NCBI RefSeq assembly: GCF_007997225.1
Contig: NZ_VORM01000012.1
Location: 1 to 64,000 of the forward strand
Direction: 5' to 3'
Source: Subsaximicrobium wynnwilliamsii
GTDB taxonomy: Bacteria; Bacteroidota; Bacteroidia; Flavobacteriales; Flavobacteriaceae
DNA length: 64,000 nt
Part shown: positions 1-64,000 of the stretch, piece by piece
How positions within the stretch are numbered: the first letter of the stretch is position 1
Layout: every line of letters begins with the position of its first letter
The notes under the pieces: generated by a model
Told to the model about the DNA's origin: nothing
The model's input: only the letters and a program-made list of their open reading frames with translations
The model's database searches: none
Translations under genes and position numbers: made by a program

Positions 1-2086
1 AAATAGTCTGAAGTAAATTATCGAGTTTCCATAAAACAAGAAGCTGTTGGGGAAAACAACAGCAGCGGCGGTTAGACATAACAATATTGGTATTGCCATT
101 TTTATTGAAGTGTCATGACTACCAACAAATGGCAATGCTATTTTTTCAGCTCTTTAGGCTTACCACCAACAATCTACGACCTGTTACATCAGCGTCATCA
201 GCGTTCAATTTTTTGGAACACAGATGACGCAGATTATGCTGATACCCGCAGATTAAAAGTGGAGTTCTGTTACCATAAAACCGCGCAAATCTGCTAAATC
301 AGCGTTATCAGCGTTCAATATTTTGGAACACAGATGACGCAGATTATGCTGATACCCGCAGATTAAAAAGGAGTTCCGTTATCATAAAACCGCGCAAATC
401 TGTTACATCAGCGTCATCAGCGTTCAATTTTTTGGGACCCAGATGACGCAGATTTTGCTGATACCCGCAGATTAAACGCGGAGTTCTGCTATCATAAAAC
501 CGCGCAGATCTGTAACATCATTGTTATCAGCGTTCAATTTTTTTTGGAACACAGATGACACAGATTATGCTGATACCCGCAGATTAAAACGGGTTTCCGC
601 TATCGTAAAACCACGCAACTCTGTTACATCAGCGTTATCAGCATTCAATTTTTTTTGGAACACAGATGACACAGATGACACAGATGACACAGATTATGCT
701 GATACCCGCAGATTGGAAGCGGAGTTCCGCTACCATAAAACCGCGCAACTCTGTTACATCAGCGTCATCAGCGTTCAATTTTTTGGAACACAGATGACGC
801 AGATTATGCTGATACCCGCAGATTGGAAGCGGAGTTCCGCTACCATAAAACCGCGCAAATCTGTTACATCAGCGTTATCAGCGTTCAATATTTTGGAACA
901 CAGATGACGCAGATTTTTGCTGATACCCTCAGATTAAAAACGGGTTTCCGCTACCATAAAACTGCGCAAATCTGTTAAATCAGCGTCATCAGCGTTCAAT
1001 TTTTTTTGGAACCCAGATGACGCAGCTTTTGCTGATACCCGCAGATTAAAAAGGAGTTCCGCTACCATAAAACCGCGCAAATCTGTTACATCAGCGTTAT
1101 CAGCGTTCAATTTTTTGGAACACAGACGACGCAGATTATGCTGATACCCGCAGATTGAAAGCGGGTTTCCGCTACCATAAAACCGCGCAAATCTGTTACA
1201 TCAGCGTCATCAGCGTTCAATTTTTTTTGGAACCCAGATGACACAGATTTTGCGGATACCCGCAGATTGAAACGGAGTTCCGCTACCATAAAACCGCGCA
1301 AATCTGTTACATCAGCGTTATCAGCGTTCAATATTTTGGAACACAGACGACGCAGATTATGCTGATACCCGCAGATTGAAAGCGGGTTTCCGCTACCATA
1401 AAACCGCGCAAATCTGTTACATCTGTGTCATCAGCGTTCAATTTTTTTTGGAACCCAGATGACACAGATTTTGCGGATACCCGCAGATTGAAACGGAGTT
1501 CCGCTATCATAAAACTGCGTAAATCTGTTAAATCAGCGTTATCAGCGTTCAATATTTTGGAACACAGATGACGCAGATTATGCTGATACCCGCAGATTAA
1601 AAAGGAGTTCCGTTATCATAAAACCGCGCAAATCTGTTACATCAGCGTCATCAGCGTTCAATTTTTTTTGGAACCCAGATGACGCAGATTTTGCTGATAC
1701 CCGCAGATTAAACGCGGAGTTCTGCTATCATAAAACCGCGCAGATCTGTAACATCATTGTTATCAGCGTTCAATTTTTTTTGGAACACAGATGACACAGA
1801 TTATGCTGATACCCGCAGATTAAAACGGAGTTCCGCTATCATAAAACCGCGCAGATCTGTTACATCAGCGTCATCAGCGTTCAATATTTTGGAACACAGA
1901 TGACACAGATTATGCTGATACCCGCAGATTAAATGCGGAGTTACGCTATCGTAGAACAGCACAAATCTGTTACAACCGCGTTATCAGCGTTCAATTTTTT
2001 GGAACACAGATGACGCAGATTTTTGCTGATACCCGCAGATTAAAACGGGTTTCCGCTATCATAAAACCACGCAACTCTGTTACATC

Positions 2087-2119
2087 AGACCTCACAGGTT
2101 TCCAAAACCTGTGAGGTCT
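2087..2119. repeat. long palindrome in array 1, copy 1
   Basis: Arms AGACCTCACAGGTTT and AAACCTGTGAGGTCT are perfect 15-bp inverted complements around a 3-base loop, followed by a T run on the + strand, so it could act as a terminator. It is a REP-like element, related in layout but not identical to the AACCTACAAGGT palindromes of the hem region. Confidence 0.8.
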
Positions 2120-2229
2120 TTTTGTTTTCTACGATCAAGCCAATTGATAAATGGGAAATTGAATGATTTAATAGTTCAAGTGAATCAAATATTGGGCAGT
2201 AAAAGCGTCAGGTTTTCGTAAAACCAGAA

Positions 2230-2254
2230 GATGTTGGTGGAAAACACCAACATC
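2230..2254. repeat. GATGTTGGTG hairpin, array 1 copy
   Basis: Ten-base arms GATGTTGGTG and CACCAACATC surround GAAAA. The same 25-bp hairpin recurs at 2828-2852 and about once per unit in the second array at 25.7-30.3 kb. Confidence 0.75.
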
Positions 2255-2684
2255 GGCGTCGCGAATCAAATAGTCTGAAGTAAATTAACGGGTTATTATA
2301 AAACAAGAAGCTGATGATGGAACATGCCAACATCTGCCGCGGTTGGATCAAACAATATTGGTATTGCCATTTTTATTGAAGTGTGATGTCTACCAGCAGA
2401 TGGCAATGCTATTTTGTTCAGCTCTTTAGGCTTACCACCAACAATCTACGACCTGTTACATCAGCGTTATCAGCGTTCAATTTTTTTGGAACACAGATGA
2501 CGCAGATTTTTTCTGATTCCCGCAGATTGAAAGCGGGTTTCCGCTACCATAAAACCGCTCAGATCTGTTGCATCAGCGTTATCAGCGTTCAATATTTTGG
2601 AACACAGATGACACAGATTATGCTGATACCCGCAGATTAAAAGCAGAGGTACGCTATCTTAAAACAGCACAAATCTGTTACATC

Positions 2685-2717
2685 AGACCTCACAGGTTTC
2701 CAAAACCTGTGAGGTCT
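2685..2717. repeat. long palindrome in array 1, copy 2
   Basis: Identical in sequence to the palindrome at 2087-2119 and followed by the same ~340-bp spacer, showing that the block was duplicated as a whole. Confidence 0.8.
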
Positions 2718-2827
2718 TTTTGGTTTCTACGATCAAGCCAATTGATAAATGGGAAATTGAATGATTAAATAGCTCAAGTGCATTAAATGTTAGGAAGTAA
2801 AAGCGTCAGGTTTTCGTAAAACGAGAA

Positions 2828-2852
2828 GATGTTGGTGGAAAACACCAACATC
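2828..2852. repeat. GATGTTGGTG hairpin, array 1 second copy
   Basis: Same arms and GAAAA loop as at 2230-2254, inside the duplicated block. Confidence 0.75.
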
Positions 2853-3213
2853 GGCGTCGCGAATCAAATAGTCTGAAGTAAATTATCGAGTTTCCATAAA
2901 ACAAAAAGATGTTGGTGGAAAACAACAGCAGCGGCGGTTAGACATAACAATATTGGTATTGCCATTTTTATTGAAGTGTCATGACTACCAACAGTTGGCA
3001 ATGCTATTTTTTCAGCTCTTTAGGCTTACCACCAACAATCTACGACCTGTTACATCAGCGTCATCAGCGTTCAATTTTTTGGAACACAGATGACGCAGAT
3101 TTTGCTGATACCCGCAGATTGGAAGCGGAGTTCCGTTATTATAAAACCGCGCAGATCTGTTACATCAGCGTCATCAGCGTTCAATATTTTGGAACACAGA
3201 TTAAAAACAGCTT

Positions 3214-4182
3214 CTAATAGCCTAGTTTCTTCCGAACGCGCTCCAATACGGCATTGGCCACCAGTTTTGCTTTTTCAGCACCAATGGCCAAGGCTTCGTC
3301 AATTTCATGATGGTTGTTCATAAAATGGGTGTAGCGTTCACGAGGGGTTTCGAATTTGGTCAGGATCAATTCGTATAGCGCTTGCTTAGCGTGGCCATAA
3401 CCGTAGTTTCCGTTTTCGTAATTGGCTTTCATGCTGCCAACTTCAGCTTCCGAAGCCAATAAACTGTAAATCGCAAAGCAATTACAGGTGCTCCAATTTT
3501 TAGCGGCTTCCAAAGGGGTGCTATCGGTTTCGATGGACATGATTTGCTTCCGTAGCTGTTTTTCTGGCAAGAACACGTTGATGTAGTTGCCCTTGCTCTT
3601 ACTCATCTTCGCACCGTCGGTACCAGGGATAAGCATGGTGGATTCTTGAATCTTCCCTTCTGGAATCACAAAAGTATCGCCCATTTTAGCATGGAATCGC
3701 GAGGCCACATCTCGTGTGATTTCTATGTGTTGCATCTGGTCTTTCCCCACCGGAATGATTTCGGCATCATACAGTAAAATATCGGCAGCCATGAGCATGG
3801 GATAGCCAAAAAGTCCGGCATTGACATCTTCCAATCGATCTGACTTGTCTTTGAAACTATGCGCCAAAGTCAAACGTTGAAACGGAAAGAAGCAGCTCAA
3901 ATACCAACTGAGCTCGGTAGTTTGTGGCACATCACTTTGCCTGTAAAACACCGTTTTTTCAATGTCCAACCCAAAAGCCAACCAGGTTGCTGCGGTAGAA
4001 TAGGTGTTTTGCTTAAGCGTATCGGCATCTTTGATTTGGGTCAATGAATGGAGATCGGCAATAAATAAAAACGAGTCGTTCTTATCCGTTTTTGAAATTT
4101 CTATTGCCGGTAAAATTGCCCCCAGGATGTTCCCCAAGTGCGGTGTGCCGGTACTTTGTATGCCTGTTAGTATTCTTGCCAT
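3214..4182 (-). CDS. trpS: tryptophan--tRNA ligase
   Basis: Class I aminoacyl-tRNA synthetase that charges tRNA-Trp in the cytosol. The 322-residue length is normal for bacterial TrpRS. The Rossmann-fold signature PHLGN (residues 14-18, the HIGH equivalent) follows the GIQSTG start, GKDQMQH lies at 146-152, and the second ATP motif KMSKS is at 192-196. The ATG at 4180-4182 is the natural start because the conserved ARILTGIQ begins immediately. The gene stands alone: its 3' end touches repeat array 1 and its leader holds a GC-rich hairpin and a microsatellite tract. No T-box or leader peptide with Trp codons was recognised. Confidence 0.97.
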   Translation of the reverse strand: MARILTGIQSTGTPHLGNILGAILPAIEISKTDKNDSFLFIADLHSLTQIKDADTLKQNTYSTAATWLAFGLDIEKTVFYRQSDVPQTTELSWYLSCFFPFQRLTLAHSFKDKSDRLEDVNAGLFGYPMLMAADILLYDAEIIPVGKDQMQHIEITRDVASRFHAKMGDTFVIPEGKIQESTMLIPGTDGAKMSKSKGNYINVFLPEKQLRKQIMSIETDSTPLEAAKNWSTCNCFAIYSLLASEAEVGSMKANYENGNYGYGHAKQALYELILTKFETPRERYTHFMNNHHEIDEALAIGAEKAKLVANAVLERVRKKLGY

Positions 4183-4188
4183 GTTTAC

Positions 4189-4206
4189 TTCCCGCGCAGG
4201 CGGGAA
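4189..4206 (-). promoter_or_regulatory. GC-rich hairpin just upstream of trpS
   Basis: TTCCCGC and GCGGGAA pair perfectly around GCAG, 7 bases before the trpS ATG. It could sit in the mRNA leader near the ribosome entry site. It also resembles dispersed GC-rich palindromes seen elsewhere in this window (8656-8677, 44074-44090), so it may simply be a repeat; a regulatory role is inference. Confidence 0.35.
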
Positions 4207-4229
4207 TCTTATTTTAATTAAACTATTTT

Positions 4230-4575
4230 TTCAGTCTTCAGTCGCAGTCTCCAGTCTCCAGTCCCAGTCCCAGTCGCAATAGCAGTCCAAGTAAAGTTCT
4301 TGCAATTTCAAGTCAACAAACTCTGCGCCCCTGCGCACAGGCAGGCAGGTCTGCGAGCAAATTCAATTTCAACCTCATCTTCGTCTTCCGTCTTCATCTT
4401 CAACTTCATCTTCAACTTCAACTTCAACTTCATTTTCGTCTCCCGTCTCCCGTCTTCATCTTCATCTTCATCTTCATCTTCAACTTCAACTTCATTTTCG
4501 TCTCCCGTCTTCATCTTCATCTTCATCTTCATCTTCGTCTTCGTCTTCCGTCTTCCGTCTTCCGTCTTCCCAAAT
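4230..4575. repeat. microsatellite-like tract between trpS and plsC
   Basis: A 6-7-bp CAGTCTC/CAGTCC tract (about 4230-4290) is followed by a long pyrimidine-rich run of CTTCAT, CTTCAA and TCTTCG hexamers (about 4370-4575). One strand is nearly all pyrimidine. Open frames here encode only Ser/Phe/Ile or Lys/Glu/Asp low-complexity text and are not genes. Slipped-strand length variation is likely. Confidence 0.8.
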
Positions 4576-4636
4576 CGTCAGCAAAGGTAATTTTTTTGCA
4601 TCAAATGTTGAATTAAAATGAGTAGTTTTGAGCCTT

Positions 4637-5371
4637 ATGAGAGTTTTGAAAATTATTTTTTGGGTCGTGTACCGTATTTGGTTCTACGTTTTGGTTGGCC
4701 TGCCAATTATTGTGCTGCTGCCTTTTTTGATGGTTTCCATCTTAAAGGAATCTTGGTATCCCTTCTTCTTTAAGTTGGCGCGATTGTGGGCCAGGTCCAT
4801 TTTATTTGGGATGGGCTTTCGGGTAAAGATTGAAAGAGACGAGGTTCCAGACCCCAAAAAGAGTTATATGTTCATCGCCAACCACACCTCAATGGCCGAT
4901 ATCATGTTGATGTTGGTCACCGTAAAAAACCCATTTGTGTTTGTGGGGAAGGCAGAGTTGGTTAAAATTCCCTTGTTTGGGTTTTTCTATAAGCGGACTT
5001 GTATTTTGGTAGATCGCAACAATCCGCAGAGTAGGCAAGCGGTGTTCAAGAGGGCACAAAGACGGCTGCATCAAGGGCTTAGCATTTGCATTTTCCCCGA
5101 AGGAGGCGTGCCAGACGAACATGTTGTAATGGATAGTTTCAAGGATGGTGCCTTTAGATTGGCCATCAATCATCAAATCCCAATTGTGCCCATCGCCTTT
5201 GCCGATAATAAAAAACGCTTTTCCTTTACATTTCTAAGCGGAAGTCCGGGGCAAATGCGGGTCAAAATGTTGCCCTTTGTGGCGACTGAAGGCTTGACAA
5301 GCAAAGATGCAAAAACATTGAATCAAAAGCTGCGGGAAACCATATTCCAACAATTGAAGAAATTCCATTAA
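4637..5371 (+). CDS. plsC: 1-acyl-sn-glycerol-3-phosphate acyltransferase
   Basis: Acylates lysophosphatidic acid to phosphatidic acid at the inner membrane. An N-terminal hydrophobic stretch (about residues 8-35) anchors it. The catalytic HX4D motif reads NHTSMAD near residue 83-88 and the phosphate-binding FPEGG block lies near 153-157, both in the usual order and spacing; the total of 244 residues fits the family. The frame is open from a TTG at 4628, but the ATG at 4637 is the more ordinary start. A hairpin follows the stop and separates it from the convergent sigma/anti-sigma pair. Confidence 0.93.
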   Translation: MRVLKIIFWVVYRIWFYVLVGLPIIVLLPFLMVSILKESWYPFFFKLARLWARSILFGMGFRVKIERDEVPDPKKSYMFIANHTSMADIMLMLVTVKNPFVFVGKAELVKIPLFGFFYKRTCILVDRNNPQSRQAVFKRAQRRLHQGLSICIFPEGGVPDEHVVMDSFKDGAFRLAINHQIPIVPIAFADNKKRFSFTFLSGSPGQMRVKMLPFVATEGLTSKDAKTLNQKLRETIFQQLKKFH

Positions 5372-5375
5372 ACCG

Positions 5376-5406
5376 AAAAAGCCGCTCTTGGCACAGAGCA
5401 GCTTTT
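5376..5406 (+). terminator. terminator after plsC
   Basis: Arms AAAAGC-C-GCTCT and AGAGC-A-GCTTTT pair with one mismatch, with A-rich and T-rich flanks, five bases after the plsC stop. It may work in both directions between convergent genes. Confidence 0.6.
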
Positions 5407-5410
5407 CGTC

Positions 5411-5435
5411 GGTACTGCAATAAGATTGCAGTACC
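5411..5435. repeat. perfect inverted repeat between convergent genes
   Basis: GGTACTGCAAT and ATTGCAGTACC are perfect 11-bp arms around AAG. No T run follows on either strand, so it may be a second element of the bidirectional stop or a dispersed palindrome. Confidence 0.55.
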
Positions 5436-5463
5436 ATCTAACCAACTAAAAAAACACTAACAC

Positions 5464-7128
5464 TTAAAACTTAAAACTAAGTCCGGTATAAACACCAATA
5501 AAGAAAGGCTGAAAGTCGCCCGACGTATTGTTAAAGGTGTTTAATTGATATTTGAACGTAGGTTCAAGGTTTACTTTCAATTTTTTGCTAAGCTCATAGT
5601 CCAGGCCAATCCCGAAATTGGCACTATAGCTTAGATCGTTAACATTTGTGGCTTCGCCCATAAGGGTTTGGTTACCATTGGTTTCCACGGAAAAAATTTC
5701 GTTATTGTTTAAAAAAAAGGTGCTAAAACCACCAATAAGATTCAATCCCAGCTTGGTATTCAATACACTGTATTCAATTTCTATGGGCACTTCAATAAAG
5801 CCTAGGTTTTGATCTAGTGACACTTGCTCTTTGCTGAATAAAATATCTGGTGCTGAGGCAAAAGTCACATTTTTGGCGCTTAAAAAACTGTTATTGCTTT
5901 CGGCTGCGTTTAATTCAATGTTTGATAGTGAGGTTTGCGACCTTCCCAAGGTATTGGCGCTGTCAAAAATAAGTACATTGTTGGTTCTGTAGCCCAAATC
6001 GACTTTATTCATCCCAGCCCTGATTTTGAGTTTTTTGTTGATGGCATAACTGCCCTTGATACCATAACTTACATTCACATCGCCCTGCTTGGAGTTGTTC
6101 GCAAATTGGGCATCTAAGCTAGAACCACTGTTGCCTAATGAATTGAAATAAACAGGAGCCACATTTGGTGAAACGCTCCACTTGCTCTGTTGGGCTTCGT
6201 CTTCATCCTCAAGATCTTCAGGGTCATTTGCCAACGCAATGGCGGTTTCTATGGCGTTTTCTTCTTGGTTTTGCAGATTGTCTGTTAGCGTTTCCAAATT
6301 GTTTTTCGCTTCGGGATTAAAGGCTGCAATCCTGATTTTCGAAGCTGTATTTTCCTTTGAAACCAGCGCATTTGATTTTGAATCCTCAGCATCAGAATTT
6401 TCTACAGCTAATTTAGCTTCTGGATTCATTGGCTTTTGAGATTGTGCAATGGCTTCCGTTTGATTTATGGCAGCGCTTTTAAGCCTTGCTTCTTTCTGCG
6501 GAAGGGTTTGCTGCTGTGCTACTGCATTTTCAGATTGACCAGCGCTTTTCTTGGGTTCAGCTTTTTCTTCGGAAGCATTTGCAAGTGCATTTCTAGTGGT
6601 GGATGCCTCCCCATCTTTATTGGAGACCACAGCTGTGCTGCCCTGTGTTTCTTCGGAAGACTGCTGGTTGCCATTTGAAGCTGCTTCCGAAGCATTTTCA
6701 ATAGTTTTGAGGCTGTCGGAATTGGTTTCAGTAGTTGCAACACGCTCTTGGGTTCCGTTTTTTGAAGAGAAATCACTTTGTTCTGAAGGATTTGCGTTTT
6801 GGCTATTGTCCGAATCGTTTTGTGCATTGGCATTCGAAGCATTTCGTCCTTCCGAAGCATTGGTGTCTGTATTGCTTTTGCTATCTACAATGGGGTTGTT
6901 CTTTATAGCGTTATTGTCGTTGTTGAAAACACCTTGGCCTACCGTAAACAACAGTGCCAAAAGGGCTGCAACCCCAGCGATTTTCAACCAGATAGGGATG
7001 ATGCGACGTTTGCGCTTGTCTTTATGCAGTTCTTGTTCGATGTTTTTCCAAATGGCATCATCTGGGGTCACTTCAAAATCTTTGAACTGTTCCTTAAAGA
7101 GCTTGTCTATGTTCTTTTTTTCACTCAT
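5464..7128 (-). CDS. anti-sigma factor with C-terminal outer-membrane beta-barrel-like domain
   Basis: A 554-residue protein with a cytoplasmic N-terminus (about 1-42), one membrane helix (about 45-63), a long Asn/Ser/Glu/Ala-rich linker (about 75-310) and a C-terminal domain (about 320-554) with alternating beta-strand pattern ending in aromatic residues (GVYTGLSFKF), as in small porin/PorT-like barrels. Its start codon shares a base with the stop of the sigma gene upstream (TAATG), so the two are co-translated. This is the usual place for the anti-sigma factor of an ECF sigma. The inferred role is to hold the sigma at the inner membrane; how one chain could have both an inner-membrane helix and a barrel is unclear, although this layout is common in Bacteroidota. 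No enzyme motif is seen. Confidence 0.75.
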   Translation of the reverse strand: MSEKKNIDKLFKEQFKDFEVTPDDAIWKNIEQELHKDKRKRRIIPIWLKIAGVAALLALLFTVGQGVFNNDNNAIKNNPIVDSKSNTDTNASEGRNASNANAQNDSDNSQNANPSEQSDFSSKNGTQERVATTETNSDSLKTIENASEAASNGNQQSSEETQGSTAVVSNKDGEASTTRNALANASEEKAEPKKSAGQSENAVAQQQTLPQKEARLKSAAINQTEAIAQSQKPMNPEAKLAVENSDAEDSKSNALVSKENTASKIRIAAFNPEAKNNLETLTDNLQNQEENAIETAIALANDPEDLEDEDEAQQSKWSVSPNVAPVYFNSLGNSGSSLDAQFANNSKQGDVNVSYGIKGSYAINKKLKIRAGMNKVDLGYRTNNVLIFDSANTLGRSQTSLSNIELNAAESNNSFLSAKNVTFASAPDILFSKEQVSLDQNLGFIEVPIEIEYSVLNTKLGLNLIGGFSTFFLNNNEIFSVETNGNQTLMGEATNVNDLSYSANFGIGLDYELSKKLKVNLEPTFKYQLNTFNNTSGDFQPFFIGVYTGLSFKF

Positions 7129-7670
7129 TATAAACTTTGCGAATTCGACTTCGCTTTGTACTGTTCTATTTTATCTTTTAAAATCGACCTTGCTCGCGCA
7201 AGATTGGATTTTGAGGTGCCAGTGGATATCTCGAGAAGGCTTGCAATCTCTTTGTGGGGATAGTCGTCCATCACATAGAGGTTGAACACCAAACGGTAGC
7301 GATCTGGCAATTCTTGGATGATGCCCAGTAAAAAATCAAGGCTAATGTTGTCATCATCCATCTCAATAGTGACCTCTTCAATTTGGTCTTCATTGACAAT
7401 GTCAAATACACCAACGCTTCTATAGCGTTGCAAGGCGGTATTCACGGTTATGCGCTTGAGCCAGCCCTCAAAGGAGCCTTTGGCCTTAAATTGGTCTATT
7501 TTTTTAAAAATCGTGATAAATGCGTCTTGCAGGTTGTCTTCCGCTTCGGCATAATTACGCGAATACTTCAAGCAAATCGAAAACAGTTTACTCGCATATA
7601 GCTTATATATCTGGCTCTGAGCTTGCGTATCATTTCGCTTACAGTCGTCAATGAGTTGTTTTAAACTCAC
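7128..7670 (-). CDS. ECF-type RNA polymerase sigma factor
   Basis: A 180-residue protein with sigma-70 region 2 (about residues 25-90, with AEDNLQDAFITIFKKI) and region 4 (about 120-175, with the helix-turn-helix PHKEIASLLEISTGTSKSNL), and no region 1 or 3: the ECF layout. It would direct RNA polymerase to a small regulon. It lies directly ahead of, and overlaps by one base with, its likely anti-sigma partner, so they form a two-gene operon. The targets cannot be read from the window. Confidence 0.93.
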   Translation of the reverse strand: MSLKQLIDDCKRNDTQAQSQIYKLYASKLFSICLKYSRNYAEAEDNLQDAFITIFKKIDQFKAKGSFEGWLKRITVNTALQRYRSVGVFDIVNEDQIEEVTIEMDDDNISLDFLLGIIQELPDRYRLVFNLYVMDDYPHKEIASLLEISTGTSKSNLARARSILKDKIEQYKAKSNSQSL

Positions 7671-8070
7671 ATGATTTAGGTATTAATTGATTTCTAATTT
7701 AATTAGTATTGACCGGTATTGCAATCTATATCTTTAATCCTTGTTGTTTGAAAAAGAAACAAGACTGTGAGAACAAAGAACAATCCCGAAAGCTTTCAGG
7801 ATGATTGTATCTAGCTGACAAGCAGTTATAATTTGTATTGAAAATGCCATCTCACTCTCGCTAAAATTATTTCAAAAAAACAAGCTGTCAACTTGATAAG
7901 CTCTTAAACGCCCTGCCTCAAAAGGGTTTATTAGCTTTAATCACATTTAATCGGCCACTAATGATCTTTACTAAAAGTTCTAATCATTAAAAAAATTAGG
8001 CTTGCATAACAAAGCATTAAAAGTGAGTCCTAAATTGCTTACCGGCAGTTTTGCTCTTGATGCTTAACAA
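7671..8070. other. 400-bp gap; sigma upstream region
   Basis: No gene is seen. It holds the upstream region of the sigma operon and a near-perfect 16-bp palindrome at 7785-7800 (CCCGAAAGCTTTCAGG), which looks like a dispersed element. No clear terminator for the lipoprotein gene, which ends at 8071, was found. Confidence 0.5.
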
Positions 8071-8481
8071 CTATTCTACCACGGGAACTTCAACAATATA
8101 ATAGGTGTCGTCGCCACTCTCATCTGTGCCTTGATAAAATCGGAACACATAAGGGTCTGTGCGTGTGACCTCAAAGTTAAAGGAAACTTCTACTTCCTCA
8201 TCTTCGAGTTCCTCACAATTTTGTTCGGTATAAACGTTATTGATTATGGCAACGGTGCGTTCGTTTTCATTTATCTCATAATAAAAGTTGTGGAACACAT
8301 GGCAGCTTGAAGGCCTAAAATAGGTCATTGATATCTCGTAAATGCCTCCAAACTCGAATTCCTCAGGAATAGTCACGCTCTCAATAGGCAAAATTTCTTG
8401 GTAAAAATTTGGAGTATCATCGTCTAAACTACAGGCGAATAAGGACATTGAAAGTACAACTAATAAAAAAATCTTTTTCAT
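8071..8481 (-). CDS. hypothetical lipoprotein
   Basis: A 136-residue protein that starts with a lipoprotein signal (MKKIFLLVVLSMSLFAC; lipobox LFAC, Cys17), followed by an acidic SLDDDTPN spacer that fits export to the outer membrane in Bacteroidota. The remainder is rich in Glu, Tyr and Phe with beta-strand character and has two further cysteines, which could pair. I do not recognise the family. It is monocistronic: recA upstream has its own terminator. The 13-base word TGACGCAACCTTT lies about 50 bases upstream on its strand and is shared with the sequence before the orphan terminator at 10181. Confidence 0.75.
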   Translation of the reverse strand: MKKIFLLVVLSMSLFACSLDDDTPNFYQEILPIESVTIPEEFEFGGIYEISMTYFRPSSCHVFHNFYYEINENERTVAIINNVYTEQNCEELEDEEVEVSFNFEVTRTDPYVFRFYQGTDESGDDTYYIVEVPVVE

Positions 8482-8550
8482 GTAATACTATTAAATAGGT
8501 TTTGTATCATTTATTAGATGCAATAGCTTTACAAAGGTTGCGTCAAAAAC

Positions 8551-8581
8551 AAAAAAAATCCCAGAAGAGGGATTTTTTTTT
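8551..8581 (-). terminator. recA terminator
   Basis: ATCCC and GGGAT pair around AGAAGA and are flanked by A8 and T9 runs, giving an extended A-T stem and a U tract on either strand. Downstream of recA on the minus strand. Confidence 0.75.
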
Positions 8582-8612
8582 GCTTTAGATCATTAATGTC
8601 CGATAAATGAAA

Positions 8613-8672
8613 ATCAGATGGGCCTAATTATCAAATGTTTACGAATCAAGTCTTATGCCTGCCTGCCGGACA
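8613..8672. repeat. dispersed 60-bp repeat, copy 1
   Basis: Matches the reverse complement of 44074-44133 at about 58 of 60 positions and contains the GC-rich palindrome word GCCTGCCTGCCGGACAGGC. The two copies lie 35 kb apart in opposite orientation. Confidence 0.75.
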
Positions 8673-8766
8673 GGCAGGTCTTATGTCTTGAAGCGCAGCG
8701 GTCTTAAGTCTTTTTCGGACAACATTGATTTAGAAATATAAAAATACCCTGGTTGGAAAAAAGAAT

Positions 8767-8803
8767 CCTACGTCTTACGTCCTACATCCTACGTCCTACG
8801 TCC
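8767..8803. repeat. heptanucleotide tandem repeat (CCTACGT)n
   Basis: Five 7-bp units (CCTACGT with single-base variants CTTACGT and CCTACAT) in the recA 3' region. Confidence 0.85.
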
Positions 8804-8848
8804 CTTTCAAAAAGAGGTGTATGTTTTCTTTCTCAGAAATAGAACCTG

Positions 8849-9853
8849 TTAATTTTCTGGCTTGACTGCTTCCCTTACTTTTGCTTCCAGTTCATCCATC
8901 AATTCTGGATTGTCTTTAATCAAGGCTTTTACAGCATCTCTACCTTGGCCTAATTTGGTTTCGCCGTAACTAAACCAAGAACCACTTTTCTTGATGATTT
9001 CTTGTTCAACGGCAACATCTAAAATTTCTCCCACTTTTGAAATTCCCAGACCATACATAATGTCAAATTCAGCCATTTTAAATGGAGGTGCGACTTTATT
9101 CTTTACGACCTTAACTCTGGTCTTGTTGCCCATGACGCTGCCATCGGTCTCTTTGATTTGTGTGGAACGTCTAATGTCCAATCGAACGGAAGCATAAAAT
9201 TTAAGCGCGTTACCACCGGTTGTGGTTTCGGGATTGCCAAACATCACTCCAATTTTTTCACGTAATTGGTTGATGAAGATCACGGTACACTTGGTTTTAC
9301 TGATGGATCCTGTCAATTTTCTCAAGGCTTGAGACATGAGTCTTGCATGCAGTCCCATTTTAGAGTCACCCATTTCACCTTCAATTTCAGCTTTAGGTGT
9401 CAAAGCGGCTACCGAGTCAATTACTACAATGTCAATTGCTCCAGAACGAATCAAGTTATCTGTAATCTCCAAGGCTTGCTCTCCATTATCGGGTTGTGAA
9501 ATGATGAGGTTGTCAATGTCCACACCCAATTTTTGGGCATAGGTACGGTCAAAAGCATGCTCTGCATCAATAAATGCTGCGATGCCTCCTGCTTTTTGCG
9601 CTTCGGCAATGGCGTGAAGCGTCAATGTGGTTTTACCAGACGATTCTGGTCCATATATTTCAATCACTCTTCCGCGAGGATAACCTCCAACACCCAAGGC
9701 GATATCCAAGCCCAAAGATCCCGATGAAATGGCTTCCACATCTACTACAGCTTGGTCGCTCATTTTCATGACCGTCCCTTTCCCGTAGGCTTTATCCAGT
9801 TTATCTAAGGTTAATTGAAGTGCTTTTAATTTAGCGTCTTTTTCACTGCTCAT
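8849..9853 (-). CDS. recA: recombinase RecA
   Basis: DNA-dependent ATPase for strand exchange in homologous recombination and for activating the SOS response. The 334-residue chain carries the Walker A motif GPESSGKT (68-75), the VVIDSVAAL Walker B region (about 140-150), the loop motif [18 protein letters not shown] (about 195-212) and the C-terminal acidic tail. The ATG at 9851-9853 gives the usual short N-terminus. It is a single gene with its own downstream hairpin. No LexA-type operator was recognised upstream. Confidence 0.98.
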
Positions 9854-10029
9854 TTGTCTTGTTTTTTTGTATTAAAATGTCAGCTAAATTACAACATTCT
9901 TTAATTTCTTTGAGGCTATGACGCAACCTTTTTGAACTTTTCGCATCTACCAATTGTGATTGGGAAAGTTTGCTATGAAAAAGAAGACTTAAATAGTTCC
10001 AATTCCATTAAATCTAATTCCTTGTAAGA

Positions 10030-10209
10030 AATGAAATTTTTCAGGAAAATTGTTTTTAACAACGCATTAGGTGTTTCAGTTGCCATACATATAAATAGCA
10101 ACTGTAAAGCCGATGGAGGCTAGCGCGTTATATATTTTTAAGTCACATTTAAAAATATTAATAACGAGTTAGTCCTCAGAAAAACCCTTCAGATCGTCTG
10201 AAGGGTTTT
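10030..10209 (+). ncRNA. candidate small RNA ahead of an orphan terminator
   Basis: The 700-bp gap between divergent recA and trhO has no open frame but ends in a strong terminator at 10181-10209 that belongs to no gene. Upstream of it, CAGTTGC (10077-10083) and GCAACTG (10098-10104) can form a 7-bp stem. The 5' end and promoter are not identified, and the exact bounds are a guess. It could also be a leftover terminator. Confidence 0.25.
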
Positions 10210-10216
10210 TTTTGCT
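10181..10216 (+). terminator. strong orphan terminator
   Basis: AAAACCCTTCAGA (10181-10193) and TCTGAAGGGTTTT (10197-10209) are perfect 13-bp arms around TCG, followed by a T tract. The nearest upstream gene, recA, is read the other way. Confidence 0.8.
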
Positions 10217-10218
10217 TT

Positions 10219-10500
10219 AAATTCCAAATTCCAAATTCCAAATCCCAAACTCCAAACTCCAAACTCCAAATTCCAAATCCCAAATCCCAAACTCCAAACT
10301 CCAAACTCCAAACTCCAACTTGCTACCCACTACCAACTGAAGACTGATTTATAAATTTCTCGCAGACCTGCCTGCGGCAGTCAGGGGCGCAAAGCCCAAT
10401 TCCCAATTTTAAATTACCTACTACCCACTACCCACTACCAACTGAAGACTGCAAACTGAGAACTGCCAACTGCCAACTGAGAACTGAGAACTGAGAACTA
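10219..10500. repeat. heptanucleotide tandem repeats upstream of trhO
   Basis: 14 units of 7 bp (AAATTCC, AAATCCC, AAACTCC variants) fill 10219-10316. After a spacer with a GC-rich CCTGCCTGCGGCAG word, CTACCCA units (about 10420-10438) and AACTGAG/AACTGCC units (about 10439-10500) follow, again mostly on a 7-bp step. Confidence 0.85.
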
Positions 10501-10511
10501 TTTTTTTTCCC

Positions 10512-10519
10512 TACCTTTG
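10512..10519 (+). promoter_or_regulatory. -7 box of trhO
   Basis: TACCTTTG matches the Bacteroidota -7 consensus TAnnTTTG, 34 bases before the start codon. No good -33 TTTG is seen; the upstream DNA is the heptamer repeat. Confidence 0.5.
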
Positions 10520-10553
10520 CGCCCATTCATTTTTAACCTTAAAAACGTATAGC

Positions 10554-11618
10554 ATGCAACTGTACAATACCTTAAGCGCTAAAGAAAGAGCAGAACTTAT
10601 AGCTCAAGCGGGACAAGAACGCTTGACCCTCTCTTTTTACGCTTACGCCAAGATCAACGCTCCCAGAGCTTTTAGAAATCAGCTGTTCTTAGCTTGGAAT
10701 CCTTTGGAGGTTCTGGGCAGGATTTACGTGGCACATGAAGGCATCAATGCCCAACTATCAGTCCCTGCGGAACATTTTCAGGACCTGAAAACCCATTTGG
10801 ATAGCATTCCATTTTTAGAGGATGTGCGCATCAACATCGCCATTGAGCACGATAACTTCGCCTTTTTAAAGTTGAAGGTCAAAGTGCGCGATAAAATCGT
10901 TGCCGATGGTTTGGATGACGATACCTTTGACGTGACCAATAAAGGGATTCATGTGGATGCAGAAGCATTCAACAGCCTTATGGAGGATCCCAACACCATT
11001 TTGGTAGACATGCGAAACCACTATGAGAGTGAGATTGGCCATTTTAAAAATGCCATCACACCAAATGTGGATACCTTTAGGGAATCTTTGGATATCATTG
11101 AGGAAGACCTAAAAGACCATAAGGAAGATAAGAATCTGGTCATGTATTGCACGGGGGGTATTCGTTGTGAAAAGGCCAGTGCTTATTACAAACATAAAGG
11201 TTTTAAGAACGTATTTCAGCTGGAAGGCGGCATCATCCATTATGTGCGCCAAGTGGAAGCTGATCAAATGGAGAATAAATTTATTGGTAAGAATTTTGTG
11301 TTTGACCAACGCAGGTCTGAGCGAATATCAGATGATGTGATCGCCCATTGCCACCAGTGTGGACAACCTGCCGACACCCACGTGAACTGTGCCAATGATG
11401 CCTGCCACTTATTGTTTATCCAATGTGAGGATTGTCAACAAAAAATGGAAAACTGCTGTTCAAGCACCTGCATGGAAGTGAACCAATTGCCAAAAGACGA
11501 GCAAAAGGACATGCGAAAGGGGCAAGGCAACAGCAACGACATCTTTAAAAAAGGCCGGGCCGAGCATTTGTCTTACAAAAAGGATTTAAGAAATATTTTT
11601 GAGAATTTTCAGAAATAG
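10554..11618 (+). CDS. trhO: tRNA uridine(34) hydroxylase, rhodanese family
   Basis: Belongs to the TrhO/YceA (UPF0176) family, which hydroxylates U34 of certain tRNAs to 5-hydroxyuridine. The 354-residue chain has an N-terminal acylphosphatase-like domain (about 25-115), a rhodanese domain (about 135-235) with the active-site loop CTGGIRC (Cys199), and a C-terminal cysteine-rich part with CHQCG, CANDACH, CEDC and CC pairs (about 265-315) typical of the long form. It is a single gene with a -7 box and repeats upstream; nothing nearby suggests an operon. Confidence 0.93.
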   Translation: MQLYNTLSAKERAELIAQAGQERLTLSFYAYAKINAPRAFRNQLFLAWNPLEVLGRIYVAHEGINAQLSVPAEHFQDLKTHLDSIPFLEDVRINIAIEHDNFAFLKLKVKVRDKIVADGLDDDTFDVTNKGIHVDAEAFNSLMEDPNTILVDMRNHYESEIGHFKNAITPNVDTFRESLDIIEEDLKDHKEDKNLVMYCTGGIRCEKASAYYKHKGFKNVFQLEGGIIHYVRQVEADQMENKFIGKNFVFDQRRSERISDDVIAHCHQCGQPADTHVNCANDACHLLFIQCEDCQQKMENCCSSTCMEVNQLPKDEQKDMRKGQGNSNDIFKKGRAEHLSYKKDLRNIFENFQK

Positions 11619-11693
11619 CTTTTTTGGATTGACTTATGACAAAAGGACTTAAAACTTAATGACTTGAGTGTTTTGTTACAATGTTTAAAATTC

Positions 11694-11742
11694 GTCAATT
11701 GTCAATTGTCAATCGTCAATCGTCAATCGTCAATCGTCAATC
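11694..11742. repeat. heptanucleotide tandem repeat (GTCAATC)n
   Basis: Seven exact 7-bp steps: GTCAATT twice, then GTCAATC five times, between the convergent trhO and M23 genes. Confidence 0.9.
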
Positions 11743-11765
11743 CCAAATCCAAGCTTCATCCTTTC

Positions 11766-13169
11766 CTAATTTTTGAGGAGCTTTATGGTTTTTTGCTGTC
11801 CGTCATTGCCTTCCAAAGTGAGAAAATAAAGCCCTGCTGAAAGGGTTTCGAGATTGATGTGTTGTATCCCTTCCGAAATGTTAGAACTCCTTTTTATCAT
11901 TTTGCCCAAAACATCAACCACGATGGCTTTAGTGACAGGAACTTTGGATCTGATCTGTAACACATCGTAAAAAGGATTTGGATAAACGGAAGTCTGCGAA
12001 AAGCTGGATTCATCAAGGTTGAGCGCATCGCTAACCGTGAAATTGGTAGTTTCGGTTTGGCCTTTAAAAGTAACTTCCCAAGTCCATTCGCCAACCGCAT
12101 CCACCGGGAAAGACCAGTAATAATACCAAGAGGAGGCACTAGTCACCACAGTGATATTCCAGTCGTATAAGTAAGTGCCGTTTGGTCTAATGGCTTTGAG
12201 GTAAATAACATCGTCAACCACTTGGTCTCTCAAAAACGCGGTAAAGTAGATGGTGTCTGAAATATCAAATGCGCTACTTTCAAAAGTGGTTTCAGTGGTG
12301 GGACAGGTGGGAAAAAGATCTGGCACTTGCGAATGCGTCATCACGGCGTTGATGTTCGGTTTGAGATAAGGTTTTTGCTCCACCCACCAAGAGTCATTTC
12401 CGTTTAAGCTATTGCAGTCCCCGGCAAAAGGGTCAATCAATTGGGTGTAGCTGTTGTCTTCATAAACTTCAAAATGCAAATGTGGACCGGTTGAATTTCC
12501 TGAGCTGCCTACAATGCCTAAGTATTCACCCTCTGCCACCATATCACCAACAGATTTGGTGGTTAATGAACCGTTTTTCATGTGACCATACCAGGCCACG
12601 CTGCCATCACTGTGCTGCACATAGACCGCATTCCAAGGGTTGCTGTTAAAGTTACAGCTTCGGTCATATTGGCCATCACCTTTGGCGATAATCTGTCCGT
12701 CGGCAGCAGCAATGATCTCTGCACTGTCATCATCCATGAGTTTCCAAGGGAAAGGCCAAGTATAAATGTCAACGCCTTGATGGTTGTAACCCGCACTGGT
12801 ATCGTAAGTAGTAGTGCCGCAATCGTAATCGGTAAGTTGGTTTGGGTAGGCAGCATTGTGATCTAAATAACCAGAAATACTCCAAACGTCATTAAAATCA
12901 ATGCCATCTGCTTTTTGTACGGGCCATGAAAATAATACATGACCGTCTCTATGGGTTCCATTATAATTTAAGCGCTGCTCATTTTGAAGCATTGCTACAT
13001 TGTTTTCAAGCTCTTGTATGATGCTTTTGCGGGCTTCGTTTGTGAGGCAAGGCGATTTTTCAGCATTGAAAACATACGCGCTTCCATTTACAGGCGTTTC
13101 TGGACTTTGAGCTTTTGCGATGTTAACGCCTAATAGCGCTAAGAGCAATATCGTAATTTGCGATTTCAT
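11766..13169 (-). CDS. secreted M23 family metallopeptidase with T9SS sorting tail
   Basis: A LytM-type zinc endopeptidase, probably acting on peptidoglycan or peptide cross-links outside the cell. A Sec signal peptide (MKSQITILLLALLGVNIAKA, about 1-20) leads in. The zinc ligands are seen as HQGVD (His130, Asp134) and HLH (His230, His232), with GH at 195-196. After a beta-sandwich linker (about 290-385) the last ~75 residues form a type A T9SS C-terminal domain (YPNPF near 397; ends in KTIKLLKN), so it should pass the outer membrane and be cleaved or anchored there. Single gene on the minus strand; 467 residues. Confidence 0.93.
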   Translation of the reverse strand: MKSQITILLLALLGVNIAKAQSPETPVNGSAYVFNAEKSPCLTNEARKSIIQELENNVAMLQNEQRLNYNGTHRDGHVLFSWPVQKADGIDFNDVWSISGYLDHNAAYPNQLTDYDCGTTTYDTSAGYNHQGVDIYTWPFPWKLMDDDSAEIIAAADGQIIAKGDGQYDRSCNFNSNPWNAVYVQHSDGSVAWYGHMKNGSLTTKSVGDMVAEGEYLGIVGSSGNSTGPHLHFEVYEDNSYTQLIDPFAGDCNSLNGNDSWWVEQKPYLKPNINAVMTHSQVPDLFPTCPTTETTFESSAFDISDTIYFTAFLRDQVVDDVIYLKAIRPNGTYLYDWNITVVTSASSWYYYWSFPVDAVGEWTWEVTFKGQTETTNFTVSDALNLDESSFSQTSVYPNPFYDVLQIRSKVPVTKAIVVDVLGKMIKRSSNISEGIQHINLETLSAGLYFLTLEGNDGQQKTIKLLKN

Positions 13170-13419
13170 AAGTCATGGGTTTTTGATTCATACCTGGTTA
13201 CATCGTACTTGTTTGTAAATGTGAGCATTTCAAAATGTGAATTAGGCCAAAATAAAACAAACAATGGTTATTACAACGGTTTTTGTTGGGCAAACTCCTA
13301 AGATTATGCCAGGCGCAGTTTACACTACTCAATAAATAATCCTATCTTTACGCTTGAAAAATAAATTATTAATCTTCATTCAATACCTACTTTAGGCATT
13401 GAATTATATATAAAATTTC

Positions 13420-14595
13420 ATGAGTTGTACGAGTTGCTCAACAAGTAAGGACGGACAACCAAAAGGATGCAAGAATAACGGAACCTGCGGCACAGATAGC
13501 TGCAATAAGTTAACTGTTTTTGATTGGTTGGCAAACATGTCCTTACCACAAGGCGAAGCCCCATTTATGGGCGTCGAGGTTCGTTTTAAGAACGGGAGAA
13601 AAGAATTTTATAAAAACACTGAGAATCTTACTCTAAGTATAGGTGATGTGGTTGCCACACAGGCCAAAGCTGGTCATGATGTGGGCATGGTCACGCTTAC
13701 TGGAGAATTGGTAAGAATTCAAATGAAACGTAAGAAAGTGAGGCTCGACGACGAGGAAAACGTCTTGAAAATCTATCGTAAAGCCTCGCAAAGGGATATC
13801 GATATTTGGTCTGACGCTCGAGACAAAGAAGAGCCCATGAAGGTCAAGGCGAGACGCTTTGCCATTGATTTGAAACTTAAAATGAAAATCTCCGATATCG
13901 AATATCAAGGGGATGCCAGTAAGGCGACCTTTTATTATACTGCGGAAGAACGCGTTGATTTTAGGGAGCTTATCAAGTTGTTTGCCAGAGAGTTTAGAAC
14001 CCGAATCGAGATGAAACAAGTCGGTTTTCGTCAGGAAGCTGCGCGATTGGGTGGGATTGGTTCCTGCGGAAGGGAATTGTGCTGCTCCACGTGGCTGACC
14101 GATTTTAGATCGGTAAGCACCTCTGCCGCAAGATACCAGCAATTATCCTTGAATCCGCTGAAGCTTGCCGGTCAATGTGGCAAACTAAAATGCTGCCTCA
14201 ATTACGAACTCGATTCCTATTTAGACGCGCTTAAGGCTTTCCCTAAAAGTGACACCAAACTCTTTACCGAAAAAGGAAAAGCAGTATGCCAAAAAACCGA
14301 TATTTTTAAAGGAGTGCTTTGGTATGCCTACGAGGGCGAATGGATGAACTGGCATGTGCTTACCACAGATCAAGCCAATGAAATCATTGATAAAAATATA
14401 AAACGTGAAAAGGTCACTAGCCTTGAAGAATATGCAGTAGACCTTGTTCAAGATACTAAAACCAGTTTTGAGAACGTTGTGGGTCAAGACAGTTTAACGC
14501 GTTTTGATAGTCCAAAACGCAACAAGAAACGTAAAAAGAAGAGCGGGAATCAACAAAACCGCAATAAGAAGCCTAGACCTGATGCAAAAAAGTAA
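13420..14595 (+). CDS. ricT: RicT/PSP1-domain iron-sulfur protein
   Basis: The 391-residue protein carries a PSP1 C-terminal domain (about 95-190) followed by the conserved cysteine block GSCGRELCCSTWL (Cys216, 221, 222) and GQCGKLKCCLNYE (Cys253, 258, 259). In Bacillus the homologue YaaT/RicT is part of the Fe-S Ric complex affecting RNA processing. Extra N-terminal cysteines (CTSC, CKNNGTC) and a C-terminal Lys/Arg-rich tail (about 365-391) suggest nucleic acid contact. It is first in an operon with gldH and PBP1A; its last 14 bases overlap gldH. The exact role in Bacteroidota is not known to me. Confidence 0.88.
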   Translation: MSCTSCSTSKDGQPKGCKNNGTCGTDSCNKLTVFDWLANMSLPQGEAPFMGVEVRFKNGRKEFYKNTENLTLSIGDVVATQAKAGHDVGMVTLTGELVRIQMKRKKVRLDDEENVLKIYRKASQRDIDIWSDARDKEEPMKVKARRFAIDLKLKMKISDIEYQGDASKATFYYTAEERVDFRELIKLFAREFRTRIEMKQVGFRQEAARLGGIGSCGRELCCSTWLTDFRSVSTSAARYQQLSLNPLKLAGQCGKLKCCLNYELDSYLDALKAFPKSDTKLFTEKGKAVCQKTDIFKGVLWYAYEGEWMNWHVLTTDQANEIIDKNIKREKVTSLEEYAVDLVQDTKTSFENVVGQDSLTRFDSPKRNKKRKKKSGNQQNRNKKPRPDAKK

Positions 14596-15082
14596 GTTTT
14601 TCATTCTCATGTTCGTGAGTTCGCTCGTTTTTAGCTGTGACGATAAAAGAGTGTTTGACGAATACAAATCGGTTTCGGGAGCATGGGATAAAGACAGCGT
14701 GGTTGCATTCACAGTTACTGCACCAGATACCACCAACGCCTATAATTTATACGTCAACCTTCGCAACACTAACGATTACAAATACAGTAACTTATTCTTA
14801 ATCGTTGAACTTAATTACCCTAACGGAAAAGCCATCAAAGACACCCTAAACTATACCATGACAAGACCAGATGGCAGTTTTTTGGGCACAGGCTTTACCG
14901 ATGTGAAGGAAAATAAATTGTGGTATAAAGGCTATGAAGCCCCTTTTATGTTTGAAGAATCTGGAGACTATACCATCAACATCCAGCAGGCCATGAGACA
15001 AAACGGTATGGTCAATGGCATTCAAAAATTAGAGGGCATTACCGATGTTGGCTTTAGAGTGGAGCAGGCGTTAACAAATTGA
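14582..15082 (+). CDS. gldH: gliding motility lipoprotein GldH
   Basis: GldH is a lipoprotein needed for gliding in Flavobacterium and is tied to the motility/T9SS machinery. The 166-residue form starts at ATG 14582, giving a lipoprotein signal MQKSKFFILMFVSSLVFSC (Cys19) with lipobox VFSC; the frame is open from 14504 but that start would bury the signal behind 26 residues inside ricT, so I reject it. The mature part is beta-rich, with the family order YNLYVNLRNTNDYKYSNLF. It overlaps ricT by 14 bases and its stop overlaps the open frame of the PBP1A gene, so all three are translated together. Confidence 0.9.
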   Translation: MQKSKFFILMFVSSLVFSCDDKRVFDEYKSVSGAWDKDSVVAFTVTAPDTTNAYNLYVNLRNTNDYKYSNLFLIVELNYPNGKAIKDTLNYTMTRPDGSFLGTGFTDVKENKLWYKGYEAPFMFEESGDYTINIQQAMRQNGMVNGIQKLEGITDVGFRVEQALTN

Positions 15083-15084
15083 TT

Positions 15085-17442
15085 ATGGCAAAAAAAACAG
15101 TCGCAAAAAAGAAGAACACTAACAAAGAAACTTCAGATTTTGCAAAATACATTAGAAGCTTTTGGCTCCTTTTCGCAGGAGCGATCCTGGCATTCTTTTC
15201 AATGTTCCTTTTGGCCTCTTGGGGGCTTTTGGGCGAAATGCCAGATTATACCATCCTCGAGAATCCGAAGACCTTTTTGGCCACCGAGATCATTTCTTCA
15301 GATAATAAAACGCTTGGTAAATTCTACCTAGACGATAATAGAACCCCAGTTGATTACAACGAATTGCCAAAAAACCTGGTAGAGGCGCTCGTCGCTACCG
15401 AAGATATTAGGTATTATGAGCATTCCGGGATCGATTTCCGTGGCACTTTGAGAGCCGTTGTAAAGCTAGGTGCCGGCGGTGGTGCGAGTACCATTTCCCA
15501 GCAATTGGCGAAACAGCTGTTTACAAAACAAGTGTCTTCCAACAAATTTCAACGTTTATTTCAGAAAGTAAGAGAGTGGGTCATAGCCATACGCTTGGAG
15601 CGACAATACACCAAGGAAGAGATCATTGCCATGTATTTCAATATCTATGACTTCGGAAACAATGCCGATGGTATTAGATCTGCTTCACGCATTTACTTCG
15701 GAAAAGAACCCATTGAATTGGATCTTAAGGAAGCTGCCATGTTGGTAGGGATGTTCAAGAATTCATCGCTTTACAATCCCATTCCTTCCAGAAATCCGGA
15801 AGGCACCAAGAACCGACGCAATGTGGTCTTGAACCAAATGGAGAAATACGAGTACATCAACCAAAAGACTGAAGATAGCCTTAGAAGTACCGGTTTGGAT
15901 TTACAGTTTTCGCCAGAATCCCATCGCGAAGGTTCCGCCACTTATTTTAGGGCCTTTCTAGACAAATTTATGAAAGATTGGATCAGGGAGAATCCAAAAC
16001 CCAATGGTGAGAAATACAACCTCTATAACGACGGACTCAAAATCTACACCACCATAGATTCCAGAATGCAGATGCACGCTGAAGATGCTGTGACAAGGCA
16101 CATGCCTAGGTTACAAGCCGAATTTTTCAAGCAGAACACACCTGATCGCAATAAAACAGCGCCATTTTTAGAGCTCAATGCCAGCGAGATAGAAGATTTG
16201 ATGAACCGAAGCATGCAGCGCTCTGAGCGCTGGCGTATCATGAAAGTGCAAGGCAAGACCAATGAAGAAATTCGTGAATCCTTTGAAGTGCCAACCCAAA
16301 TGAGCGTTTTTGCTTGGGTTGATGGCAAGGCCAGTGAGATCGATACCATTATGAAACCCATTGATTCCATGCGGTATTACAAATCCTTCCTGCAACCAGG
16401 CATGATGAGTATGGATCCGCTAACAGGCCACGTCAAAGCTTGGGTAGGTGGGATGAATTACAGGCATTTTCAGTATGACCATGTCAATCAAGGCAAGCGC
16501 CAAGTGGGCTCTACCTTCAAACCTTTCGTCTATGCAACCGCCATAGACCAATTGCATCTTTCCCCTTGTGACACCATACCAAGACAACAAATTACCATTG
16601 AGGCCGATAAGTTTGGAAATCCGTTACCATGGACCGCAAAAAACTCCGATGGAAAATACGGTGGCTTCGTAACCCTTAAATATGCTTTGGCACATTCCAT
16701 AAATACCGTGACTGCACGTTTAATGGATAAAGTAGGCCCGCAACCTGTGGCCGATATGGCTAGGAACTTAGGTGTAGAGAGCAACATACCCGCCGTGCCT
16801 GCCATTGCCTTGGGAACGCCAGATATTAGTGTTTATGAGATGGTGGCAGCCTATTCCACATTTGCAAACAAAGGGGTTTACAACAAGCCTGTGATGGTCA
16901 CGCGTATCGAAGACAAAAACGGAACCGTGTTGTATCAATTTGTGCCAGAAACCAGAGACGTGCTTAGTGATGAAGTGGCCTACACCACCGTCAAACTTAT
17001 GGAGGGTGTAGTAGAAAGCGGTTCGGGTGCTAGACTGCAACGCTCTTGGGATCCAGACTCTGGTATCTATAAAGAAATCATGACCGGTTATCCCTATGAG
17101 CTTAAAAACCCAATTGCCGGAAAAACAGGAACCACCCAGAATCAAAGTGATGGTTGGTTTATGGGCATGGTGCCCAACTTGGTTACCGGTGTTTGGGTAG
17201 GTGCTGAAGACCGTGCAGCGCATTTCAAAAGCATTACTTATGGTCAAGGTGCGTCAATGGCCTTGCCAATTTGGGGCTTGTACATGAAAGCCTGCTATGC
17301 CGATGAAGAACTCAACATATCTCAAGAACCTTTTGAAAGGCCTGAAAATCTATCGATTGAAGTCGATTGCAGCAAGGTTCCAACCGGTACTGAGGAGGTC
17401 GTTGATCCTTCCGATGAGTTGGAAGGCGTCTTGGACTTTTAG
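15085..17442 (+). CDS. penicillin-binding protein 1A (class A)
   Basis: Bifunctional peptidoglycan synthase at the inner membrane. After a Lys-rich start and one membrane helix (about 22-45) come the GT51 glycosyltransferase domain with catalytic Glu106 in ATEDIRYYEH and the GGGASTISQQLAKQLF helix (about 130-150), and then the transpeptidase with STFK (Ser476), SIN (Ser538) and KTG (Lys680). The 785 residues fit the class. The ATG at 15085 is chosen over an in-frame TTG at 15079 that overlaps the gldH stop. It is last in the ricT-gldH operon and is followed by a clear terminator. Confidence 0.96.
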   Translation: MAKKTVAKKKNTNKETSDFAKYIRSFWLLFAGAILAFFSMFLLASWGLLGEMPDYTILENPKTFLATEIISSDNKTLGKFYLDDNRTPVDYNELPKNLVEALVATEDIRYYEHSGIDFRGTLRAVVKLGAGGGASTISQQLAKQLFTKQVSSNKFQRLFQKVREWVIAIRLERQYTKEEIIAMYFNIYDFGNNADGIRSASRIYFGKEPIELDLKEAAMLVGMFKNSSLYNPIPSRNPEGTKNRRNVVLNQMEKYEYINQKTEDSLRSTGLDLQFSPESHREGSATYFRAFLDKFMKDWIRENPKPNGEKYNLYNDGLKIYTTIDSRMQMHAEDAVTRHMPRLQAEFFKQNTPDRNKTAPFLELNASEIEDLMNRSMQRSERWRIMKVQGKTNEEIRESFEVPTQMSVFAWVDGKASEIDTIMKPIDSMRYYKSFLQPGMMSMDPLTGHVKAWVGGMNYRHFQYDHVNQGKRQVGSTFKPFVYATAIDQLHLSPCDTIPRQQITIEADKFGNPLPWTAKNSDGKYGGFVTLKYALAHSINTVTARLMDKVGPQPVADMARNLGVESNIPAVPAIALGTPDISVYEMVAAYSTFANKGVYNKPVMVTRIEDKNGTVLYQFVPETRDVLSDEVAYTTVKLMEGVVESGSGARLQRSWDPDSGIYKEIMTGYPYELKNPIAGKTGTTQNQSDGWFMGMVPNLVTGVWVGAEDRAAHFKSITYGQGASMALPIWGLYMKACYADEELNISQEPFERPENLSIEVDCSKVPTGTEEVVDPSDELEGVLDF

Positions 17443-17471
17443 AAATAGCCATTTGAATACTAATAGCGAAG

Positions 17472-17497
17472 GCCATTCATTTTGAATGGCTTTTTTT
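17472..17497 (+). terminator. terminator of the ricT-gldH-PBP1A operon
   Basis: GCCATTCA and TGAATGGC pair around TTT and are followed by T7, 30 bases after the PBP1A stop. Confidence 0.85.
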
Positions 17498-17778
17498 GTA
17501 AACGGAATTTTTTAGATGCATTTACTGTGTTGTATTACTCATCAAGATTGGTCTGCTTTCCGAAGCTAAAAATAACCTTGGCTTTAACTTAAGCGCCAAA
17601 GCGCTGCGAAAGGGTTTTGTTTTTCTATTTTTGAAATACATAGTTCTAATTTCCAAACGATGTCTGTTCTAAAAAATGGCAGGACACAAAAGAGTTTCCG
17701 CAGTTTTAATAAAATTAGGTTTATACAAATAGTACCCAATTAATCATAGGTGTAGGTAAGATTTAAATTCGAATTCTA

Positions 17779-18504
17779 ATGAAACATTTGCTAATTATTA
17801 TTATTATTTTATTGAACTATCCGTTATCTGCCCAAGTGAAAAGTGGTTTTTTAACCTACGGCGAGTCTATAGTGCACGCCCCAGTAGACACCTCTAAAAT
17901 TAAGGACAGACAAGTAAAAGAAATTATTGCACAGCAGAATTCAGCAATAGAGCAGGCCTTATCATCTGATTCAGACTTGTATGAATTGAGCTTTAACAGA
18001 CAGGAAGCCAATTTTCAAGTTATTCCTTTTGTTGAAAATGACATAAATCCATATTTGAAAAGAGCAGTTTCGCCAGGTATTTATTATAGCAATTTGAAAG
18101 AGGATTTTAAGCTTCATCAATTATTTGCTTATGATGATTATTACCTGATAAGGCAGAATGCCAACGTTTACGTTTGGAACATATCAAAGGAGAAAAAGAA
18201 AATTGGCGATTATACGTGCTACAAGGCTACAACTACCATAGAAAATGGTAGAACTATTAAAACAGAGATTACTGCTTGGTTTACTCCAGAGATCCCTTTC
18301 CGGTTTGGGCCTAAAAACTATGGAGGGTTGCCAGGTTTGATTTTGGCTTTAGAAGAAAGAGGACATTATTTTTATGCTAAAAAGATTGTTCTAAAACAAG
18401 AAGAGAAAAAAGTAAAGATTCCACATAAAGGGAAGCAAGTTAGTCAAACAGAATTTACAGAAATAGGTAGGGCTGTTATGAAACAAATGAAAGGGGAAGA
18501 TTAA
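17779..18504 (+). CDS. GLPGLI family protein 1
   Basis: A 241-residue secreted protein of the GLPGLI family, named for the motif seen here as YGGLPGLIL (about residues 189-197). An N-terminal signal peptide (MKHLLIIIIILLNYPLSAQ) is followed by a beta-rich body with the conserved IGDYTCYKATT (about 145-156) and TAWFTPEIPFRFGP blocks. Function is unknown; the genes usually sit beside a TonB-like barrel. Here the partner downstream is only a 65-codon remnant. The two other GLPGLI proteins, at 19.5 and 20.3 kb, are clear paralogues. Confidence 0.88.
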   Translation: MKHLLIIIIILLNYPLSAQVKSGFLTYGESIVHAPVDTSKIKDRQVKEIIAQQNSAIEQALSSDSDLYELSFNRQEANFQVIPFVENDINPYLKRAVSPGIYYSNLKEDFKLHQLFAYDDYYLIRQNANVYVWNISKEKKKIGDYTCYKATTTIENGRTIKTEITAWFTPEIPFRFGPKNYGGLPGLILALEERGHYFYAKKIVLKQEEKKVKIPHKGKQVSQTEFTEIGRAVMKQMKGED

Positions 18505-18547
18505 TTCCAGCAAATGGGAATGATGTTTATTTATGAAATTTTGCTAG

Positions 18548-18745
18548 ATGTTAAAAAGGCTGCTTGTTTTAATACTGTTCTTAATTTCCTGTGTGTCGTT
18601 ACATTCACAAAATATTGAAGTTTCTGGACGAGTCACAGACACCATCGAATCTCCCTTATATTACGCCAACATCCCAGCCATCCCAGATGCAGATGACCAA
18701 AAGCTGCGTTTTGCTGTTTTAGATGTCATTGATAATTTCAAATAA
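18548..18745 (+). pseudogene. 5' remnant of a GLPGLI-partner outer-membrane protein
   Basis: A 65-codon frame with a signal peptide (MLKRLLVLILFLISCVSLHS) and the first part of a carboxypeptidase-like regulatory domain (VSGRVTDTIESPLYYANIPA). It matches the start of the 902-residue barrel protein at 20970; one stretch coding for YANI-AIPDADDQ is almost identical in nucleotides. It stops after FAVLDVIDNFK, where the full copy continues FAITEADGSYKLGLAKN; no barrel sequence follows. Read as deletion of the partner of GLPGLI 1 after duplication. Confidence 0.75.
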
Positions 18746-19219
18746 ATTCAGTTTAAATGAAATTTTAACAGTTTTCGAAAAACAACCACCTATAAACCCT
18801 AGGGTTTCAAGCTTATTTTAAACCACCAAATTTTAAAATGTTAAATTCTACCGTTTTTAGACCTCCAAATTACGGTTTTACCGTACTCTTGATATTTGGT
18901 CTAGCTTCGCGAGCTAAATAACTTATTAACAATTAATTAAGTTAAAATTCAACCTAAAAAGGGTTGCAAAAACGTTTTTTTTATTCGATTTTTGAATCGT
19001 TGAAAATAGTTTATTGGATCATTTGCAAAGTCGCCCATAGATTATTCAAGACAAATTAGATTGACCTAAAAATCAAGCTTGTTTATTTTTATTTTGACAA
19101 GACTTTGCGACTTACCAATGGCTTTGCAACCTAGACTTTGTGATTTTTAGACTTTGCGGTATAATTAAATATGAACCAGCCTGTGTAAACTAATAACATG
19201 GGTTTAAAATTTAGAAATT
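18746..19219. other. 474-bp non-coding gap
   Basis: No gene is seen. It contains a perfect 14-bp palindrome AAACCCTAGGGTTT (18794-18807), a short stem around TAGCTTCGCGAGCTA (about 18901-18916), and several scattered GACTTTGYG words between about 19100 and 19160. It may hold the promoter of the peptide gene that follows. Confidence 0.5.
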
Positions 19220-19436
19220 ATGAAAAAAAAAGATATTTAGCCTTATGGCTGCGGTTTTACTCGTATGTAGTTCCTTAAATGCTAATGCAGTTGTAAAACA
19301 GGATGCGGGTTGTTTCGAAGGTGCTGATTTAGCGGCATCTGCCTTAGGAGGTTTGTATGGTTATTCGTATTATCAAGAGTATTTACTTTTCAATGCTTTA
19401 TACGATAACTGCGAATCAAATGGAGGATGGGATTAA
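19220..19436 (+). CDS. small secreted peptide with apparent poly-A frameshift
   Basis: An ATG at 19220 leads into a run of nine A and then a stop at once (MKKKDI). The open frame found starts at an internal ATG, 19245. If the run had eight A, the reading would be MKKKIFSLMAAVLLV..NANA, a textbook signal peptide joined to the 19245 frame, giving 71 residues with a mature part of about 48 residues. The mature part has two cysteines (DAGC, DNC), several Gly and Tyr, and ends in GGWD. Either a sequencing error, a disabled gene or phase variation. The family is unknown; a secreted peptide with a disulfide is an inference. Confidence 0.6.
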
Positions 19437-19490
19437 CATTTAATTAACTATCAGTAGTTAAGGCTACTGATAGTTATAATTCGATAACTT

Positions 19491-20243
19491 ATGAAAGAGA
19501 AATTAATTATACTAATACTTTTAATTACTCATTGTAGTATTGGGCAATCATTGAGTGGATACGCAGATTACAATAAAAAGTCAATTGTCAATGATTCCTT
19601 ATTAAAAAACAATGATGATATTGATCCTGAAATAGTTAGAACAATTCAAAAAGCGAGCAATAATTTAGAAAAAACAAATTACAGACTCTATTTCAATGAT
19701 TTAATTGGTAAATATGAGAAAATAAAATCTTTATCTTCAGATAGTGAAAGTAAATTGTCTATTAATATGTCAAAACTTTTATCGGGCTTTATTGGTAACT
19801 CTGCATTCTACAGTAAAAAAGATAGAATTATTATAATTACAGAAGAAATTTACGGAGAAAAAATTCTGATCAAAACCAGTTTTGATAGTTTAAATTGGAA
19901 ATTAACTAACGATACCAAAATTATAAGTAATCTGACTTGTTACAAAGCAAAAACAAAAAAAAGTGTAGAAGGTAGATCCGGAAAAAAAGTTATAGAGATT
20001 ATAGCGTGGTACGCACCAGAAATTAATCTACCTTATGGTCCAGATGGTTATGGTGGACTCCCAGGTTTAATTGTTCAATTACAAAAGGAAAATATTATTA
20101 CATTCTTAAAAAAGATTGAATTCCAAGATGAGATGATGAAGTTGAAGTTACCTAATAAAGGGAGAGTTATGACTGAAACTGAGTTTAATGCTCTTATGAA
20201 GGATGCTGTAATTAATCGAAGAAAACACTACAGGAAGAATTGA
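19491..20243 (+). CDS. GLPGLI family protein 2
   Basis: A 250-residue paralogue of the protein at 17779, with signal peptide (MKEKLIILILLITHCSIGQ), the NLTCYKAKTK block (about 151-160) and the GYGGLPGLIV motif (about 186-195). Its stop overlaps an open frame leading into the third copy, so copies 2, 3 and the barrel protein look like one operon. Codon use is more A+T-rich than in the housekeeping genes nearby. Function unknown. Confidence 0.87.
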   Translation: MKEKLIILILLITHCSIGQSLSGYADYNKKSIVNDSLLKNNDDIDPEIVRTIQKASNNLEKTNYRLYFNDLIGKYEKIKSLSSDSESKLSINMSKLLSGFIGNSAFYSKKDRIIIITEEIYGEKILIKTSFDSLNWKLTNDTKIISNLTCYKAKTKKSVEGRSGKKVIEIIAWYAPEINLPYGPDGYGGLPGLIVQLQKENIITFLKKIEFQDEMMKLKLPNKGRVMTETEFNALMKDAVINRRKHYRKN

Positions 20244-20287
20244 TACGGAAAATTAGGCTAATAAATAATTTTTATGCTATTATCTTA

Positions 20288-20992
20288 ATGATTAGAAATA
20301 GTATTTTTATTCTCATATTATTACATTTTTCTAATTCATATTCTCAACAAATTGAAGGAAAAATTATATACAAAAGCAAAATTGAAAAAGTTACTGATAA
20401 AGAAAATTCAGCTTTAAATGCCTTAAATAGAGTAATTGAAAATAACGATTATGCTGATTTTGAATTATCCTTTAAAAATAATGAAACCCTATTTAAAATT
20501 GCTCCAAATTTAGAGCAAGGGGATAATGAATTGAATTTGTCCAAAATATTGTTAGGTGCGAGGTATATATTTTATAGTAATAATCAAAAGCATGAGATGT
20601 TCTATCAATTAGAAGCATATGGCGCTTTTTTCCTTATTAGTTACGAATCAATTAAATGGGAGTTAACTAAGGATAGCAAAAAAATAGGAGATTACAATTG
20701 CTACAAAGCTACAACTACTAAAAAAGTGAGAAATAGCAGGGGCGTTTTTGAACATAAAGTTACTGCCTGGTACACACCCGAAATTCCAATTTCTATTGGT
20801 CCTAAAGGATATCATGGACTACCTGGGTTGGTTTTAGAGTTGCGAGAAAAAAATAAAGTTTATGTTGCCAAAAATATAAATTTAAATAATTTGGAGGAAA
20901 ACATAACCATTCCAACGAAAGGAAGAAAAATATCACAATACGATTTTGATAACATTGGAATAGAAATGGATGAAGCTAGACAAAGAGACTAA
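20288..20992 (+). CDS. GLPGLI family protein 3
   Basis: A 234-residue protein with signal peptide MIRNSIFILILLHFSNSYSQ when started at ATG 20288. The frame extends to a TTG at 20240 but that would place 16 residues before the signal, so I reject it. It shows the family blocks IGDYNCYKATTTKK and GYHGLPGLVLEL. Its last 23 bases overlap the start of the barrel protein in another frame, which ties the two in translation. Confidence 0.87.
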   Translation: MIRNSIFILILLHFSNSYSQQIEGKIIYKSKIEKVTDKENSALNALNRVIENNDYADFELSFKNNETLFKIAPNLEQGDNELNLSKILLGARYIFYSNNQKHEMFYQLEAYGAFFLISYESIKWELTKDSKKIGDYNCYKATTTKKVRNSRGVFEHKVTAWYTPEIPISIGPKGYHGLPGLVLELREKNKVYVAKNINLNNLEENITIPTKGRKISQYDFDNIGIEMDEARQRD

Positions 20993-23678
20993 AAATTTAG
21001 CGAATGTTCTGGGTCGTTTGGTTCTTATTATTTTACCATTTTTATCACTTAATAGTCAAAACATTGTTGTGTCAGGTCAAATAACAGACACCCTGCAAAC
21101 CCCTCTATCCTACGCCAACATCCTAGCCATCCCAGATGCAGATGACCAAGAGGTGCGTTTTGCAATTACAGAAGCCGATGGTAGCTATAAACTTGGGCTT
21201 GCCAAAAACCAGAGTTACAAAGTGACCGTGAGCTATTTGGGCTATAGCTCCCAAATTTTGGAGATTACCACTACCGAGGAAGATATCATTAAAAGCTTTA
21301 TACTTCAAGAAAACCCTGATCAGCTCAATGAGGTCGAGCTCAACTATACGCCTCCAATTTCAGTAAAGAAAGATACCATTACCTACAACGTCGATAGCTT
21401 TAAAACCGGGGAGGAACGCAAATTGAGAGATGTGCTTAAAAAGCTGCCTGGCGTGGAGGTTGATAGAGATGGTAACGTTACGGTGCAAGGCAAAAAGGTA
21501 ACTAAGGTGCTGGTGGAGAACAAGACCTTTTTTACAGGCGATAGTAAATTGGCGGTCAACAACATCCCTGCCGATGCGGTTGACCAAGTTGTGGTGCTTG
21601 ACAATTACAACGAAGTCGCCATGCTCAAGGGGCTTCAGGACAGCGACGATATGGCCATGAACATCAAGCTCAAGGAAGACAAAAAGAAGTTTGCCTTTGG
21701 CGATGTAGAAGTTGGCGCTGGCATCAAAGATCGCTATCTCATACATCCCAACCTGTTCTATTACAGTCCGAAGACCAACATCAATTTTATCGGCGACCTT
21801 AATAACCGCGGTGTCAAAAGTTTTACCTTTAGGGATTATCTGGAGTTTGAGGGCGGTTTTGGTAAGCTGTTGGAAGATACTGGTAATTATTTCAGCCTTT
21901 ATAATAGTGATTTTGCCCAATACCTCAATAACCAGGATTTCAAGTCCAACACCAACCAATTTGGCGCTTTGAACATTAGACAGGCCATCAACTCTAAAAC
22001 CGATATTAGTGGTTACATCATTACTTCCAACTCAAAAACCGAAACCGAGAGCAGCACTTTAAACGAATACCTCAATTTTACGGAGCCTTTTGTTGAAGAG
22101 CGTAACATCAATAATACACTACGTAACTTCTTTACCATAGCAAAAATCACGCTGGATTACGACCCAAGCTATGATGAGGATTTGGCCTATAACAGTTTTG
22201 TGAAACTCAGCAATAATGACAGCAACGGTTTGATTGCGACCATTAACCCAACCCAAAGCAACCGCATCAATACCAGGACCGATGTTACAGGTATTAATTT
22301 GAAACAGAACCTGAGTTACAGTAGAAAATTATCCACAAACCACACCGCCACTTTGGAGGCCACCTACGAATTTCAAAATGACAAACCCTTGACCGAGTGG
22401 CTTACCAACCGACAAATCCTGCAGGGCTTGATTCCGTTGGAAGATGATGTGGTTTATAACATACTGCAAACCAAACACTCCAATGCGCATAACGTCAACG
22501 CCATTGTAAAAGACTATTGGGTGCTCAATAATTTCAACCATCTCTATGCCAGTGTTGGTGTTAATGCTGCCTTTACCCATTTTGAAAATCAAGATGTGCA
22601 ACTGTTGAGTGATGGAAGCGTTAATAATTTCAGTTCCGCAGGTTTTGGCAACGACTTTGGCTATGATTTTATAAATACCTTTGTTGGTTTTGAGTATAAA
22701 TTCCAGATTGGTATCGCCACTTTTAAACCCATGTTGTATTACAATTTTTACAAGTGGAACACCAAACAATTTGACGAGCGCTTTTCCAACCAAAAAGCAC
22801 TCTTGCTGCCAAAATTTACCACAAAGGTGGAATTCAACAACAGTGAAAAATTGAATTTTAGATACCAGCTAAATGCGCGCTTCCCAAGTATCGATCGCTT
22901 GGCCAATAATTTTGTGCTATCCAGTTTCAACTCGGTGTTTAAGGGCGACACTACTTTAGACAATCAATTGTATCATTCGGTCAATTTGAGTTATTACAAA
23001 TTCAGTCTGTTCAAAAACCTCAATTTCAATATCAATTCCAGCTATAATAAAAAAATAAAATCGTTTAAGACTGTGACTCAATTACAGGGGATTGAGCAGT
23101 TTTCCACCGCCATACTTTTTGACAGACCCGAGCAGAGTTGGATGTTAAGCAGTCGATTTTCCAAAAAAATCAAGAAGCTCAAGTACAATTTCAGTGCACG
23201 ATATAGCTATACTGATTTTTACCAGTTGCTCAACGGCCAAACCAATCTCAACATTTCAAAGTCGCTGTCATCAACGCTTAGTATAGAGACCTCATTTAAA
23301 GAGCATCCCAATGTTGAAGTCGGTTATACAAAGGATTTCAATAATTACAGGGCATTTGGAGCGCCTAATAATTTTGAAAACGATCGCTTTTTCATCAACT
23401 TGGATTATGACTTTTTGGAGAATTTTATCCTCAAGGCCGATTATAGTTTTGATGCCTATAACAACAAGAGCGCCAACATCAAGAATACCTTTGATACTGC
23501 AAATGCTTCGCTGTTCTATCAGCTTGAGGACAGTCCCTGGGGCTTTGAAATCAATGCCAGCAATCTATTTGATGTGGGTTTTAAGCAACAGAACAACTTT
23601 AACAGCTTTGTGATTAGTGATAGCAAGACCTTTATACTTCCTAGGATTATCATGTTCAAGCTGGCTTATAAGCTGTGA
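20970..23678 (+). CDS. TonB-dependent receptor-like outer-membrane beta-barrel protein
   Basis: A 902-residue protein with a signal sequence (about 12-30, ending in LNSQ), a carboxypeptidase-like regulatory domain (about 31-112, VVSGQITDTLQTPLSYANI), a TonB plug-like domain (about 130-230, with LRDVLKKLPGVEVDRDG and NIPADAVDQVVVLDNYNE) and a large outer-membrane barrel to the end (...MFKLAYKL). This is the usual companion of GLPGLI genes in flavobacteria. It may import or export an unknown ligand, perhaps together with the GLPGLI proteins. Last gene of the cluster; a truncated relative lies at 18548. Confidence 0.88.
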   Translation: MKLDKETKNLANVLGRLVLIILPFLSLNSQNIVVSGQITDTLQTPLSYANILAIPDADDQEVRFAITEADGSYKLGLAKNQSYKVTVSYLGYSSQILEITTTEEDIIKSFILQENPDQLNEVELNYTPPISVKKDTITYNVDSFKTGEERKLRDVLKKLPGVEVDRDGNVTVQGKKVTKVLVENKTFFTGDSKLAVNNIPADAVDQVVVLDNYNEVAMLKGLQDSDDMAMNIKLKEDKKKFAFGDVEVGAGIKDRYLIHPNLFYYSPKTNINFIGDLNNRGVKSFTFRDYLEFEGGFGKLLEDTGNYFSLYNSDFAQYLNNQDFKSNTNQFGALNIRQAINSKTDISGYIITSNSKTETESSTLNEYLNFTEPFVEERNINNTLRNFFTIAKITLDYDPSYDEDLAYNSFVKLSNNDSNGLIATINPTQSNRINTRTDVTGINLKQNLSYSRKLSTNHTATLEATYEFQNDKPLTEWLTNRQILQGLIPLEDDVVYNILQTKHSNAHNVNAIVKDYWVLNNFNHLYASVGVNAAFTHFENQDVQLLSDGSVNNFSSAGFGNDFGYDFINTFVGFEYKFQIGIATFKPMLYYNFYKWNTKQFDERFSNQKALLLPKFTTKVEFNNSEKLNFRYQLNARFPSIDRLANNFVLSSFNSVFKGDTTLDNQLYHSVNLSYYKFSLFKNLNFNINSSYNKKIKSFKTVTQLQGIEQFSTAILFDRPEQSWMLSSRFSKKIKKLKYNFSARYSYTDFYQLLNGQTNLNISKSLSSTLSIETSFKEHPNVEVGYTKDFNNYRAFGAPNNFENDRFFINLDYDFLENFILKADYSFDAYNNKSANIKNTFDTANASLFYQLEDSPWGFEINASNLFDVGFKQQNNFNSFVISDSKTFILPRIIMFKLAYKL

Positions 23679-23756
23679 AATCGAGTTTGAGGGTCAATTA
23701 TCTTTTCTTGCAAGGTTTTCACAAACTTGAAAGTCTTTTCGAATTTCTGAGTCATA

Positions 23757-23786
23757 CCTACAAGGTCTAAAAAAAGACCTTGCAGG
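23757..23786. repeat. REP palindrome (CCTACAAGGTCT family)
   Basis: CCTACAAGGTCT and AGACCTTGCAGG pair with one mismatch around an A-rich loop. Same family as the palindromes near the RAYT gene at 41.8-42.6 kb and at 45469. Confidence 0.75.
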
Positions 23787-23973
23787 ATATACAATAGCTA
23801 TATGAAATTAGTACTGAGCGAAGTTTGAGAACGTGATTCAGTTTTATAGGGCCGAATTTATACAGAAAAATACCTTTGGTGTGTTCAATATCTTCCGTTT
23901 TCAAAGTCAAGACTTCAATAATTTCCAAATCCCTCTTTTATTTCGTAATTTTCAGAAGCAAAAACACACACAG

Positions 23974-24675
23974 ATGATTAGTAAAAAAGTAGCCAATGTT
24001 TCCGAAGCTTTAGAAGGCATAAAGGACAATATGACCCTGATGTTGGGCGGTTTTGGGCTTTCTGGTATTCCCGAAAATTCCATCTCCAAATTAGTCGAAC
24101 TCAATGTAAAGGGTTTGACCTGTATTTCCAACAACGCCGGCGTAGATAATTTTGGGCTGGGCCTTTTGCTCCATAAAAAGCAAATTGATAAAATGGTGTC
24201 GTCTTACGTGGGCGAAAACGCAGAGTTTGAGCGCCAAATGCTCTCGGGTGAATTGGAGGTGGAGTTGATACCGCAAGGCACTTTGGCCGAACGTTGCCGG
24301 GCAGCACAAGCCGGATTTCCAGCGATTTATACCCCTGCTGGTTTTGGTACTGAAGTTGCTGAAGGCAAGGAAACTCGTGAGTTCGACGGAAAAATGTATG
24401 TCTTGGAACATGCTTTTAAAGCCGACTTTGCCTTTGTAAAAGCATGGAAAGGCGACGCAGCAGGGAACCTTATTTTTAAAGGCACCGCTAGAAATTTCAA
24501 TCCTGTGATGTGCGGCGCGGCAAAGATTACCGTCGCTGAGGTGGAGGAGCTCGTACCGGTTGGCGAACTGGACCCCAACCAAATCCATATTCCTGGTATT
24601 TTTGTGCAGCGCATTTTCGAAGGCAAGAACTATGAGAAACGCATCGAGCAACGCACGGTAAGACCGAAGTTATAA
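23974..24675 (+). CDS. scoA: 3-oxoacid CoA-transferase subunit A
   Basis: Alpha subunit of a succinyl-CoA:3-ketoacid CoA-transferase type enzyme, which moves CoA between acyl groups in ketone body or short-chain acid metabolism. Started at ATG 23974 it has 233 residues, the usual length, and opens [13 protein letters not shown], with the CoA-binding [11 protein letters not shown] near residues 24-34. The frame runs back to 23833 but that extension (48 residues) has no family match and is rejected. The C-terminus shows the family ending [11 protein letters not shown]. Its partner follows after 252 bp, an unusually wide gap containing a degenerate GC-rich palindrome. Confidence 0.93.
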
Positions 24676-24927
24676 ATGAGATGGTTCAAACAGACTAGAC
24701 ATCTGTTTTGTTCCTGAAATGACAAGTATTCAATTTGAGATTGTATTTTCAGAGAATGAGCAGATTTGTGTAAACCTGCCTACCGGACAGTCAGTTTCGG
24801 GATGTTCGTGGCCAAAAATTTTTACAAGATAAAGCGAGATGACTAAAGCACATCGCGACAGCTCAATTTAAAACCAATCCATTTCAGCTAAAAACCCAAG
24901 TATCCTTCAATAAAAATATATATAATC

Positions 24928-25581
24928 ATGTTAGATAAAAACGGAATCGCAAAACGCATCGCCAAAGAGGTCAAAGATGGCTATTACGTCAACCTAGGTA
25001 TTGGCATCCCAACGCTGGTCGCCAATTACGTGCGCGACGATATAGAAGTAGAGTTTCAAAGTGAAAACGGCGTCTTGGGCATGGGGCCTTTCCCTTTTGA
25101 GGGCGAGGAAGATGCTGATATCATCAATGCCGGGAAACAGACCATTACCACTTTGCCTGGTGCCAGTTTCTTTGATTCGGCCTTGAGCTTTGCCATGATC
25201 CGTGGTCAGCATGTAGATTTAACCATTCTCGGCGCTATGGAAGTGGCCGAAAATGGAGACATTGCCAATTGGAAGATTCCTGGCAAGATGGTAAAGGGGA
25301 TGGGAGGCGCCATGGATTTGGTCGCCAGTGCCGAAAATATCGTCGTGGCCATGATGCATACCAATCGCGCAGGAGAATCTAAATTGTTAAAACGATGCTC
25401 CCTGCCACTAACAGGAGTGGGTTGTGTCAAAAAAATAGTCACAAATTTGGCAGTCATTGAAGTGACCGAAAATGGCTTTAAACTATTGGAACGCGCTCCA
25501 GGCGTATCTGTAGACGAAATTATAGCCGCTACTGAAGGCCATTTGCTTGTGGAAGGCGACATCCCAGAAATGCAGCTGTAA
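24928..25581 (+). CDS. scoB: 3-oxoacid CoA-transferase subunit B
   Basis: Beta subunit of the same enzyme, 217 residues. The catalytic glutamate sits in SENG (Glu46), after the GIGIPTLVANY block (about 24-34), and GMGPFP follows. The C-terminus has the usual VEGDIPEMQ. It is separated from subunit A by 252 bp, so a common transcript is likely but not shown. Downstream, after 190 bp, the large repeat array 2 begins. Confidence 0.94.
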   Translation: MLDKNGIAKRIAKEVKDGYYVNLGIGIPTLVANYVRDDIEVEFQSENGVLGMGPFPFEGEEDADIINAGKQTITTLPGASFFDSALSFAMIRGQHVDLTILGAMEVAENGDIANWKIPGKMVKGMGGAMDLVASAENIVVAMMHTNRAGESKLLKRCSLPLTGVGCVKKIVTNLAVIEVTENGFKLLERAPGVSVDEIIAATEGHLLVEGDIPEMQL

Positions 25582-25770
25582 GCATTCCGAAGCTAATATC
25601 GAGACTGCGTATTCAAATGCGCTTAGTCAGGTCGTTTTTGGTTGTTCAACAGTGCCTTGCCTTCAGACGATAGCGGGTCTGTAACCATATGAAATAATCT
25701 GCCAGCCAGCCTTCGGAAGGGTCAAATGGTTATTGAAACCTTGACTTACCTGAAGGAGCATTCTTATAAA

Positions 25771-28700
25771 TTTTCAGCCCCATTCAAAGGCATGCAAAAC
25801 ATGTCCTTTTCTGCGTCAATCTGCGAAATCTGCGGGATTCATTTCCAGATTTGCTTATGCGCAGATGACTCCGATATCTGCAAATGTTTTCAAGACAACA
25901 CGCTGCCATTGTTGGTGTTTTTTACCAACAATCCCATGCGAGTGGGTTTTAGATTCAATTCAGGATCCTGTTTTAACCGGTATCCTGAAGACAGTCCTTG
26001 AGTCACTTTCCAACCAATTAGAAGATGTTGGTGGAAAACACCAACATCGGCTTTTTTGGTGTTTTTCAGAATGTCACGGATGCAAGACGCGATGTCTTGT
26101 ATTGAAAATCGTCATCAACCCCCGCGCATCGGGAATACTATTTTCAGCCCCATTCAAAGGCATCGCAAAACATGTCCTTTTCTGCGTTTATCTGCGAAAT
26201 CTGCGGGATTCATTTTCCAGATTTGCTTATGCACAGATGACGACGATTCCTATAAATGTTTTCAAGACAACACGCTGCCATTGTTGGTGTTTTTTACCAA
26301 CAATCCCATGCGAGTGGGTTTTAGATTCAATTCAGGATCCTGTTTCAACCGGTGTTTGGGTGGTAGGTCTTGAGTCGCTTGCCAACAAGTTAGAAGATGT
26401 TGGTGGAAAACACCAACCTCGGCTTTTTTGCTGTTTTTCAGAATGTCATGGATGCAAGACGCGATGCCTTGTATCCAAAATCGTCATCAACCCCCGCGCA
26501 TCGGGAATACTATTTTCAGCCCCATTCAAAGGCATCGCAAAACATGTCCTTTTCTGCGTTTATCTGCGAAATCTGCGGGATTCATTTCCAGATTTGCTTA
26601 TGCGCAGATGACTCCGATATCTGCAAATGTTTTCAAGACAACACGCTGCCATTGTTGGTGTTTTCACCAACAATCCCGTGTGAGCAGGTTTTGGACTCAA
26701 ATCAAGAACCTGTTTCAACCGATGTTTGGGTGGTAGGTCTTGAGTCACTTTCCAACGTATTAGAAGATGTTGGTGGAAAACACCAACATCGGCTTTTTTG
26801 GTGTTTTTCAGAATGTCACGAATACAAGACGCGATGTTTTATATTGAAAATCGTCATTAATCCCCGCGCATCGGGAGTACTATTTTCAGCCCCATTCAAA
26901 GGCATCGCAAAACATGTCCTTTTCTGCGTTTATCTGCGAAATCTGCGGGATACATTTCCAGATTTGCTTATGCACAGAGTACTCCGATATCTATAAATGT
27001 TTTCAAGACAACACGCTGCCATTGTTGGTGTTTTTTACCAACCAACCCGTGTGAGTGCGTTTTGGATTCAATTCAGCATCCTGTTTTATTGGTATTTGGA
27101 TGGTAGGTTTTGAGTCACTTTCCAACAAGTTAGAAGATGTTGGTGGAAAACACCAACATCGGCCTTTTTGCTGTTTTTCAGAATGTCACGGATGCAAGAC
27201 GCGATGTCTTGTATTGAAAATCGTCATCAACCCCCGCGCATCGGGAATACTATTTTCAGCCCCATTCAAAGGCATCGCAAAACATGTTCTTTTCTGCGTC
27301 AATCTGCGAAATCTGCGGGATTCATTTCCAGATTTGCTTATGTAAAGATTACTCCGATACCGGCAAAATCAAGATCCTGTTTTAATTGGTGTTTGGAGGG
27401 TGGTTCTTAAGTCACTTTCCAACAAATTAGAAGATGTTGGTGGAAAACACCAACATCGGCCTTTTAGTGTTTTTCAGAATGTTATGGATATATGACGCTA
27501 TGTTTGGTTTTGGATTTCTCACTGCGCTCCAATTTGGTTTCCAACAGTGCAACTTGATTTTGAATGCTCCTGAGCTGCCATTGTTGGTGTTTTCCACCAA
27601 CAATCCCATCCGAGTGAGTTTTAGATTCAATTCAGGATCCTGTTTTAACCGGTATCCGGAAGGCAGTCCTTAAGTCACTTTCCAACCAATTAGAAGATGT
27701 TGGTGGAAAACACCAACATCGGCTTTTTTGCTGTTTTTCAGAATGTCATGGATATAAGACGCGATGTTTGGTTTTGAAAATCGTCATCAATCCCCGTGCA
27801 TCGGGAGTACTATTTTCAGCCCCGTTCAAAGGCATCGCAAAACATGTCCTTTTCTGCGTCAATCTGCGAAATCTGCGGGATACATTTCCAGATTTGCTTA
27901 TGCGCAGATGGCTCCGATACCTACAAATGTTTTCAAGACAACACGCTGCCATTGTTGGTGTTTTTTACCAACAATCCCGTTTGAGCAGGTTTTGGACTCA
28001 AATCAAGAACCTGTTTCAGTCGGTGTTTGGATGGTAGGTTTTGAGTCACTTTCCAACAAGTTAGAAGATGTTGGTGAAAAACACCAACATCGGTCTTTTT
28101 GCTGTTTTTCAGAATGTCACGAATACAAGACGCGATGTTTTATATTGAAAATCGTCATTAATCCCCGCGCATCGGGAGTACTATTTTTTCAGCCCCATTC
28201 AAAGGCATCGCAAAACATGTCCTTTTCTGCGTTTATCTGCGAAATCTGCGGGATACATTTCCAGAATTGCTTATGCGCAGAGTACTCCGATATCTGCAAA
28301 TGTTTTCAAGACAACACGCTGCCATCGTTGGTGTTTTTCACCAACAATCCCGTGTGAGCGGGTTTTAGATTCAATTCAAAAACCTGTTTCAGTCGGTATT
28401 TGGATGGTAGGTCTTGAGTCACTTGCCAACCAATTAGAAGATGTTGGTGGAAAACACCAACATCGGTTTTTTGCTGTTTTTCAGAATGTCATGGATATAA
28501 GACGCGATGTTTGGTTTTGAAAATCTTCATCAATCCCCGCGCATCGGGAATACTATTTTCAGCCCCATTCAAAGGCATCGCAAAACATGTCCTTTTCTGC
28601 GTTTATCTGCGAAATCTGCGGGATTCATTTCCAGATTTGCTTATGCGCAGATGACTCCGATATCTATAAATGTTTTCAAGACAACACGCTGCCATTGTTG

Positions 28701-30270
28701 GTGTTTTAACCAACAATCCCATGCGAGTGGGTTTTAGATTCAATTCAGGATCCTGTTTTAACCGGTATCCGGAAGGCAGTCCTTGAGTCACTTTCCAACC
28801 AATTAGAAGATGTTGGTGGAAAACACCAACATCGGCCTTTTTGGTGTTTTTCAGAATGTCATGGATGCAAGACGCGATGCCTTGTATTGAAAATCGTCAT
28901 TAACCCCCGCGCATCGGGAGTACTATTTTCAGCCCCATTCAAAGGCATCGCAAAACATGTCCTTTTCTGCGTCAATCTGCGAAATCTGCGGGATTCATTT
29001 CCAGATTTGTTTAAGCGCAGATGGCTCCGATACCTACAAATGTTTTCAAGACAACACGCTGCCATTGTTGGTGTTTTTTACCAACAATCCCGTGTGAGCG
29101 GGTTTTAGATTCAATTCAGGATCCTTTTTCAACCGGTGTTTGGGTGGTAGGTCTTGAGTCACTTTCCAACGTATTAGAAGATGTTGGTGGAAAACACCAA
29201 CATCGGCTTTTTTGGTGTTTTTCAGAATGTCATGGATATAAGACGCGATGTTTGGTTTTGAAAATCTTCATCAATACCCGTGCATCGGGAGTACTATTTT
29301 TCAGCCCCGTTCAAAGGCATCGCAAAACATGTCCTTTTCTGCGTCAATCTGCGAAATCTGCGGGATTGTTTTCCAGACTTGCTTATGCACAGATTACTCC
29401 GATACCGGCAAAATCAAGATCCTGTTTTAATTGGTGTTTGGAGGGTGGTTCTCAAGTCACTTTCCAACAAATTAGAAGATGTTGGTGGAAAACACCAACA
29501 TCGGCCTTTTAGTTGTTTTTCAGAATGTTATGGATATATGACGCGTTGTTTTGTTTTGGATTTCTCACTGCGCTCCAATTTGATTTCCAACAGCGCAACT
29601 TGATTTTGAATGCTCCTGAGCTGCCATTGTTGGTGTTTTTTACCAACAATCCCATGCGAGTGGGTTCTAGATTCAATTCAGGATCCTGTTTTAACCGGTA
29701 CCCTGAAGACAGTCCTTGAGTCACTTTCCAACCAATTAGAAGATGTTGGTGGAAAACACCAACCTCGGCTTTTTTGCTGTTTTTCAGAATGTCACGGATG
29801 CAAGACGCGATGTTTGGTGTTGAAAATCGTCATCAACCCCCGCGCATCGGGAATACTATTTTCAGCCCCGTTCAAAGGCATCGCAAAACATGTCCTTTTC
29901 TGCGTCAATCTGCGAAATCTGCGGGACTGTTGTCCAGATTTGCATATGTAGAGATTACTCCGATACCGGCAAAATCAAGATCCTGTTTTAATTGGTGTTT
30001 GGATTGTAGGTCTCAAGTCACTTTCCAACAAGCTGGAAGATATTGGTGGAAAATACCAACATCGGCCTTTTAGTGTTTTTCAGAATGTTATGGATATATG
30101 ACGCTATGTTTGGTTTTGAAAGATTCAACAATTCCAGCATCGTGATTACTGTTTTCAGCCCTATTAAAGGGCATTCTCAAGATGTTCTTTTCTGCGTCAA
30201 TCTGCGAAATCTGCGGGATACATTTCCAGATTTGCTTATGCAAAAATTACTCCGATATCTGCAGATCTTT
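25771..30270. repeat. ~370-bp repeat array with higher-order structure (array 2)
   Basis: The word TTTTCAGCCCCATTCAAAGG or a close variant recurs at 25771, 26141, 26513, 26883, 27253, 27813, 28186, 28556, 28926, 29297, 29869 and 30152 (degenerate). Four short steps of 370-373 bp are followed by one long step (560 bp, then 572 bp), so two ~2.05-kb blocks lie in tandem. Each unit carries TCTGCGAAATCTGCGGGA, a GTTGGTG..ACCAAC hairpin with loop TTTTT, and the GATGTTGGTG-GAAAA-CACCAACATC hairpin of array 1. The long units contain an extra segment around TTTGGATTTCTCACTGCGC. Open frames in it occur in several phases at once and are by-products. Confidence 0.92.
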
Positions 30271-30364
30271 TCAGTACAATACGAAAAATGAATATACCAG
30301 AAACTGTGATTTGAACACTACGAGCATTCTGAAAAAACCAAAACAGCCTAAGAAATGCTTAACA

Positions 30365-30389
30365 CCACTTTATCACAAGTGGCTTTTTT
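30365..30389 (+). terminator. terminator after array 2
   Basis: CCACTT and AAGTGG pair around TATCAC and are followed by C and T6. No gene lies directly upstream on this strand, only the repeat array. Confidence 0.6.
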
Positions 30390-30701
30390 AAGAATCAAAC
30401 CAATAACATGTAGGAATATTCTACAAAATATCTGTTAAATGTTAAATAATGATGTCATTCATCGATTTTTAATGTCTTTAAACTGATATATCTAAAAATA
30501 TGTTTCATATTAGCAGAACCAAATTGAAACACATAGAATGAATGTTTAACCTACTTTATGATTTGCCCCAAATCTATCATAAATTTTAAGCCTATGAACT
30601 TTTTTGCCCCAAACCTACCTAGTCCTACTATTGCTGAAAACAAGCTAACCACTGGTTTTCAAAACACTTTAAGATTGCTAAGTGGCATCTTAAAACTAAC
30701 T
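30390..30701. other. ~310-bp gap with no recognised gene
   Basis: A+T-rich sequence between the array and the ABC gene. I see no open frame of note, no RNA gene and no repeat. Confidence 0.5.
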
Positions 30702-30743
30702 AAAAAAATATTCATGCTATAACCCTTTTGGGATAGCATGAAT
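30702..30743 (-). terminator. terminator overlapping the ABC gene stop
   Basis: ATTCATGCTAT (30710-30720) and ATAGCATGAAT (30733-30743) are perfect arms, extended by CCC/GGG around the loop; a run of T follows on the minus strand. The stem includes the last codons and stop of the ABC gene (30717). Confidence 0.75.
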
Positions 30744-32408
30744 AAGTTTTTTAGTGTATTCTTTTTTCGGCGCTGCATAAATCACATCGGCGTCATCCAT
30801 TTCTTCGATATGCCCTTGATTCATCACAATGAGCTGATCCGACATATATTTGACCACCGCTAAATCATGTGAGATGAAGATATAGGTAAAGCCGAAATTG
30901 GCTTTCAAGTCATTCAGCAAATTCAAAACCTGCGCTTGTACCGAAATATCCAAAGCCGAAACCGACTCATCACAAACAATCAATTCTGGTTCTAAAGCGA
31001 TGGCTCTAGCAATTCCAATACGTTGGCGTTGCCCTCCGGAAAATTCATGCGGATACCGATTGTAAACTGAAGCTTCTAAACCCACTTTCTCCAGTAAATC
31101 CAAGACTTTTTGTTTCCGTTCTTTGTCTGAAGATCCAATATTGTGAACTTGCATGGGTTCTAAAATGGCCTGCCCAACAGATAATCGCGGATTCAAAGAC
31201 GCATAGGGATCTTGAAAAATGATCTGGATGTCTTTTCTAAGTGCTCTTACTTCCGTATTGGATAGTTTTGTAATGTCAACGCCTTTATAAAGGATCTGTC
31301 CTGCGGTGGCTTTATCCAATTGTAGAATGGCGTTGGCGAGTGTCGATTTTCCGCAGCCAGATTCGCCAACCAAACCTAAGGTTTCTCCTTTGTACAATTT
31401 AAAGGACACGCCGTCTACCGCCTTAAAATGTTCAGGTTTTGAGAACCATCCGCTTTTGGAGATGTATTCTTTTTCCAGGTTTACGACTTCCAATAAGGGC
31501 GATTGTGCGTATAATTTTTGATGCTGAATTTGTCTTTCTTCCGAAGAAATAATCGTTTTGTTGGCGCTATCATTGATAAAATCGGTAATGGTTGGCAATT
31601 GCAGCAAACGGGTTTCCATAGAAGGTTTGGAGTTGACAAGTGCTTTGGTGTATAAATGCTGTGGCGATTTAAAAACGGTACGTACATCGCCTTGTTCTAC
31701 AATCTCGCCTTGGTACATTACCAAAATGCGATCTGCAATTTCTGAAACCAATGATAAATCGTGCGAAATGAAGATAATGCTCATGCCTTCTTCAGCTTGT
31801 AATTGCTTTAGCAGAAGAATGATTTCCTTTTGAACGGTCACATCGAGCGCTGTGGTGGGTTCATCGGCAATGAGGATTTTAGGTTTGCAGGCGATCGCCA
31901 TCGCAATCATGACGCGTTGTTTTTGTCCGCCAGAAATTTCATGGGGATAAGCCTTATACACCCGTTCTGGCATTGGTAATTTCACTTTCTCAAAGAGGGA
32001 GAGCACTTCAGTCTTAGCTTCGGTTTTTGATAATTTGGTATGTTGTCTCAAGATTTCCAAAACCTGCTTTCCGCAGGTCATCGATGGGTTTAAGGAACTC
32101 ATGGGTTCTTGGAAAATCATTGCGATGTCATTGCCACGTATTTTCTGAAAGGCTTTCGTTTCTAGGCGGGTTAGGTCTTTCCCCTCAAATAAAATGCTTC
32201 CGTTGGTGATTTTTGAAATCCGCTTCGGAAGCAAACCAAGAATCGCCAAGGACGAAACCGATTTTCCTGAGCCAGATTCACCGACGATGCCTAAGATTTC
32301 GTTGGGTTGTAAGTCGAAGGCTATATTGTGGATGATTTCTATCGCTTTGCCTTCCGAATAAAAGGAAATGGATAAGTCTTTAACCGTTAATAATTTTGAT
32401 TCTGGCAT
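30717..32408 (-). CDS. peptide-type ABC transporter ATP-binding protein, two-domain fusion
   Basis: Energises uptake of oligopeptides or similar solutes at the inner membrane. The 563-residue chain is a DppD-DppF (YejF/GsiA-like) fusion: first ATPase with Walker A GESGSGKS (43-50), signature ISGGQKQR and Walker B ILIADEPT; second ATPase with Walker A GESGCGKST (about 346-354), signature FSGGQRQR and LIVCDESVSALD. Each half ends with the oligopeptide-transporter C-terminal extension. Its permeases and binding protein are not in this window, so the substrate is unknown. Single gene on the minus strand with a terminator that overlaps its stop. Confidence 0.94.
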   Translation of the reverse strand: MPESKLLTVKDLSISFYSEGKAIEIIHNIAFDLQPNEILGIVGESGSGKSVSSLAILGLLPKRISKITNGSILFEGKDLTRLETKAFQKIRGNDIAMIFQEPMSSLNPSMTCGKQVLEILRQHTKLSKTEAKTEVLSLFEKVKLPMPERVYKAYPHEISGGQKQRVMIAMAIACKPKILIADEPTTALDVTVQKEIILLLKQLQAEEGMSIIFISHDLSLVSEIADRILVMYQGEIVEQGDVRTVFKSPQHLYTKALVNSKPSMETRLLQLPTITDFINDSANKTIISSEERQIQHQKLYAQSPLLEVVNLEKEYISKSGWFSKPEHFKAVDGVSFKLYKGETLGLVGESGCGKSTLANAILQLDKATAGQILYKGVDITKLSNTEVRALRKDIQIIFQDPYASLNPRLSVGQAILEPMQVHNIGSSDKERKQKVLDLLEKVGLEASVYNRYPHEFSGGQRQRIGIARAIALEPELIVCDESVSALDISVQAQVLNLLNDLKANFGFTYIFISHDLAVVKYMSDQLIVMNQGHIEEMDDADVIYAAPKKEYTKKLIHAIPKGL

Positions 32409-32563
32409 GTGTAAATGTATGGAATTTCATCAAAAGTGCTGTGGTAAAACCGTACTCTAAAAAAAGAGGGTGCATTACAGCTAAAATGTTTTTGTAGCTC
32501 GTACATATTAACATTAATTTAATACATTCAACAAATTTACTAACACCAAAACCAAATCTTATC

Positions 32564-34966
32564 ATGAAAAACAAGATTACTTTGACATTATTGCTTTTCG
32601 TTGCGCTGTTTTCAGTAAGCGCTCAAGAGCGTGAATGTGCCACTATGGCCAACCTCGAATTGCGGAAACAGTTAGACCCTGGATTAGAGTCCCGAATGCA
32701 GCAAATTGAGATTTTTACCCAGAACAAGATTGAGGAGCTGCAAACAAGCAGGATAGATGGGAGCGTTATTACCATTCCTGTTGTAGTGCATGTGCTGTAC
32801 CGCAACAGTACCGAAAATATTAGTGTGGCACAAATACAGTCTCAATTAGATGTTCTGAACGAAGATTTTAGACGTACAAATACCGATGCCGACAACGTTT
32901 GGTCCCAAGCAGCAGACGCTCAAATTGAGTTTTGTTTGGTTAGCGTAGATCCTAACGGAAACGCGACAAATGGGATTACCAGAAAATCTACCAATCGCAG
33001 AAATTGGGGGCTTAATGATGAAATGAAAAGTGCTGCCACTGGTGGGGTTGATCCTTGGAATACGAGTGAATATCTCAATATGTGGATCGTGCCTCAAATG
33101 TTAAGACCAACTGGCGAAACAATTTTGGGTTATGCGCAATTTCCTGGAGGAGATGCAGCAACCGATGGTTGCGTAATGTCTTATAACTATTTTGGTAACA
33201 CTGGAGCCGTTTCGGCGCCTTTTGACGGCGGTAGAACAACGACTCATGAAATAGGACACTATTTTAACTTACGTCATATTTGGGGAGATTCAAATTGTGG
33301 CAATGACCTTGTGAATGACACACCAACAGCAGCAACAGCAAACTACGGTTGTGCTACGGGGAATTTTTCCTGTGGTTCAACAGATATGGTTCAAAACTAT
33401 ATGGATTATTCTGATGATTCCTGTATGAACTTATTTACATCAGGTCAAAAAAATAGAATGCGCGCGGTTTTGGCTGCTGGAGGTGCGAGACGTAGTTTGG
33501 CATTATCAGATAAATGCGGCGCTGTGGCACAACCAACCTGTAATGACGGCATCCAAAATGGAGATGAAACTGGTGTTGACTGTGGCGGTTCTTGTACACC
33601 TTGCCAAACCGGTAACCAATATTGCGCGTCACAGGGCAATAGTGTAAACGATGAGTATATTTCTCGAGTTCAGGTTGGCAGTATCAATAAAGCTTCGGGT
33701 GCACAATTGTATTCCGATTTTACAAGTACCGCTTCAGATTTGAATAAAGGTGGCAACTATACTTTGACCATTACACCAACTTGGACGGGTTCTACCTATG
33801 CTGAAGGCTATGCGGCATGGATTGACTATAATGACGATGGTGATTTTACAGATTCTGGTGAGCAAATTTTCTCTAAGGCAGCTTCAACCGCAACGCCTGC
33901 AACAGGAAGCTTTACCGTACCCTCAGGAGCTTCAAGTGGCAATAAGCGTTTGCGTGTTGCAATGAAATACAATGGCATACCAACAGCTTGCGAAACTTTT
34001 GGCTATGGTGAAGTTGAAGATTATACGGTAAATATTACAACGGGCAGCAATCCGCCAGCGGGTTGTGCCAATGCGATTGCCGCGTTCCCTTATTCTGAAG
34101 GTTTTGAAGCTGGATTTGGAGCTTGGTCTCAAGCTACCGATGATGATTTCAACTGGACCAGACGTTCTGGCGCAACGCCATCTAGTAATACGGGACCTTC
34201 AAGTGCAAGTCAAGGCACTCAATATGCGTTTATGGAATCCAGTACGCCTAATAACCCCAACAAGCGTGCTATTTTGGTGTCACCATGCTTCGATTTGACA
34301 GGACAAAATCAAGCAAGCTTTAGTTTTGATTACCATTTATATGGTACAAATGCCATGGGTAATTTGAAACTGGCCATTAGTACTAACGATGGTGCGTCTT
34401 GGACCACAGTTTGGAGCAAAGCTGGCAACCAAGGCAATGCTTGGAATACCGCAACGGTAGATGTTTCGGCTTATGCAGGAAACACTATCAAACTGAGATT
34501 CGACGGAACTACGGGAACCACCTGGCAAGGCGATATGGCGATTGATGCCATAAGCTTGACCAATGGTGCGGCCGATAAATGTGCCGGTGTGTCGCCTTAT
34601 AATGGAAGTCAGTCCTATGCAGTGGGCGATAAAGTAACCTATCAAGGCAATCTGTTTGAGCGTAGTAATTCTGGTTGGACCAATTTAGGTGCTTGTGGCA
34701 CTGCAAGAGCGATAGTTGAAGGCTCGGTTGACCATTTGGGACTTGAGATTTCCATTTATCCGAATCCGGTTAAAGGAGAACTGCTTTTTGTGAAATCTTC
34801 TGCGGAAAACCTTTCATTCAACATTAAGACTATATTAGGTCAACAGGTATCAAAAGGTGCTTCGACCGAAAATGGTGTAGATGTTAGCAAGCTGAAAGCT
34901 GGCATGTACTTTATAAATATTCAGAATGGTGATGAGGTAATTACCAAGAAGTTTATTAAACAATAA
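32564..34966 (+). CDS. secreted M43 (pappalysin-like) metalloprotease with GEVED domain and T9SS tail
   Basis: An 800-residue extracellular zinc protease. Signal peptide MKNKITLTLLLFVALFSVSA; M43 catalytic domain (about 50-310) with HEIGHYFNLRH (His228, His232, His238) and a C-terminal QNYMDYSDDSCMNLFT Met-turn; Cys-rich CNDGIQNGDETGVDCGG link (about 327-343); GEVED domain (about 350-495, WIDYNDDGDF and GEVEDYTV); a jelly-roll/MAM-like domain (about 510-670) with a CBM5/12-like segment after it; and a type A T9SS tail starting at IYPNPVKGE. Its substrate is unknown. A terminator follows within 20 bases. Confidence 0.95.
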   Translation: MKNKITLTLLLFVALFSVSAQERECATMANLELRKQLDPGLESRMQQIEIFTQNKIEELQTSRIDGSVITIPVVVHVLYRNSTENISVAQIQSQLDVLNEDFRRTNTDADNVWSQAADAQIEFCLVSVDPNGNATNGITRKSTNRRNWGLNDEMKSAATGGVDPWNTSEYLNMWIVPQMLRPTGETILGYAQFPGGDAATDGCVMSYNYFGNTGAVSAPFDGGRTTTHEIGHYFNLRHIWGDSNCGNDLVNDTPTAATANYGCATGNFSCGSTDMVQNYMDYSDDSCMNLFTSGQKNRMRAVLAAGGARRSLALSDKCGAVAQPTCNDGIQNGDETGVDCGGSCTPCQTGNQYCASQGNSVNDEYISRVQVGSINKASGAQLYSDFTSTASDLNKGGNYTLTITPTWTGSTYAEGYAAWIDYNDDGDFTDSGEQIFSKAASTATPATGSFTVPSGASSGNKRLRVAMKYNGIPTACETFGYGEVEDYTVNITTGSNPPAGCANAIAAFPYSEGFEAGFGAWSQATDDDFNWTRRSGATPSSNTGPSSASQGTQYAFMESSTPNNPNKRAILVSPCFDLTGQNQASFSFDYHLYGTNAMGNLKLAISTNDGASWTTVWSKAGNQGNAWNTATVDVSAYAGNTIKLRFDGTTGTTWQGDMAIDAISLTNGAADKCAGVSPYNGSQSYAVGDKVTYQGNLFERSNSGWTNLGACGTARAIVEGSVDHLGLEISIYPNPVKGELLFVKSSAENLSFNIKTILGQQVSKGASTENGVDVSKLKAGMYFINIQNGDEVITKKFIKQ

Positions 34967-34986
34967 ACTTTAAATTTTAATTTTGA

Positions 34987-35018
34987 AAAGGTCCAGACTT
35001 CGGTTTGGGCCTTTTTTA
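34987..35018 (+). terminator. terminator of the M43 gene
   Basis: AAAGGTCCAGAC and GTTTGGGCCTTT pair, with two G-U pairs, around a TTCG tetraloop and are followed by a T run. Confidence 0.85.
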
Positions 35019-35312
35019 TTAGCATCAAATAGCGTTAAACTAAGTACTTTAAGACATGTCGCTTTAGCTTCTAAAACAGCCGCTAATTTTCACGAAACCA
35101 TTCGTTTCCTTGAAACGCACTCAATGCGACACTATTCATATCGCGAATTCAAGAGACTTGCAGTCTGTCTCAAAAAATCAAATGCACTTTTTAGTCCATA
35201 GTGGCTTAAACAATGTATGTCAGACTTTCAATTGATAGGGCGATTTAAGTCTTAGGTCCTAAGTCTTGCTGTCTTAGGTCATTCACCAACTACTAAAAAG
35301 CACTTCTAAAAA
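35019..35312. other. 294-bp gap, no gene
   Basis: A short open frame (to 35201) overlaps the terminator and has no protein-like features. Near 35244-35280 there is an irregular GTCTTAG/GTCCTAA tract related to the heptamer repeats. Confidence 0.5.
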
Positions 35313-36026
35313 TCATACACTCATAATCTCATTGTCATGCAATAAGGTGTCGCCGCGTAATCTCAAGAAGATTTGGGCCACGGCGATGGTGTCTTTTTCG
35401 CAATAGGCAATGATGCGATCCAGTTCTTTTTCCTTGTAGTAGACCCGATAGACCTCAGAGCCATCAATATCATCTTTTGGTGAGGGGATGCCCAAAACAT
35501 TGGTGAGCAATTTTAGAGAGGTGTAGGTTTTGTAATCGCCAAATTTCCAAAGCTCAAGCGTGTCTAGATGCGGGACTTCCCAAGGTTTTTTTCCGAAGAG
35601 ATTTAATTTATGGGGCAGCTCTATATTGTGAATGATCATACGTCTCGCGATATACGGAAAATCAAATTCCTTCCCATTGTGAGCGCAGAGTAAGTGCTTG
35701 GTCTGGCTGAAATGCGTGATGATGAGGTTTTTGAAATCTTTCAGGATTTTGATTTCATTGCCAGAAAAAGAAGAGACTCGAAAGGTTCGTACATCGGCTT
35801 CCATTTTCACGTAACCAACGGAGATGCAGATGATCTTACCAAATTCGGCCCAGATGCCGGCACGGTCGTAGAAGGCTTCCGCAGTAAAATCCTCACGCCT
35901 TTGGTATTTAGATTTATGCTCCCAAAGCTCTTGTTTGGTGTGGTCCAACTCAGAGAAATATTCCGTCTCTGGAACCGTTTCGATATCTAGGAAGAGGATG
36001 TTTTCTAAGTTGAGTTTGCTTATCAT
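35313..36026 (-). CDS. predicted 3'-5' exonuclease, PolB-like (RNase H fold)
   Basis: A 237-residue DnaQ-like nuclease of the stand-alone PolB exonuclease family. The three acidic motifs are visible: Exo I LDIETVPE (Asp14, Glu16), Exo II AHNGKEFDFPYIARRM (about 114-129) and Exo III YCEKDTIAVAQIFLR (about 208-222). It would trim DNA or RNA ends; the in vivo substrate is not known. No polymerase domain is attached. Single gene. Confidence 0.88.
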   Translation of the reverse strand: MISKLNLENILFLDIETVPETEYFSELDHTKQELWEHKSKYQRREDFTAEAFYDRAGIWAEFGKIICISVGYVKMEADVRTFRVSSFSGNEIKILKDFKNLIITHFSQTKHLLCAHNGKEFDFPYIARRMIIHNIELPHKLNLFGKKPWEVPHLDTLELWKFGDYKTYTSLKLLTNVLGIPSPKDDIDGSEVYRVYYKEKELDRIIAYCEKDTIAVAQIFLRLRGDTLLHDNEIMSV

Positions 36027-36237
36027 ATTTTTTTAGCTGTGTTTCTATAAAATTAATCTTTATTATCCCAATTATAAAAAATAATATATTGATTTTCAGG
36101 ATCAAAGCTTAGTGATTGAGAAAACAACTTTACTAATACGCTTATTTGTTTAATCGGTTTTCTTAGCCTCGAGTAATAAAAAAGAGCATGATAGAAAGGA
36201 ATTGCAAATGGCTAAAACTTGAGCGATAAAATAAAAA

Positions 36238-36262
36238 AAATCCAGTTAGTTACAACTGGACT
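36238..36262 (-). terminator. terminator of the beta-lactamase-fold hydrolase
   Basis: TCCAGTT and AACTGGA pair around AGTTAC (36241-36260); on the minus strand the hairpin is followed by a long T run. Confidence 0.85.
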
Positions 36263-36294
36263 CATTTATAGGCTTAAGTAATTAGAAGGTCGAA

Positions 36295-37446
36295 TTACTC
36301 ATTCAACATCTCATAAGCCTCTTCAATATACAAACCAATATCAGGTGTAAAGGTTTCTAAGGCATCGCCTGGGCCTTTGGAGTGGCCCAGTCTCACGATC
36401 ATCACGTTATCTTCTGGCTGCACCATTACGTATTGGCCCAAATGACCACGCATCATGTAAAAATCCTTGCCTAAATGTTTTTTGAGCCACCACCCGTAGC
36501 CATATTCTGGACTGGATGGGAAACGTGGTTTTATGGATTTGGCGATGAAGGCGGAATCCAAAACCTGTTTTCCGTTCCATTTGCCATGGTCTTTGTAGAG
36601 TTTGCCAAAGCGCGCAAAGTCTTTGGCATTGCTCGCAATGCAGCAATAGGCCTTGACCAAGTCATGCGTTTCACTGTCTACTTGCCAAAGGGTGGCGTTT
36701 TCACTGCCTAAGGGTTTCCAAAAACTTTCCTCAAGATAGGTGTAAAGATTCTTACCCGTAGCTTTTTCAATAACCATTGCTAACATTTGAGTGTCGCCAC
36801 TGGCATATTTGTAGGCGGTACCGGGTTCATTTACAACTTTGAGTCCGTTGATGACTTTCGATAAATCGTCGTCAAAATAAGCACGTGTGGTAATGGATAA
36901 GGGCGAATAATAAGCTTCAACCCAATCGGTGCCCGAACTCATGCTCGAAAGGTCACCCACCGTCATCTTTGCAGCTTTGCCTTCACAAAATGCGGGCAGA
37001 AAATCGCAAACGGGCTGGTCAAGACTTTTAATGTGACCCTCCATAATTGCTTTGCCTAACATGCCGGAAACATAGCTTTTGGCCATTGAAAAGGAATTGG
37101 ATTTGGAATCTTCTCCAAAACCATCGTAATACTCCTCAAACCAGATGCTATCGTTTTTGATGATCACATAGGCAATCGTGCCCCAGTCTTTATTTGCTTT
37201 TTTGAGACGTTCGGTGGCATTTACACTATTATAATCGATGTGGTTTGGCCAAGGTTGAGGGCTGCCATTGGCAATAGCTTGATTGTCAAATTCCTTATAA
37301 TCCTCTAAATAGGCGGTGCTGTGCCCTTTGAGATAAATGGTGCGCACTGCTTTAATAAGATAATCGGTATCGGTAATGTATAGGATTGCAATGATCAAGG
37401 CAATAAGAACGACCAGGAATTTGAGTAGGTTTTTTAGGAATTTCAT
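36295..37446 (-). CDS. serine hydrolase of the beta-lactamase / DD-peptidase fold
   Basis: A 383-residue class C beta-lactamase-like enzyme. One N-terminal membrane helix or uncleaved signal (about 4-24) places it in the periplasm or on the inner membrane. The catalytic SxxK is SMAK (Ser120, Lys123); YAS (in YKYASGD) fills the YxN position and HLG the KTG position, as in esterase/6-aminohexanoate hydrolase relatives rather than true beta-lactamases. Substrate unknown; antibiotic resistance should not be assumed. Single gene with a good terminator. Confidence 0.87.
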   Translation of the reverse strand: MKFLKNLLKFLVVLIALIIAILYITDTDYLIKAVRTIYLKGHSTAYLEDYKEFDNQAIANGSPQPWPNHIDYNSVNATERLKKANKDWGTIAYVIIKNDSIWFEEYYDGFGEDSKSNSFSMAKSYVSGMLGKAIMEGHIKSLDQPVCDFLPAFCEGKAAKMTVGDLSSMSSGTDWVEAYYSPLSITTRAYFDDDLSKVINGLKVVNEPGTAYKYASGDTQMLAMVIEKATGKNLYTYLEESFWKPLGSENATLWQVDSETHDLVKAYCCIASNAKDFARFGKLYKDHGKWNGKQVLDSAFIAKSIKPRFPSSPEYGYGWWLKKHLGKDFYMMRGHLGQYVMVQPEDNVMIVRLGHSKGPGDALETFTPDIGLYIEEAYEMLNE

Positions 37447-37584
37447 TTATTGGATTGGTTTTTAATAGTGAAATAGAAATCATTAAATATAATCAAAAAT
37501 TGAAAAGAGCTTGTTTTCACTTCGGACTACTACTGAAGAATGTATATTCAGGTTAGGTTTTAAAAAGTGTAGGACATCAGGATT

Positions 37585-38058
37585 TCAAAACAGGCTCTGC
37601 TGCTTATACGGATCCTCGTGCTCCAACAACCACTTTTTGCGATGTAAACCGCCGGCGTAACCGGTTAGGCTTCCGTCGCTGCCAATCACGCGATGGCAGG
37701 GCACAACTATCCACAGTGGATTTTTCCCGTTGGCATTCGCCACAGCTCTTATGGCCTTGATGTCGCCCAATTGTTTGGAAAGTTCTAGGTAAGAAATTGT
37801 TTTTCCGAAGGGAATCGCTTCTAAAAGTTGCCAAACCGATTTTTGAAAATCAGTGCCTTGCGGATTTAATTTTAGGTCAAAGTTTTGCCGAACACCCTCA
37901 AAATATTCGCGAAGTTGAATCACAGCATCCTCCAATTCATCAGGAATAACGTCGGTTTCTTTTTCTACGGAATTGAGTACGGTCACTTCAGAAATACCTT
38001 CCGTGTCGCCTAAGATCTTGGTAAAACCCAAGGGGGTGTTGATGATGCAGGACTCCAT
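37585..38058 (-). CDS. ogt: methylated-DNA--protein-cysteine methyltransferase
   Basis: Suicide enzyme that takes alkyl groups from O6-alkylguanine in DNA. The 157-residue protein has the active-site VVPCHRVIG (Cys121), the recognition-helix region (AIRAVANANGKNP, about 102-114) and the C-terminal GYAGGLHRKKWLLEHE typical of Ogt. It has no Ada N-terminal domain, so it is a repair enzyme rather than a regulator. It starts six bases after the CNNM gene ends and is probably co-transcribed with it. Confidence 0.95.
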   Translation of the reverse strand: MESCIINTPLGFTKILGDTEGISEVTVLNSVEKETDVIPDELEDAVIQLREYFEGVRQNFDLKLNPQGTDFQKSVWQLLEAIPFGKTISYLELSKQLGDIKAIRAVANANGKNPLWIVVPCHRVIGSDGSLTGYAGGLHRKKWLLEHEDPYKQQSLF

Positions 38059-38064
38059 GCGGTT

Positions 38065-39219
38065 TTATTCGGTTTTATGGTCTTCTGCATCCTTTTCTGT
38101 ATGCTCTTCGGAAGGAGTATTGCCCACGATCCCCAGCTTTTTAGCTCTTACCTCCCAACTTTTCCTGGCCATACTTTGAAGGTCTGATACGTTGTCACTC
38201 TCATCCATAATTTCCATACCCAAGAGGGTTTCAATCACATCTTCCATAGTAACCAAGCCACTTACCGAGCCATATTCATCGACCACCAAAGCCATATGGT
38301 TTCTGGTTTCCACCAATTGGTCAAACAAAAGTGGAATGGGCATTTCACGATCAATAACGATGATGTGACGTTTGATTTCAGATAATTTTTTATCGCCATT
38401 ATCCAATGCCATTTCCTTAAAAACCTCATCTTTTAATACCAGTCCCCTAATATTATCTGCATCTCCAGCATAAATTGGGATTCTTGAAAACCGTAGATTT
38501 ATATTTTTATTGAAGAAATCCTGAACGGTTGTGTTCTCGTCCTCGGCTTTCATAACGGTTCTAGGGGTCATCACATCTCTGGCGAAGACCTCTTTGAAGT
38601 TCAAGAGGTTTTTAATGATCTTACTTTCATTTGCCTGAAAAACGCCTTCTTCATGTGCCATATCGGTCATGACCAAAAAGCCTTCTCTACTCAAGATACT
38701 GCCATGGCCTTTCCCGCCAATCAATTTCGTGGTGAGTTGCAAAAGCCAGAGTATACCGGTGTATTTAAGCGGAAAGATCATGACCCTAAGCGCTGTGGTG
38801 GTAAAATTGGCGAGGTTTTTCCAATAGGTGGCGCCAATGGTTTTAGGAATGATTTCTGAAGCGACCAAAATAAGGATCGTCATGATCGTGGAGACGACGC
38901 CCACCATGATATCCACGGTGAAATTAATACCAAACAAACTCGATTGCTCGCTACCGTAGAGCTCGGCGTAGGCCACTTTAGCCTGTACACCAACTAATAT
39001 CGCACCAACAGTGTGTGCAATGGTATTTAGGGTTAAGATGGCAATAAGCGGCCGGTCTACGTCATTTTTTAAAACTTGTAATTGCTCGGCATATTGCTTG
39101 CCTTCCTGTTTTTTTAATTTAATGAAGGTGGGCGTGATACTTAGTAAAACAGCCTCAAGAATAGAGCATAAAAAGGAAACGAAAATGGAGATAATGGCAT
39201 AAAGAAGTAATAAGCTCAT
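38065..39219 (-). CDS. CNNM/HlyC-type membrane protein with CBS pair
   Basis: A 384-residue protein with a DUF21/CNNM membrane domain (about 1-170, four hydrophobic segments; ASEIIPKTIGA near 125) followed by two CBS domains (about 215-340; RDVMTPRTVM and ALVVDEYGSVSGLVTMED). The family is linked to magnesium or cobalt efflux and transport. The C-terminal CorC_HlyC domain found in longer members, including GldE, is missing; the chain ends soon after CBS 2 in a charged tail. Upstream of ogt in the same direction. Confidence 0.9.
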   Translation of the reverse strand: MSLLLLYAIISIFVSFLCSILEAVLLSITPTFIKLKKQEGKQYAEQLQVLKNDVDRPLIAILTLNTIAHTVGAILVGVQAKVAYAELYGSEQSSLFGINFTVDIMVGVVSTIMTILILVASEIIPKTIGATYWKNLANFTTTALRVMIFPLKYTGILWLLQLTTKLIGGKGHGSILSREGFLVMTDMAHEEGVFQANESKIIKNLLNFKEVFARDVMTPRTVMKAEDENTTVQDFFNKNINLRFSRIPIYAGDADNIRGLVLKDEVFKEMALDNGDKKLSEIKRHIIVIDREMPIPLLFDQLVETRNHMALVVDEYGSVSGLVTMEDVIETLLGMEIMDESDNVSDLQSMARKSWEVRAKKLGIVGNTPSEEHTEKDAEDHKTE

Positions 39220-39296
39220 TGGTTTATGATTTGATCGCTAATTTAAGGATATAATAAGGTTAATAGTTGTGCTTTTGCTTAAATTACGCACGCAGA

Positions 39297-39704
39297 TCAA
39301 CTTTCTAAGAGGATACTGGTATTCGGGACACCGTATTGCGAGATGCGCTCCAAAAAAGTGATGAGTTCCTTATTGTCTTTGAAAAAAGCTAAGATACATA
39401 AGCAATCGTCGCCTGTGATGCGATCGCAGCGTTGCACTTCTGTTAAATGGGCTATTTGATTGTAGGCGGTTTTTAAGGTGCTCGATTGGTGTATTTTCAA
39501 AATGATGTAGGCCTTAGTGCGTATTCCCAATTTTTCGTGATTGAGCTTTAGGGAATAGCCTAAAATAATACCCTTTTCCTCCAACTGCTTTACGCGCTTG
39601 CCAATGGCGGGCGCCGATAATTCTACCGATTTCCCAATGTTAGCCAAAGATTCACGGGCATTTTTGCGAAGCATTTCGAGTATTTTTAAATCGATGTCGT
39701 CCAT
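39297..39704 (-). CDS. Lrp/AsnC family transcriptional regulator
   Basis: A 135-residue regulator with an N-terminal winged helix-turn-helix (about 4-50, ESLANIGKSVELSAPAIGKRVKQLEEKGII) and an Lrp-type alpha/beta ligand-binding domain (about 65-135). It is a little shorter than classical Lrp at the C-terminus. The ligand and targets are unknown. It follows hemB after 133 bp of repeats in the same direction, which may be chance. Confidence 0.9.
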   Translation of the reverse strand: MDDIDLKILEMLRKNARESLANIGKSVELSAPAIGKRVKQLEEKGIILGYSLKLNHEKLGIRTKAYIILKIHQSSTLKTAYNQIAHLTEVQRCDRITGDDCLCILAFFKDNKELITFLERISQYGVPNTSILLES

Positions 39705-39779
39705 TTGTAATCCGAAGTTTTTTGTTGCTTTGGTTTGTTATCGAAACTAAATGTAGGAAATTAAATTGGATTGCTTATA

Positions 39780-39842
39780 AAATTCCAAATTCCAAATTCC
39801 AAATTCCAATTTTTAATCAACAATCAACAATCAACAATTAAC
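39780..39842. repeat. heptanucleotide repeats at the hemB 3' end
   Basis: Four AAATTCC units (39780-39807), then three AATCAAC units (39815-39835) and a partial one that runs into the hemB stop at 39838. Two different 7-bp words in one short gap. Confidence 0.85.
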
Positions 39843-40830
39843 AGCCCAACAACTTAACCACATCTTTGGCAAAATAGCTCGCAATCACATCGGCACCGGC
39901 ACGTTTAATGGCAGTGATTTGTTCTAACATGACGGCATCATGATCGAGCCAGCCTTTTTCAGCAGCCGCCTTTACCATGGCGTATTCGCCAGAAACTTGA
40001 TAGACGGCGACCGGCACATTGAAAGTGTTTTTGATATCGCGAACAATATCGAGATAGCACAACCCTGGTTTTACCATGACGATATCTGCCCCTTCATTGA
40101 TGTCCATTTCGGTTTCCTTGATGGCTTCAGAGCGATTGGCAAAATCCATTTGGTAGGTTTTTTTATCCTTCGGAATGTCTTGTGCATCTACAGGCGCCGA
40201 ATCCAATGCATCACGGAAGGGACCATAAAATGCAGAAGCATATTTTGCCGAGTAGCTCATGATGCCAGTATCAGTATACCCACTGCCTTCCAAAATCTCG
40301 CGAATGGCCAAAATACGACCGTCCATCATATCGCTAGGTGCTAAAAAATCGGCACCTGCCTGCGCGTGCGACAAACTCATTTTGGCAAGCACTTCAACCG
40401 ACTCGTCGTTGCGAACACGTCCGTTTTGAACGATGCCGTCGTGACCATACGCACTGTAGGGATCAAAGGCAACGTCGGTCATGACCAACATATCGGGACA
40501 GGCATGCTTTACCGTTTTTATGGCACGTTGCATGAGTCCGTCGGGATTGTAGGTTTCCTTTCCGGTATTGTCTTTTAACTTATCTTCTACTTTCACAAAA
40601 AGCAGCACCGATTTTAAGCCCAAGGACCATAATTCCTTGACTTCTTTTTCCAGTAAATCCAAACTGTAGCGAAAATAATTTGGCATGGAAGCGATTTCGT
40701 CTTTTATATTTTTGCCTTCTACCACAAAGATGGGCACTAAAAAATCGTTGGGAGAGAGCACGGTTTCGCGCACTAGGCTTCTAATGGATTCGTTGGTTCT
40801 TAATCTTCGGTTTCTTATTAGTGGATACAT
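39838..40830 (-). CDS. hemB: porphobilinogen synthase (delta-aminolevulinate dehydratase)
   Basis: Condenses two 5-aminolevulinate into porphobilinogen, second common step of tetrapyrrole synthesis. The 330-residue chain has the two Schiff-base lysines in SYSAK (Lys196) and VMVKPG (Lys254). The metal loop reads DVAFDPYSAYGHDG with aspartates instead of the zinc cysteines, which points to a magnesium-dependent type. It is the last hem gene of the minus-strand series, 94 bp after hemF. Confidence 0.97.
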   Translation of the reverse strand: MYPLIRNRRLRTNESIRSLVRETVLSPNDFLVPIFVVEGKNIKDEIASMPNYFRYSLDLLEKEVKELWSLGLKSVLLFVKVEDKLKDNTGKETYNPDGLMQRAIKTVKHACPDMLVMTDVAFDPYSAYGHDGIVQNGRVRNDESVEVLAKMSLSHAQAGADFLAPSDMMDGRILAIREILEGSGYTDTGIMSYSAKYASAFYGPFRDALDSAPVDAQDIPKDKKTYQMDFANRSEAIKETEMDINEGADIVMVKPGLCYLDIVRDIKNTFNVPVAVYQVSGEYAMVKAAAEKGWLDHDAVMLEQITAIKRAGADVIASYFAKDVVKLLGC

Positions 40831-40924
40831 AGTTTAAGTTTTTAATTTTCAGATTTGAATCTGCTATAATTTAATGATTCTTTTTTTAAATTTTCGATAT
40901 CGCTCAGTGCTCCGACGAGAAATC

Positions 40925-41827
40925 TCAAACCCAATCCACCGGATTTTGTAAGACTTCAAGTAGTTTTTCCTCTGCACTTCCAGGGGCTGGATGATGGTCA
41001 TATACCCATTGCACATGCGGCGGAAGGCTCATTAAGATACTTTCAATGCGCCCGTTGGTTTTGAGCCCGAATAGTGTGCCCTTATCATGTACCAAATTGA
41101 ACTCCACATAACGACCACGTCTTATCTCTTGCCAGTTGCGCTGGGTTTCGGTATATGGCAAATCCTTGCGTTTTTCAACAATCGGGGCGTATGCATCCAA
41201 GAAGCTATCGCCCACTTCGGTTACGAAATCATACCAATCTTGCATGCTCATGGCATCGGTTTTCTTGCAATAGTCGAAGAAGAGTCCGCCAATGCCCCGA
41301 CTTTCATTGCGGTGGGTGTTATAAAAATACGTATCACAACGGTTTTTATAATGTGGATAAAAACTCTCATCATGTTTGTCGCAAGCGGTTTTGCAAACTT
41401 GGTGGAAGTGCCGGGCATCTTCGTCAAATAAATAGAATGGGGTAAGGTCTTGGCCGCCACCAAACCATTGGTCCACGATATTCCCATCTTGATCGTACAT
41501 CTCAAAATAGCGCCAATTGGCATGTACTGTGGGCACCATCGGGTTTTTGGGATGTAGCACGAGACTCAATCCGCAGGCAAAAAAATTGGCATCTTTAACG
41601 CCAAAATAGCTTTGCATGCTTTCGGGCAAGGCACCATGCACGCCAGAGATATTCACGCCGCCTTTTTCAAAAACTTTGCCGTTTTCAATGACTCGGGTTC
41701 TTCCGCCACCGCCTTCGGTGCGGTCCCAAAGGTCTTCTCTAAATTTGGCTGTGCCATCAATGGCCTCGAGTTTGTCGCAGATGCGGTCTTGCAAGTTTTG
41801 TATGTAAGTGTAGAATTTTGTTTTCAT
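40925..41827 (-). CDS. hemF: oxygen-dependent coproporphyrinogen-III oxidase
   Basis: Oxidative decarboxylation of coproporphyrinogen III to protoporphyrinogen IX using O2. Taken from ATG 41825-41827 (MKTKFYTYIQ) it is 300 residues, exactly the family size, with the blocks GGGGRTRV, GVNISGVHG, HANWRYFE, WFGGGQDLTP and YVEFNLVHDKGT in order. The frame remains open upstream for another 215 codons through a REP linker into a RAYT transposase domain (see the next entry). The A-rich sequence before ATG 41827 is a normal start for this phylum, so HemF may still be made by itself. Confidence 0.96.
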   Translation of the reverse strand: MKTKFYTYIQNLQDRICDKLEAIDGTAKFREDLWDRTEGGGGRTRVIENGKVFEKGGVNISGVHGALPESMQSYFGVKDANFFACGLSLVLHPKNPMVPTVHANWRYFEMYDQDGNIVDQWFGGGQDLTPFYLFDEDARHFHQVCKTACDKHDESFYPHYKNRCDTYFYNTHRNESRGIGGLFFDYCKKTDAMSMQDWYDFVTEVGDSFLDAYAPIVEKRKDLPYTETQRNWQEIRRGRYVEFNLVHDKGTLFGLKTNGRIESILMSLPPHVQWVYDHHPAPGSAEEKLLEVLQNPVDWV

Positions 41828-42472
41828 TGTTGACTTTTCGTTCAAACCTACAAGGTCTTCGAGACCTTGCAGGTTGTGATCATCTTGCGGGTGGTCCTGA
41901 TGCAGGTTGCTTGATTGACCTGCAAGGTTTTCAAAACCTTGTAGGTCTGCACTTGTAATATTTGATGCTTGCTGCAAAGTTCTCAAATTTTCGACAGAAT
42001 CAAAAACCCTTTCAATTTCTGAGTGGTCTAATGTGAAAGGAGCAGGGTTATTGCCGTTAACATAATAGAAATAGGATGAAAATGGATATTCTTTTATAGC
42101 ATGTGTTGGATTTGAATGCACATAAAGTATTGCGTTTTTGAGATAGTCCTCAGAAATTAAACGCTTCCGTTTAAAATGTTTTTCAAACAAACTCCCGGTT
42201 CGGTGCTGTTGCTTGTTAAACGCTTTTGCATAAGCATTGAAAAGATTTGAAAACGCCTCAGTGATTTTGTTTTCATCGCTTACTTTAACAACCAAATGAA
42301 AATGAGTATTCATTAAACAAAACGCAATAATTTGTACTTTATGAGAAATGTGCTTCCCAACTAGATTTAGAAAATAAGATTTGTTGTCATCATTTTTGAA
42401 AATAGTCTCACTATGGATGCCACGGTTATAGATGTGATAGTAAAAATCTTTTTCTAATTTTTCTAATTTCAT
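40925..42472 (-). CDS. RAYT (REP-associated tyrosine transposase) domain open in frame into HemF
   Basis: Read from ATG 42470-42472, one uninterrupted frame of 515 codons encodes a Y1-transposase/RAYT domain (about 1-135), a linker (about 136-215) and complete HemF (216-515). RAYT marks: YHIYNRG (11-17 region), the HxH metal pair in NTHFHLVV (His57, His59), HRTGSLFEKHFKRKRL, and a candidate catalytic Tyr in YVHSNP (Tyr117), comparable with His61, His63 and Tyr115 reported for the E. coli RAYT. The linker holds two REP palindromes translated as LQGFENLAG (177-185) and LQGLEDLVG (201-209). The RAYT has no stop of its own. A TTG nine bases further upstream is the only other start. Whether a fused protein is made is unknown. 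Confidence 0.8.
   Translation of the reverse strand: MKLEKLEKDFYYHIYNRGIHSETIFKNDDNKSYFLNLVGKHISHKVQIIAFCLMNTHFHLVVKVSDENKITEAFSNLFNAYAKAFNKQQHRTGSLFEKHFKRKRLISEDYLKNAILYVHSNPTHAIKEYPFSSYFYYVNGNNPAPFTLDHSEIERVFDSVENLRTLQQASNITSADLQGFENLAGQSSNLHQDHPQDDHNLQGLEDLVGLNEKSTMKTKFYTYIQNLQDRICDKLEAIDGTAKFREDLWDRTEGGGGRTRVIENGKVFEKGGVNISGVHGALPESMQSYFGVKDANFFACGLSLVLHPKNPMVPTVHANWRYFEMYDQDGNIVDQWFGGGQDLTPFYLFDEDARHFHQVCKTACDKHDESFYPHYKNRCDTYFYNTHRNESRGIGGLFFDYCKKTDAMSMQDWYDFVTEVGDSFLDAYAPIVEKRKDLPYTETQRNWQEIRRGRYVEFNLVHDKGTLFGLKTNGRIESILMSLPPHVQWVYDHHPAPGSAEEKLLEVLQNPVDWV
41845..41875. repeat. REP palindrome inside the RAYT-HemF linker, HemF side
   Basis: AACCTACAAGGTCT and AGACCTTGCAGGTT arms around TCG. 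On the minus strand it codes LQGLEDLVG in the open frame. Confidence 0.85.
41917..41947. repeat. REP palindrome inside the RAYT-HemF linker, RAYT side
   Basis: GACCTGCAAGGTTTT and AAAACCTTGTAGGTC arms, in the opposite orientation to the copy at 41845; the pair makes a head-to-head BIME-like unit. Codes LQGFENLAG. Confidence 0.85.
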
Positions 42473-42515
42473 AATTGTCAAATTTAGAATAGGTTTAGAA
42501 CATGATTCGTTTCAA

Positions 42516-42546
42516 ACCTACAAGGTCTTTGAGACCTCGCAGGTTG
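42516..42546. repeat. REP palindrome upstream of the RAYT, copy 1
   Basis: AACCTACAAGGTCT and AGACCTCGCAGGTT (one mismatch) around TTG, 44 bases before the RAYT start. Confidence 0.85.
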
Positions 42547-42559
42547 GCCCTGATTTCAA

Positions 42560-42590
42560 ACCTACAAGGTCTTTGAGACCTTGCAGGTTG
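42560..42590. repeat. REP palindrome upstream of the RAYT, copy 2
   Basis: AACCTACAAGGTCT and AGACCTTGCAGGTT around TTG, 14 bp after copy 1 in the same orientation; a partial third arm (TTTGCAGGTT) follows at about 42598-42607. Confidence 0.85.
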
Positions 42591-42640
42591 GCTGTCTTTG
42601 CAGGTTGGTTGTCTTTGCACGTTAAACTCAGTATCAACTT

Positions 42641-43186
42641 TCAATATCTCTTATTTTTCAACTCATACAACTCCATGTCCAAAGCTGTGCCGCCATTAGG
42701 TGTAAATTCATTTTTCAGGGTTTTAATCCATTCAAATCCACAATTTTTGGCGACGCTCACACTTGGCAAATTGGTTTTGTGAGTGATGATTTGCAAGGTC
42801 TCCAGTTTTAGGGTATCAAAAGCATAAAGGGTTAATGCGTTTACGGTTTTTGAGGTCAAGCCTTTACCTTCAAAGGAATACCCAATGCAATAGGCAAACT
42901 CACCCTGTTTTTTCTTCCAATCCAGCTCCTTGATATAAAATAGTCCTGCGAGTTCTCGGGTTTCAGAATGTTTGAGTGTAAACACAAATTCTTGATTGCT
43001 TATGAATTGCTCCACCTTCTGGGCAACAAAAAGCTTGGAAAGGCTAGGGTTTAGATTCTGTTCTAAGGTCTTCGGAAAAAAACGCTTCAATCGATCGGCA
43101 TTGGCGACCATGAAATCGCATATTTTCCAAGCATCACCATCATGAATGGCAGCGATTTCAAAACTGTCGAATGTTGCAATCTTCAT
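42641..43186 (-). CDS. GNAT family N-acetyltransferase
   Basis: A 181-residue acetyltransferase with the RimJ/RimL-type layout: N-terminal beta-strand block, central QGEFAYCIGYSFEGKGLTSKTVNAL acetyl-CoA loop (given here in outline, about residues 94-118) and the C-terminal SVSVAKNCGFEWI helix-strand (about 147-159). It may modify a protein N-terminus or small molecule; the substrate is unknown. It lies eight bases after the EI24-domain gene and before the REP/RAYT insertion, within the hem series. Confidence 0.88.
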   Translation of the reverse strand: MKIATFDSFEIAAIHDGDAWKICDFMVANADRLKRFFPKTLEQNLNPSLSKLFVAQKVEQFISNQEFVFTLKHSETRELAGLFYIKELDWKKKQGEFAYCIGYSFEGKGLTSKTVNALTLYAFDTLKLETLQIITHKTNLPSVSVAKNCGFEWIKTLKNEFTPNGGTALDMELYELKNKRY

Positions 43187-43194
43187 GAGAAATT

Positions 43195-43989
43195 TTAATT
43201 TGAATGGCCTTCCTTCCGAAGCATTTTACCTGAAGCTGCCGCAGGGAGCAGGCCTTCTGTTTGCAGCAGGTTTACGGTTTTAATGGAGGCTGCCGTCACG
43301 CTCAAGGGCAAGACTAGAATAATACCAATTCCCGGAATGAACAGAAATAGCATAAATACCAATCCGTTGCCAATGGCGACACCGCGATGCTGTTTCACGA
43401 AATTAAGGCTTTCCTTATAATTAAAATGACGTTCCAAGGTATAATCCATATTCCCGAAACCTGCATAATAGGCTTGTACCAAAAAGAGTAAAATCGTGGA
43501 AAATATGTTGACCACAGGAATGAATTTGAGCAATAATAGTGGGATGGAGATCAGTAATTCTTTGACTAGGTTTCTTCCATTGATTCGCAGCCCTCGCCAT
43601 AACTGTTGTTGAAAAGAGGTTTTGCGATGCTCGTGTTTTTGAATGCCTGTGAGATGGGCTTCTATTTTTTCTGAAACCGGACTCATAAATGGCGCAGAAA
43701 AGGCCATGATGATGTGCTTGTAAACAATGAGCCCAATGACCAAGACCATGATGCCGCCAAGAACACTGGAGAAGGAGGTAAAGCTGTCTTTGCCCCAATC
43801 CCAAATCCATATTTTAGCGATGAAACGGCCAATATCATCTGAAAGTCCGTAAGCCGAAAAACCAATTAAGCTTGCCGTAAGGATGCTGATGAGGATGGGA
43901 ACGAAAAAGTATTTCCAGAGTTTGAGGCTTGCCATTAATTTGAACACGCCTGAATATGCCTGGATGCCTCTAAAAATGTTGTTGATCAT
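43195..43989 (-). CDS. EI24/CysZ-like membrane protein
   Basis: A 264-residue integral membrane protein with four or more hydrophobic segments (about 28-52, 78-100, 150-180 and 215-245 from ATG 43989). It resembles the EI24 domain family that includes the sulfate permease CysZ. The frame is open to 44013, but the conserved MINNIFRGIQAYS start favours 43989. Function in flavobacteria is unknown; its steady place between hemE and hemF here hints at a link with tetrapyrrole synthesis, but that is inference. Confidence 0.82.
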   Translation of the reverse strand: MINNIFRGIQAYSGVFKLMASLKLWKYFFVPILISILTASLIGFSAYGLSDDIGRFIAKIWIWDWGKDSFTSFSSVLGGIMVLVIGLIVYKHIIMAFSAPFMSPVSEKIEAHLTGIQKHEHRKTSFQQQLWRGLRINGRNLVKELLISIPLLLLKFIPVVNIFSTILLFLVQAYYAGFGNMDYTLERHFNYKESLNFVKQHRGVAIGNGLVFMLFLFIPGIGIILVLPLSVTAASIKTVNLLQTEGLLPAAASGKMLRKEGHSN

Positions 43990-44351
43990 AGGCCTATACT
44001 TAACTCTTTCCACAGGAAAGGGGGTTTATTCTGAGTCTTTCTTTATTTTAGATTGCTGTTATCAAATCAATATTGTCCGGCAGGCAGGCATAAGACTTGA
44101 TTCGTAAACATTTGATGATTAAGCCCATCTGATTTATATTTTTAATTTCAAAACTTAAAATGTCTTTTAGAGCCTAAGCAAGCTATTATATTTAAAATTT
44201 GCCTAAGAGCTTGCTGCTGTCAACAAAATCATTGTTTATAAAAGTTTAATCGGACAACAATGTTACCAAATATTAAAATTAAGGATTTTAATAGACAGTT
44301 CTACATGTTTTTGAATAGCGTACGCTTCACAGTTCCTCGCTTTTGGAAAGC
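43990..44351. other. ~360-bp gap between hemE and the EI24 gene
   Basis: No gene. It contains the second copy of the 60-bp dispersed repeat (44074-44133, inverted relative to 8613-8672). The rest is A+T-rich without a clear terminator. Confidence 0.55.
44074..44133. repeat. dispersed 60-bp repeat, copy 2
   Basis: Reverse complement of 8613-8672 with about two mismatches. Past the CCGGACA word the two copies rejoin after an extra ~47 bp in copy 1, so one copy has an insertion or the other a deletion. Confidence 0.75.
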
Positions 44352-45383
44352 TTAGGATGGGCTCTTATAACTTTTAACCGCATCAATAAAAGCGCCTGCA
44401 TTTTCAACAGGGATGTTAGGTAAAATGCCATGGCCCAAATTGACGATGTATTTATCCTTACCAAACTCGTTGATCATTTGGTGCACCATTGTTTTTATTT
44501 CTGAAGGCGATGAAAACAAGCGTGTTGGGTCAAAATTACCTTGCAAGGTTATGTTTCCTCCAGTTAAATAGCGCGCATTTCTAGGAGAACAAGTCCAATC
44601 TATACCTAAAGCGGAAGCACCAGAATTGGCCATCTCGCCAAGCGCGAACCAACAACCTTTACCAAAAGCGATGACTGGGGTTTCGTCTTTTAAGGCATTG
44701 ATGATTTGCTGAATGTATTGCCAAGAAAATTCCTGATAATCAACTGGGGATAACATGCCTCCCCAAGAATCGAATACCTGCACGGCATCACAGCCTGCCT
44801 TTACTTTTTCCTTGAGATAGGCAATGGTGGTATCGGTAATTTTTTGAAGCAATTGGTGCGCTGCAATGGGATTTGTAAAACAAAATTCCTTGGCTTTATC
44901 AAAATTTTTGCTGCCTTGGCCTTGCACGCAGTAGCACAAAATGGTCCATGGCGAGCCTGCAAAACCAATCAACGGAATCTCGTCATTGAGCTTTTCTTTA
45001 GTGGCTTTAATGGCTTGGTATACATAATTCAAAGCCTCTTTGACGTCTGGCACAATTACATGATCCACATCCTTTTGAGTACGGATGGGATTTGGCAAAT
45101 AGGGACCAAAATTGGGTTTCATTTGTACCTCAATGTTCATTGCCTGCGGAATCACAAGGATATCGCAAAACAAGATTGCTGCATCCATCCCAAAACGTTT
45201 TATGGGCTGTACCGTGATCTCACTGGCGAGCTCTGGCGTTTGGCAACGCGTGAAAAAATCATACTTGGCCTTGATTTCCATGAATTCTGGAAGGTATCGT
45301 CCGGCTTGGCGCATCATCCATACTGGTGGTCGCTCAACGGTTTCGCCTTTTAGGGCTCTTAGGAATAGGTCGTTTTTAATCAT
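44352..45383 (-). CDS. hemE: uroporphyrinogen decarboxylase
   Basis: Decarboxylates uroporphyrinogen III to coproporphyrinogen III. The 343 residues show the N-terminal signature [15 protein letters not shown] (about 19-33), [11 protein letters not shown] (about 72-82), GFAGSPWTI and the C-terminal [15 protein letters not shown]. It lies 161 bp after hemCD in the same direction, with a REP palindrome in between, and 360 bp before the EI24 gene. Confidence 0.97.
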
Positions 45384-45468
45384 AATTATGAATATTGGCT
45401 TTTAGCTTTTAGCTATTAGCATTTGGCAGAGCTAATGATTTTTTAATTTCTCAAAATAGTTTTGAAAA

Positions 45469-45499
45469 AACCTGCAAGGTTTTCAAAACCTTGTAGGTT
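45469..45499. repeat. REP palindrome between hemCD and hemE
   Basis: AACCTGCAAGGTTTT and AAAACCTTGTAGGTT are perfect or near-perfect arms; same family as the RAYT-flanking copies. If transcribed it would form a strong hairpin between the two hem cistrons. Confidence 0.85.
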
Positions 45500-45544
45500 T
45501 CAATATCAGTTAATAAATTCTAAGACTTTATTAACAGCCAACAC

Positions 45545-47128
45545 CTAATCGCCAAAATGTTCATTAACCAAATCAATCACACTCTCCACGCTGGGCATCT
45601 TTGCAATTCTAACATCCTCAAAATGTTTACTGGCTTCTAGTGCGGTGGTTTCTCCAATACAAAAGGCAACCATATCATCTGCGGCCACATTTTCTTTTTT
45701 GAAACTCTGTACGGTTGATGGGCTATAGAACATAACTCCTTTTACAGAATCCTCGATCTTTTGTGCATCATGTTTGGTTTCGTAGGCAATGACTTCCTTG
45801 ACGTCAATGTGATTTTCGGCGAGAAGATTTGGCAACTCATCCAAACGAATATCACTGCAGAAATAAGTGACTTCAGTACCATCAATATACTCGATGAGGT
45901 GCTCAGCCAGTTTCTTGGCGCTGTTTTCAGTGTGCTTGACTTTGCCAATCTTGCGTTCTACCAAGCGTTTGGTGCGTCTCCCCACGCAATAGATGTTTTC
46001 AAATTTCAATTCTTCCGCAGAAAAATTGTTCAAAAGGGATTCTACTGCATTTTTACTGGTAAGGACCACGTTTTTTGGAAAGGGTCTCAAAACCGTTTGG
46101 GTCATGCGGTTGAAATTGATTTTTACGAAATCGGAGCTGTCTGAAATGACATCATCATGAAAGTGCTGTTTCTGCTCGTCACTCAAGGTTTTGGTAGAGT
46201 AAACATTGACTTCCTTGGAAGCCTTCTTAAGTTCATCCATGAGTCGCTTACCACCGCGATCAATGATAAAATTGGCGCAATAGGCCGCTATGTTATGATG
46301 TCTACCCAAGATTTCCTTGCGTTCGACTTCAATTTTTTTGCTTCCGTCGAGGCTTAACAACACGCCTTTAAAATTCACCTCCTCATTTTTGATATAGGCC
46401 AAGGCGCCAATAGGTGCGGAACATCCACCTTCCAAAAGATTCAGAAATTTACGTTCAATCGAAGTGCAGATTTGAGTTTCTTCATGGTTGATTTCGGCAC
46501 AGATCTCCCGTGTTTCGGTATCAGCTTCCAAAGCGGCAACCATGATGGTGCCTTGGGCCGGTGCGGGTAACATCCAGTCCAGGTTAAAACTGTTCTCGGG
46601 CGTTTTATCGAGGCGTCCCAATCCTGCTGCTGCAAATATGGCAGCATTCCAGTCGCTATCTTCCAATTTTTGCAGGCGTAAATTCACATTGCCTCTTAAA
46701 CCCACAACGGTATGGGTTGGGTAACGGTTGAGCCATTGGGCACGTCTGCGCAAACTGCCTGTGGCAACCACGGCTTCACGTTGTGAGATAAACTCCTCAT
46801 TGTCATTGAAGACTAGGCAATCGTTATGATTGCCGCGTTTGATGACCGCTGCCTGCACGATTTGCTCGGGCAAGACTGTTGGGACATCTTTGAAGGAATG
46901 CACCGCAATATCAATGTCGCCGTTGATTAGGGCGAGATCTAAGGTTTTGGTAAAAACACCAGTGATTCCCAATTCGTTGATGGGGCGGTCTAACATGAGA
47001 TCGCCAACAGATTTGATGGGAACAATTTGGGTGCGGTGACCTAAGGTTTCGAGTTGCTGTTGTACTGTGGTGGCTTGGTATAGCGCGAGTTCGCTATCAC
47101 GGGTTCCAATTCTAATAAGTTTAGGCAT
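45545..47128 (-). CDS. hemCD: hydroxymethylbilane synthase / uroporphyrinogen-III synthase fusion
   Basis: A 527-residue two-enzyme protein. Residues 1 to about 305 are HemC: GTRDSELAL (8-16), GVFTKTLD, SLRRRAQ (125-131), RGNVNLRL and the cofactor cysteine in LEGGCSAPIG (Cys236). From about 310 to the end is a HemD-like domain (LTSKNAVESLLNNF, VTYFCSDIR, GVMFYSPSTVQSF). HemC polymerises porphobilinogen and HemD closes the ring, so the fusion may channel the unstable intermediate. Its start overlaps hemA by 8 bases, indicating coupled translation. Confidence 0.95.
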   Translation of the reverse strand: MPKLIRIGTRDSELALYQATTVQQQLETLGHRTQIVPIKSVGDLMLDRPINELGITGVFTKTLDLALINGDIDIAVHSFKDVPTVLPEQIVQAAVIKRGNHNDCLVFNDNEEFISQREAVVATGSLRRRAQWLNRYPTHTVVGLRGNVNLRLQKLEDSDWNAAIFAAAGLGRLDKTPENSFNLDWMLPAPAQGTIMVAALEADTETREICAEINHEETQICTSIERKFLNLLEGGCSAPIGALAYIKNEEVNFKGVLLSLDGSKKIEVERKEILGRHHNIAAYCANFIIDRGGKRLMDELKKASKEVNVYSTKTLSDEQKQHFHDDVISDSSDFVKINFNRMTQTVLRPFPKNVVLTSKNAVESLLNNFSAEELKFENIYCVGRRTKRLVERKIGKVKHTENSAKKLAEHLIEYIDGTEVTYFCSDIRLDELPNLLAENHIDVKEVIAYETKHDAQKIEDSVKGVMFYSPSTVQSFKKENVAADDMVAFCIGETTALEASKHFEDVRIAKMPSVESVIDLVNEHFGD

Positions 47129-48383
47129 TGTCTATAGCTGCTTCTAATTGAAACACTTTTTTTATGAGTTCTAGGCTATCGTCTGTAGAAACGTCGTCGC
47201 CTTTTAAATGATGTGCAAAATGATTCGTGATTTTTTGAATGATGTTATTGCTAATCAATGTGGCTTGAACCTCATTGAAATCGCTCATCTTTTTGCGTTG
47301 TGTATCCAATTCCGCCGTAGCGAAATCGTTTAATTTAAGTTTTAAAGCTTTAATGGTAGGCGCAAATTTTCGGGTGGTCAACCAAGCATGGAAGTCCAAG
47401 CGTATTTCTTCAATAATCGCCTCTGCAACCGGTATTTGGGCCTTTCTTTTCTCTAAGGTGTTGTCGGTGATTTTTGCCAAATCATCTAAATGCACAAGCG
47501 TGACATTGTCTAGTTCGGTTACATTACTATGCACGTTTTTTGGGATGGATAAATCCAAAATCAACAATGGCTTGCCGGTTTGGATGCAATGTTTATCTAC
47601 CGTTGGATTTTGCGCGCCTGTGGCCACGATCAAAATGTCTGAAGCATTGATCTCTTCCTGAAGGTTGGAATAATCCTTGACCAAGAGGTTGAATTTACCG
47701 GCAATGGCTTCCGCTTTGTCTTTGGTTCTATTGATTAAGGTAATGTGTGAATTCTTGGTATGCTTGACCAAATTTTCACAGGTATTTCTGCCAATTTTTC
47801 CTGTTCCGAAGAGTAAGATATTTTTTTCTGAAACCGCTTCTATGTGGTTCATGATATATCTAACCGAAGCAAAAGAGACGGAAGTCGCGCCCGATGAAAT
47901 CTCGGTTTCGGTCTTGATGCGTTTGGAAGCTTGAATGACTGCATTGATCAAGCGCTCTAAAAACGGATTGAACAATTGCATTTTTTTGGAAAGTCTTGCG
48001 CTTACTTTCAACTGACTTATAATCTCAAAATCCCCAAGAATCTGACTGTCTAAACCTGAGCCTACACGAAAGATATGGGAAATGGCTTCTGCATTTTTAT
48101 AGACATGAGCCACTTTTTGAAATTCTTCAACCGTACCTTTAGTATTGTCACACAACAATTGGATAAGTTGAAAAGGGTGTTGGGCAAAACCATAGATTTC
48201 GGTGCGGTTGCAGGTTGATGTTATAATAAGACTCTCAATACCGCTTGCTTTGGCTTGGTTGAGAACCGCAAGTTTTGCAGTCTCGTCTAAACTAAAATGA
48301 CCACGAACTTCGGCGTCTGCTTTTTTATAGCTGAGTCCAATCGCGTAAAATGTGGTGCCTTTTGACCTAGTGTAGTGCTCCAT
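47121..48383 (-). CDS. hemA: glutamyl-tRNA reductase
   Basis: First committed step of C5 tetrapyrrole synthesis: reduces Glu-tRNA to glutamate semialdehyde. Started at ATG 48383 it has 420 residues, with catalytic Cys58 in ITSTCNRTEIY, the GTGKIGRNTC NADPH loop (about 190-199) and the C-terminal dimerisation helix. The frame extends to 48452 but the MEHYTRSKG start fits the family, and a promoter box overlaps the extension. It leads the minus-strand hem series and overlaps hemCD. hemL is not in the window. Confidence 0.95.
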   Translation of the reverse strand: MEHYTRSKGTTFYAIGLSYKKADAEVRGHFSLDETAKLAVLNQAKASGIESLIITSTCNRTEIYGFAQHPFQLIQLLCDNTKGTVEEFQKVAHVYKNAEAISHIFRVGSGLDSQILGDFEIISQLKVSARLSKKMQLFNPFLERLINAVIQASKRIKTETEISSGATSVSFASVRYIMNHIEAVSEKNILLFGTGKIGRNTCENLVKHTKNSHITLINRTKDKAEAIAGKFNLLVKDYSNLQEEINASDILIVATGAQNPTVDKHCIQTGKPLLILDLSIPKNVHSNVTELDNVTLVHLDDLAKITDNTLEKRKAQIPVAEAIIEEIRLDFHAWLTTRKFAPTIKALKLKLNDFATAELDTQRKKMSDFNEVQATLISNNIIQKITNHFAHHLKGDDVSTDDSLELIKKVFQLEAAIDNA

Positions 48384-48420
48384 ATGTGATTTGGGAAAAC
48401 AATTCCGAAAAATTTCATGA

Positions 48421-48428
48421 CAAAAGTA
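48421..48428 (-). promoter_or_regulatory. -7 box of the hemA operon
   Basis: On the minus strand TACTTTTG matches TAnnTTTG, 38 bases before the hemA ATG; a TTG lies 21 bases further upstream (48450-48452) as a possible -33 element. Confidence 0.5.
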
Positions 48429-48522
48429 TAAAGGACTTGTGATTAAAAACAACGCTAGACGAACTTTAAGTATCGCTTGTGGTTTTTTAAAGGTTTTTTT
48501 TACAAAAGACTGATAAATATCA

Positions 48523-48530
48523 TATTTTTG
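48523..48530 (+). promoter_or_regulatory. -7 box of the AraC-type regulator gene
   Basis: TATTTTTG matches TAnnTTTG, 63 bases before the AraC start. It lies about 100 bp from the divergent hemA box, so both genes share one control region. Confidence 0.45.
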
Positions 48531-48593
48531 CAGTATTCATAAGGCCTTAAACGGCTTTAGTTTAGAATCAATCTAAATAACAACAAAAAAGAT

Positions 48594-49487
48594 ATGGCTT
48601 TATCAAGTTTAGAAAATACCGCTAGAGGTTCTTTTAAGGAAACCAAAGTGGAAGATGGGTTTTTTGTGTTGACATTTCAAAACGAGGAGGATCATCTTCA
48701 AACCTTGGAACGGGATATCGACAATAATTTCATTCAGTTTCATTATTGCATCAAGGGCTCCAGTGAGTTTGTGTTTAATAATGGCGCGTATCGCTTGCAG
48801 ATTGCTGAAGAAAATTCGTTGTTGCTTTACAATCCGCAACGGGATTTACCCATTCATTTAGACGTCAATCCCAAATCCTGGCTGGTTTCTATTTTGGTTT
48901 CGATAAAAAAGTTTCACGGACTCTTTTCTCAGGAAGCCGATTACATCACATTTTTAAGTGAGGATAATAAGGACAAAAAATATTATAAGGACGGAAAGAT
49001 TTCGCCTTCCATGGCGATTGCGCTCAACCAATTGATCAATTACAATCTCAATGCCTCCATTAAGACGCTTTATTTCAAAGGAAAGGCCTTAGAATTGTTG
49101 AGCCTGTATTTTAACCGAAGCGAAGAGGCCGATATTGAGCAATGTCCGTTTTTGGAAGACGAGACCAACGTGATCAAAATTAGAAAGGCGAAGGACATCA
49201 TTATTGCCAGAATGGCTGAGCCACCAACCTTGCAGGAACTCTCTGAAGAGATTGGATTGAGCCTGAAGAAGCTTAAAGAAGGATTCAAGCAAATCTATGG
49301 CGATACGGTTTACAGTTTCTTATTTGATTATAAAATGGAAGTCGCCCGTAAATTGTTGGAAGCGGGTAACCACAATGTCAATGAAGTGGGTCTAAAAGTG
49401 GGTTATAGTGCCTCAAGCCATTTTATCGCTGCCTTCAAAAAGAAGTATGGCACCACACCGAAGAAGTATTTGATGGCTTTGGGTTAG
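48594..49487 (+). CDS. AraC family transcriptional regulator
   Basis: A 297-residue regulator: an N-terminal cupin-like sensing domain (about 15-180) and a C-terminal double helix-turn-helix (about 195-295; PPTLQELSEEIGLSLKKLKEGF and the AraC signature NVNEVGLKVGYSASSHFIAAFKKK around 259-282). It is divergent from hemA, with hemH two genes downstream, so it probably controls heme synthesis or iron supply. The ligand is unknown. It could also be a regulator of siderophore uptake of the PchR kind. Confidence 0.92.
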   Translation: MALSSLENTARGSFKETKVEDGFFVLTFQNEEDHLQTLERDIDNNFIQFHYCIKGSSEFVFNNGAYRLQIAEENSLLLYNPQRDLPIHLDVNPKSWLVSILVSIKKFHGLFSQEADYITFLSEDNKDKKYYKDGKISPSMAIALNQLINYNLNASIKTLYFKGKALELLSLYFNRSEEADIEQCPFLEDETNVIKIRKAKDIIIARMAEPPTLQELSEEIGLSLKKLKEGFKQIYGDTVYSFLFDYKMEVARKLLEAGNHNVNEVGLKVGYSASSHFIAAFKKKYGTTPKKYLMALG

Positions 49488-49553
49488 TGCGTTAAAAAAA
49501 TGTAAAAATCTGACCCATATCTATATATTCTATCAATTGTAGTAATACTATCG

Positions 49554-49561
49554 TATTTTTG
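49554..49561 (+). promoter_or_regulatory. -7 box before the 49577 gene
   Basis: TATTTTTG, 16 bases before the preferred ATG at 49577; matches TAnnTTTG. A very short leader would result. Confidence 0.4.
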
Positions 49562-49576
49562 CAAAAACAAAACTTC

Positions 49577-50173
49577 ATGAAAAATAGTCTTATACTAATA
49601 CTCGCCTTGATGATGTCTGTTTCTGTCGCGAGTCAAGCTTACAAAGCCGACATCAAAAAAGAAGCCCAGACTTACTACGATCATTTAACCAACAAAAATT
49701 TCGACGCCATTTTTGATTACATGTACCCGAAGATTTTTGAGTTGGCTTCTCGCGAGCAAATGCGTGCTGGCATGGAGCAAATGTTCAATGGCAAAGACAT
49801 GAAAATCGAGTTCATCGCCAACGATGTGGTAAGTGTGACCGATACAATGGAAGTGAAAGGCGTCACTTATGCTGCTGTGTTTTACAACAGTAAGATGCGT
49901 ATGACCTTTCTTTCTGAAAAAGACAAGCCCGAAGCCGAACGGAAGGAGTTTTTAAAGCTGATGCAATCTACCATGGAAACCCAATTTGGGCAAGCAAATG
50001 TCATTTCTGAATTAGAAAACATGGCTTTGGTAATCAACATGGATGCCAATATGTTCGCAATCAAGGACCCGCAGTACGAAGGCTGGAAATTTATTGGTAA
50101 TGATGATTCGATGAAGCCCTTGGTGGATTCCGTCATTCCTGAAACGGTTAGGACTGGTTTGATGGAAAACTAA
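49577..50173 (+). CDS. conserved secreted protein of unknown function
   Basis: A 198-residue protein with signal peptide MKNSLILILALMMSVSVASQ when begun at ATG 49577; the frame opens at 49559 (MQKQNF), but that would sit inside the promoter box. The mature part is an alpha+beta domain, with helical TYYDHLTNKNFDAIFDYMYP resembling NTF2/SnoaL-like proteins in outline. I do not recognise a function. It lies between the AraC regulator and hemH, all on the plus strand. Confidence 0.75.
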   Translation: MKNSLILILALMMSVSVASQAYKADIKKEAQTYYDHLTNKNFDAIFDYMYPKIFELASREQMRAGMEQMFNGKDMKIEFIANDVVSVTDTMEVKGVTYAAVFYNSKMRMTFLSEKDKPEAERKEFLKLMQSTMETQFGQANVISELENMALVINMDANMFAIKDPQYEGWKFIGNDDSMKPLVDSVIPETVRTGLMEN

Positions 50174-50274
50174 GGATGAAGAACTCGTTTTAGATCGCAA
50201 CAGGCCATTAGTTTGAAGAGATTTTAAAACTAGACATTACAAAAGCTAATAATTGTTAGAAAAACACAATCATT

Positions 50275-51312
50275 TTGAATAAAAAAGGAGTCTTGCTAGT
50301 CAATTTAGGATCGCCAGAAAGCCCCGAGCCTAAAGATGTTAAAACTTATTTGGGGGAATTTTTAATGGATGAGCGCGTCATCGATGTGCCCTATTGGGCA
50401 AGAGCTTTGCTTGTGAAGGGCATCGTGTTGAATACGCGCCCTAAAGCTTCCGCGAAAGCGTACAAAAAAATCTGGTGGGATGAAGGTTCCCCATTGATTG
50501 TACTATCGGAGCGGCTCCAGGAAAAACTTCAGCAGGAAGTGGAGTTTCCGGTGGCTTTAGCTATGCGTTACGGCAGCATGACCATTAAAAAGGGACTTCA
50601 GGAATTGGCAGATCAAGGCGTGGATGAGGTGTTTTTGATCCCACTCTACCCACAATTTGCCATGGCCACCACAGAGACCATTGTGGTTTTGGCAGAAGAA
50701 GTTAGAAAAGCCCACTTTCCGCAGATGAACATTCAGGAATTACCGGCCTTTTATAACGAACCGGAATATATAGAAGTCTTAGCCAACTCCATCGCCAAAC
50801 ATTTGGAAGGCAAGGATTACGAGCAACTCTTGTTTTCATACCACGGTGTGCCAGAGCGCCACATTAGAAAAAGCGACATTACCAAATCCCATTGCCAAAT
50901 TGATGGTTTGTGCTGTAAAACGCCTTCCCCGGCGCACGAGTTTTGCTACAGGCACCAGTGTTTTGAAGTGACACGTTTGGTTGGAGAAAAACTGAAATTG
51001 AAAGAAGGTAGCTTTTCAACCTCCTTCCAATCCCGATTGGGCTTTGATCCCTGGTTGCGACCTTACACAGATAGAACCATCGAGCGCATGGGCAAGGAAG
51101 GCGTCAAAAAGATGGCCATCGTTACACCCGCTTTTGTAAGCGATTGTTTAGAGACTTTAGAGGAAATTGCCATGGAGGGTGAGGAGATTTTCCACGAAAT
51201 GGGTGGGAAGGATTTTACCACAATCCCTTGCTTGAATGATGACCGGGCATGGGTAAAACTCTTGGCAAAATGGATCAACGAATGGTCATCTACTGAAACT
51301 ATAACCGCTTAA
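50275..51312 (+). CDS. hemH: ferrochelatase
   Basis: Inserts ferrous iron into protoporphyrin IX, the last step of heme synthesis. 345 residues, with VNLGSPESP (about 8-16), SYHGVPERHI (metal-binding His, about 192-201), CHQCF and TAFVSDCLETLEEI-like block (PAFVSDCLETLEEI, about 281-294). The start is TTG at 50275; no in-frame ATG precedes the conserved KKGVLLVNLG. It overlaps the MATE gene by one base (TAATG), so the two are coupled. Confidence 0.95.
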   Translation: MNKKGVLLVNLGSPESPEPKDVKTYLGEFLMDERVIDVPYWARALLVKGIVLNTRPKASAKAYKKIWWDEGSPLIVLSERLQEKLQQEVEFPVALAMRYGSMTIKKGLQELADQGVDEVFLIPLYPQFAMATTETIVVLAEEVRKAHFPQMNIQELPAFYNEPEYIEVLANSIAKHLEGKDYEQLLFSYHGVPERHIRKSDITKSHCQIDGLCCKTPSPAHEFCYRHQCFEVTRLVGEKLKLKEGSFSTSFQSRLGFDPWLRPYTDRTIERMGKEGVKKMAIVTPAFVSDCLETLEEIAMEGEEIFHEMGGKDFTTIPCLNDDRAWVKLLAKWINEWSSTETITA

Positions 51313-52673
51313 TGGCTGGCATAAGCTCCAAGGATTTAGGCACACTGCCCATTGGCAAATTACTAATCAAACAGGCGGTGCCTGCATCAATTGGTATTTT
51401 GGTAATGTCGCTCAATATCTTGATCGATACTATTTTTGTGGGCAACTGGATTGGATCTACGGCAATCGCAGCGATCAACGTGGTATTGCCGGTGTCGTTT
51501 TTTATTGCCGCCTTGGGGATGAGTATTGGTATTGGAGGCTCTTCGATTATTTCGAGAGCTTTGGGTGCCGATAATATGCCAAAAGCCTTGAAGGTTTTTG
51601 GGAATCAGCTCACATTAACCTTGCTGCTTACGGTGACCATGGTCATTTTCGGACTCTGGTATATTGATGACATCATACCAGTCTTTGGTGGGAAGGGCGC
51701 TATTTTTGATCCGGCAAAAGTCTATTATGAGATCGTCTTGTATGGCATCCCATTTTTGGCGGTTTGTATGATGGGCAATACGGTGATTAGGGCAGAGGGT
51801 AAGCCAAAATTTGCCATGTATGCCATGATGTTTCCCTCGGTGGGAAATTTGATTTTGGATTACTTTTTTATCAATGTGTTTGATTGGGGCATGGCAGGTG
51901 CAGCTTGGGCTACCACAGGATCCTACATTTTGTGCTTCATTTTTATCGTTTGGTTTTTTCTTTCAAAACATTCAGAATTAAAAATAGATTTGGCCCACTT
52001 GGGTTTAAATTGGTCTATTGTTAAGGAAATCAGTTCGCTTGGTTCTGTGACCTTGGCCAGACAGGCAGTGGTAAGCATTACCTATCTGTTTATGAACAAT
52101 ATCCTGTATGATTTGGGCGGCGAGACATCGGTCACCTCTTATGCCATTGTTGGGCGAATGTTGATGTTTGCGTTGTTTCCGGTTTACGGGATTACCCAAG
52201 GCTTTTTGCCCATTGCAGGCTACAATTATGGGGCGCAACAATACGATAGGGTTAAGGAAACCATTTTTACCGCCCTAAAATATGCCGCGGGTTTGGCAAC
52301 GGTGGTTTTTATTTTGTTGATGGTATTCCCAGAAGCGATTACACGCTTATTTACCCAAAATGCCGACGTGCTTAGGGAAACGCCTGGAGAAATGCGCTGG
52401 GTGTTTGCAGCAACACCCATAATTGCGATACAGTTGATTGGTGCGGCCTATTTTCAGGCGGTTGGGAAGGCGATACCGGCCTTGTTGCTCACATTGACCA
52501 GACAGGGATTTTTCTTCATCCCACTCATCTTGATCTTGCCCCATTATATGGGAGAGATTGGTGTTTGGATCAGTTTTCCTATTGCCGATGTGCTGTCCAC
52601 CATAGTTACGGGCTTCTTCTTGTTTCGGGAAATGAAGCTGAAACTGAATCAACCTGTTTCCGAAGTCACCTAA
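51312..52673 (+). CDS. MATE family efflux transporter
   Basis: A 453-residue integral membrane exporter with about 12 hydrophobic segments and two MATE repeats (LPIGKLLIKQAVPASIGIL at the start; GSVTLARQAVVSITYLF near 236). It uses a sodium or proton gradient to expel organic compounds. Translation is coupled to hemH, so it may export a porphyrin or related metabolite; that is inference, and drug export is an alternative. Confidence 0.92.
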   Translation: MAGISSKDLGTLPIGKLLIKQAVPASIGILVMSLNILIDTIFVGNWIGSTAIAAINVVLPVSFFIAALGMSIGIGGSSIISRALGADNMPKALKVFGNQLTLTLLLTVTMVIFGLWYIDDIIPVFGGKGAIFDPAKVYYEIVLYGIPFLAVCMMGNTVIRAEGKPKFAMYAMMFPSVGNLILDYFFINVFDWGMAGAAWATTGSYILCFIFIVWFFLSKHSELKIDLAHLGLNWSIVKEISSLGSVTLARQAVVSITYLFMNNILYDLGGETSVTSYAIVGRMLMFALFPVYGITQGFLPIAGYNYGAQQYDRVKETIFTALKYAAGLATVVFILLMVFPEAITRLFTQNADVLRETPGEMRWVFAATPIIAIQLIGAAYFQAVGKAIPALLLTLTRQGFFFIPLILILPHYMGEIGVWISFPIADVLSTIVTGFFLFREMKLKLNQPVSEVT

Positions 52674-52732
52674 AAACAATATTTTTATTCAGTATATTTT
52701 AAAGCTGAAAACACTGAAGCTAAACGAGTGCA

Positions 52733-53281
52733 ATGGAATACTACAACTACATAAAATCCTTACATCTCATTTTTATTGTGACCTGGTTCGCAGGACTGTT
52801 CTATATCCCGAGACTGTTTGTCTATCAAATTGAAGCCTCTCAAAAACCGTCGCCCGAAAAGGAGATCCTGGGCAAGCAGCTCAAACTCATGGCCAAGCGT
52901 TTGTGGAACATCATTACTTGGCCTTCGGCAATCTTGGCCACATTTTTTGCCATTTGGTTGCTCATCCTACAGCCGTTTTGGTTACAACAATCATGGATGC
53001 ACGTGAAACTTGGGTTTGTGGTGTTGCTGATTTTATACCACTTGAAAACACATCAATACTACAAACAGCTGCAGCGTGATGAGGTCAAAAAATCCTCAAA
53101 CTTCATGCGCTTATGGAATGAAGGCGCCACCTTTATCCTTTTTGCGGTTGTTTTTTTGGCCATTTTAAAGAATGCCATCAATTGGATTTTTGGGGTTGTT
53201 GGGATTCTGGTACTTGGCATTTTACTAATGCTTGGCTTCAAGCTATATAAACGCATTAGGCAGCAAAATCCGAATGCCTGA
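52733..53281 (+). CDS. hemJ: protoporphyrinogen IX oxidase, HemJ/CopD family
   Basis: A 182-residue membrane protein with four or five helices. The HemJ marks are the N-terminal YIKSLHLIFIVTWFAGLFYIPRLFVY (in outline, residues 6-31; conserved His11) and KLGFVVLLILYHLKTH with His and Arg/Lys residues near 85-105. It oxidises protoporphyrinogen IX to protoporphyrin IX. The CopD family is broad, but its place beside hemH and the absence of hemG or hemY here favour HemJ. 60 bp after the MATE gene, likely the same transcript. Confidence 0.85.
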   Translation: MEYYNYIKSLHLIFIVTWFAGLFYIPRLFVYQIEASQKPSPEKEILGKQLKLMAKRLWNIITWPSAILATFFAIWLLILQPFWLQQSWMHVKLGFVVLLILYHLKTHQYYKQLQRDEVKKSSNFMRLWNEGATFILFAVVFLAILKNAINWIFGVVGILVLGILLMLGFKLYKRIRQQNPNA

Positions 53282-53320
53282 TTGAACTTTCGAATCCTTA
53301 CTTTTTATTTTTTTGAGCGC

Positions 53321-53440
53321 TTATTTAAGTTTTTTGCTATTTTCTTTATTAAGGAATTCCTTATTTAAGTTTTTAGCCATTTTATTTATTAATAAATCCC
53401 TTATTTAAGTTTTTTGCCGTTTTCTTAAATAATTTTCCGC
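53321..53440. repeat. 40-bp tandem repeat, three units
   Basis: Units start at exactly 53321, 53361 and 53401, each opening with TTATTTAAGTTTTT. They fill much of the 329-bp gap between hemJ and the histidine kinase; no gene is seen in the gap. Confidence 0.85.
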
Positions 53441-53610
53441 TTTTATAACATGTTGTTGTGCTTTCCAATCCTACAAAATTGTTGTGAATTCCTCTAAAAA
53501 ACACAAATAATGATCTTTAAAATTTTGTTTAAGGTCAATAACGAGCAAATGTGGGATTCCAAGGATTTTGGAAGGGTTTTTGCTATATTTAGCCAACTTC
53601 TTATCACAAC

Positions 53611-55065
53611 ATGAAACTAAACAAACTCTCCTTAAGGGTCCGTATATTTTTCGCCATGATTCTTTTGGTGCTCATTGCTTCCATTCTTATTGCAGCGGTA
53701 ACCATTTTTCAATACAACGAAGAGGCGCAGGACTATCACAAACAACGTCTAGAGCGCAAAGAATTCGCAATCGTTAGCCACATCAACAAGGTCATCAAAG
53801 AAACCACCTGGGAGGTCGAAACCGAGAAAATCCCACTTATTTTCAAAGAGCATATCTATGATATTGCCGAGATCCACAGCCTGCAGGTCAATCTTTACGA
53901 TTTGGATGGCACGCTATTGATATCCTCAAAAGCCAGTATCTCTAACGATAAGGATTCCAATTGTATCCCAGCCGGCATCCTGAATGCCATATCAAACACC
54001 GCCGCGCATCGCTACGTGCAGAAAAACGAAAAGAATGGAGAGACCTTTCAAGCTTCCTATTCTTACATAACTGATGGCAAGTTTAAGCCTTTGGCCATTT
54101 TGAACCTGCCCTATCTGGAAAACGATGACTTTTTAAATCGCGAACTTACTGAGTTCTTGGAACGCTTGGGCTATGCGTATCTTTTTATGTTGCTCATTGC
54201 GATAACACTGGCCTTTTTATTGTCAAAATACATTACCAGAACGCTCAAGAATATTAGTGAGAAGATCAAAGAAACCCGATTGGAACGGCGTAATAAGAAG
54301 ATTGATGTGTCCTCATCTAGTGAAGAAATCACAACGCTTATCAACTCCTACAATAGCATGATTGATGAGTTGGAGGAAAGTGCGGTCAAATTGGCCATCA
54401 ATGAACGCGAGCAGGCTTGGCGCGAAATGGCAAAACAGGTGGCGCATGAAATCAAAAATCCCTTAACACCCATGCGATTGAGTGTACAGAGCTTTCAGCG
54501 TAAATTTGATCCCCAAGATCCCCATATTCACCAAAAGGTCGATGAATATACCAAGACGCTCATTCAGCAAATCGACACCATGAGCTCCATAGCATCTGCT
54601 TTTTCCAATTTTGCCAAAATGCCAGCCCAACAAAATGAGACCTTAAACGTGGTGGCCATTGTGAAACTGGCATTGGATATTTTTAGCGAAGATTACATTG
54701 AATTTTTTGCGGAAGAACCAGAAATCCTAGTCAACTTTGATCGCACCCAATTGATTCGGGTGATTACCAACTTGGTTAAAAATGGCATTCAGGCCATTCC
54801 GGAAGACCGGGAACAACCCCGAATCCATGTTAGGGTGTTTTCCGAAGAAAACAATGTGAAGATCACAATTGCCGATAATGGGAAGGGCATTTCCGAAGTC
54901 AATAAAGATAGGGTGTTCGAGCCCAAATTCACCACCAAATCCAGCGGGATGGGGCTGGGTCTGGGAATGGTCAAAAATATCGTGGAAACTTATCATGGAA
55001 ATATTACCTTTACAACACAACAAGGAGAAGGTACTGTGTTTACGGTCACTTTTCCGAAACGTTAA
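53611..55065 (+). CDS. sensor histidine kinase, NtrY-like
   Basis: A 484-residue inner-membrane kinase: first membrane helix (about 10-32), an extracytoplasmic domain (about 33-185), second helix (about 188-207), HAMP (about 208-262), phosphoacceptor helix with His279 in AHEIKNPLTPMRLSVQSF, and an HATPase with N box NLVKNGIQAIPE, G1 DNGKGI and G2 GMGLGLGM. The HEIKNPLTP form is the NtrY kind. No response regulator is adjacent, so the partner is elsewhere. The signal is unknown. Confidence 0.93.
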   Translation: MKLNKLSLRVRIFFAMILLVLIASILIAAVTIFQYNEEAQDYHKQRLERKEFAIVSHINKVIKETTWEVETEKIPLIFKEHIYDIAEIHSLQVNLYDLDGTLLISSKASISNDKDSNCIPAGILNAISNTAAHRYVQKNEKNGETFQASYSYITDGKFKPLAILNLPYLENDDFLNRELTEFLERLGYAYLFMLLIAITLAFLLSKYITRTLKNISEKIKETRLERRNKKIDVSSSSEEITTLINSYNSMIDELEESAVKLAINEREQAWREMAKQVAHEIKNPLTPMRLSVQSFQRKFDPQDPHIHQKVDEYTKTLIQQIDTMSSIASAFSNFAKMPAQQNETLNVVAIVKLALDIFSEDYIEFFAEEPEILVNFDRTQLIRVITNLVKNGIQAIPEDREQPRIHVRVFSEENNVKITIADNGKGISEVNKDRVFEPKFTTKSSGMGLGLGMVKNIVETYHGNITFTTQQGEGTVFTVTFPKR

Positions 55066-55085
55066 CCAAATAAATCAAAATTGAT

Positions 55086-55868
55086 ATGGCTTACAACAAT
55101 CTCATTGCCCAAACCAACAATGGCATAGCAACCATCACCATAAATCGTCCTAAAAAACTCAATGCCTTGAACATGGAAACCATTCAAGAATTGCATGAGG
55201 CTTTTAAAGACGCCAATAAAGACACACAAGTTAAAGTGATCATCCTTACAGGGAGCGGCGAAAAGGCTTTTGTGGCAGGAGCAGATATTAGTGAGTTTGC
55301 AGATTTTGATGAGAAAGAAGGCGGCGAGCTGGCTGCAAAAGGTCAAAAACTCCTGTTCGATTATATAGAAGCGCTTTCCACACCGGTGATTGCAGCTGTA
55401 AACGGATTTGCCTTAGGTGGCGGTCTCGAGTTGGCAATGGCCTGTCATTTTAGAGTGGCGAGTATCAATGCTAAAATGGGCTTGCCAGAAGTGTCTTTGG
55501 GCGTCATCCCCGGTTATGGCGGTACGCAACGTTTGCCACAATTGGTGGGCAAGGGGCGCGCTATGGAAATGGTAATGACCGCTGGTATGATTGATGCCAA
55601 CCAAGCTTTGGAGTACGGTTTGGTAAATCACGTGACCTCAGAGGATGAGCTTATGGCCCTGACTGAAAAGATTGCCGGTAAGATCATGCGCAATTCTTCA
55701 GTCGCTATCAAAGCTGTTATCAAAGCCATTAACGCCAACTATAAGGATGGTGTTGATGGGTTTAAAACCGAAATCAAACAATTCGGAAAATGCTTTGGTA
55801 CGGAAGATTTCAAGGAAGGCACCACCGCCTTTTTAGAAAAGCGAAAGGCTGATTTTCCTGGGAAATAA
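55086..55868 (+). CDS. enoyl-CoA hydratase/isomerase family protein
   Basis: A 260-residue crotonase-fold enzyme. The oxyanion-hole block AGADISEF (about 61-68) and the second block GFALGGGLELAMACHFRVAS (about 101-120) are intact, as are the catalytic glutamates in GGLELAMAC and LPEVSLGVIPGYGGTQRL (Glu near 109 and 130). It hydrates 2-enoyl-CoA, probably in fatty-acid or butyrate-type metabolism. 20 bp after the kinase gene in the same direction, which may be chance. Confidence 0.93.
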   Translation: MAYNNLIAQTNNGIATITINRPKKLNALNMETIQELHEAFKDANKDTQVKVIILTGSGEKAFVAGADISEFADFDEKEGGELAAKGQKLLFDYIEALSTPVIAAVNGFALGGGLELAMACHFRVASINAKMGLPEVSLGVIPGYGGTQRLPQLVGKGRAMEMVMTAGMIDANQALEYGLVNHVTSEDELMALTEKIAGKIMRNSSVAIKAVIKAINANYKDGVDGFKTEIKQFGKCFGTEDFKEGTTAFLEKRKADFPGK

Positions 55869-55999
55869 CTAGACTGTCAAATGATAGAACCGAGATGTTT
55901 TAGATGTTAATGATTTAACAAGGATGTCTCAGCTATAATAGATACAGCTGGTTTAACTGCGTATGTTGCATTTTAAAGCAACACCATTTTTTTTAAGTA

Positions 56000-56128
56000 T
56001 TAGTTAATTTGCGGGTTGTTAGCTGACTCATCTATCAATTTGTAAATTAGATAGAACGGGTATGCTAGTATTAATGAAATTAATAAAATGGGACTTGCCA
56101 ACGCTAATAATATATGTGATTTTGTCAT
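56000..56128 (-). CDS. candidate 42-residue small membrane protein
   Basis: In the 445-bp gap between the enoyl-CoA hydratase and radical SAM genes, an ATG (56126-56128) opens a frame of 42 codons ending TAA. It encodes MTKSHILLALASPILLISL, then ILAYPFYLIYKLIDE and a polar tail SANNPQIN: one hydrophobic helix flanked by short polar ends. This is a plausible single-span membrane protein, but the frame is short and no family is recognised. The rest of the gap shows nothing else. Confidence 0.4.
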   Translation of the reverse strand: MTKSHILLALASPILLISLILAYPFYLIYKLIDESANNPQIN

Positions 56129-56352
56129 AAAATTCGGGTTTAAGGTGTTTACGCCTATACACTACAAAGGTCATTGTTTTTTAAAGCACTGAAAACATGT
56201 ATTTTGGTATATTTATATGCTATATTAACCCTGTTTGTGAGTTATTGGCATTCGCATGATAATTATTAACATATTTTAAGAGATACTACAGGCTGTAGCC
56301 ATGATTTTGAAGGATGCCACGTAACTTTGATTATCTACAGGTTTGTTATTTC

Positions 56353-57441
56353 ATGTCAAGGTTCAATTCAGAGTCATATTCCAAAATCAAAGGTAGGGGC
56401 GCTCAAAAAAATGTCCATAATCGTTTTTTTGAGTTGAGTCATGAGCAGCGCGATGATTTTTTGAATTATTGCGCCATAGAAGGCGAGCAACCGGACCAAA
56501 ATAAGACGGAATACCTTAAAGTCTTTCCCAAAACCATAGTCAATAAAGTCAAGAGTCCCGATGTGGGGATGGCCTATTCCATGAACATGTATCAAGGCTG
56601 TGAACATGGTTGTGTGTATTGCTACGCTCGAAATTCGCATGAATTTTGGGGTTATGGAGCTGGCTTGGATTTTGAACGGAAGATTTTGGTCAAAGCCGAT
56701 GCTCCAAAATTATTGGAAGCCTTTATCAAACGAAAATCTTGGCAGGCGCATCCCATCGTCATGTCTGGCAATACAGACTGCTACCAACCAGCCGAAAAAA
56801 AGCTCGAGATTACCAGAGCCTGTTTGGAAATATTTTTGAAATACAAGCACCCAGCCTCCATCATAACAAAAAATGCATTGATCCTAAGAGATTTGGATTT
56901 GCTGAAAGCTTTGGCAAAAGACCATTTAATTAGCGTCAATATGAGCATCACGTCGTTGTCTGAAGACACCCGGCGCATTATGGAACCCAGAACTGCCAGC
57001 ATCAAAAAACGCTTTGAAGCTGTAAACCTATTGAGTGAGCATGGGATTCCTGTTAATGTGATGATGGCGCCAATCATTCCGTCCATCAATAGTCATGAAA
57101 TTTTAGCCTTGGCAAAATTGGCTTCGGAAGCTGGCGCATCCAAATTTTCACATAGCATCGTGAGATTGAACGGTGCCATTGGTCAGATTTTTGCCGATTG
57201 GCTTCATAAAAGCTTACCCGATCGCGCTGAAAAAGTGTTGCACCAAATTGAAGACTGCCACGGTGGGACGCTCAGCGATTCCCGTCTTGGCACTCGAATG
57301 CGAGGCGAGGGGCAAATTGCTAAACAAATCAATGACTTGGGAAAGTTGGCAAGATTAAAATATTTTAAGCACAAGTCCATGCCATGTCTCAACGTCGATT
57401 TGCATGAAAGCTATAAGGATGGGCAATTGCGGTTGTTTTGA
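56353..57441 (+). CDS. PA0069-family radical SAM protein (SplB-like)
   Basis: A 362-residue radical SAM enzyme from ATG 56353 (MSRFNSESYSKIKGRGAQ). The iron-sulfur motif CEHGCVYC (Cys83, 87, 90) is followed by YARNSHEFWGYGAGLDFE, and the GRGAQ start is typical of the PA0069 group, distantly related to spore photoproduct lyase. The reaction is not known. The frame is open from 56314 but the extra 13 residues do not look conserved. The 183-bp tandem array begins right at its stop codon. Confidence 0.9.
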   Translation: MSRFNSESYSKIKGRGAQKNVHNRFFELSHEQRDDFLNYCAIEGEQPDQNKTEYLKVFPKTIVNKVKSPDVGMAYSMNMYQGCEHGCVYCYARNSHEFWGYGAGLDFERKILVKADAPKLLEAFIKRKSWQAHPIVMSGNTDCYQPAEKKLEITRACLEIFLKYKHPASIITKNALILRDLDLLKALAKDHLISVNMSITSLSEDTRRIMEPRTASIKKRFEAVNLLSEHGIPVNVMMAPIIPSINSHEILALAKLASEAGASKFSHSIVRLNGAIGQIFADWLHKSLPDRAEKVLHQIEDCHGGTLSDSRLGTRMRGEGQIAKQINDLGKLARLKYFKHKSMPCLNVDLHESYKDGQLRLF

Positions 57442-58060
57442 GCGACACTCTTGGAAAACACAAAACCACGCTCAAAAAAGAGCGTGGTCTCTTGAGTGTC
57501 GTGACCCTGCCAGGATTACTCCCGTGATCCTTTGGTGCTCAATGTTGCAAATAAGAGACCACGCAGCCCAGAAAAAGGGCTGCTGGTTTTGCGTTTTCCC
57601 TTCGTTTACGCAAACCTTCGGTTGGCGACACTCTTGGAAAACACAAAACCACGCTCAAAAAAGAGCGTGGTCTCTTGAGTGTCGTGACCCTGCCAGGATT
57701 ACTCCCGTGATCCTTTGGTGCTCAATGTTGCAAATAAGAGACCACGCAGCCCAGAAAAAGGGCTGCTGGTTTTGCGTTTTCCCTTCGTTTACGCAAACCT
57801 TCGGTTGGCGACACTCTTGGAAAATACAAAACCACGCTCAAAAAAGAGCGTGGTCTCGTGAGTGTCGTGACCCTGCCAGGATTAGCTTTCCTGTTAGTGC
57901 AATGTTGCAAATAAGAGACCACGCAGCCCAGAAAAAGGGCTGCTGGTTTTGCGTTTTCCCTTCGTTTACGCAAACCTTCGGTTGGCGACACTCTGGGAAA
58001 ACACAAAACCACGCTCAAAAAAGAGCGTGGTCTCTTGAGTGTCGTGACCCTGCCAGGATT
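57442..58060. repeat. 183-bp tandem units carrying the 3' end of tRNA-Arg
   Basis: Units begin at 57442, 57625, 57808 and 57985 (183, 183 and 177 bp apart); the last runs into the tRNA gene. Each contains a hairpin CCACGCTC-(A6)-GAGCGTGG, the 16-17-base 3' end of the tRNA (TGACCCTGCCAGGATT at 57502, 57685, 57868 and, in the real tRNA, 58045), and a second hairpin GCAGCCC..GGGCTGC. After the fragment the sequence departs from the tRNA. The first hairpin followed by T on the minus strand would be the tRNA terminator. Confidence 0.9.
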
Positions 58061-58116
58061 CGAACCTGGATCTAAAGTTTAGGAAACTTTTGTTCTATCC
58101 CTTGAACTACAGGGCC
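58045..58116 (-). tRNA. tRNA-Arg (anticodon CCU)
   Basis: 72-nt cloverleaf on the minus strand: acceptor GGCCCTG with CAGGGTC (one G-U), anticodon stem AAAGT/ACTTT with loop TTCCTAA, so anticodon CCU reading AGG, and a T arm with GGTTCGAATCC. CCA is not encoded. The 3' end faces the tandem units that repeat its last 16-17 bases. AGG is a rarely used codon in many bacteria. Confidence 0.93.
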
Positions 58117-58250
58117 ATTTTTAATTGGCCACAAGATATGAAAAAACCTGCCGATGTCAATGTGTTTCTGTGATGCTCAACTTCTTATTGATTGTGTTTA
58201 GTGCTCTTATAAATAAATAAGCTATAGCTGTGCATGTGTGCTATTCGCCA

Positions 58251-59513
58251 TTATTCTAATATCTTTAAATCACTCTGAATTGCATTAATTATCGTTTCAT
58301 TTATTTCTAATTCACTAGCAATCTCCGCCCATCTAGGTATTAAGGCTTGAACATCCTCAGTAATTCCTTTTGGGTTTTTAATCGAAAATTCTTCAGCAAT
58401 AGCAAGTACATCTTTAATTAGAATTGCTGTACGCTTTCCATTGATGGATAAAGCTCTGGATGTTGTTTTGAACGTAAATAGCGGATCGAGTGCATAGGTT
58501 AAATCATAAGCAGGCCCTAAATTCCAACTATTACTTTCTTTGTTATAGATAAAACTATGGTTCTTCAAGTGGTCGTCCACATTTCTAAATACTAGATTGA
58601 ACACCATACGCTTGAACAGTTGCTGTAAATCTTTATGTGGTACTTCGAGTCCTAAAGCAACCTTGAAAACATTCTCATAGGAAGAGTTATCCGGTTGACT
58701 TTTAAAGTCCCAACCTGTTAAACCAGTCACGGTTAACATGTGTTGCTTTTTTCCGTGCTGTCTGTCAAACCTAAGTGTTGCAAAGTGTTTGTTTTCAATA
58801 AGCTTGGAAGGCATCATATGTATGCCTGTTTCTTGTGCTAATAAGTAATACGCGTATTCTACTTTTTCTCTATTGTAGCCATCACTATCGTCTATATGTA
58901 GTTTTACTAAGTAGTGGTTATAGTCTTCACTAATGGCTCTATCTCCAGCAATAACCGCTCCTGTTTCCTTATGTTCTGAGATTAAGATTTTAGGTCTTGC
59001 ACCACCAGCCGAGGTGCCTATTTTAAAAACGTGTAGTAATGATAATTCGTTGAGGTCTTTACCTGTAGTGTCCTCCTTTAGTTTGAGCAGCTTTTCTAGA
59101 ATTGTGATTACCTCATCAATATTGACATGAGTTGTATTGGGTATTTCTTTGATAGGGCGGTATTCTAGCGCTCCCATACCACGATCTGCTACATAGGCTA
59201 ATTGCTCAAGAGGTGTTATCTTTTGGATTCCTCGTGCTGTTAGCCATTCTTGAAATATAATAGTGCCAAAGGTGTCTGGTAACGAATCTGCAATCATTGG
59301 CGGTAAGCCTTGAAAGGTGTCTTGTTGGTATTCTGTGAAGACCTGTGCTTCCTTTGTTCGTTTGAAAATAAACGGAAATAGCTTTGAGTACTTTCCAGTC
59401 TCTAGGAATTCTGGATGGTATTGAAAATAGGATTTCCTTTGGTCTAAGTCGTATCCTAATTTTCCAACCTCTAGGCCAAAAGCAATTATATCTATGATGT
59501 TATCTCTAGCCAT
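58251..59513 (-). CDS. hipA: type II toxin-antitoxin system HipA family toxin
   Basis: A 420-residue HipA-like Ser/Thr kinase. Marks: the HipA N-terminal couple-HipA domain (about 1-110), GTSAGGARPKILI (ATP-binding loop, about 169-181), the catalytic NVDDHLKNHSF block (about 313-323) and the DLTYALDP metal motif (about 338-345). In E. coli HipA phosphorylates glutamyl-tRNA synthetase and slows growth; HipA here lacks nothing obvious. The antitoxin gene lies three bases upstream. Confidence 0.93.
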   Translation of the reverse strand: MARDNIIDIIAFGLEVGKLGYDLDQRKSYFQYHPEFLETGKYSKLFPFIFKRTKEAQVFTEYQQDTFQGLPPMIADSLPDTFGTIIFQEWLTARGIQKITPLEQLAYVADRGMGALEYRPIKEIPNTTHVNIDEVITILEKLLKLKEDTTGKDLNELSLLHVFKIGTSAGGARPKILISEHKETGAVIAGDRAISEDYNHYLVKLHIDDSDGYNREKVEYAYYLLAQETGIHMMPSKLIENKHFATLRFDRQHGKKQHMLTVTGLTGWDFKSQPDNSSYENVFKVALGLEVPHKDLQQLFKRMVFNLVFRNVDDHLKNHSFIYNKESNSWNLGPAYDLTYALDPLFTFKTTSRALSINGKRTAILIKDVLAIAEEFSIKNPKGITEDVQALIPRWAEIASELEINETIINAIQSDLKILE

Positions 59514-59516
59514 TTA

Positions 59517-59780
59517 TTAATACAGTGAAATATCGCTTTGATTTGTATTGATCGTATCTATTGCTTTAGTAATTGATTGTAATAACCCAAAGTGATTGGC
59601 TACTTTCAACACATTATCTAGCGTGGCGTTTTTGCCATTCTCGATGTTCTGAATCGTTGTGCTTGAAACATCTAGCAGCTCCGCTAAATCTTCTCGAGAC
59701 AAATCATTTGATTTACGAAGCCCCTTGCAAACTTCGCCAATCTTGACTTTCACATCTTTTATAGTTATTACCTCTAACAT
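59517..59780 (-). CDS. hipB: HipB-like helix-turn-helix antitoxin
   Basis: An 87-residue Xre-type DNA-binding protein (helix-turn-helix about 22-60, SREDLAELLDVSSTTIQNIENG). It precedes hipA by three bases on the same strand and should bind the operator and neutralise HipA. A short palindromic area around 59783-59815 could be the operator but no clear repeat was found. Confidence 0.9.
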   Translation of the reverse strand: MLEVITIKDVKVKIGEVCKGLRKSNDLSREDLAELLDVSSTTIQNIENGKNATLDNVLKVANHFGLLQSITKAIDTINTNQSDISLY

Positions 59781-59879
59781 AATATTACCATTATATTGTC
59801 TAGTATAGGCTTATTTAGTCAAACAAACCATTTTATTGGTAAATATCAATAATTGATAATGCTGTTGTTTTCTATTTTC

Positions 59880-60220
59880 ATGTTTTTAAGTTTTACCCAG
59901 GGTATCAAGTATTCTTTCCTTCGATCCCTGCCGTAACTACTGTTTCGGTATTCACTTTAAAAGTGTTTCGAACTTTACAATGACTTGCTTGCTCATCCAA
60001 CCTTACAGCCTCTTATTTGGTTCCTGTTCATTGGTATCGAGTTTTGTAGTCGGTATTTGCTCATTATTTAAGCGCAAATAACCTTAAGTCCTATCCTCAC
60101 AGACAGCAAACTTGAGACCTATCAATGATTCAGCGTGTTACTCCTGCCCACAAGGGACTTGCTCCCTCTAAATTAATTATTTACCTTTCGGTAAATAAAA
60201 GACGCCCATTTTAGGCACAC
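59880..60220 (-). mobile_element. possible 5' fragment of a group II intron
   Basis: The 585-bp gap upstream of hipB has no gene. Read on the minus strand from 60220 it starts GTGTGCC, as in the GUGYG 5' ends of group II introns, and then forms a stem TTTACC-GAAA-GGTAAA (60182-60198, GNRA loop) and AGGGA..TCCCT around GCAAG. The text then continues with purine-rich, domain I-like sequence for about 330 bases. No reverse transcriptase, domain V or 3' end is present, so only a fragment remains. An IS110-type non-coding end is another option. Confidence 0.3.
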
Positions 60221-60365
60221 CCACCATGTATAAAATTAATAACCGAGATAGTAATAAATATGACTATTGTAGCCTGCATATAATTAAGTGGTAAACTGAA
60301 AGTTTAGAGCTTCTTAACCGGTAACTATTCTTATACAAACCGTGAGTCAATGTAATAAATAACAA

Positions 60366-60865
60366 ATGAGAGCAAATTCATTCAATACGGGAGTAGCAAT
60401 TGAATACCTTGTTCTTTCCAAACTTTACAGACTAGAACTTGAAGCATATGTAAGCCAAGGGAATAAGAAAAGTGTTGACATTCGTGTTATTAGAGAGGAT
60501 GAAACACCTGTTTCAATTAATGTGAAATCTGTGAGAGGTTATTCTTCTCTTGTCGTTAATAATGTTGAGCCAAAACATGACCATTTTATTTTTTTGTAAT
60601 CTATAACAATCAATTTGGAGCCCTAAATATTGAACCTGATATTTTTGTTGTACCAAGTATTGAAATTTCAAATATCACTGAAACTTATGGTAAGGAAAAA
60701 AGAGTTTTAAAGGGGCAATTAACAGAATACAAAAACAAATGGGATTATATATCTAATGGCTATGGTGAAGATGGGTGGTTAATGGATGAAGAGGAGGAAC
60801 AATGGATTGATTTCGTTAATTGTCACGGAGAAATTAGAAATGGAAAATCAATATCCAAAACTTGA
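60366..60865 (+). pseudogene. PD-(D/E)XK-like nuclease gene broken in a T run
   Basis: The first 77 codons (MRANSFNTGVAIEYLVLSKL...) contain GxxxE, VDIRVI and SINVKS, the order of a PD-(D/E)XK nuclease core. The frame stops in ATTTTTTTGTAA at 60588-60599. One extra T would restore reading through FFVIYNNQFGALNIEPDIFVVP to a stop at 60863-60865, giving about 166 codons. So it is either a decayed gene, a sequencing error or phase-variable. The family is not identified beyond the fold hint. Confidence 0.6.
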
Positions 60866-61091
60866 AAAGATACAATATAGAACCATATTTATTCCTGTAA
60901 TTACAGAACAAACTACCAATAAATCAGCATATCAAACAACCCCCTTTTGATAAACACATATTGAAAATAATAAAACACATAATTTAGAAGATTTATTACA
61001 AGTAATTAGAAGCCAAAACACAAAAGGAGAAACTCAAAAATTTGGAGATTGAATTGTGATAGAATTAAAACGAAGAAATACAATTGCCTAA
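60840..61091 (+). pseudogene. decayed small gene remnant
   Basis: ATG at 60840, overlapping the preceding pseudogene, opens 36 codons (MENQYPKLEKIQYRTIFIPV...) to a stop at 60948. After it the same frame, with stops at 60951 and near 61053, encodes LEDLLQVIRSQNTKGETQKF and IVIELKRRNTIA, which look protein-like. No family is recognised. Several changes would be needed to restore a single frame. Confidence 0.35.
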
Positions 61092-61202
61092 CACGGGATA
61101 TGTTTTGACCCCTATAAAATAAGAGTTTTCTTTTAAATTTCGTTAGTTATATTATGCGCTAATCATTTCAGTTTAATTGACAATAATTTTAAAACCAATC
61201 AA

Positions 61203-61469
61203 ATGACAAAAATATATACAAAGTCAGAATTTCAAGAATTGGAGTTCGATTCAAAATGTGTAATAATTGAAAGCCTGTTGACCAATGCGTATTTTGAGGG
61301 ACAAGAAAAAATAGGTTTTCAAGTTGAAATAGATGAAAACAACAATCTATTGCCAGTTCCTAGCGAAATTAAAGAGATGGAAAGCAAAAAGTTTGAAGCT
61401 TTGATACTTGACCTAACTGAAAAGCTTTTTGCAGAAAAAATAGAAATTGAATTCGATACTGAATATTAA
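61203..61469 (+). CDS. hypothetical acidic protein
   Basis: An 88-residue soluble protein with about one quarter Glu/Asp and no signal or membrane segment (MTKIYTKSEFQELEFDSKCVII...). Its size and charge are those of small accessory proteins of toxin-antitoxin or phage origin, but no motif is seen. It stands alone in the accessory region before hsdM. Confidence 0.6.
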   Translation: MTKIYTKSEFQELEFDSKCVIIESLLTNAYFEGQEKIGFQVEIDENNNLLPVPSEIKEMESKKFEALILDLTEKLFAEKIEIEFDTEY

Positions 61470-61699
61470 AGCTGCCCATAATAAATTTTAGTGGTTAACT
61501 ATAGCCGACCAAAGAAAATAAAGACATGATCTTGGCGAATTCAATGCCATAAAACACGCGCTAACCAAAACGAATAGCTCATTTTATTATAGAATCATAT
61601 AATTGAGGAATACTGATAGTTTTGTTTATATTCGAAAAGCAAAAAAAATGAGCAAGCATTTACTTTCAATTTCTAATTAAAACAAGCCTAAAAATAGAT

Positions 61700-63262
61700 A
61701 TGTCCACTAACAAACTAACCCTAGAAACCCTTGAATCTTGGCTATGGGATTCCGCTAACATATTAAGAGGAAGTATTGATTCCTCAGATTTTAAAAATTA
61801 TATATTCGGATTGCTATTCTTAAAACGTTCCAACGACGTATTCGAAGAAGAAGTAGAGCAAATCATGAAACGTGACAAGGTCTCCAGAGAAATTGCCGAA
61901 GACGACACCTATTTCCAACTTCCACCAGAATCTCGCTGGGAAAGCATCAAGAAACACACCGAGAACATTGGCATTGCCTTAGATAAAGCCTTTGCCGCGA
62001 TGGAGCGTGAAAACACCAGTTTAGAAGGTGTGATGACGGCCACCAAATTTGGAGATAAAGAAAAATTAAGCGACGAACTCCTACAACGTTTATTACGTCA
62101 TTTCAATCAACATTCATTACGTAACGACCATCTAGAATCCAACGATTTGCTAGGTGATGCTTATGAATATCTCATTAAAATGTTTGCCGATGACGCAGGT
62201 AAAAAAGGAGGTGAATTCTACACACCTCGTGGTGTGGTTCAACTTATTGTTCAGCTTATAAAACCAGAACCAAAACAAAAGGTTTACGACCCTACTTGTG
62301 GGTCTGGCGGTATGTTAATTGAATCTGCCAGATATATAGCAGAGCAACCAAATGGTAAAGTAGGCAACAACATCAACGTGTCCTTATTTGGACAAGAAAA
62401 GAACCTAGGTACCTGGGCGATTGGAAAGCTAAACATGTTACTCCATAATTTTATGGACGCCGACATTCGCAAAGGCGATACGCTTATAAACCCACAGCAT
62501 AAAAACGATAATAACGAACTTACACTTTTTGACAGAGTCATTGCTAATCCTCCTTTTTCTCAAAACGGTTGGTGGACACCAGCCGAAAATTCCATTGAAG
62601 TCAAACTCGATAAAAACGGAAAAGAGAAAAAGGTGTCTCCCAATTATAACAAAGTAGTAAGCGATCCTTACGGCCGTTTTCAGTTTGGAATTCCTCCAAG
62701 AGGTTATGCCGATTTAGCATTTCTACAACACATGATTGCCGTATTAAAACAAGACGGAAAAGCAGGCGTCGTTTTACCGCATGGCACGTTATTTAGATCG
62801 GGCTCAGAAGGAAAAATTAGACAAGGTTTATTAGAAGCCGATCTGGTGGAAGGCATTGTAGGCTTGCCTTCTGCCTTGTTTTACAATACAGGCATTCCAG
62901 CCTCCATCTGGATAATCAATAAAAACAAGACCGAAGTTCAAAAAGGCAAAGTGACCATTATTGATGCCAGTAGTGATTACAAAGAAGGTAAAAACCAAAA
63001 TGAATTACTGGAAGCGCATGTTGCAAAAATTGTAAATGCTTATGATGACTCCACTGATGTCGATAAATACATGCGTATTGTTGACCTTAAAGAAATAGCC
63101 GATAACGATTACAACCTCAATATTTCACGATTTATTGATACCAGCGAACCTGAGGTTGAAGTGGATATTATAGCGGTGCATCAAAAGCTGGAAGTATTAG
63201 AGCAAAAGGAAGCTGAGATTGATAAGAAATTGGCTGAGTTTTTAAAGGAGTTGGGGATATGA
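61700..63262 (+). CDS. hsdM: type I restriction-modification system DNA methyltransferase subunit
   Basis: Adenine-N6 methyltransferase of a type I system. The 520-residue chain has the HsdM N-terminal helical domain (about 8-150), the AdoMet motif DPTCGSGGML (about 195-204) and the catalytic NPPF (283-286), with a C-terminal coiled part. It overlaps hsdS by four bases (ATGA). With HsdS it modifies host DNA; the restriction subunit HsdR is not in this window and may lie beyond 64000. Confidence 0.96.
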   Translation: MSTNKLTLETLESWLWDSANILRGSIDSSDFKNYIFGLLFLKRSNDVFEEEVEQIMKRDKVSREIAEDDTYFQLPPESRWESIKKHTENIGIALDKAFAAMERENTSLEGVMTATKFGDKEKLSDELLQRLLRHFNQHSLRNDHLESNDLLGDAYEYLIKMFADDAGKKGGEFYTPRGVVQLIVQLIKPEPKQKVYDPTCGSGGMLIESARYIAEQPNGKVGNNINVSLFGQEKNLGTWAIGKLNMLLHNFMDADIRKGDTLINPQHKNDNNELTLFDRVIANPPFSQNGWWTPAENSIEVKLDKNGKEKKVSPNYNKVVSDPYGRFQFGIPPRGYADLAFLQHMIAVLKQDGKAGVVLPHGTLFRSGSEGKIRQGLLEADLVEGIVGLPSALFYNTGIPASIWIINKNKTEVQKGKVTIIDASSDYKEGKNQNELLEAHVAKIVNAYDDSTDVDKYMRIVDLKEIADNDYNLNISRFIDTSEPEVEVDIIAVHQKLEVLEQKEAEIDKKLAEFLKELGI

Positions 63263-64000
63263 AAGAATATATCAGCCATCCAAAACTTGGGAAAATACCT
63301 TCTAATTGGAAAAGTTCAAAGCTTTCTGAAATAGTAAATTTAGAACATGGTTTTCAGTTTAGAAAAGAAGATTTTACAGAGTCAGGTATTCCTGTAATAA
63401 AAATCAATAATATAATTGGAAATGATTTAAATCTAGATAATCTTTCATTTATAGATTCTTCGAGGCTTGAGGAGTTTACTAGGTTTCTAATAAAAAAAGA
63501 TGACATATTGATGTCGTTAACCGGAAATATTGGAAGGGTACTTGAAGTTGGATCCATTCAAAGAGACTTTGTTCAAAACTATCGGGTGGGTAAATTCGTT
63601 CCAGTCAATAGTAATGAACTTTATAACCGATATATAAAGTATTTATTAAGCTCTCCTTTAGTTCTAAGTCAGTTTTTCAAGTTTTCAAATCAATCAGCAC
63701 AAGCAAACTTTGGGAAACAAGATATGGATAAAGTTTGGGTCACAATTCCGACTTCTCCCTCAGAACAAGAAAAAATAGCCAACATCCTAAGCACCGTCGA
63801 TGCTAAAATAGAAGTCATATCCCAACAAATTACCGAAACTCAAGAACTCAAAAAAGGTTTAATGCAGCGGTTGTTAACCAAAGGTATTGGTCACACTGAG
63901 TTTAAAGATTCGTCTTTGGGGGAGATTCCTAAGTGTTGGGACGTTATTCCAATCTATGAATTACGAAATAAACAAGATAGATATGGATTTACAGGTGGAC
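63259..64000 (+). CDS. hsdS: type I restriction-modification specificity subunit, partial
   Basis: The ATG at 63259 overlaps the hsdM stop and the frame is open to the window end (about 247 codons). It starts MKEYISHPKLGKIPSNWKSS and shows a first target recognition domain (about 15-175), the conserved spacer with coiled coil (PSEQEKIANILSTVDAKI; LKKGLMQRLLTKGIG, about 172-212) and the start of a second recognition domain (LGEIPKCWDVIP). It sets the DNA sequence that the complex reads. Truncated only by the window edge. Confidence 0.93.
   Translation, partial: MKEYISHPKLGKIPSNWKSSKLSEIVNLEHGFQFRKEDFTESGIPVIKINNIIGNDLNLDNLSFIDSSRLEEFTRFLIKKDDILMSLTGNIGRVLEVGSIQRDFVQNYRVGKFVPVNSNELYNRYIKYLLSSPLVLSQFFKFSNQSAQANFGKQDMDKVWVTIPTSPSEQEKIANILSTVDAKIEVISQQITETQELKKGLMQRLLTKGIGHTEFKDSSLGEIPKCWDVIPIYELRNKQDRYGFTGG

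Follow-up and report, generated by a model that had tools for sequence, protein, structure and literature searches.

The window, which is the whole stretch of 64,000 nucleotides analyzed here, carries on its minus strand a heme biosynthesis cluster in the order hemCD, hemE, a frame at 43195–44013, a GNAT acetyltransferase gene, RAYT-hemF and hemB. The hemC and hemD genes share one frame of 527 aa (45545–47128), hemE lies at 44352–45383, the GNAT gene (42641–43186) is the upstream neighbor of RAYT-hemF, and hemB (39838–40830) follows downstream in the same cluster. Among relatives lacking the RAYT, the GNAT gene abuts or overlaps hemF (gap of −11 to 8 nt) in 11 of 27 loci. The RAYT-hemF gene (40925–42472) is a single stop-free frame of 515 codons, running on the minus strand from an ATG at 42472 to a TGA whose last base is 40925. 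It encodes a RAYT/Y1 transposase domain (aa 1–165; 41978–42472), a mostly REP-coded linker predicted to be disordered (aa 166–215; 41828–41977), and HemF, the oxygen-dependent coproporphyrinogen III oxidase (40925–41827), the own ATG of which is retained at 41827.

Both halves of the protein were recognized by profile searches. The HemF part matches Pfam Coprogen_oxidas over aa 220–514 (450 bits) and the NCBIfam HemF equivalog at full length (423 bits against a cut-off of 297; model positions 2–294 of 294). The match of the N-terminal part to Pfam Y1_Tnp is weak (aa 9–100, 24.1 bits against a cut-off of 23), and that to NCBIfam REP_Tyr_transpos, with 36.9 bits, falls below the cut-off of 80. 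Despite the latter, the Y1/RAYT assignment is borne out by the fold: a Foldseek search with the predicted model recovered, besides solved HemF structures, 4er8_A (E = 7.3e-5), the Escherichia coli RAYT bound to a REP hairpin. In the model (mean pLDDT 70.7, pTM 0.51), the RAYT core is predicted confidently and HemF fairly, and aa 173–213 of the linker have a pLDDT below 50, read as disorder. The HuH motif (H57 and H59; codons 42304–42296) and the single catalytic tyrosine expected of a RAYT (TnpA_REP), Y117 of the YxHxNP motif (codon 42124–42122), are both present, and the three residues are invariant in an alignment of 27 fused proteins. An earlier note on this DNA had proposed the uninterrupted RAYT–linker–HemF frame, the RAYT identity with HxH at 57–59 and Tyr117, and the internal HemF ATG, all of which hold.

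The fusion is surrounded and traversed by REP palindromes. Two of these lie upstream, on the left side of the unit (42517–42543 and 42561–42587), two within the linker (41919–41945 and 41847–41873), and a further copy is located between hemCD and hemE (45471–45497). The linker palindromes are translated as LQGFENLAG and LQGLEDLVG, respectively, as had been noticed from the letters, and the first is inverted relative to the upstream REPs, so that the RAYT is flanked by inverted REPs. A search allowing up to 3 mismatches yielded 10 matches in the window (the 5 palindromes on both strands), compared to 0.01 expected, and 38 matches per strand in the complete window genome, compared to none for the reversed control, indicating REP copies dispersed through the genome. 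A 5′ GT[AG]G foot was not found ahead of the hairpin; GTAG sits inside the stem, near one end. Across the 44 distinct RAYT-at-hemF loci described below, REPs of the strict pattern are present upstream in 30, in the linker in 31 and at both places in 23, the nearest upstream REP being in the L orientation in 22 of the 30 and the first linker REP in the R orientation in 18 of the 31, with L in 6 and a symmetric or different form in the remaining 7.

A scan of GTDB genomes for RAYT relatives, performed with patterns derived from the RAYT of the window itself and thus biased towards close relatives, retrieved 32 such genes, 29 of which have hemF directly downstream, with 25 of the 29 pairs forming one in-frame ORF. 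Within the genus of the window, the fusion is present in 2 of 23 genomes, the second one (G002, a single contig) encoding a protein with 75% identity. In a family-wide survey of 219 genomes from 201 genera, 40 displayed a RAYT match; among the 30 for which loci were retrieved, one locus per genome, 12 RAYTs are fused to HemF, 4 are adjacent to hemF but unfused, 1 is in the arrangement RAYT-hemE-hemF, and 13 have no hemF within approximately 1.5 kb. Removal of three duplicates left 44 distinct RAYT-at-hemF loci, 37 in-frame fusions and 7 unfused. Based on record titles, the fusions come from ten named genera (Arcticiflavibacter, Winogradskyella, Hyunsoonleella, Mariniflexile, Aestuariivivens, Flaviramulus, Algibacter, Seonamhaeicola, Polaribacter, and Aequorivita) and from other Flavobacteriaceae. 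This RAYT subfamily is found nearly only at hemF, in 29 of the 32 GTDB relatives and 16 of the 18 best survey loci. The same cluster in another genus (G029; loci L034 and L110) contains a RAYT that ends in a stop of its own and is followed by hemE and then hemF.

The recurrence of the fusion bears on its origin. The earlier note had suggested searching Flavobacteriaceae hemF loci for the RAYT extension, a search that now gives 37 distinct fused loci, and had pictured a RAYT that inserted upstream of hemF and lost its stop; the fusion itself stands, whereas a local accident or a recent one-off insertion does not agree with so many loci. The arrangement that the note regarded as fatal to its proposal, a RAYT with its own stop followed by hemF with its own start, exists in 7 of the 44 loci, all with ATG, and thus the fusion is common but not universal. 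A sequencing or assembly error, or chance, can be practically dismissed, since the fusion occurs in independent genomes sequenced in many projects, including the single-contig assemblies G002, G154, G179, G187, and G258.

The HemF start position differs between fused and unfused loci. It is occupied by ATG, GTG or TTG in 19 of the 37 fusions and by another codon in the remaining 18 (ATC in 9, ATA in 4, and TTA, TTT, GTC, CTC and ACC in one each). ATC is the codon in Winogradskyella eximia, W. vidalii and W. litoriviva. By contrast, ATG is kept in 7 of 7 unfused RAYT loci, and 24 of 27 RAYT-less hemF loci have a start at the exact position, with 2 of the other 3 having one within 7 codons. The difference in start loss (18/37 compared to 0/7 and 3/27) corresponds to a Fisher p of 2.5e-4, or 1.3e-4 under the 7-codon rule, uncorrected for relatedness, the start-loss loci being partly related to one another. 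A start-like codon is found upstream within 7 codons in 3 of the 18 start-loss loci and at 20–42 codons in 9, while no ATG, GTG or TTG is present within 45 codons upstream of the HemF start position in the other six (L074, L076, L078, L079, L096, and L106), four of which belong to related Winogradskyella; L078 has a GTG 22 codons downstream of the position. Each of the 11 genomes searched, among them those of all six loci, has a single copy of HemF, so that HemF in the six is probably made only as a fusion, as judged from the sequence. HemF is presumably important in aerobic growth. It is not the only coproporphyrinogen oxidase, a possibility that we rejected because HemN scored above the cut-off in all 11 genomes. 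One RAYT-less hemF locus (L026, in G003) lacks a start both at the usual position and within 7 codons of it, and carries a different N-terminal extension upstream.

The fused RAYT is under purifying selection. The catalytic tyrosine is kept in 37 of 37 fusions and the HuH motif in 36, the exception being L101, in which Gln replaces the first His. The median pN/pS over 351 pairs, in which the synonymous sites of RAYT and HemF are close to saturated, amounts to 0.37 in the RAYT, 0.80 in the linker and 0.14 in HemF. Among 26 pairs with a HemF pS below 0.55, the RAYT dN/dS is 0.06–0.24 in 23, ratios that are rough because RAYT dS exceeds 1 in most of these pairs; in the other 3 pairs, the RAYTs are nearly identical (dS ≤0.02) and give no dN/dS estimate. 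The stretch from the Tyr motif to HemF was measured in 41 loci: it comes in 20 different lengths among the 35 fused ones, which are in frame by definition but are also all open, and base-shuffled versions are stop-free with a chance of ≤0.007; 5 of the 6 unfused loci measured are out of frame and 1 contains a stop.

The abundance of REPs follows the fusion to a large extent. Ranked by REP counts, the two fusion genomes come first and second among the 23 genomes of the genus, with 33 and 17 copies, followed by G009 with 9; 11 of the 23 genomes have none. In the family survey, REPs matching the general pattern are present in 14 of 16 genomes with a RAYT fused or adjacent to hemF, compared to 12 of 203 others, with the caveats that the pattern was drawn from these very REPs, that the counts include the copies at hemF, and that 10 of the 203 have weak RAYT matches, the loci of which were left out. 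In G002, the fusion is the single Y1_Tnp match genome-wide and coexists with about 17 REPs. The association is not strict in either direction: the single-contig genome G223 has 29 REPs and no Y1_Tnp match, so REPs outlive or manage without a RAYT, and G110 encodes a fused RAYT-HemF but has 0 REPs of this pattern.

Comparison of closely related loci revealed the borders of a unit. Across the 44 loci, DNA identity of the RAYT is 10 points lower than that of hemF at the median pair. The three largest departures from this trend are in the opposite direction, with the RAYT being 11–13 points more alike than hemF. The hemF gene of Algibacter is 84% identical to those of Hyunsoonleella jejuensis and Seonamhaeicola aphaedonensis but the RAYT is 97% identical; the latter two have nearly the same sequence here and are counted as one case. 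For Winogradskyella endarachnes and W. sediminis, the corresponding values are 87% and 99%. In both cases, the near-identical block begins at the end of the upstream gene or immediately before the left REP and reaches approximately HemF codon 1; outside of it, identity drops to the level of the flanks. The reverse is seen between L087 and L108 (G187), which share 95% identity through the left REP and 96% from the HemF ATG onwards, with a RAYT of only 69% identity in between; divergence begins right after the left REP and stops at the HemF ATG. In the group of L074, L076, and L078, low divergence extends leftward beyond the unit, so that only the right border is visible.

Further signs of exchange and loss come from trees and neighboring genes. 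In the RAYT tree, G002 groups with Arcticiflavibacter (support 100/93), whereas in the HemF tree, the bootstrap of which had not settled, G002 groups with Winogradskyella (92/89, below the threshold at which the tool assigns a star) and Arcticiflavibacter with L087 and L108 (98/87). The two trees are thus in conflict, and simple vertical descent of the RAYT with HemF fits neither this conflict nor the mosaic blocks, although it may hold for part of the history. Upstream of the constant hemF, some loci have GNAT, others GNAT together with a small frame, and in the remainder no GNAT was found. Traces of loss are present as well: in G009 (L014), a decayed RAYT start lies between two REPs (local score of 49, compared to a maximum of 37 in 300 shuffles), and in G020 (L015) a single REP and linker-like sequence remain before hemF. 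Regarding mobility of the kind known from IS200/IS605 elements, which are multicopy and transpose as a unit, no second copy of this RAYT was found in G002 or in the window genome, where the remaining Y1 hits are to different proteins. The unit does show two features of a homing element: it has one fixed location, within a housekeeping gene, and is exchanged there.

We put a probability of roughly two-thirds on the reading that a REP–RAYT unit has lodged at the start of hemF, where it rides on the translation of HemF, still acts on REPs and moves as a cassette. A REPtron (REP, RAYT gene, inverted REP) would occupy the 5′ end of hemF in many Flavobacteriaceae, with the RAYT frame continuing through the right-hand REP, which would serve as a flexible linker, into HemF, so that a Y1 HuH endonuclease with intact catalytic residues would form the N-terminal domain of a heme enzyme. 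The native HemF start would be superfluous after the fusion and hence prone to repeated decay, with HemF seemingly made only as a fusion in at least six loci. The RAYT domain would still act on REP hairpins and maintain the genomic REP population, and hemF loci would acquire, exchange and lose the unit as a cassette that ends close to the left REP on one side and close to HemF codon 1 on the other. The fusion would provide the RAYT with steady expression alongside the heme genes; once the HemF start had decayed, deletion of the RAYT would be costly, and its endonuclease, by acting on REPs, may in addition be what causes hemF alleles to exchange the unit. At the level of sequence, the fusion and its conservation, the start loss, the cassette borders, the catalytic residues and the REP association are established; what we infer is production of the fusion protein, its nicking of REPs and a homing-like exchange powered by this cutting. 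The boldest form of the proposal, that of a bacterial homing element of a new type, in which a Y1 HuH transposase constitutes the front half of HemF, invades or replaces hemF-start alleles via its REP ends without protein splicing, and makes its loss costly by erasing the start codon, is put forward tentatively and is on balance doubtful.

The most serious alternative, a real possibility albeit at less than even odds, accepts the fusion as genuine and conserved but not as self-mobile: it would have had one or a few origins, descended mostly vertically and often been lost by REP–REP deletion, with the mosaics produced by ordinary homologous recombination at the hem locus. The near-exclusive location at hemF is expected of a single ancestral insertion, the decayed RAYT start in G009 and the single-REP scar in G020 are traces of such losses, and REPtrons are described as not appearing to transpose as a unit (PMC6006769); moreover, homologous recombination could swap the block too, as the REP and the hemF 5′ end are short shared sequences. 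This account is harder to reconcile with shifts in divergence close to the unit ends in three independent comparisons and in both directions, and with the disagreement between RAYT and HemF trees and the exchange of upstream neighbors around an unchanged hemF. It is unlikely that HemF is mainly produced from internal starts, with the long frame being a tolerated read-through that has no function as a fusion. Such starts do exist, in the 19 fusions that keep one at the HemF position, in the nine with one 20–42 codons upstream, and in the window, where HemF could be made alone from its ATG; yet the six loci devoid of starts within 45 codons upstream and the open frames of so many different lengths speak against it. 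Less probable still is a RAYT domain turned regulator, which would bind REPs in its own gene or mRNA to tune hemF. REPs in the linker and upstream of most loci would suit this role, but pure binding would require neither the HuH motif nor the tyrosine, both of which are retained, and the genome-wide REP numbers track the fusion.

Palindromes translated as protein within genes, as here, are known from the Rickettsia palindromic elements; to our knowledge, in these no transposase is joined to a host protein, unlike in the present case. The earlier note held that translated palindromes are known chiefly from Rickettsia, a view that has to be corrected, as in-frame REPs inside tnpA_REP genes are reported for subclass 2.4, where the palindromes are likewise translated and the frame is unbroken (PMC6006769). 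The REPs of that subclass are described as lying mostly between the HuH and Tyr motifs inside the transposase, whereas in the present fusion the REP connects the transposase to another protein. In terms of the transposase, the closest likeness is to the Bacteroidetes TnpA_REP subclass 2.6 (RAYT group 5), with which the fused RAYT shares a Y1 HuH domain of ~180 aa, NHxH and YIHxNP-type motifs, and flanking palindromes that are atypical and recur at other genomic sites, and which is described without the consensus GT[AG]G foot (PMC6006769). It differs in usually lacking a stop, continuing into a metabolic enzyme and having a fixed address at the hemF start. The placement is a guess from motif and lineage, and the WQ motif reported for subclass 2.6 (PMC6006769) is not seen here. 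That account (PMC6006769) already covers RAYTs and REPtrons as well as the translation of REPs within RAYT genes, while the RAYT-HemF fusion did not appear in the titles or abstract beginnings returned by open-access literature searches. The TnpA_REP survey states that unexpectedly long proteins were discarded as fusions or annotation errors (PMC6006769), which may explain why the fusion was missed. The nearest parallel in behavior is provided by the yeast WHO elements at the aldolase gene FBA1, in which a nuclease gene is likewise joined to one end of a housekeeping gene and spreads in an intein-like manner without protein splicing (PMC7282813). These elements differ in being yeast elements located at the 3′ end of the gene, in having an intein-derived nuclease and in that cutting has been demonstrated (PMC7282813), the present case being known from sequence.

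Several other proteins with RAYT parts or translated repeats were encountered. A 992-aa Eco57I/MmeI-like type IIG restriction-modification protein (L133:3245–6223, minus strand; equivalent to G000:C88, and also present at L002:586–3180) contains an in-frame RAYT/Y1 domain just before its IGNPPY motif and eight REHAPLA repeats, the DNA of which is the perfect palindrome AGGGAGCATGCTCCCT in five and a near-palindrome in three. At L134:2118–5000 (plus strand; G236:C16), a RAYT-like N-terminus, 45% identical to the RAYT of the window over aa 5–68 and with no Pfam Y1_Tnp match, is fused in frame to a PIF1-like helicase that has an HRDC domain, with a translated THTVTQSHGVS repeat within the RAYT part and at the joint. 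Taken with hemF, this case suggests that RAYTs become fused via translated palindromes more generally. A second RAYT of the window genome (L003:1462–2160, minus strand) carries translated NPVGTGRDLS repeats in its coding sequence, and HemF of Hyunsoonleella jejuensis (L090:3001–4545; L073) has a short in-frame insert mid-enzyme (around PSTPLRAGEPRE), which looks like another translated repeat.

The long persistence of RAYTs and REP populations in bacterial genomes is described as an open question (PMC8049555). A RAYT joined to a heme enzyme, the start codon of which has been erased in some lineages, would offer a testable answer, in that coupling to translation of the enzyme and protection against deletion may together account for persistence. 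The mosaics seen in three independent comparisons suggest that prokaryotes have an equivalent of intein-like homing that involves no splicing. In the Flavobacteriaceae, the fusion is also a lasting union of a metabolic enzyme and a transposase with intact catalytic residues.
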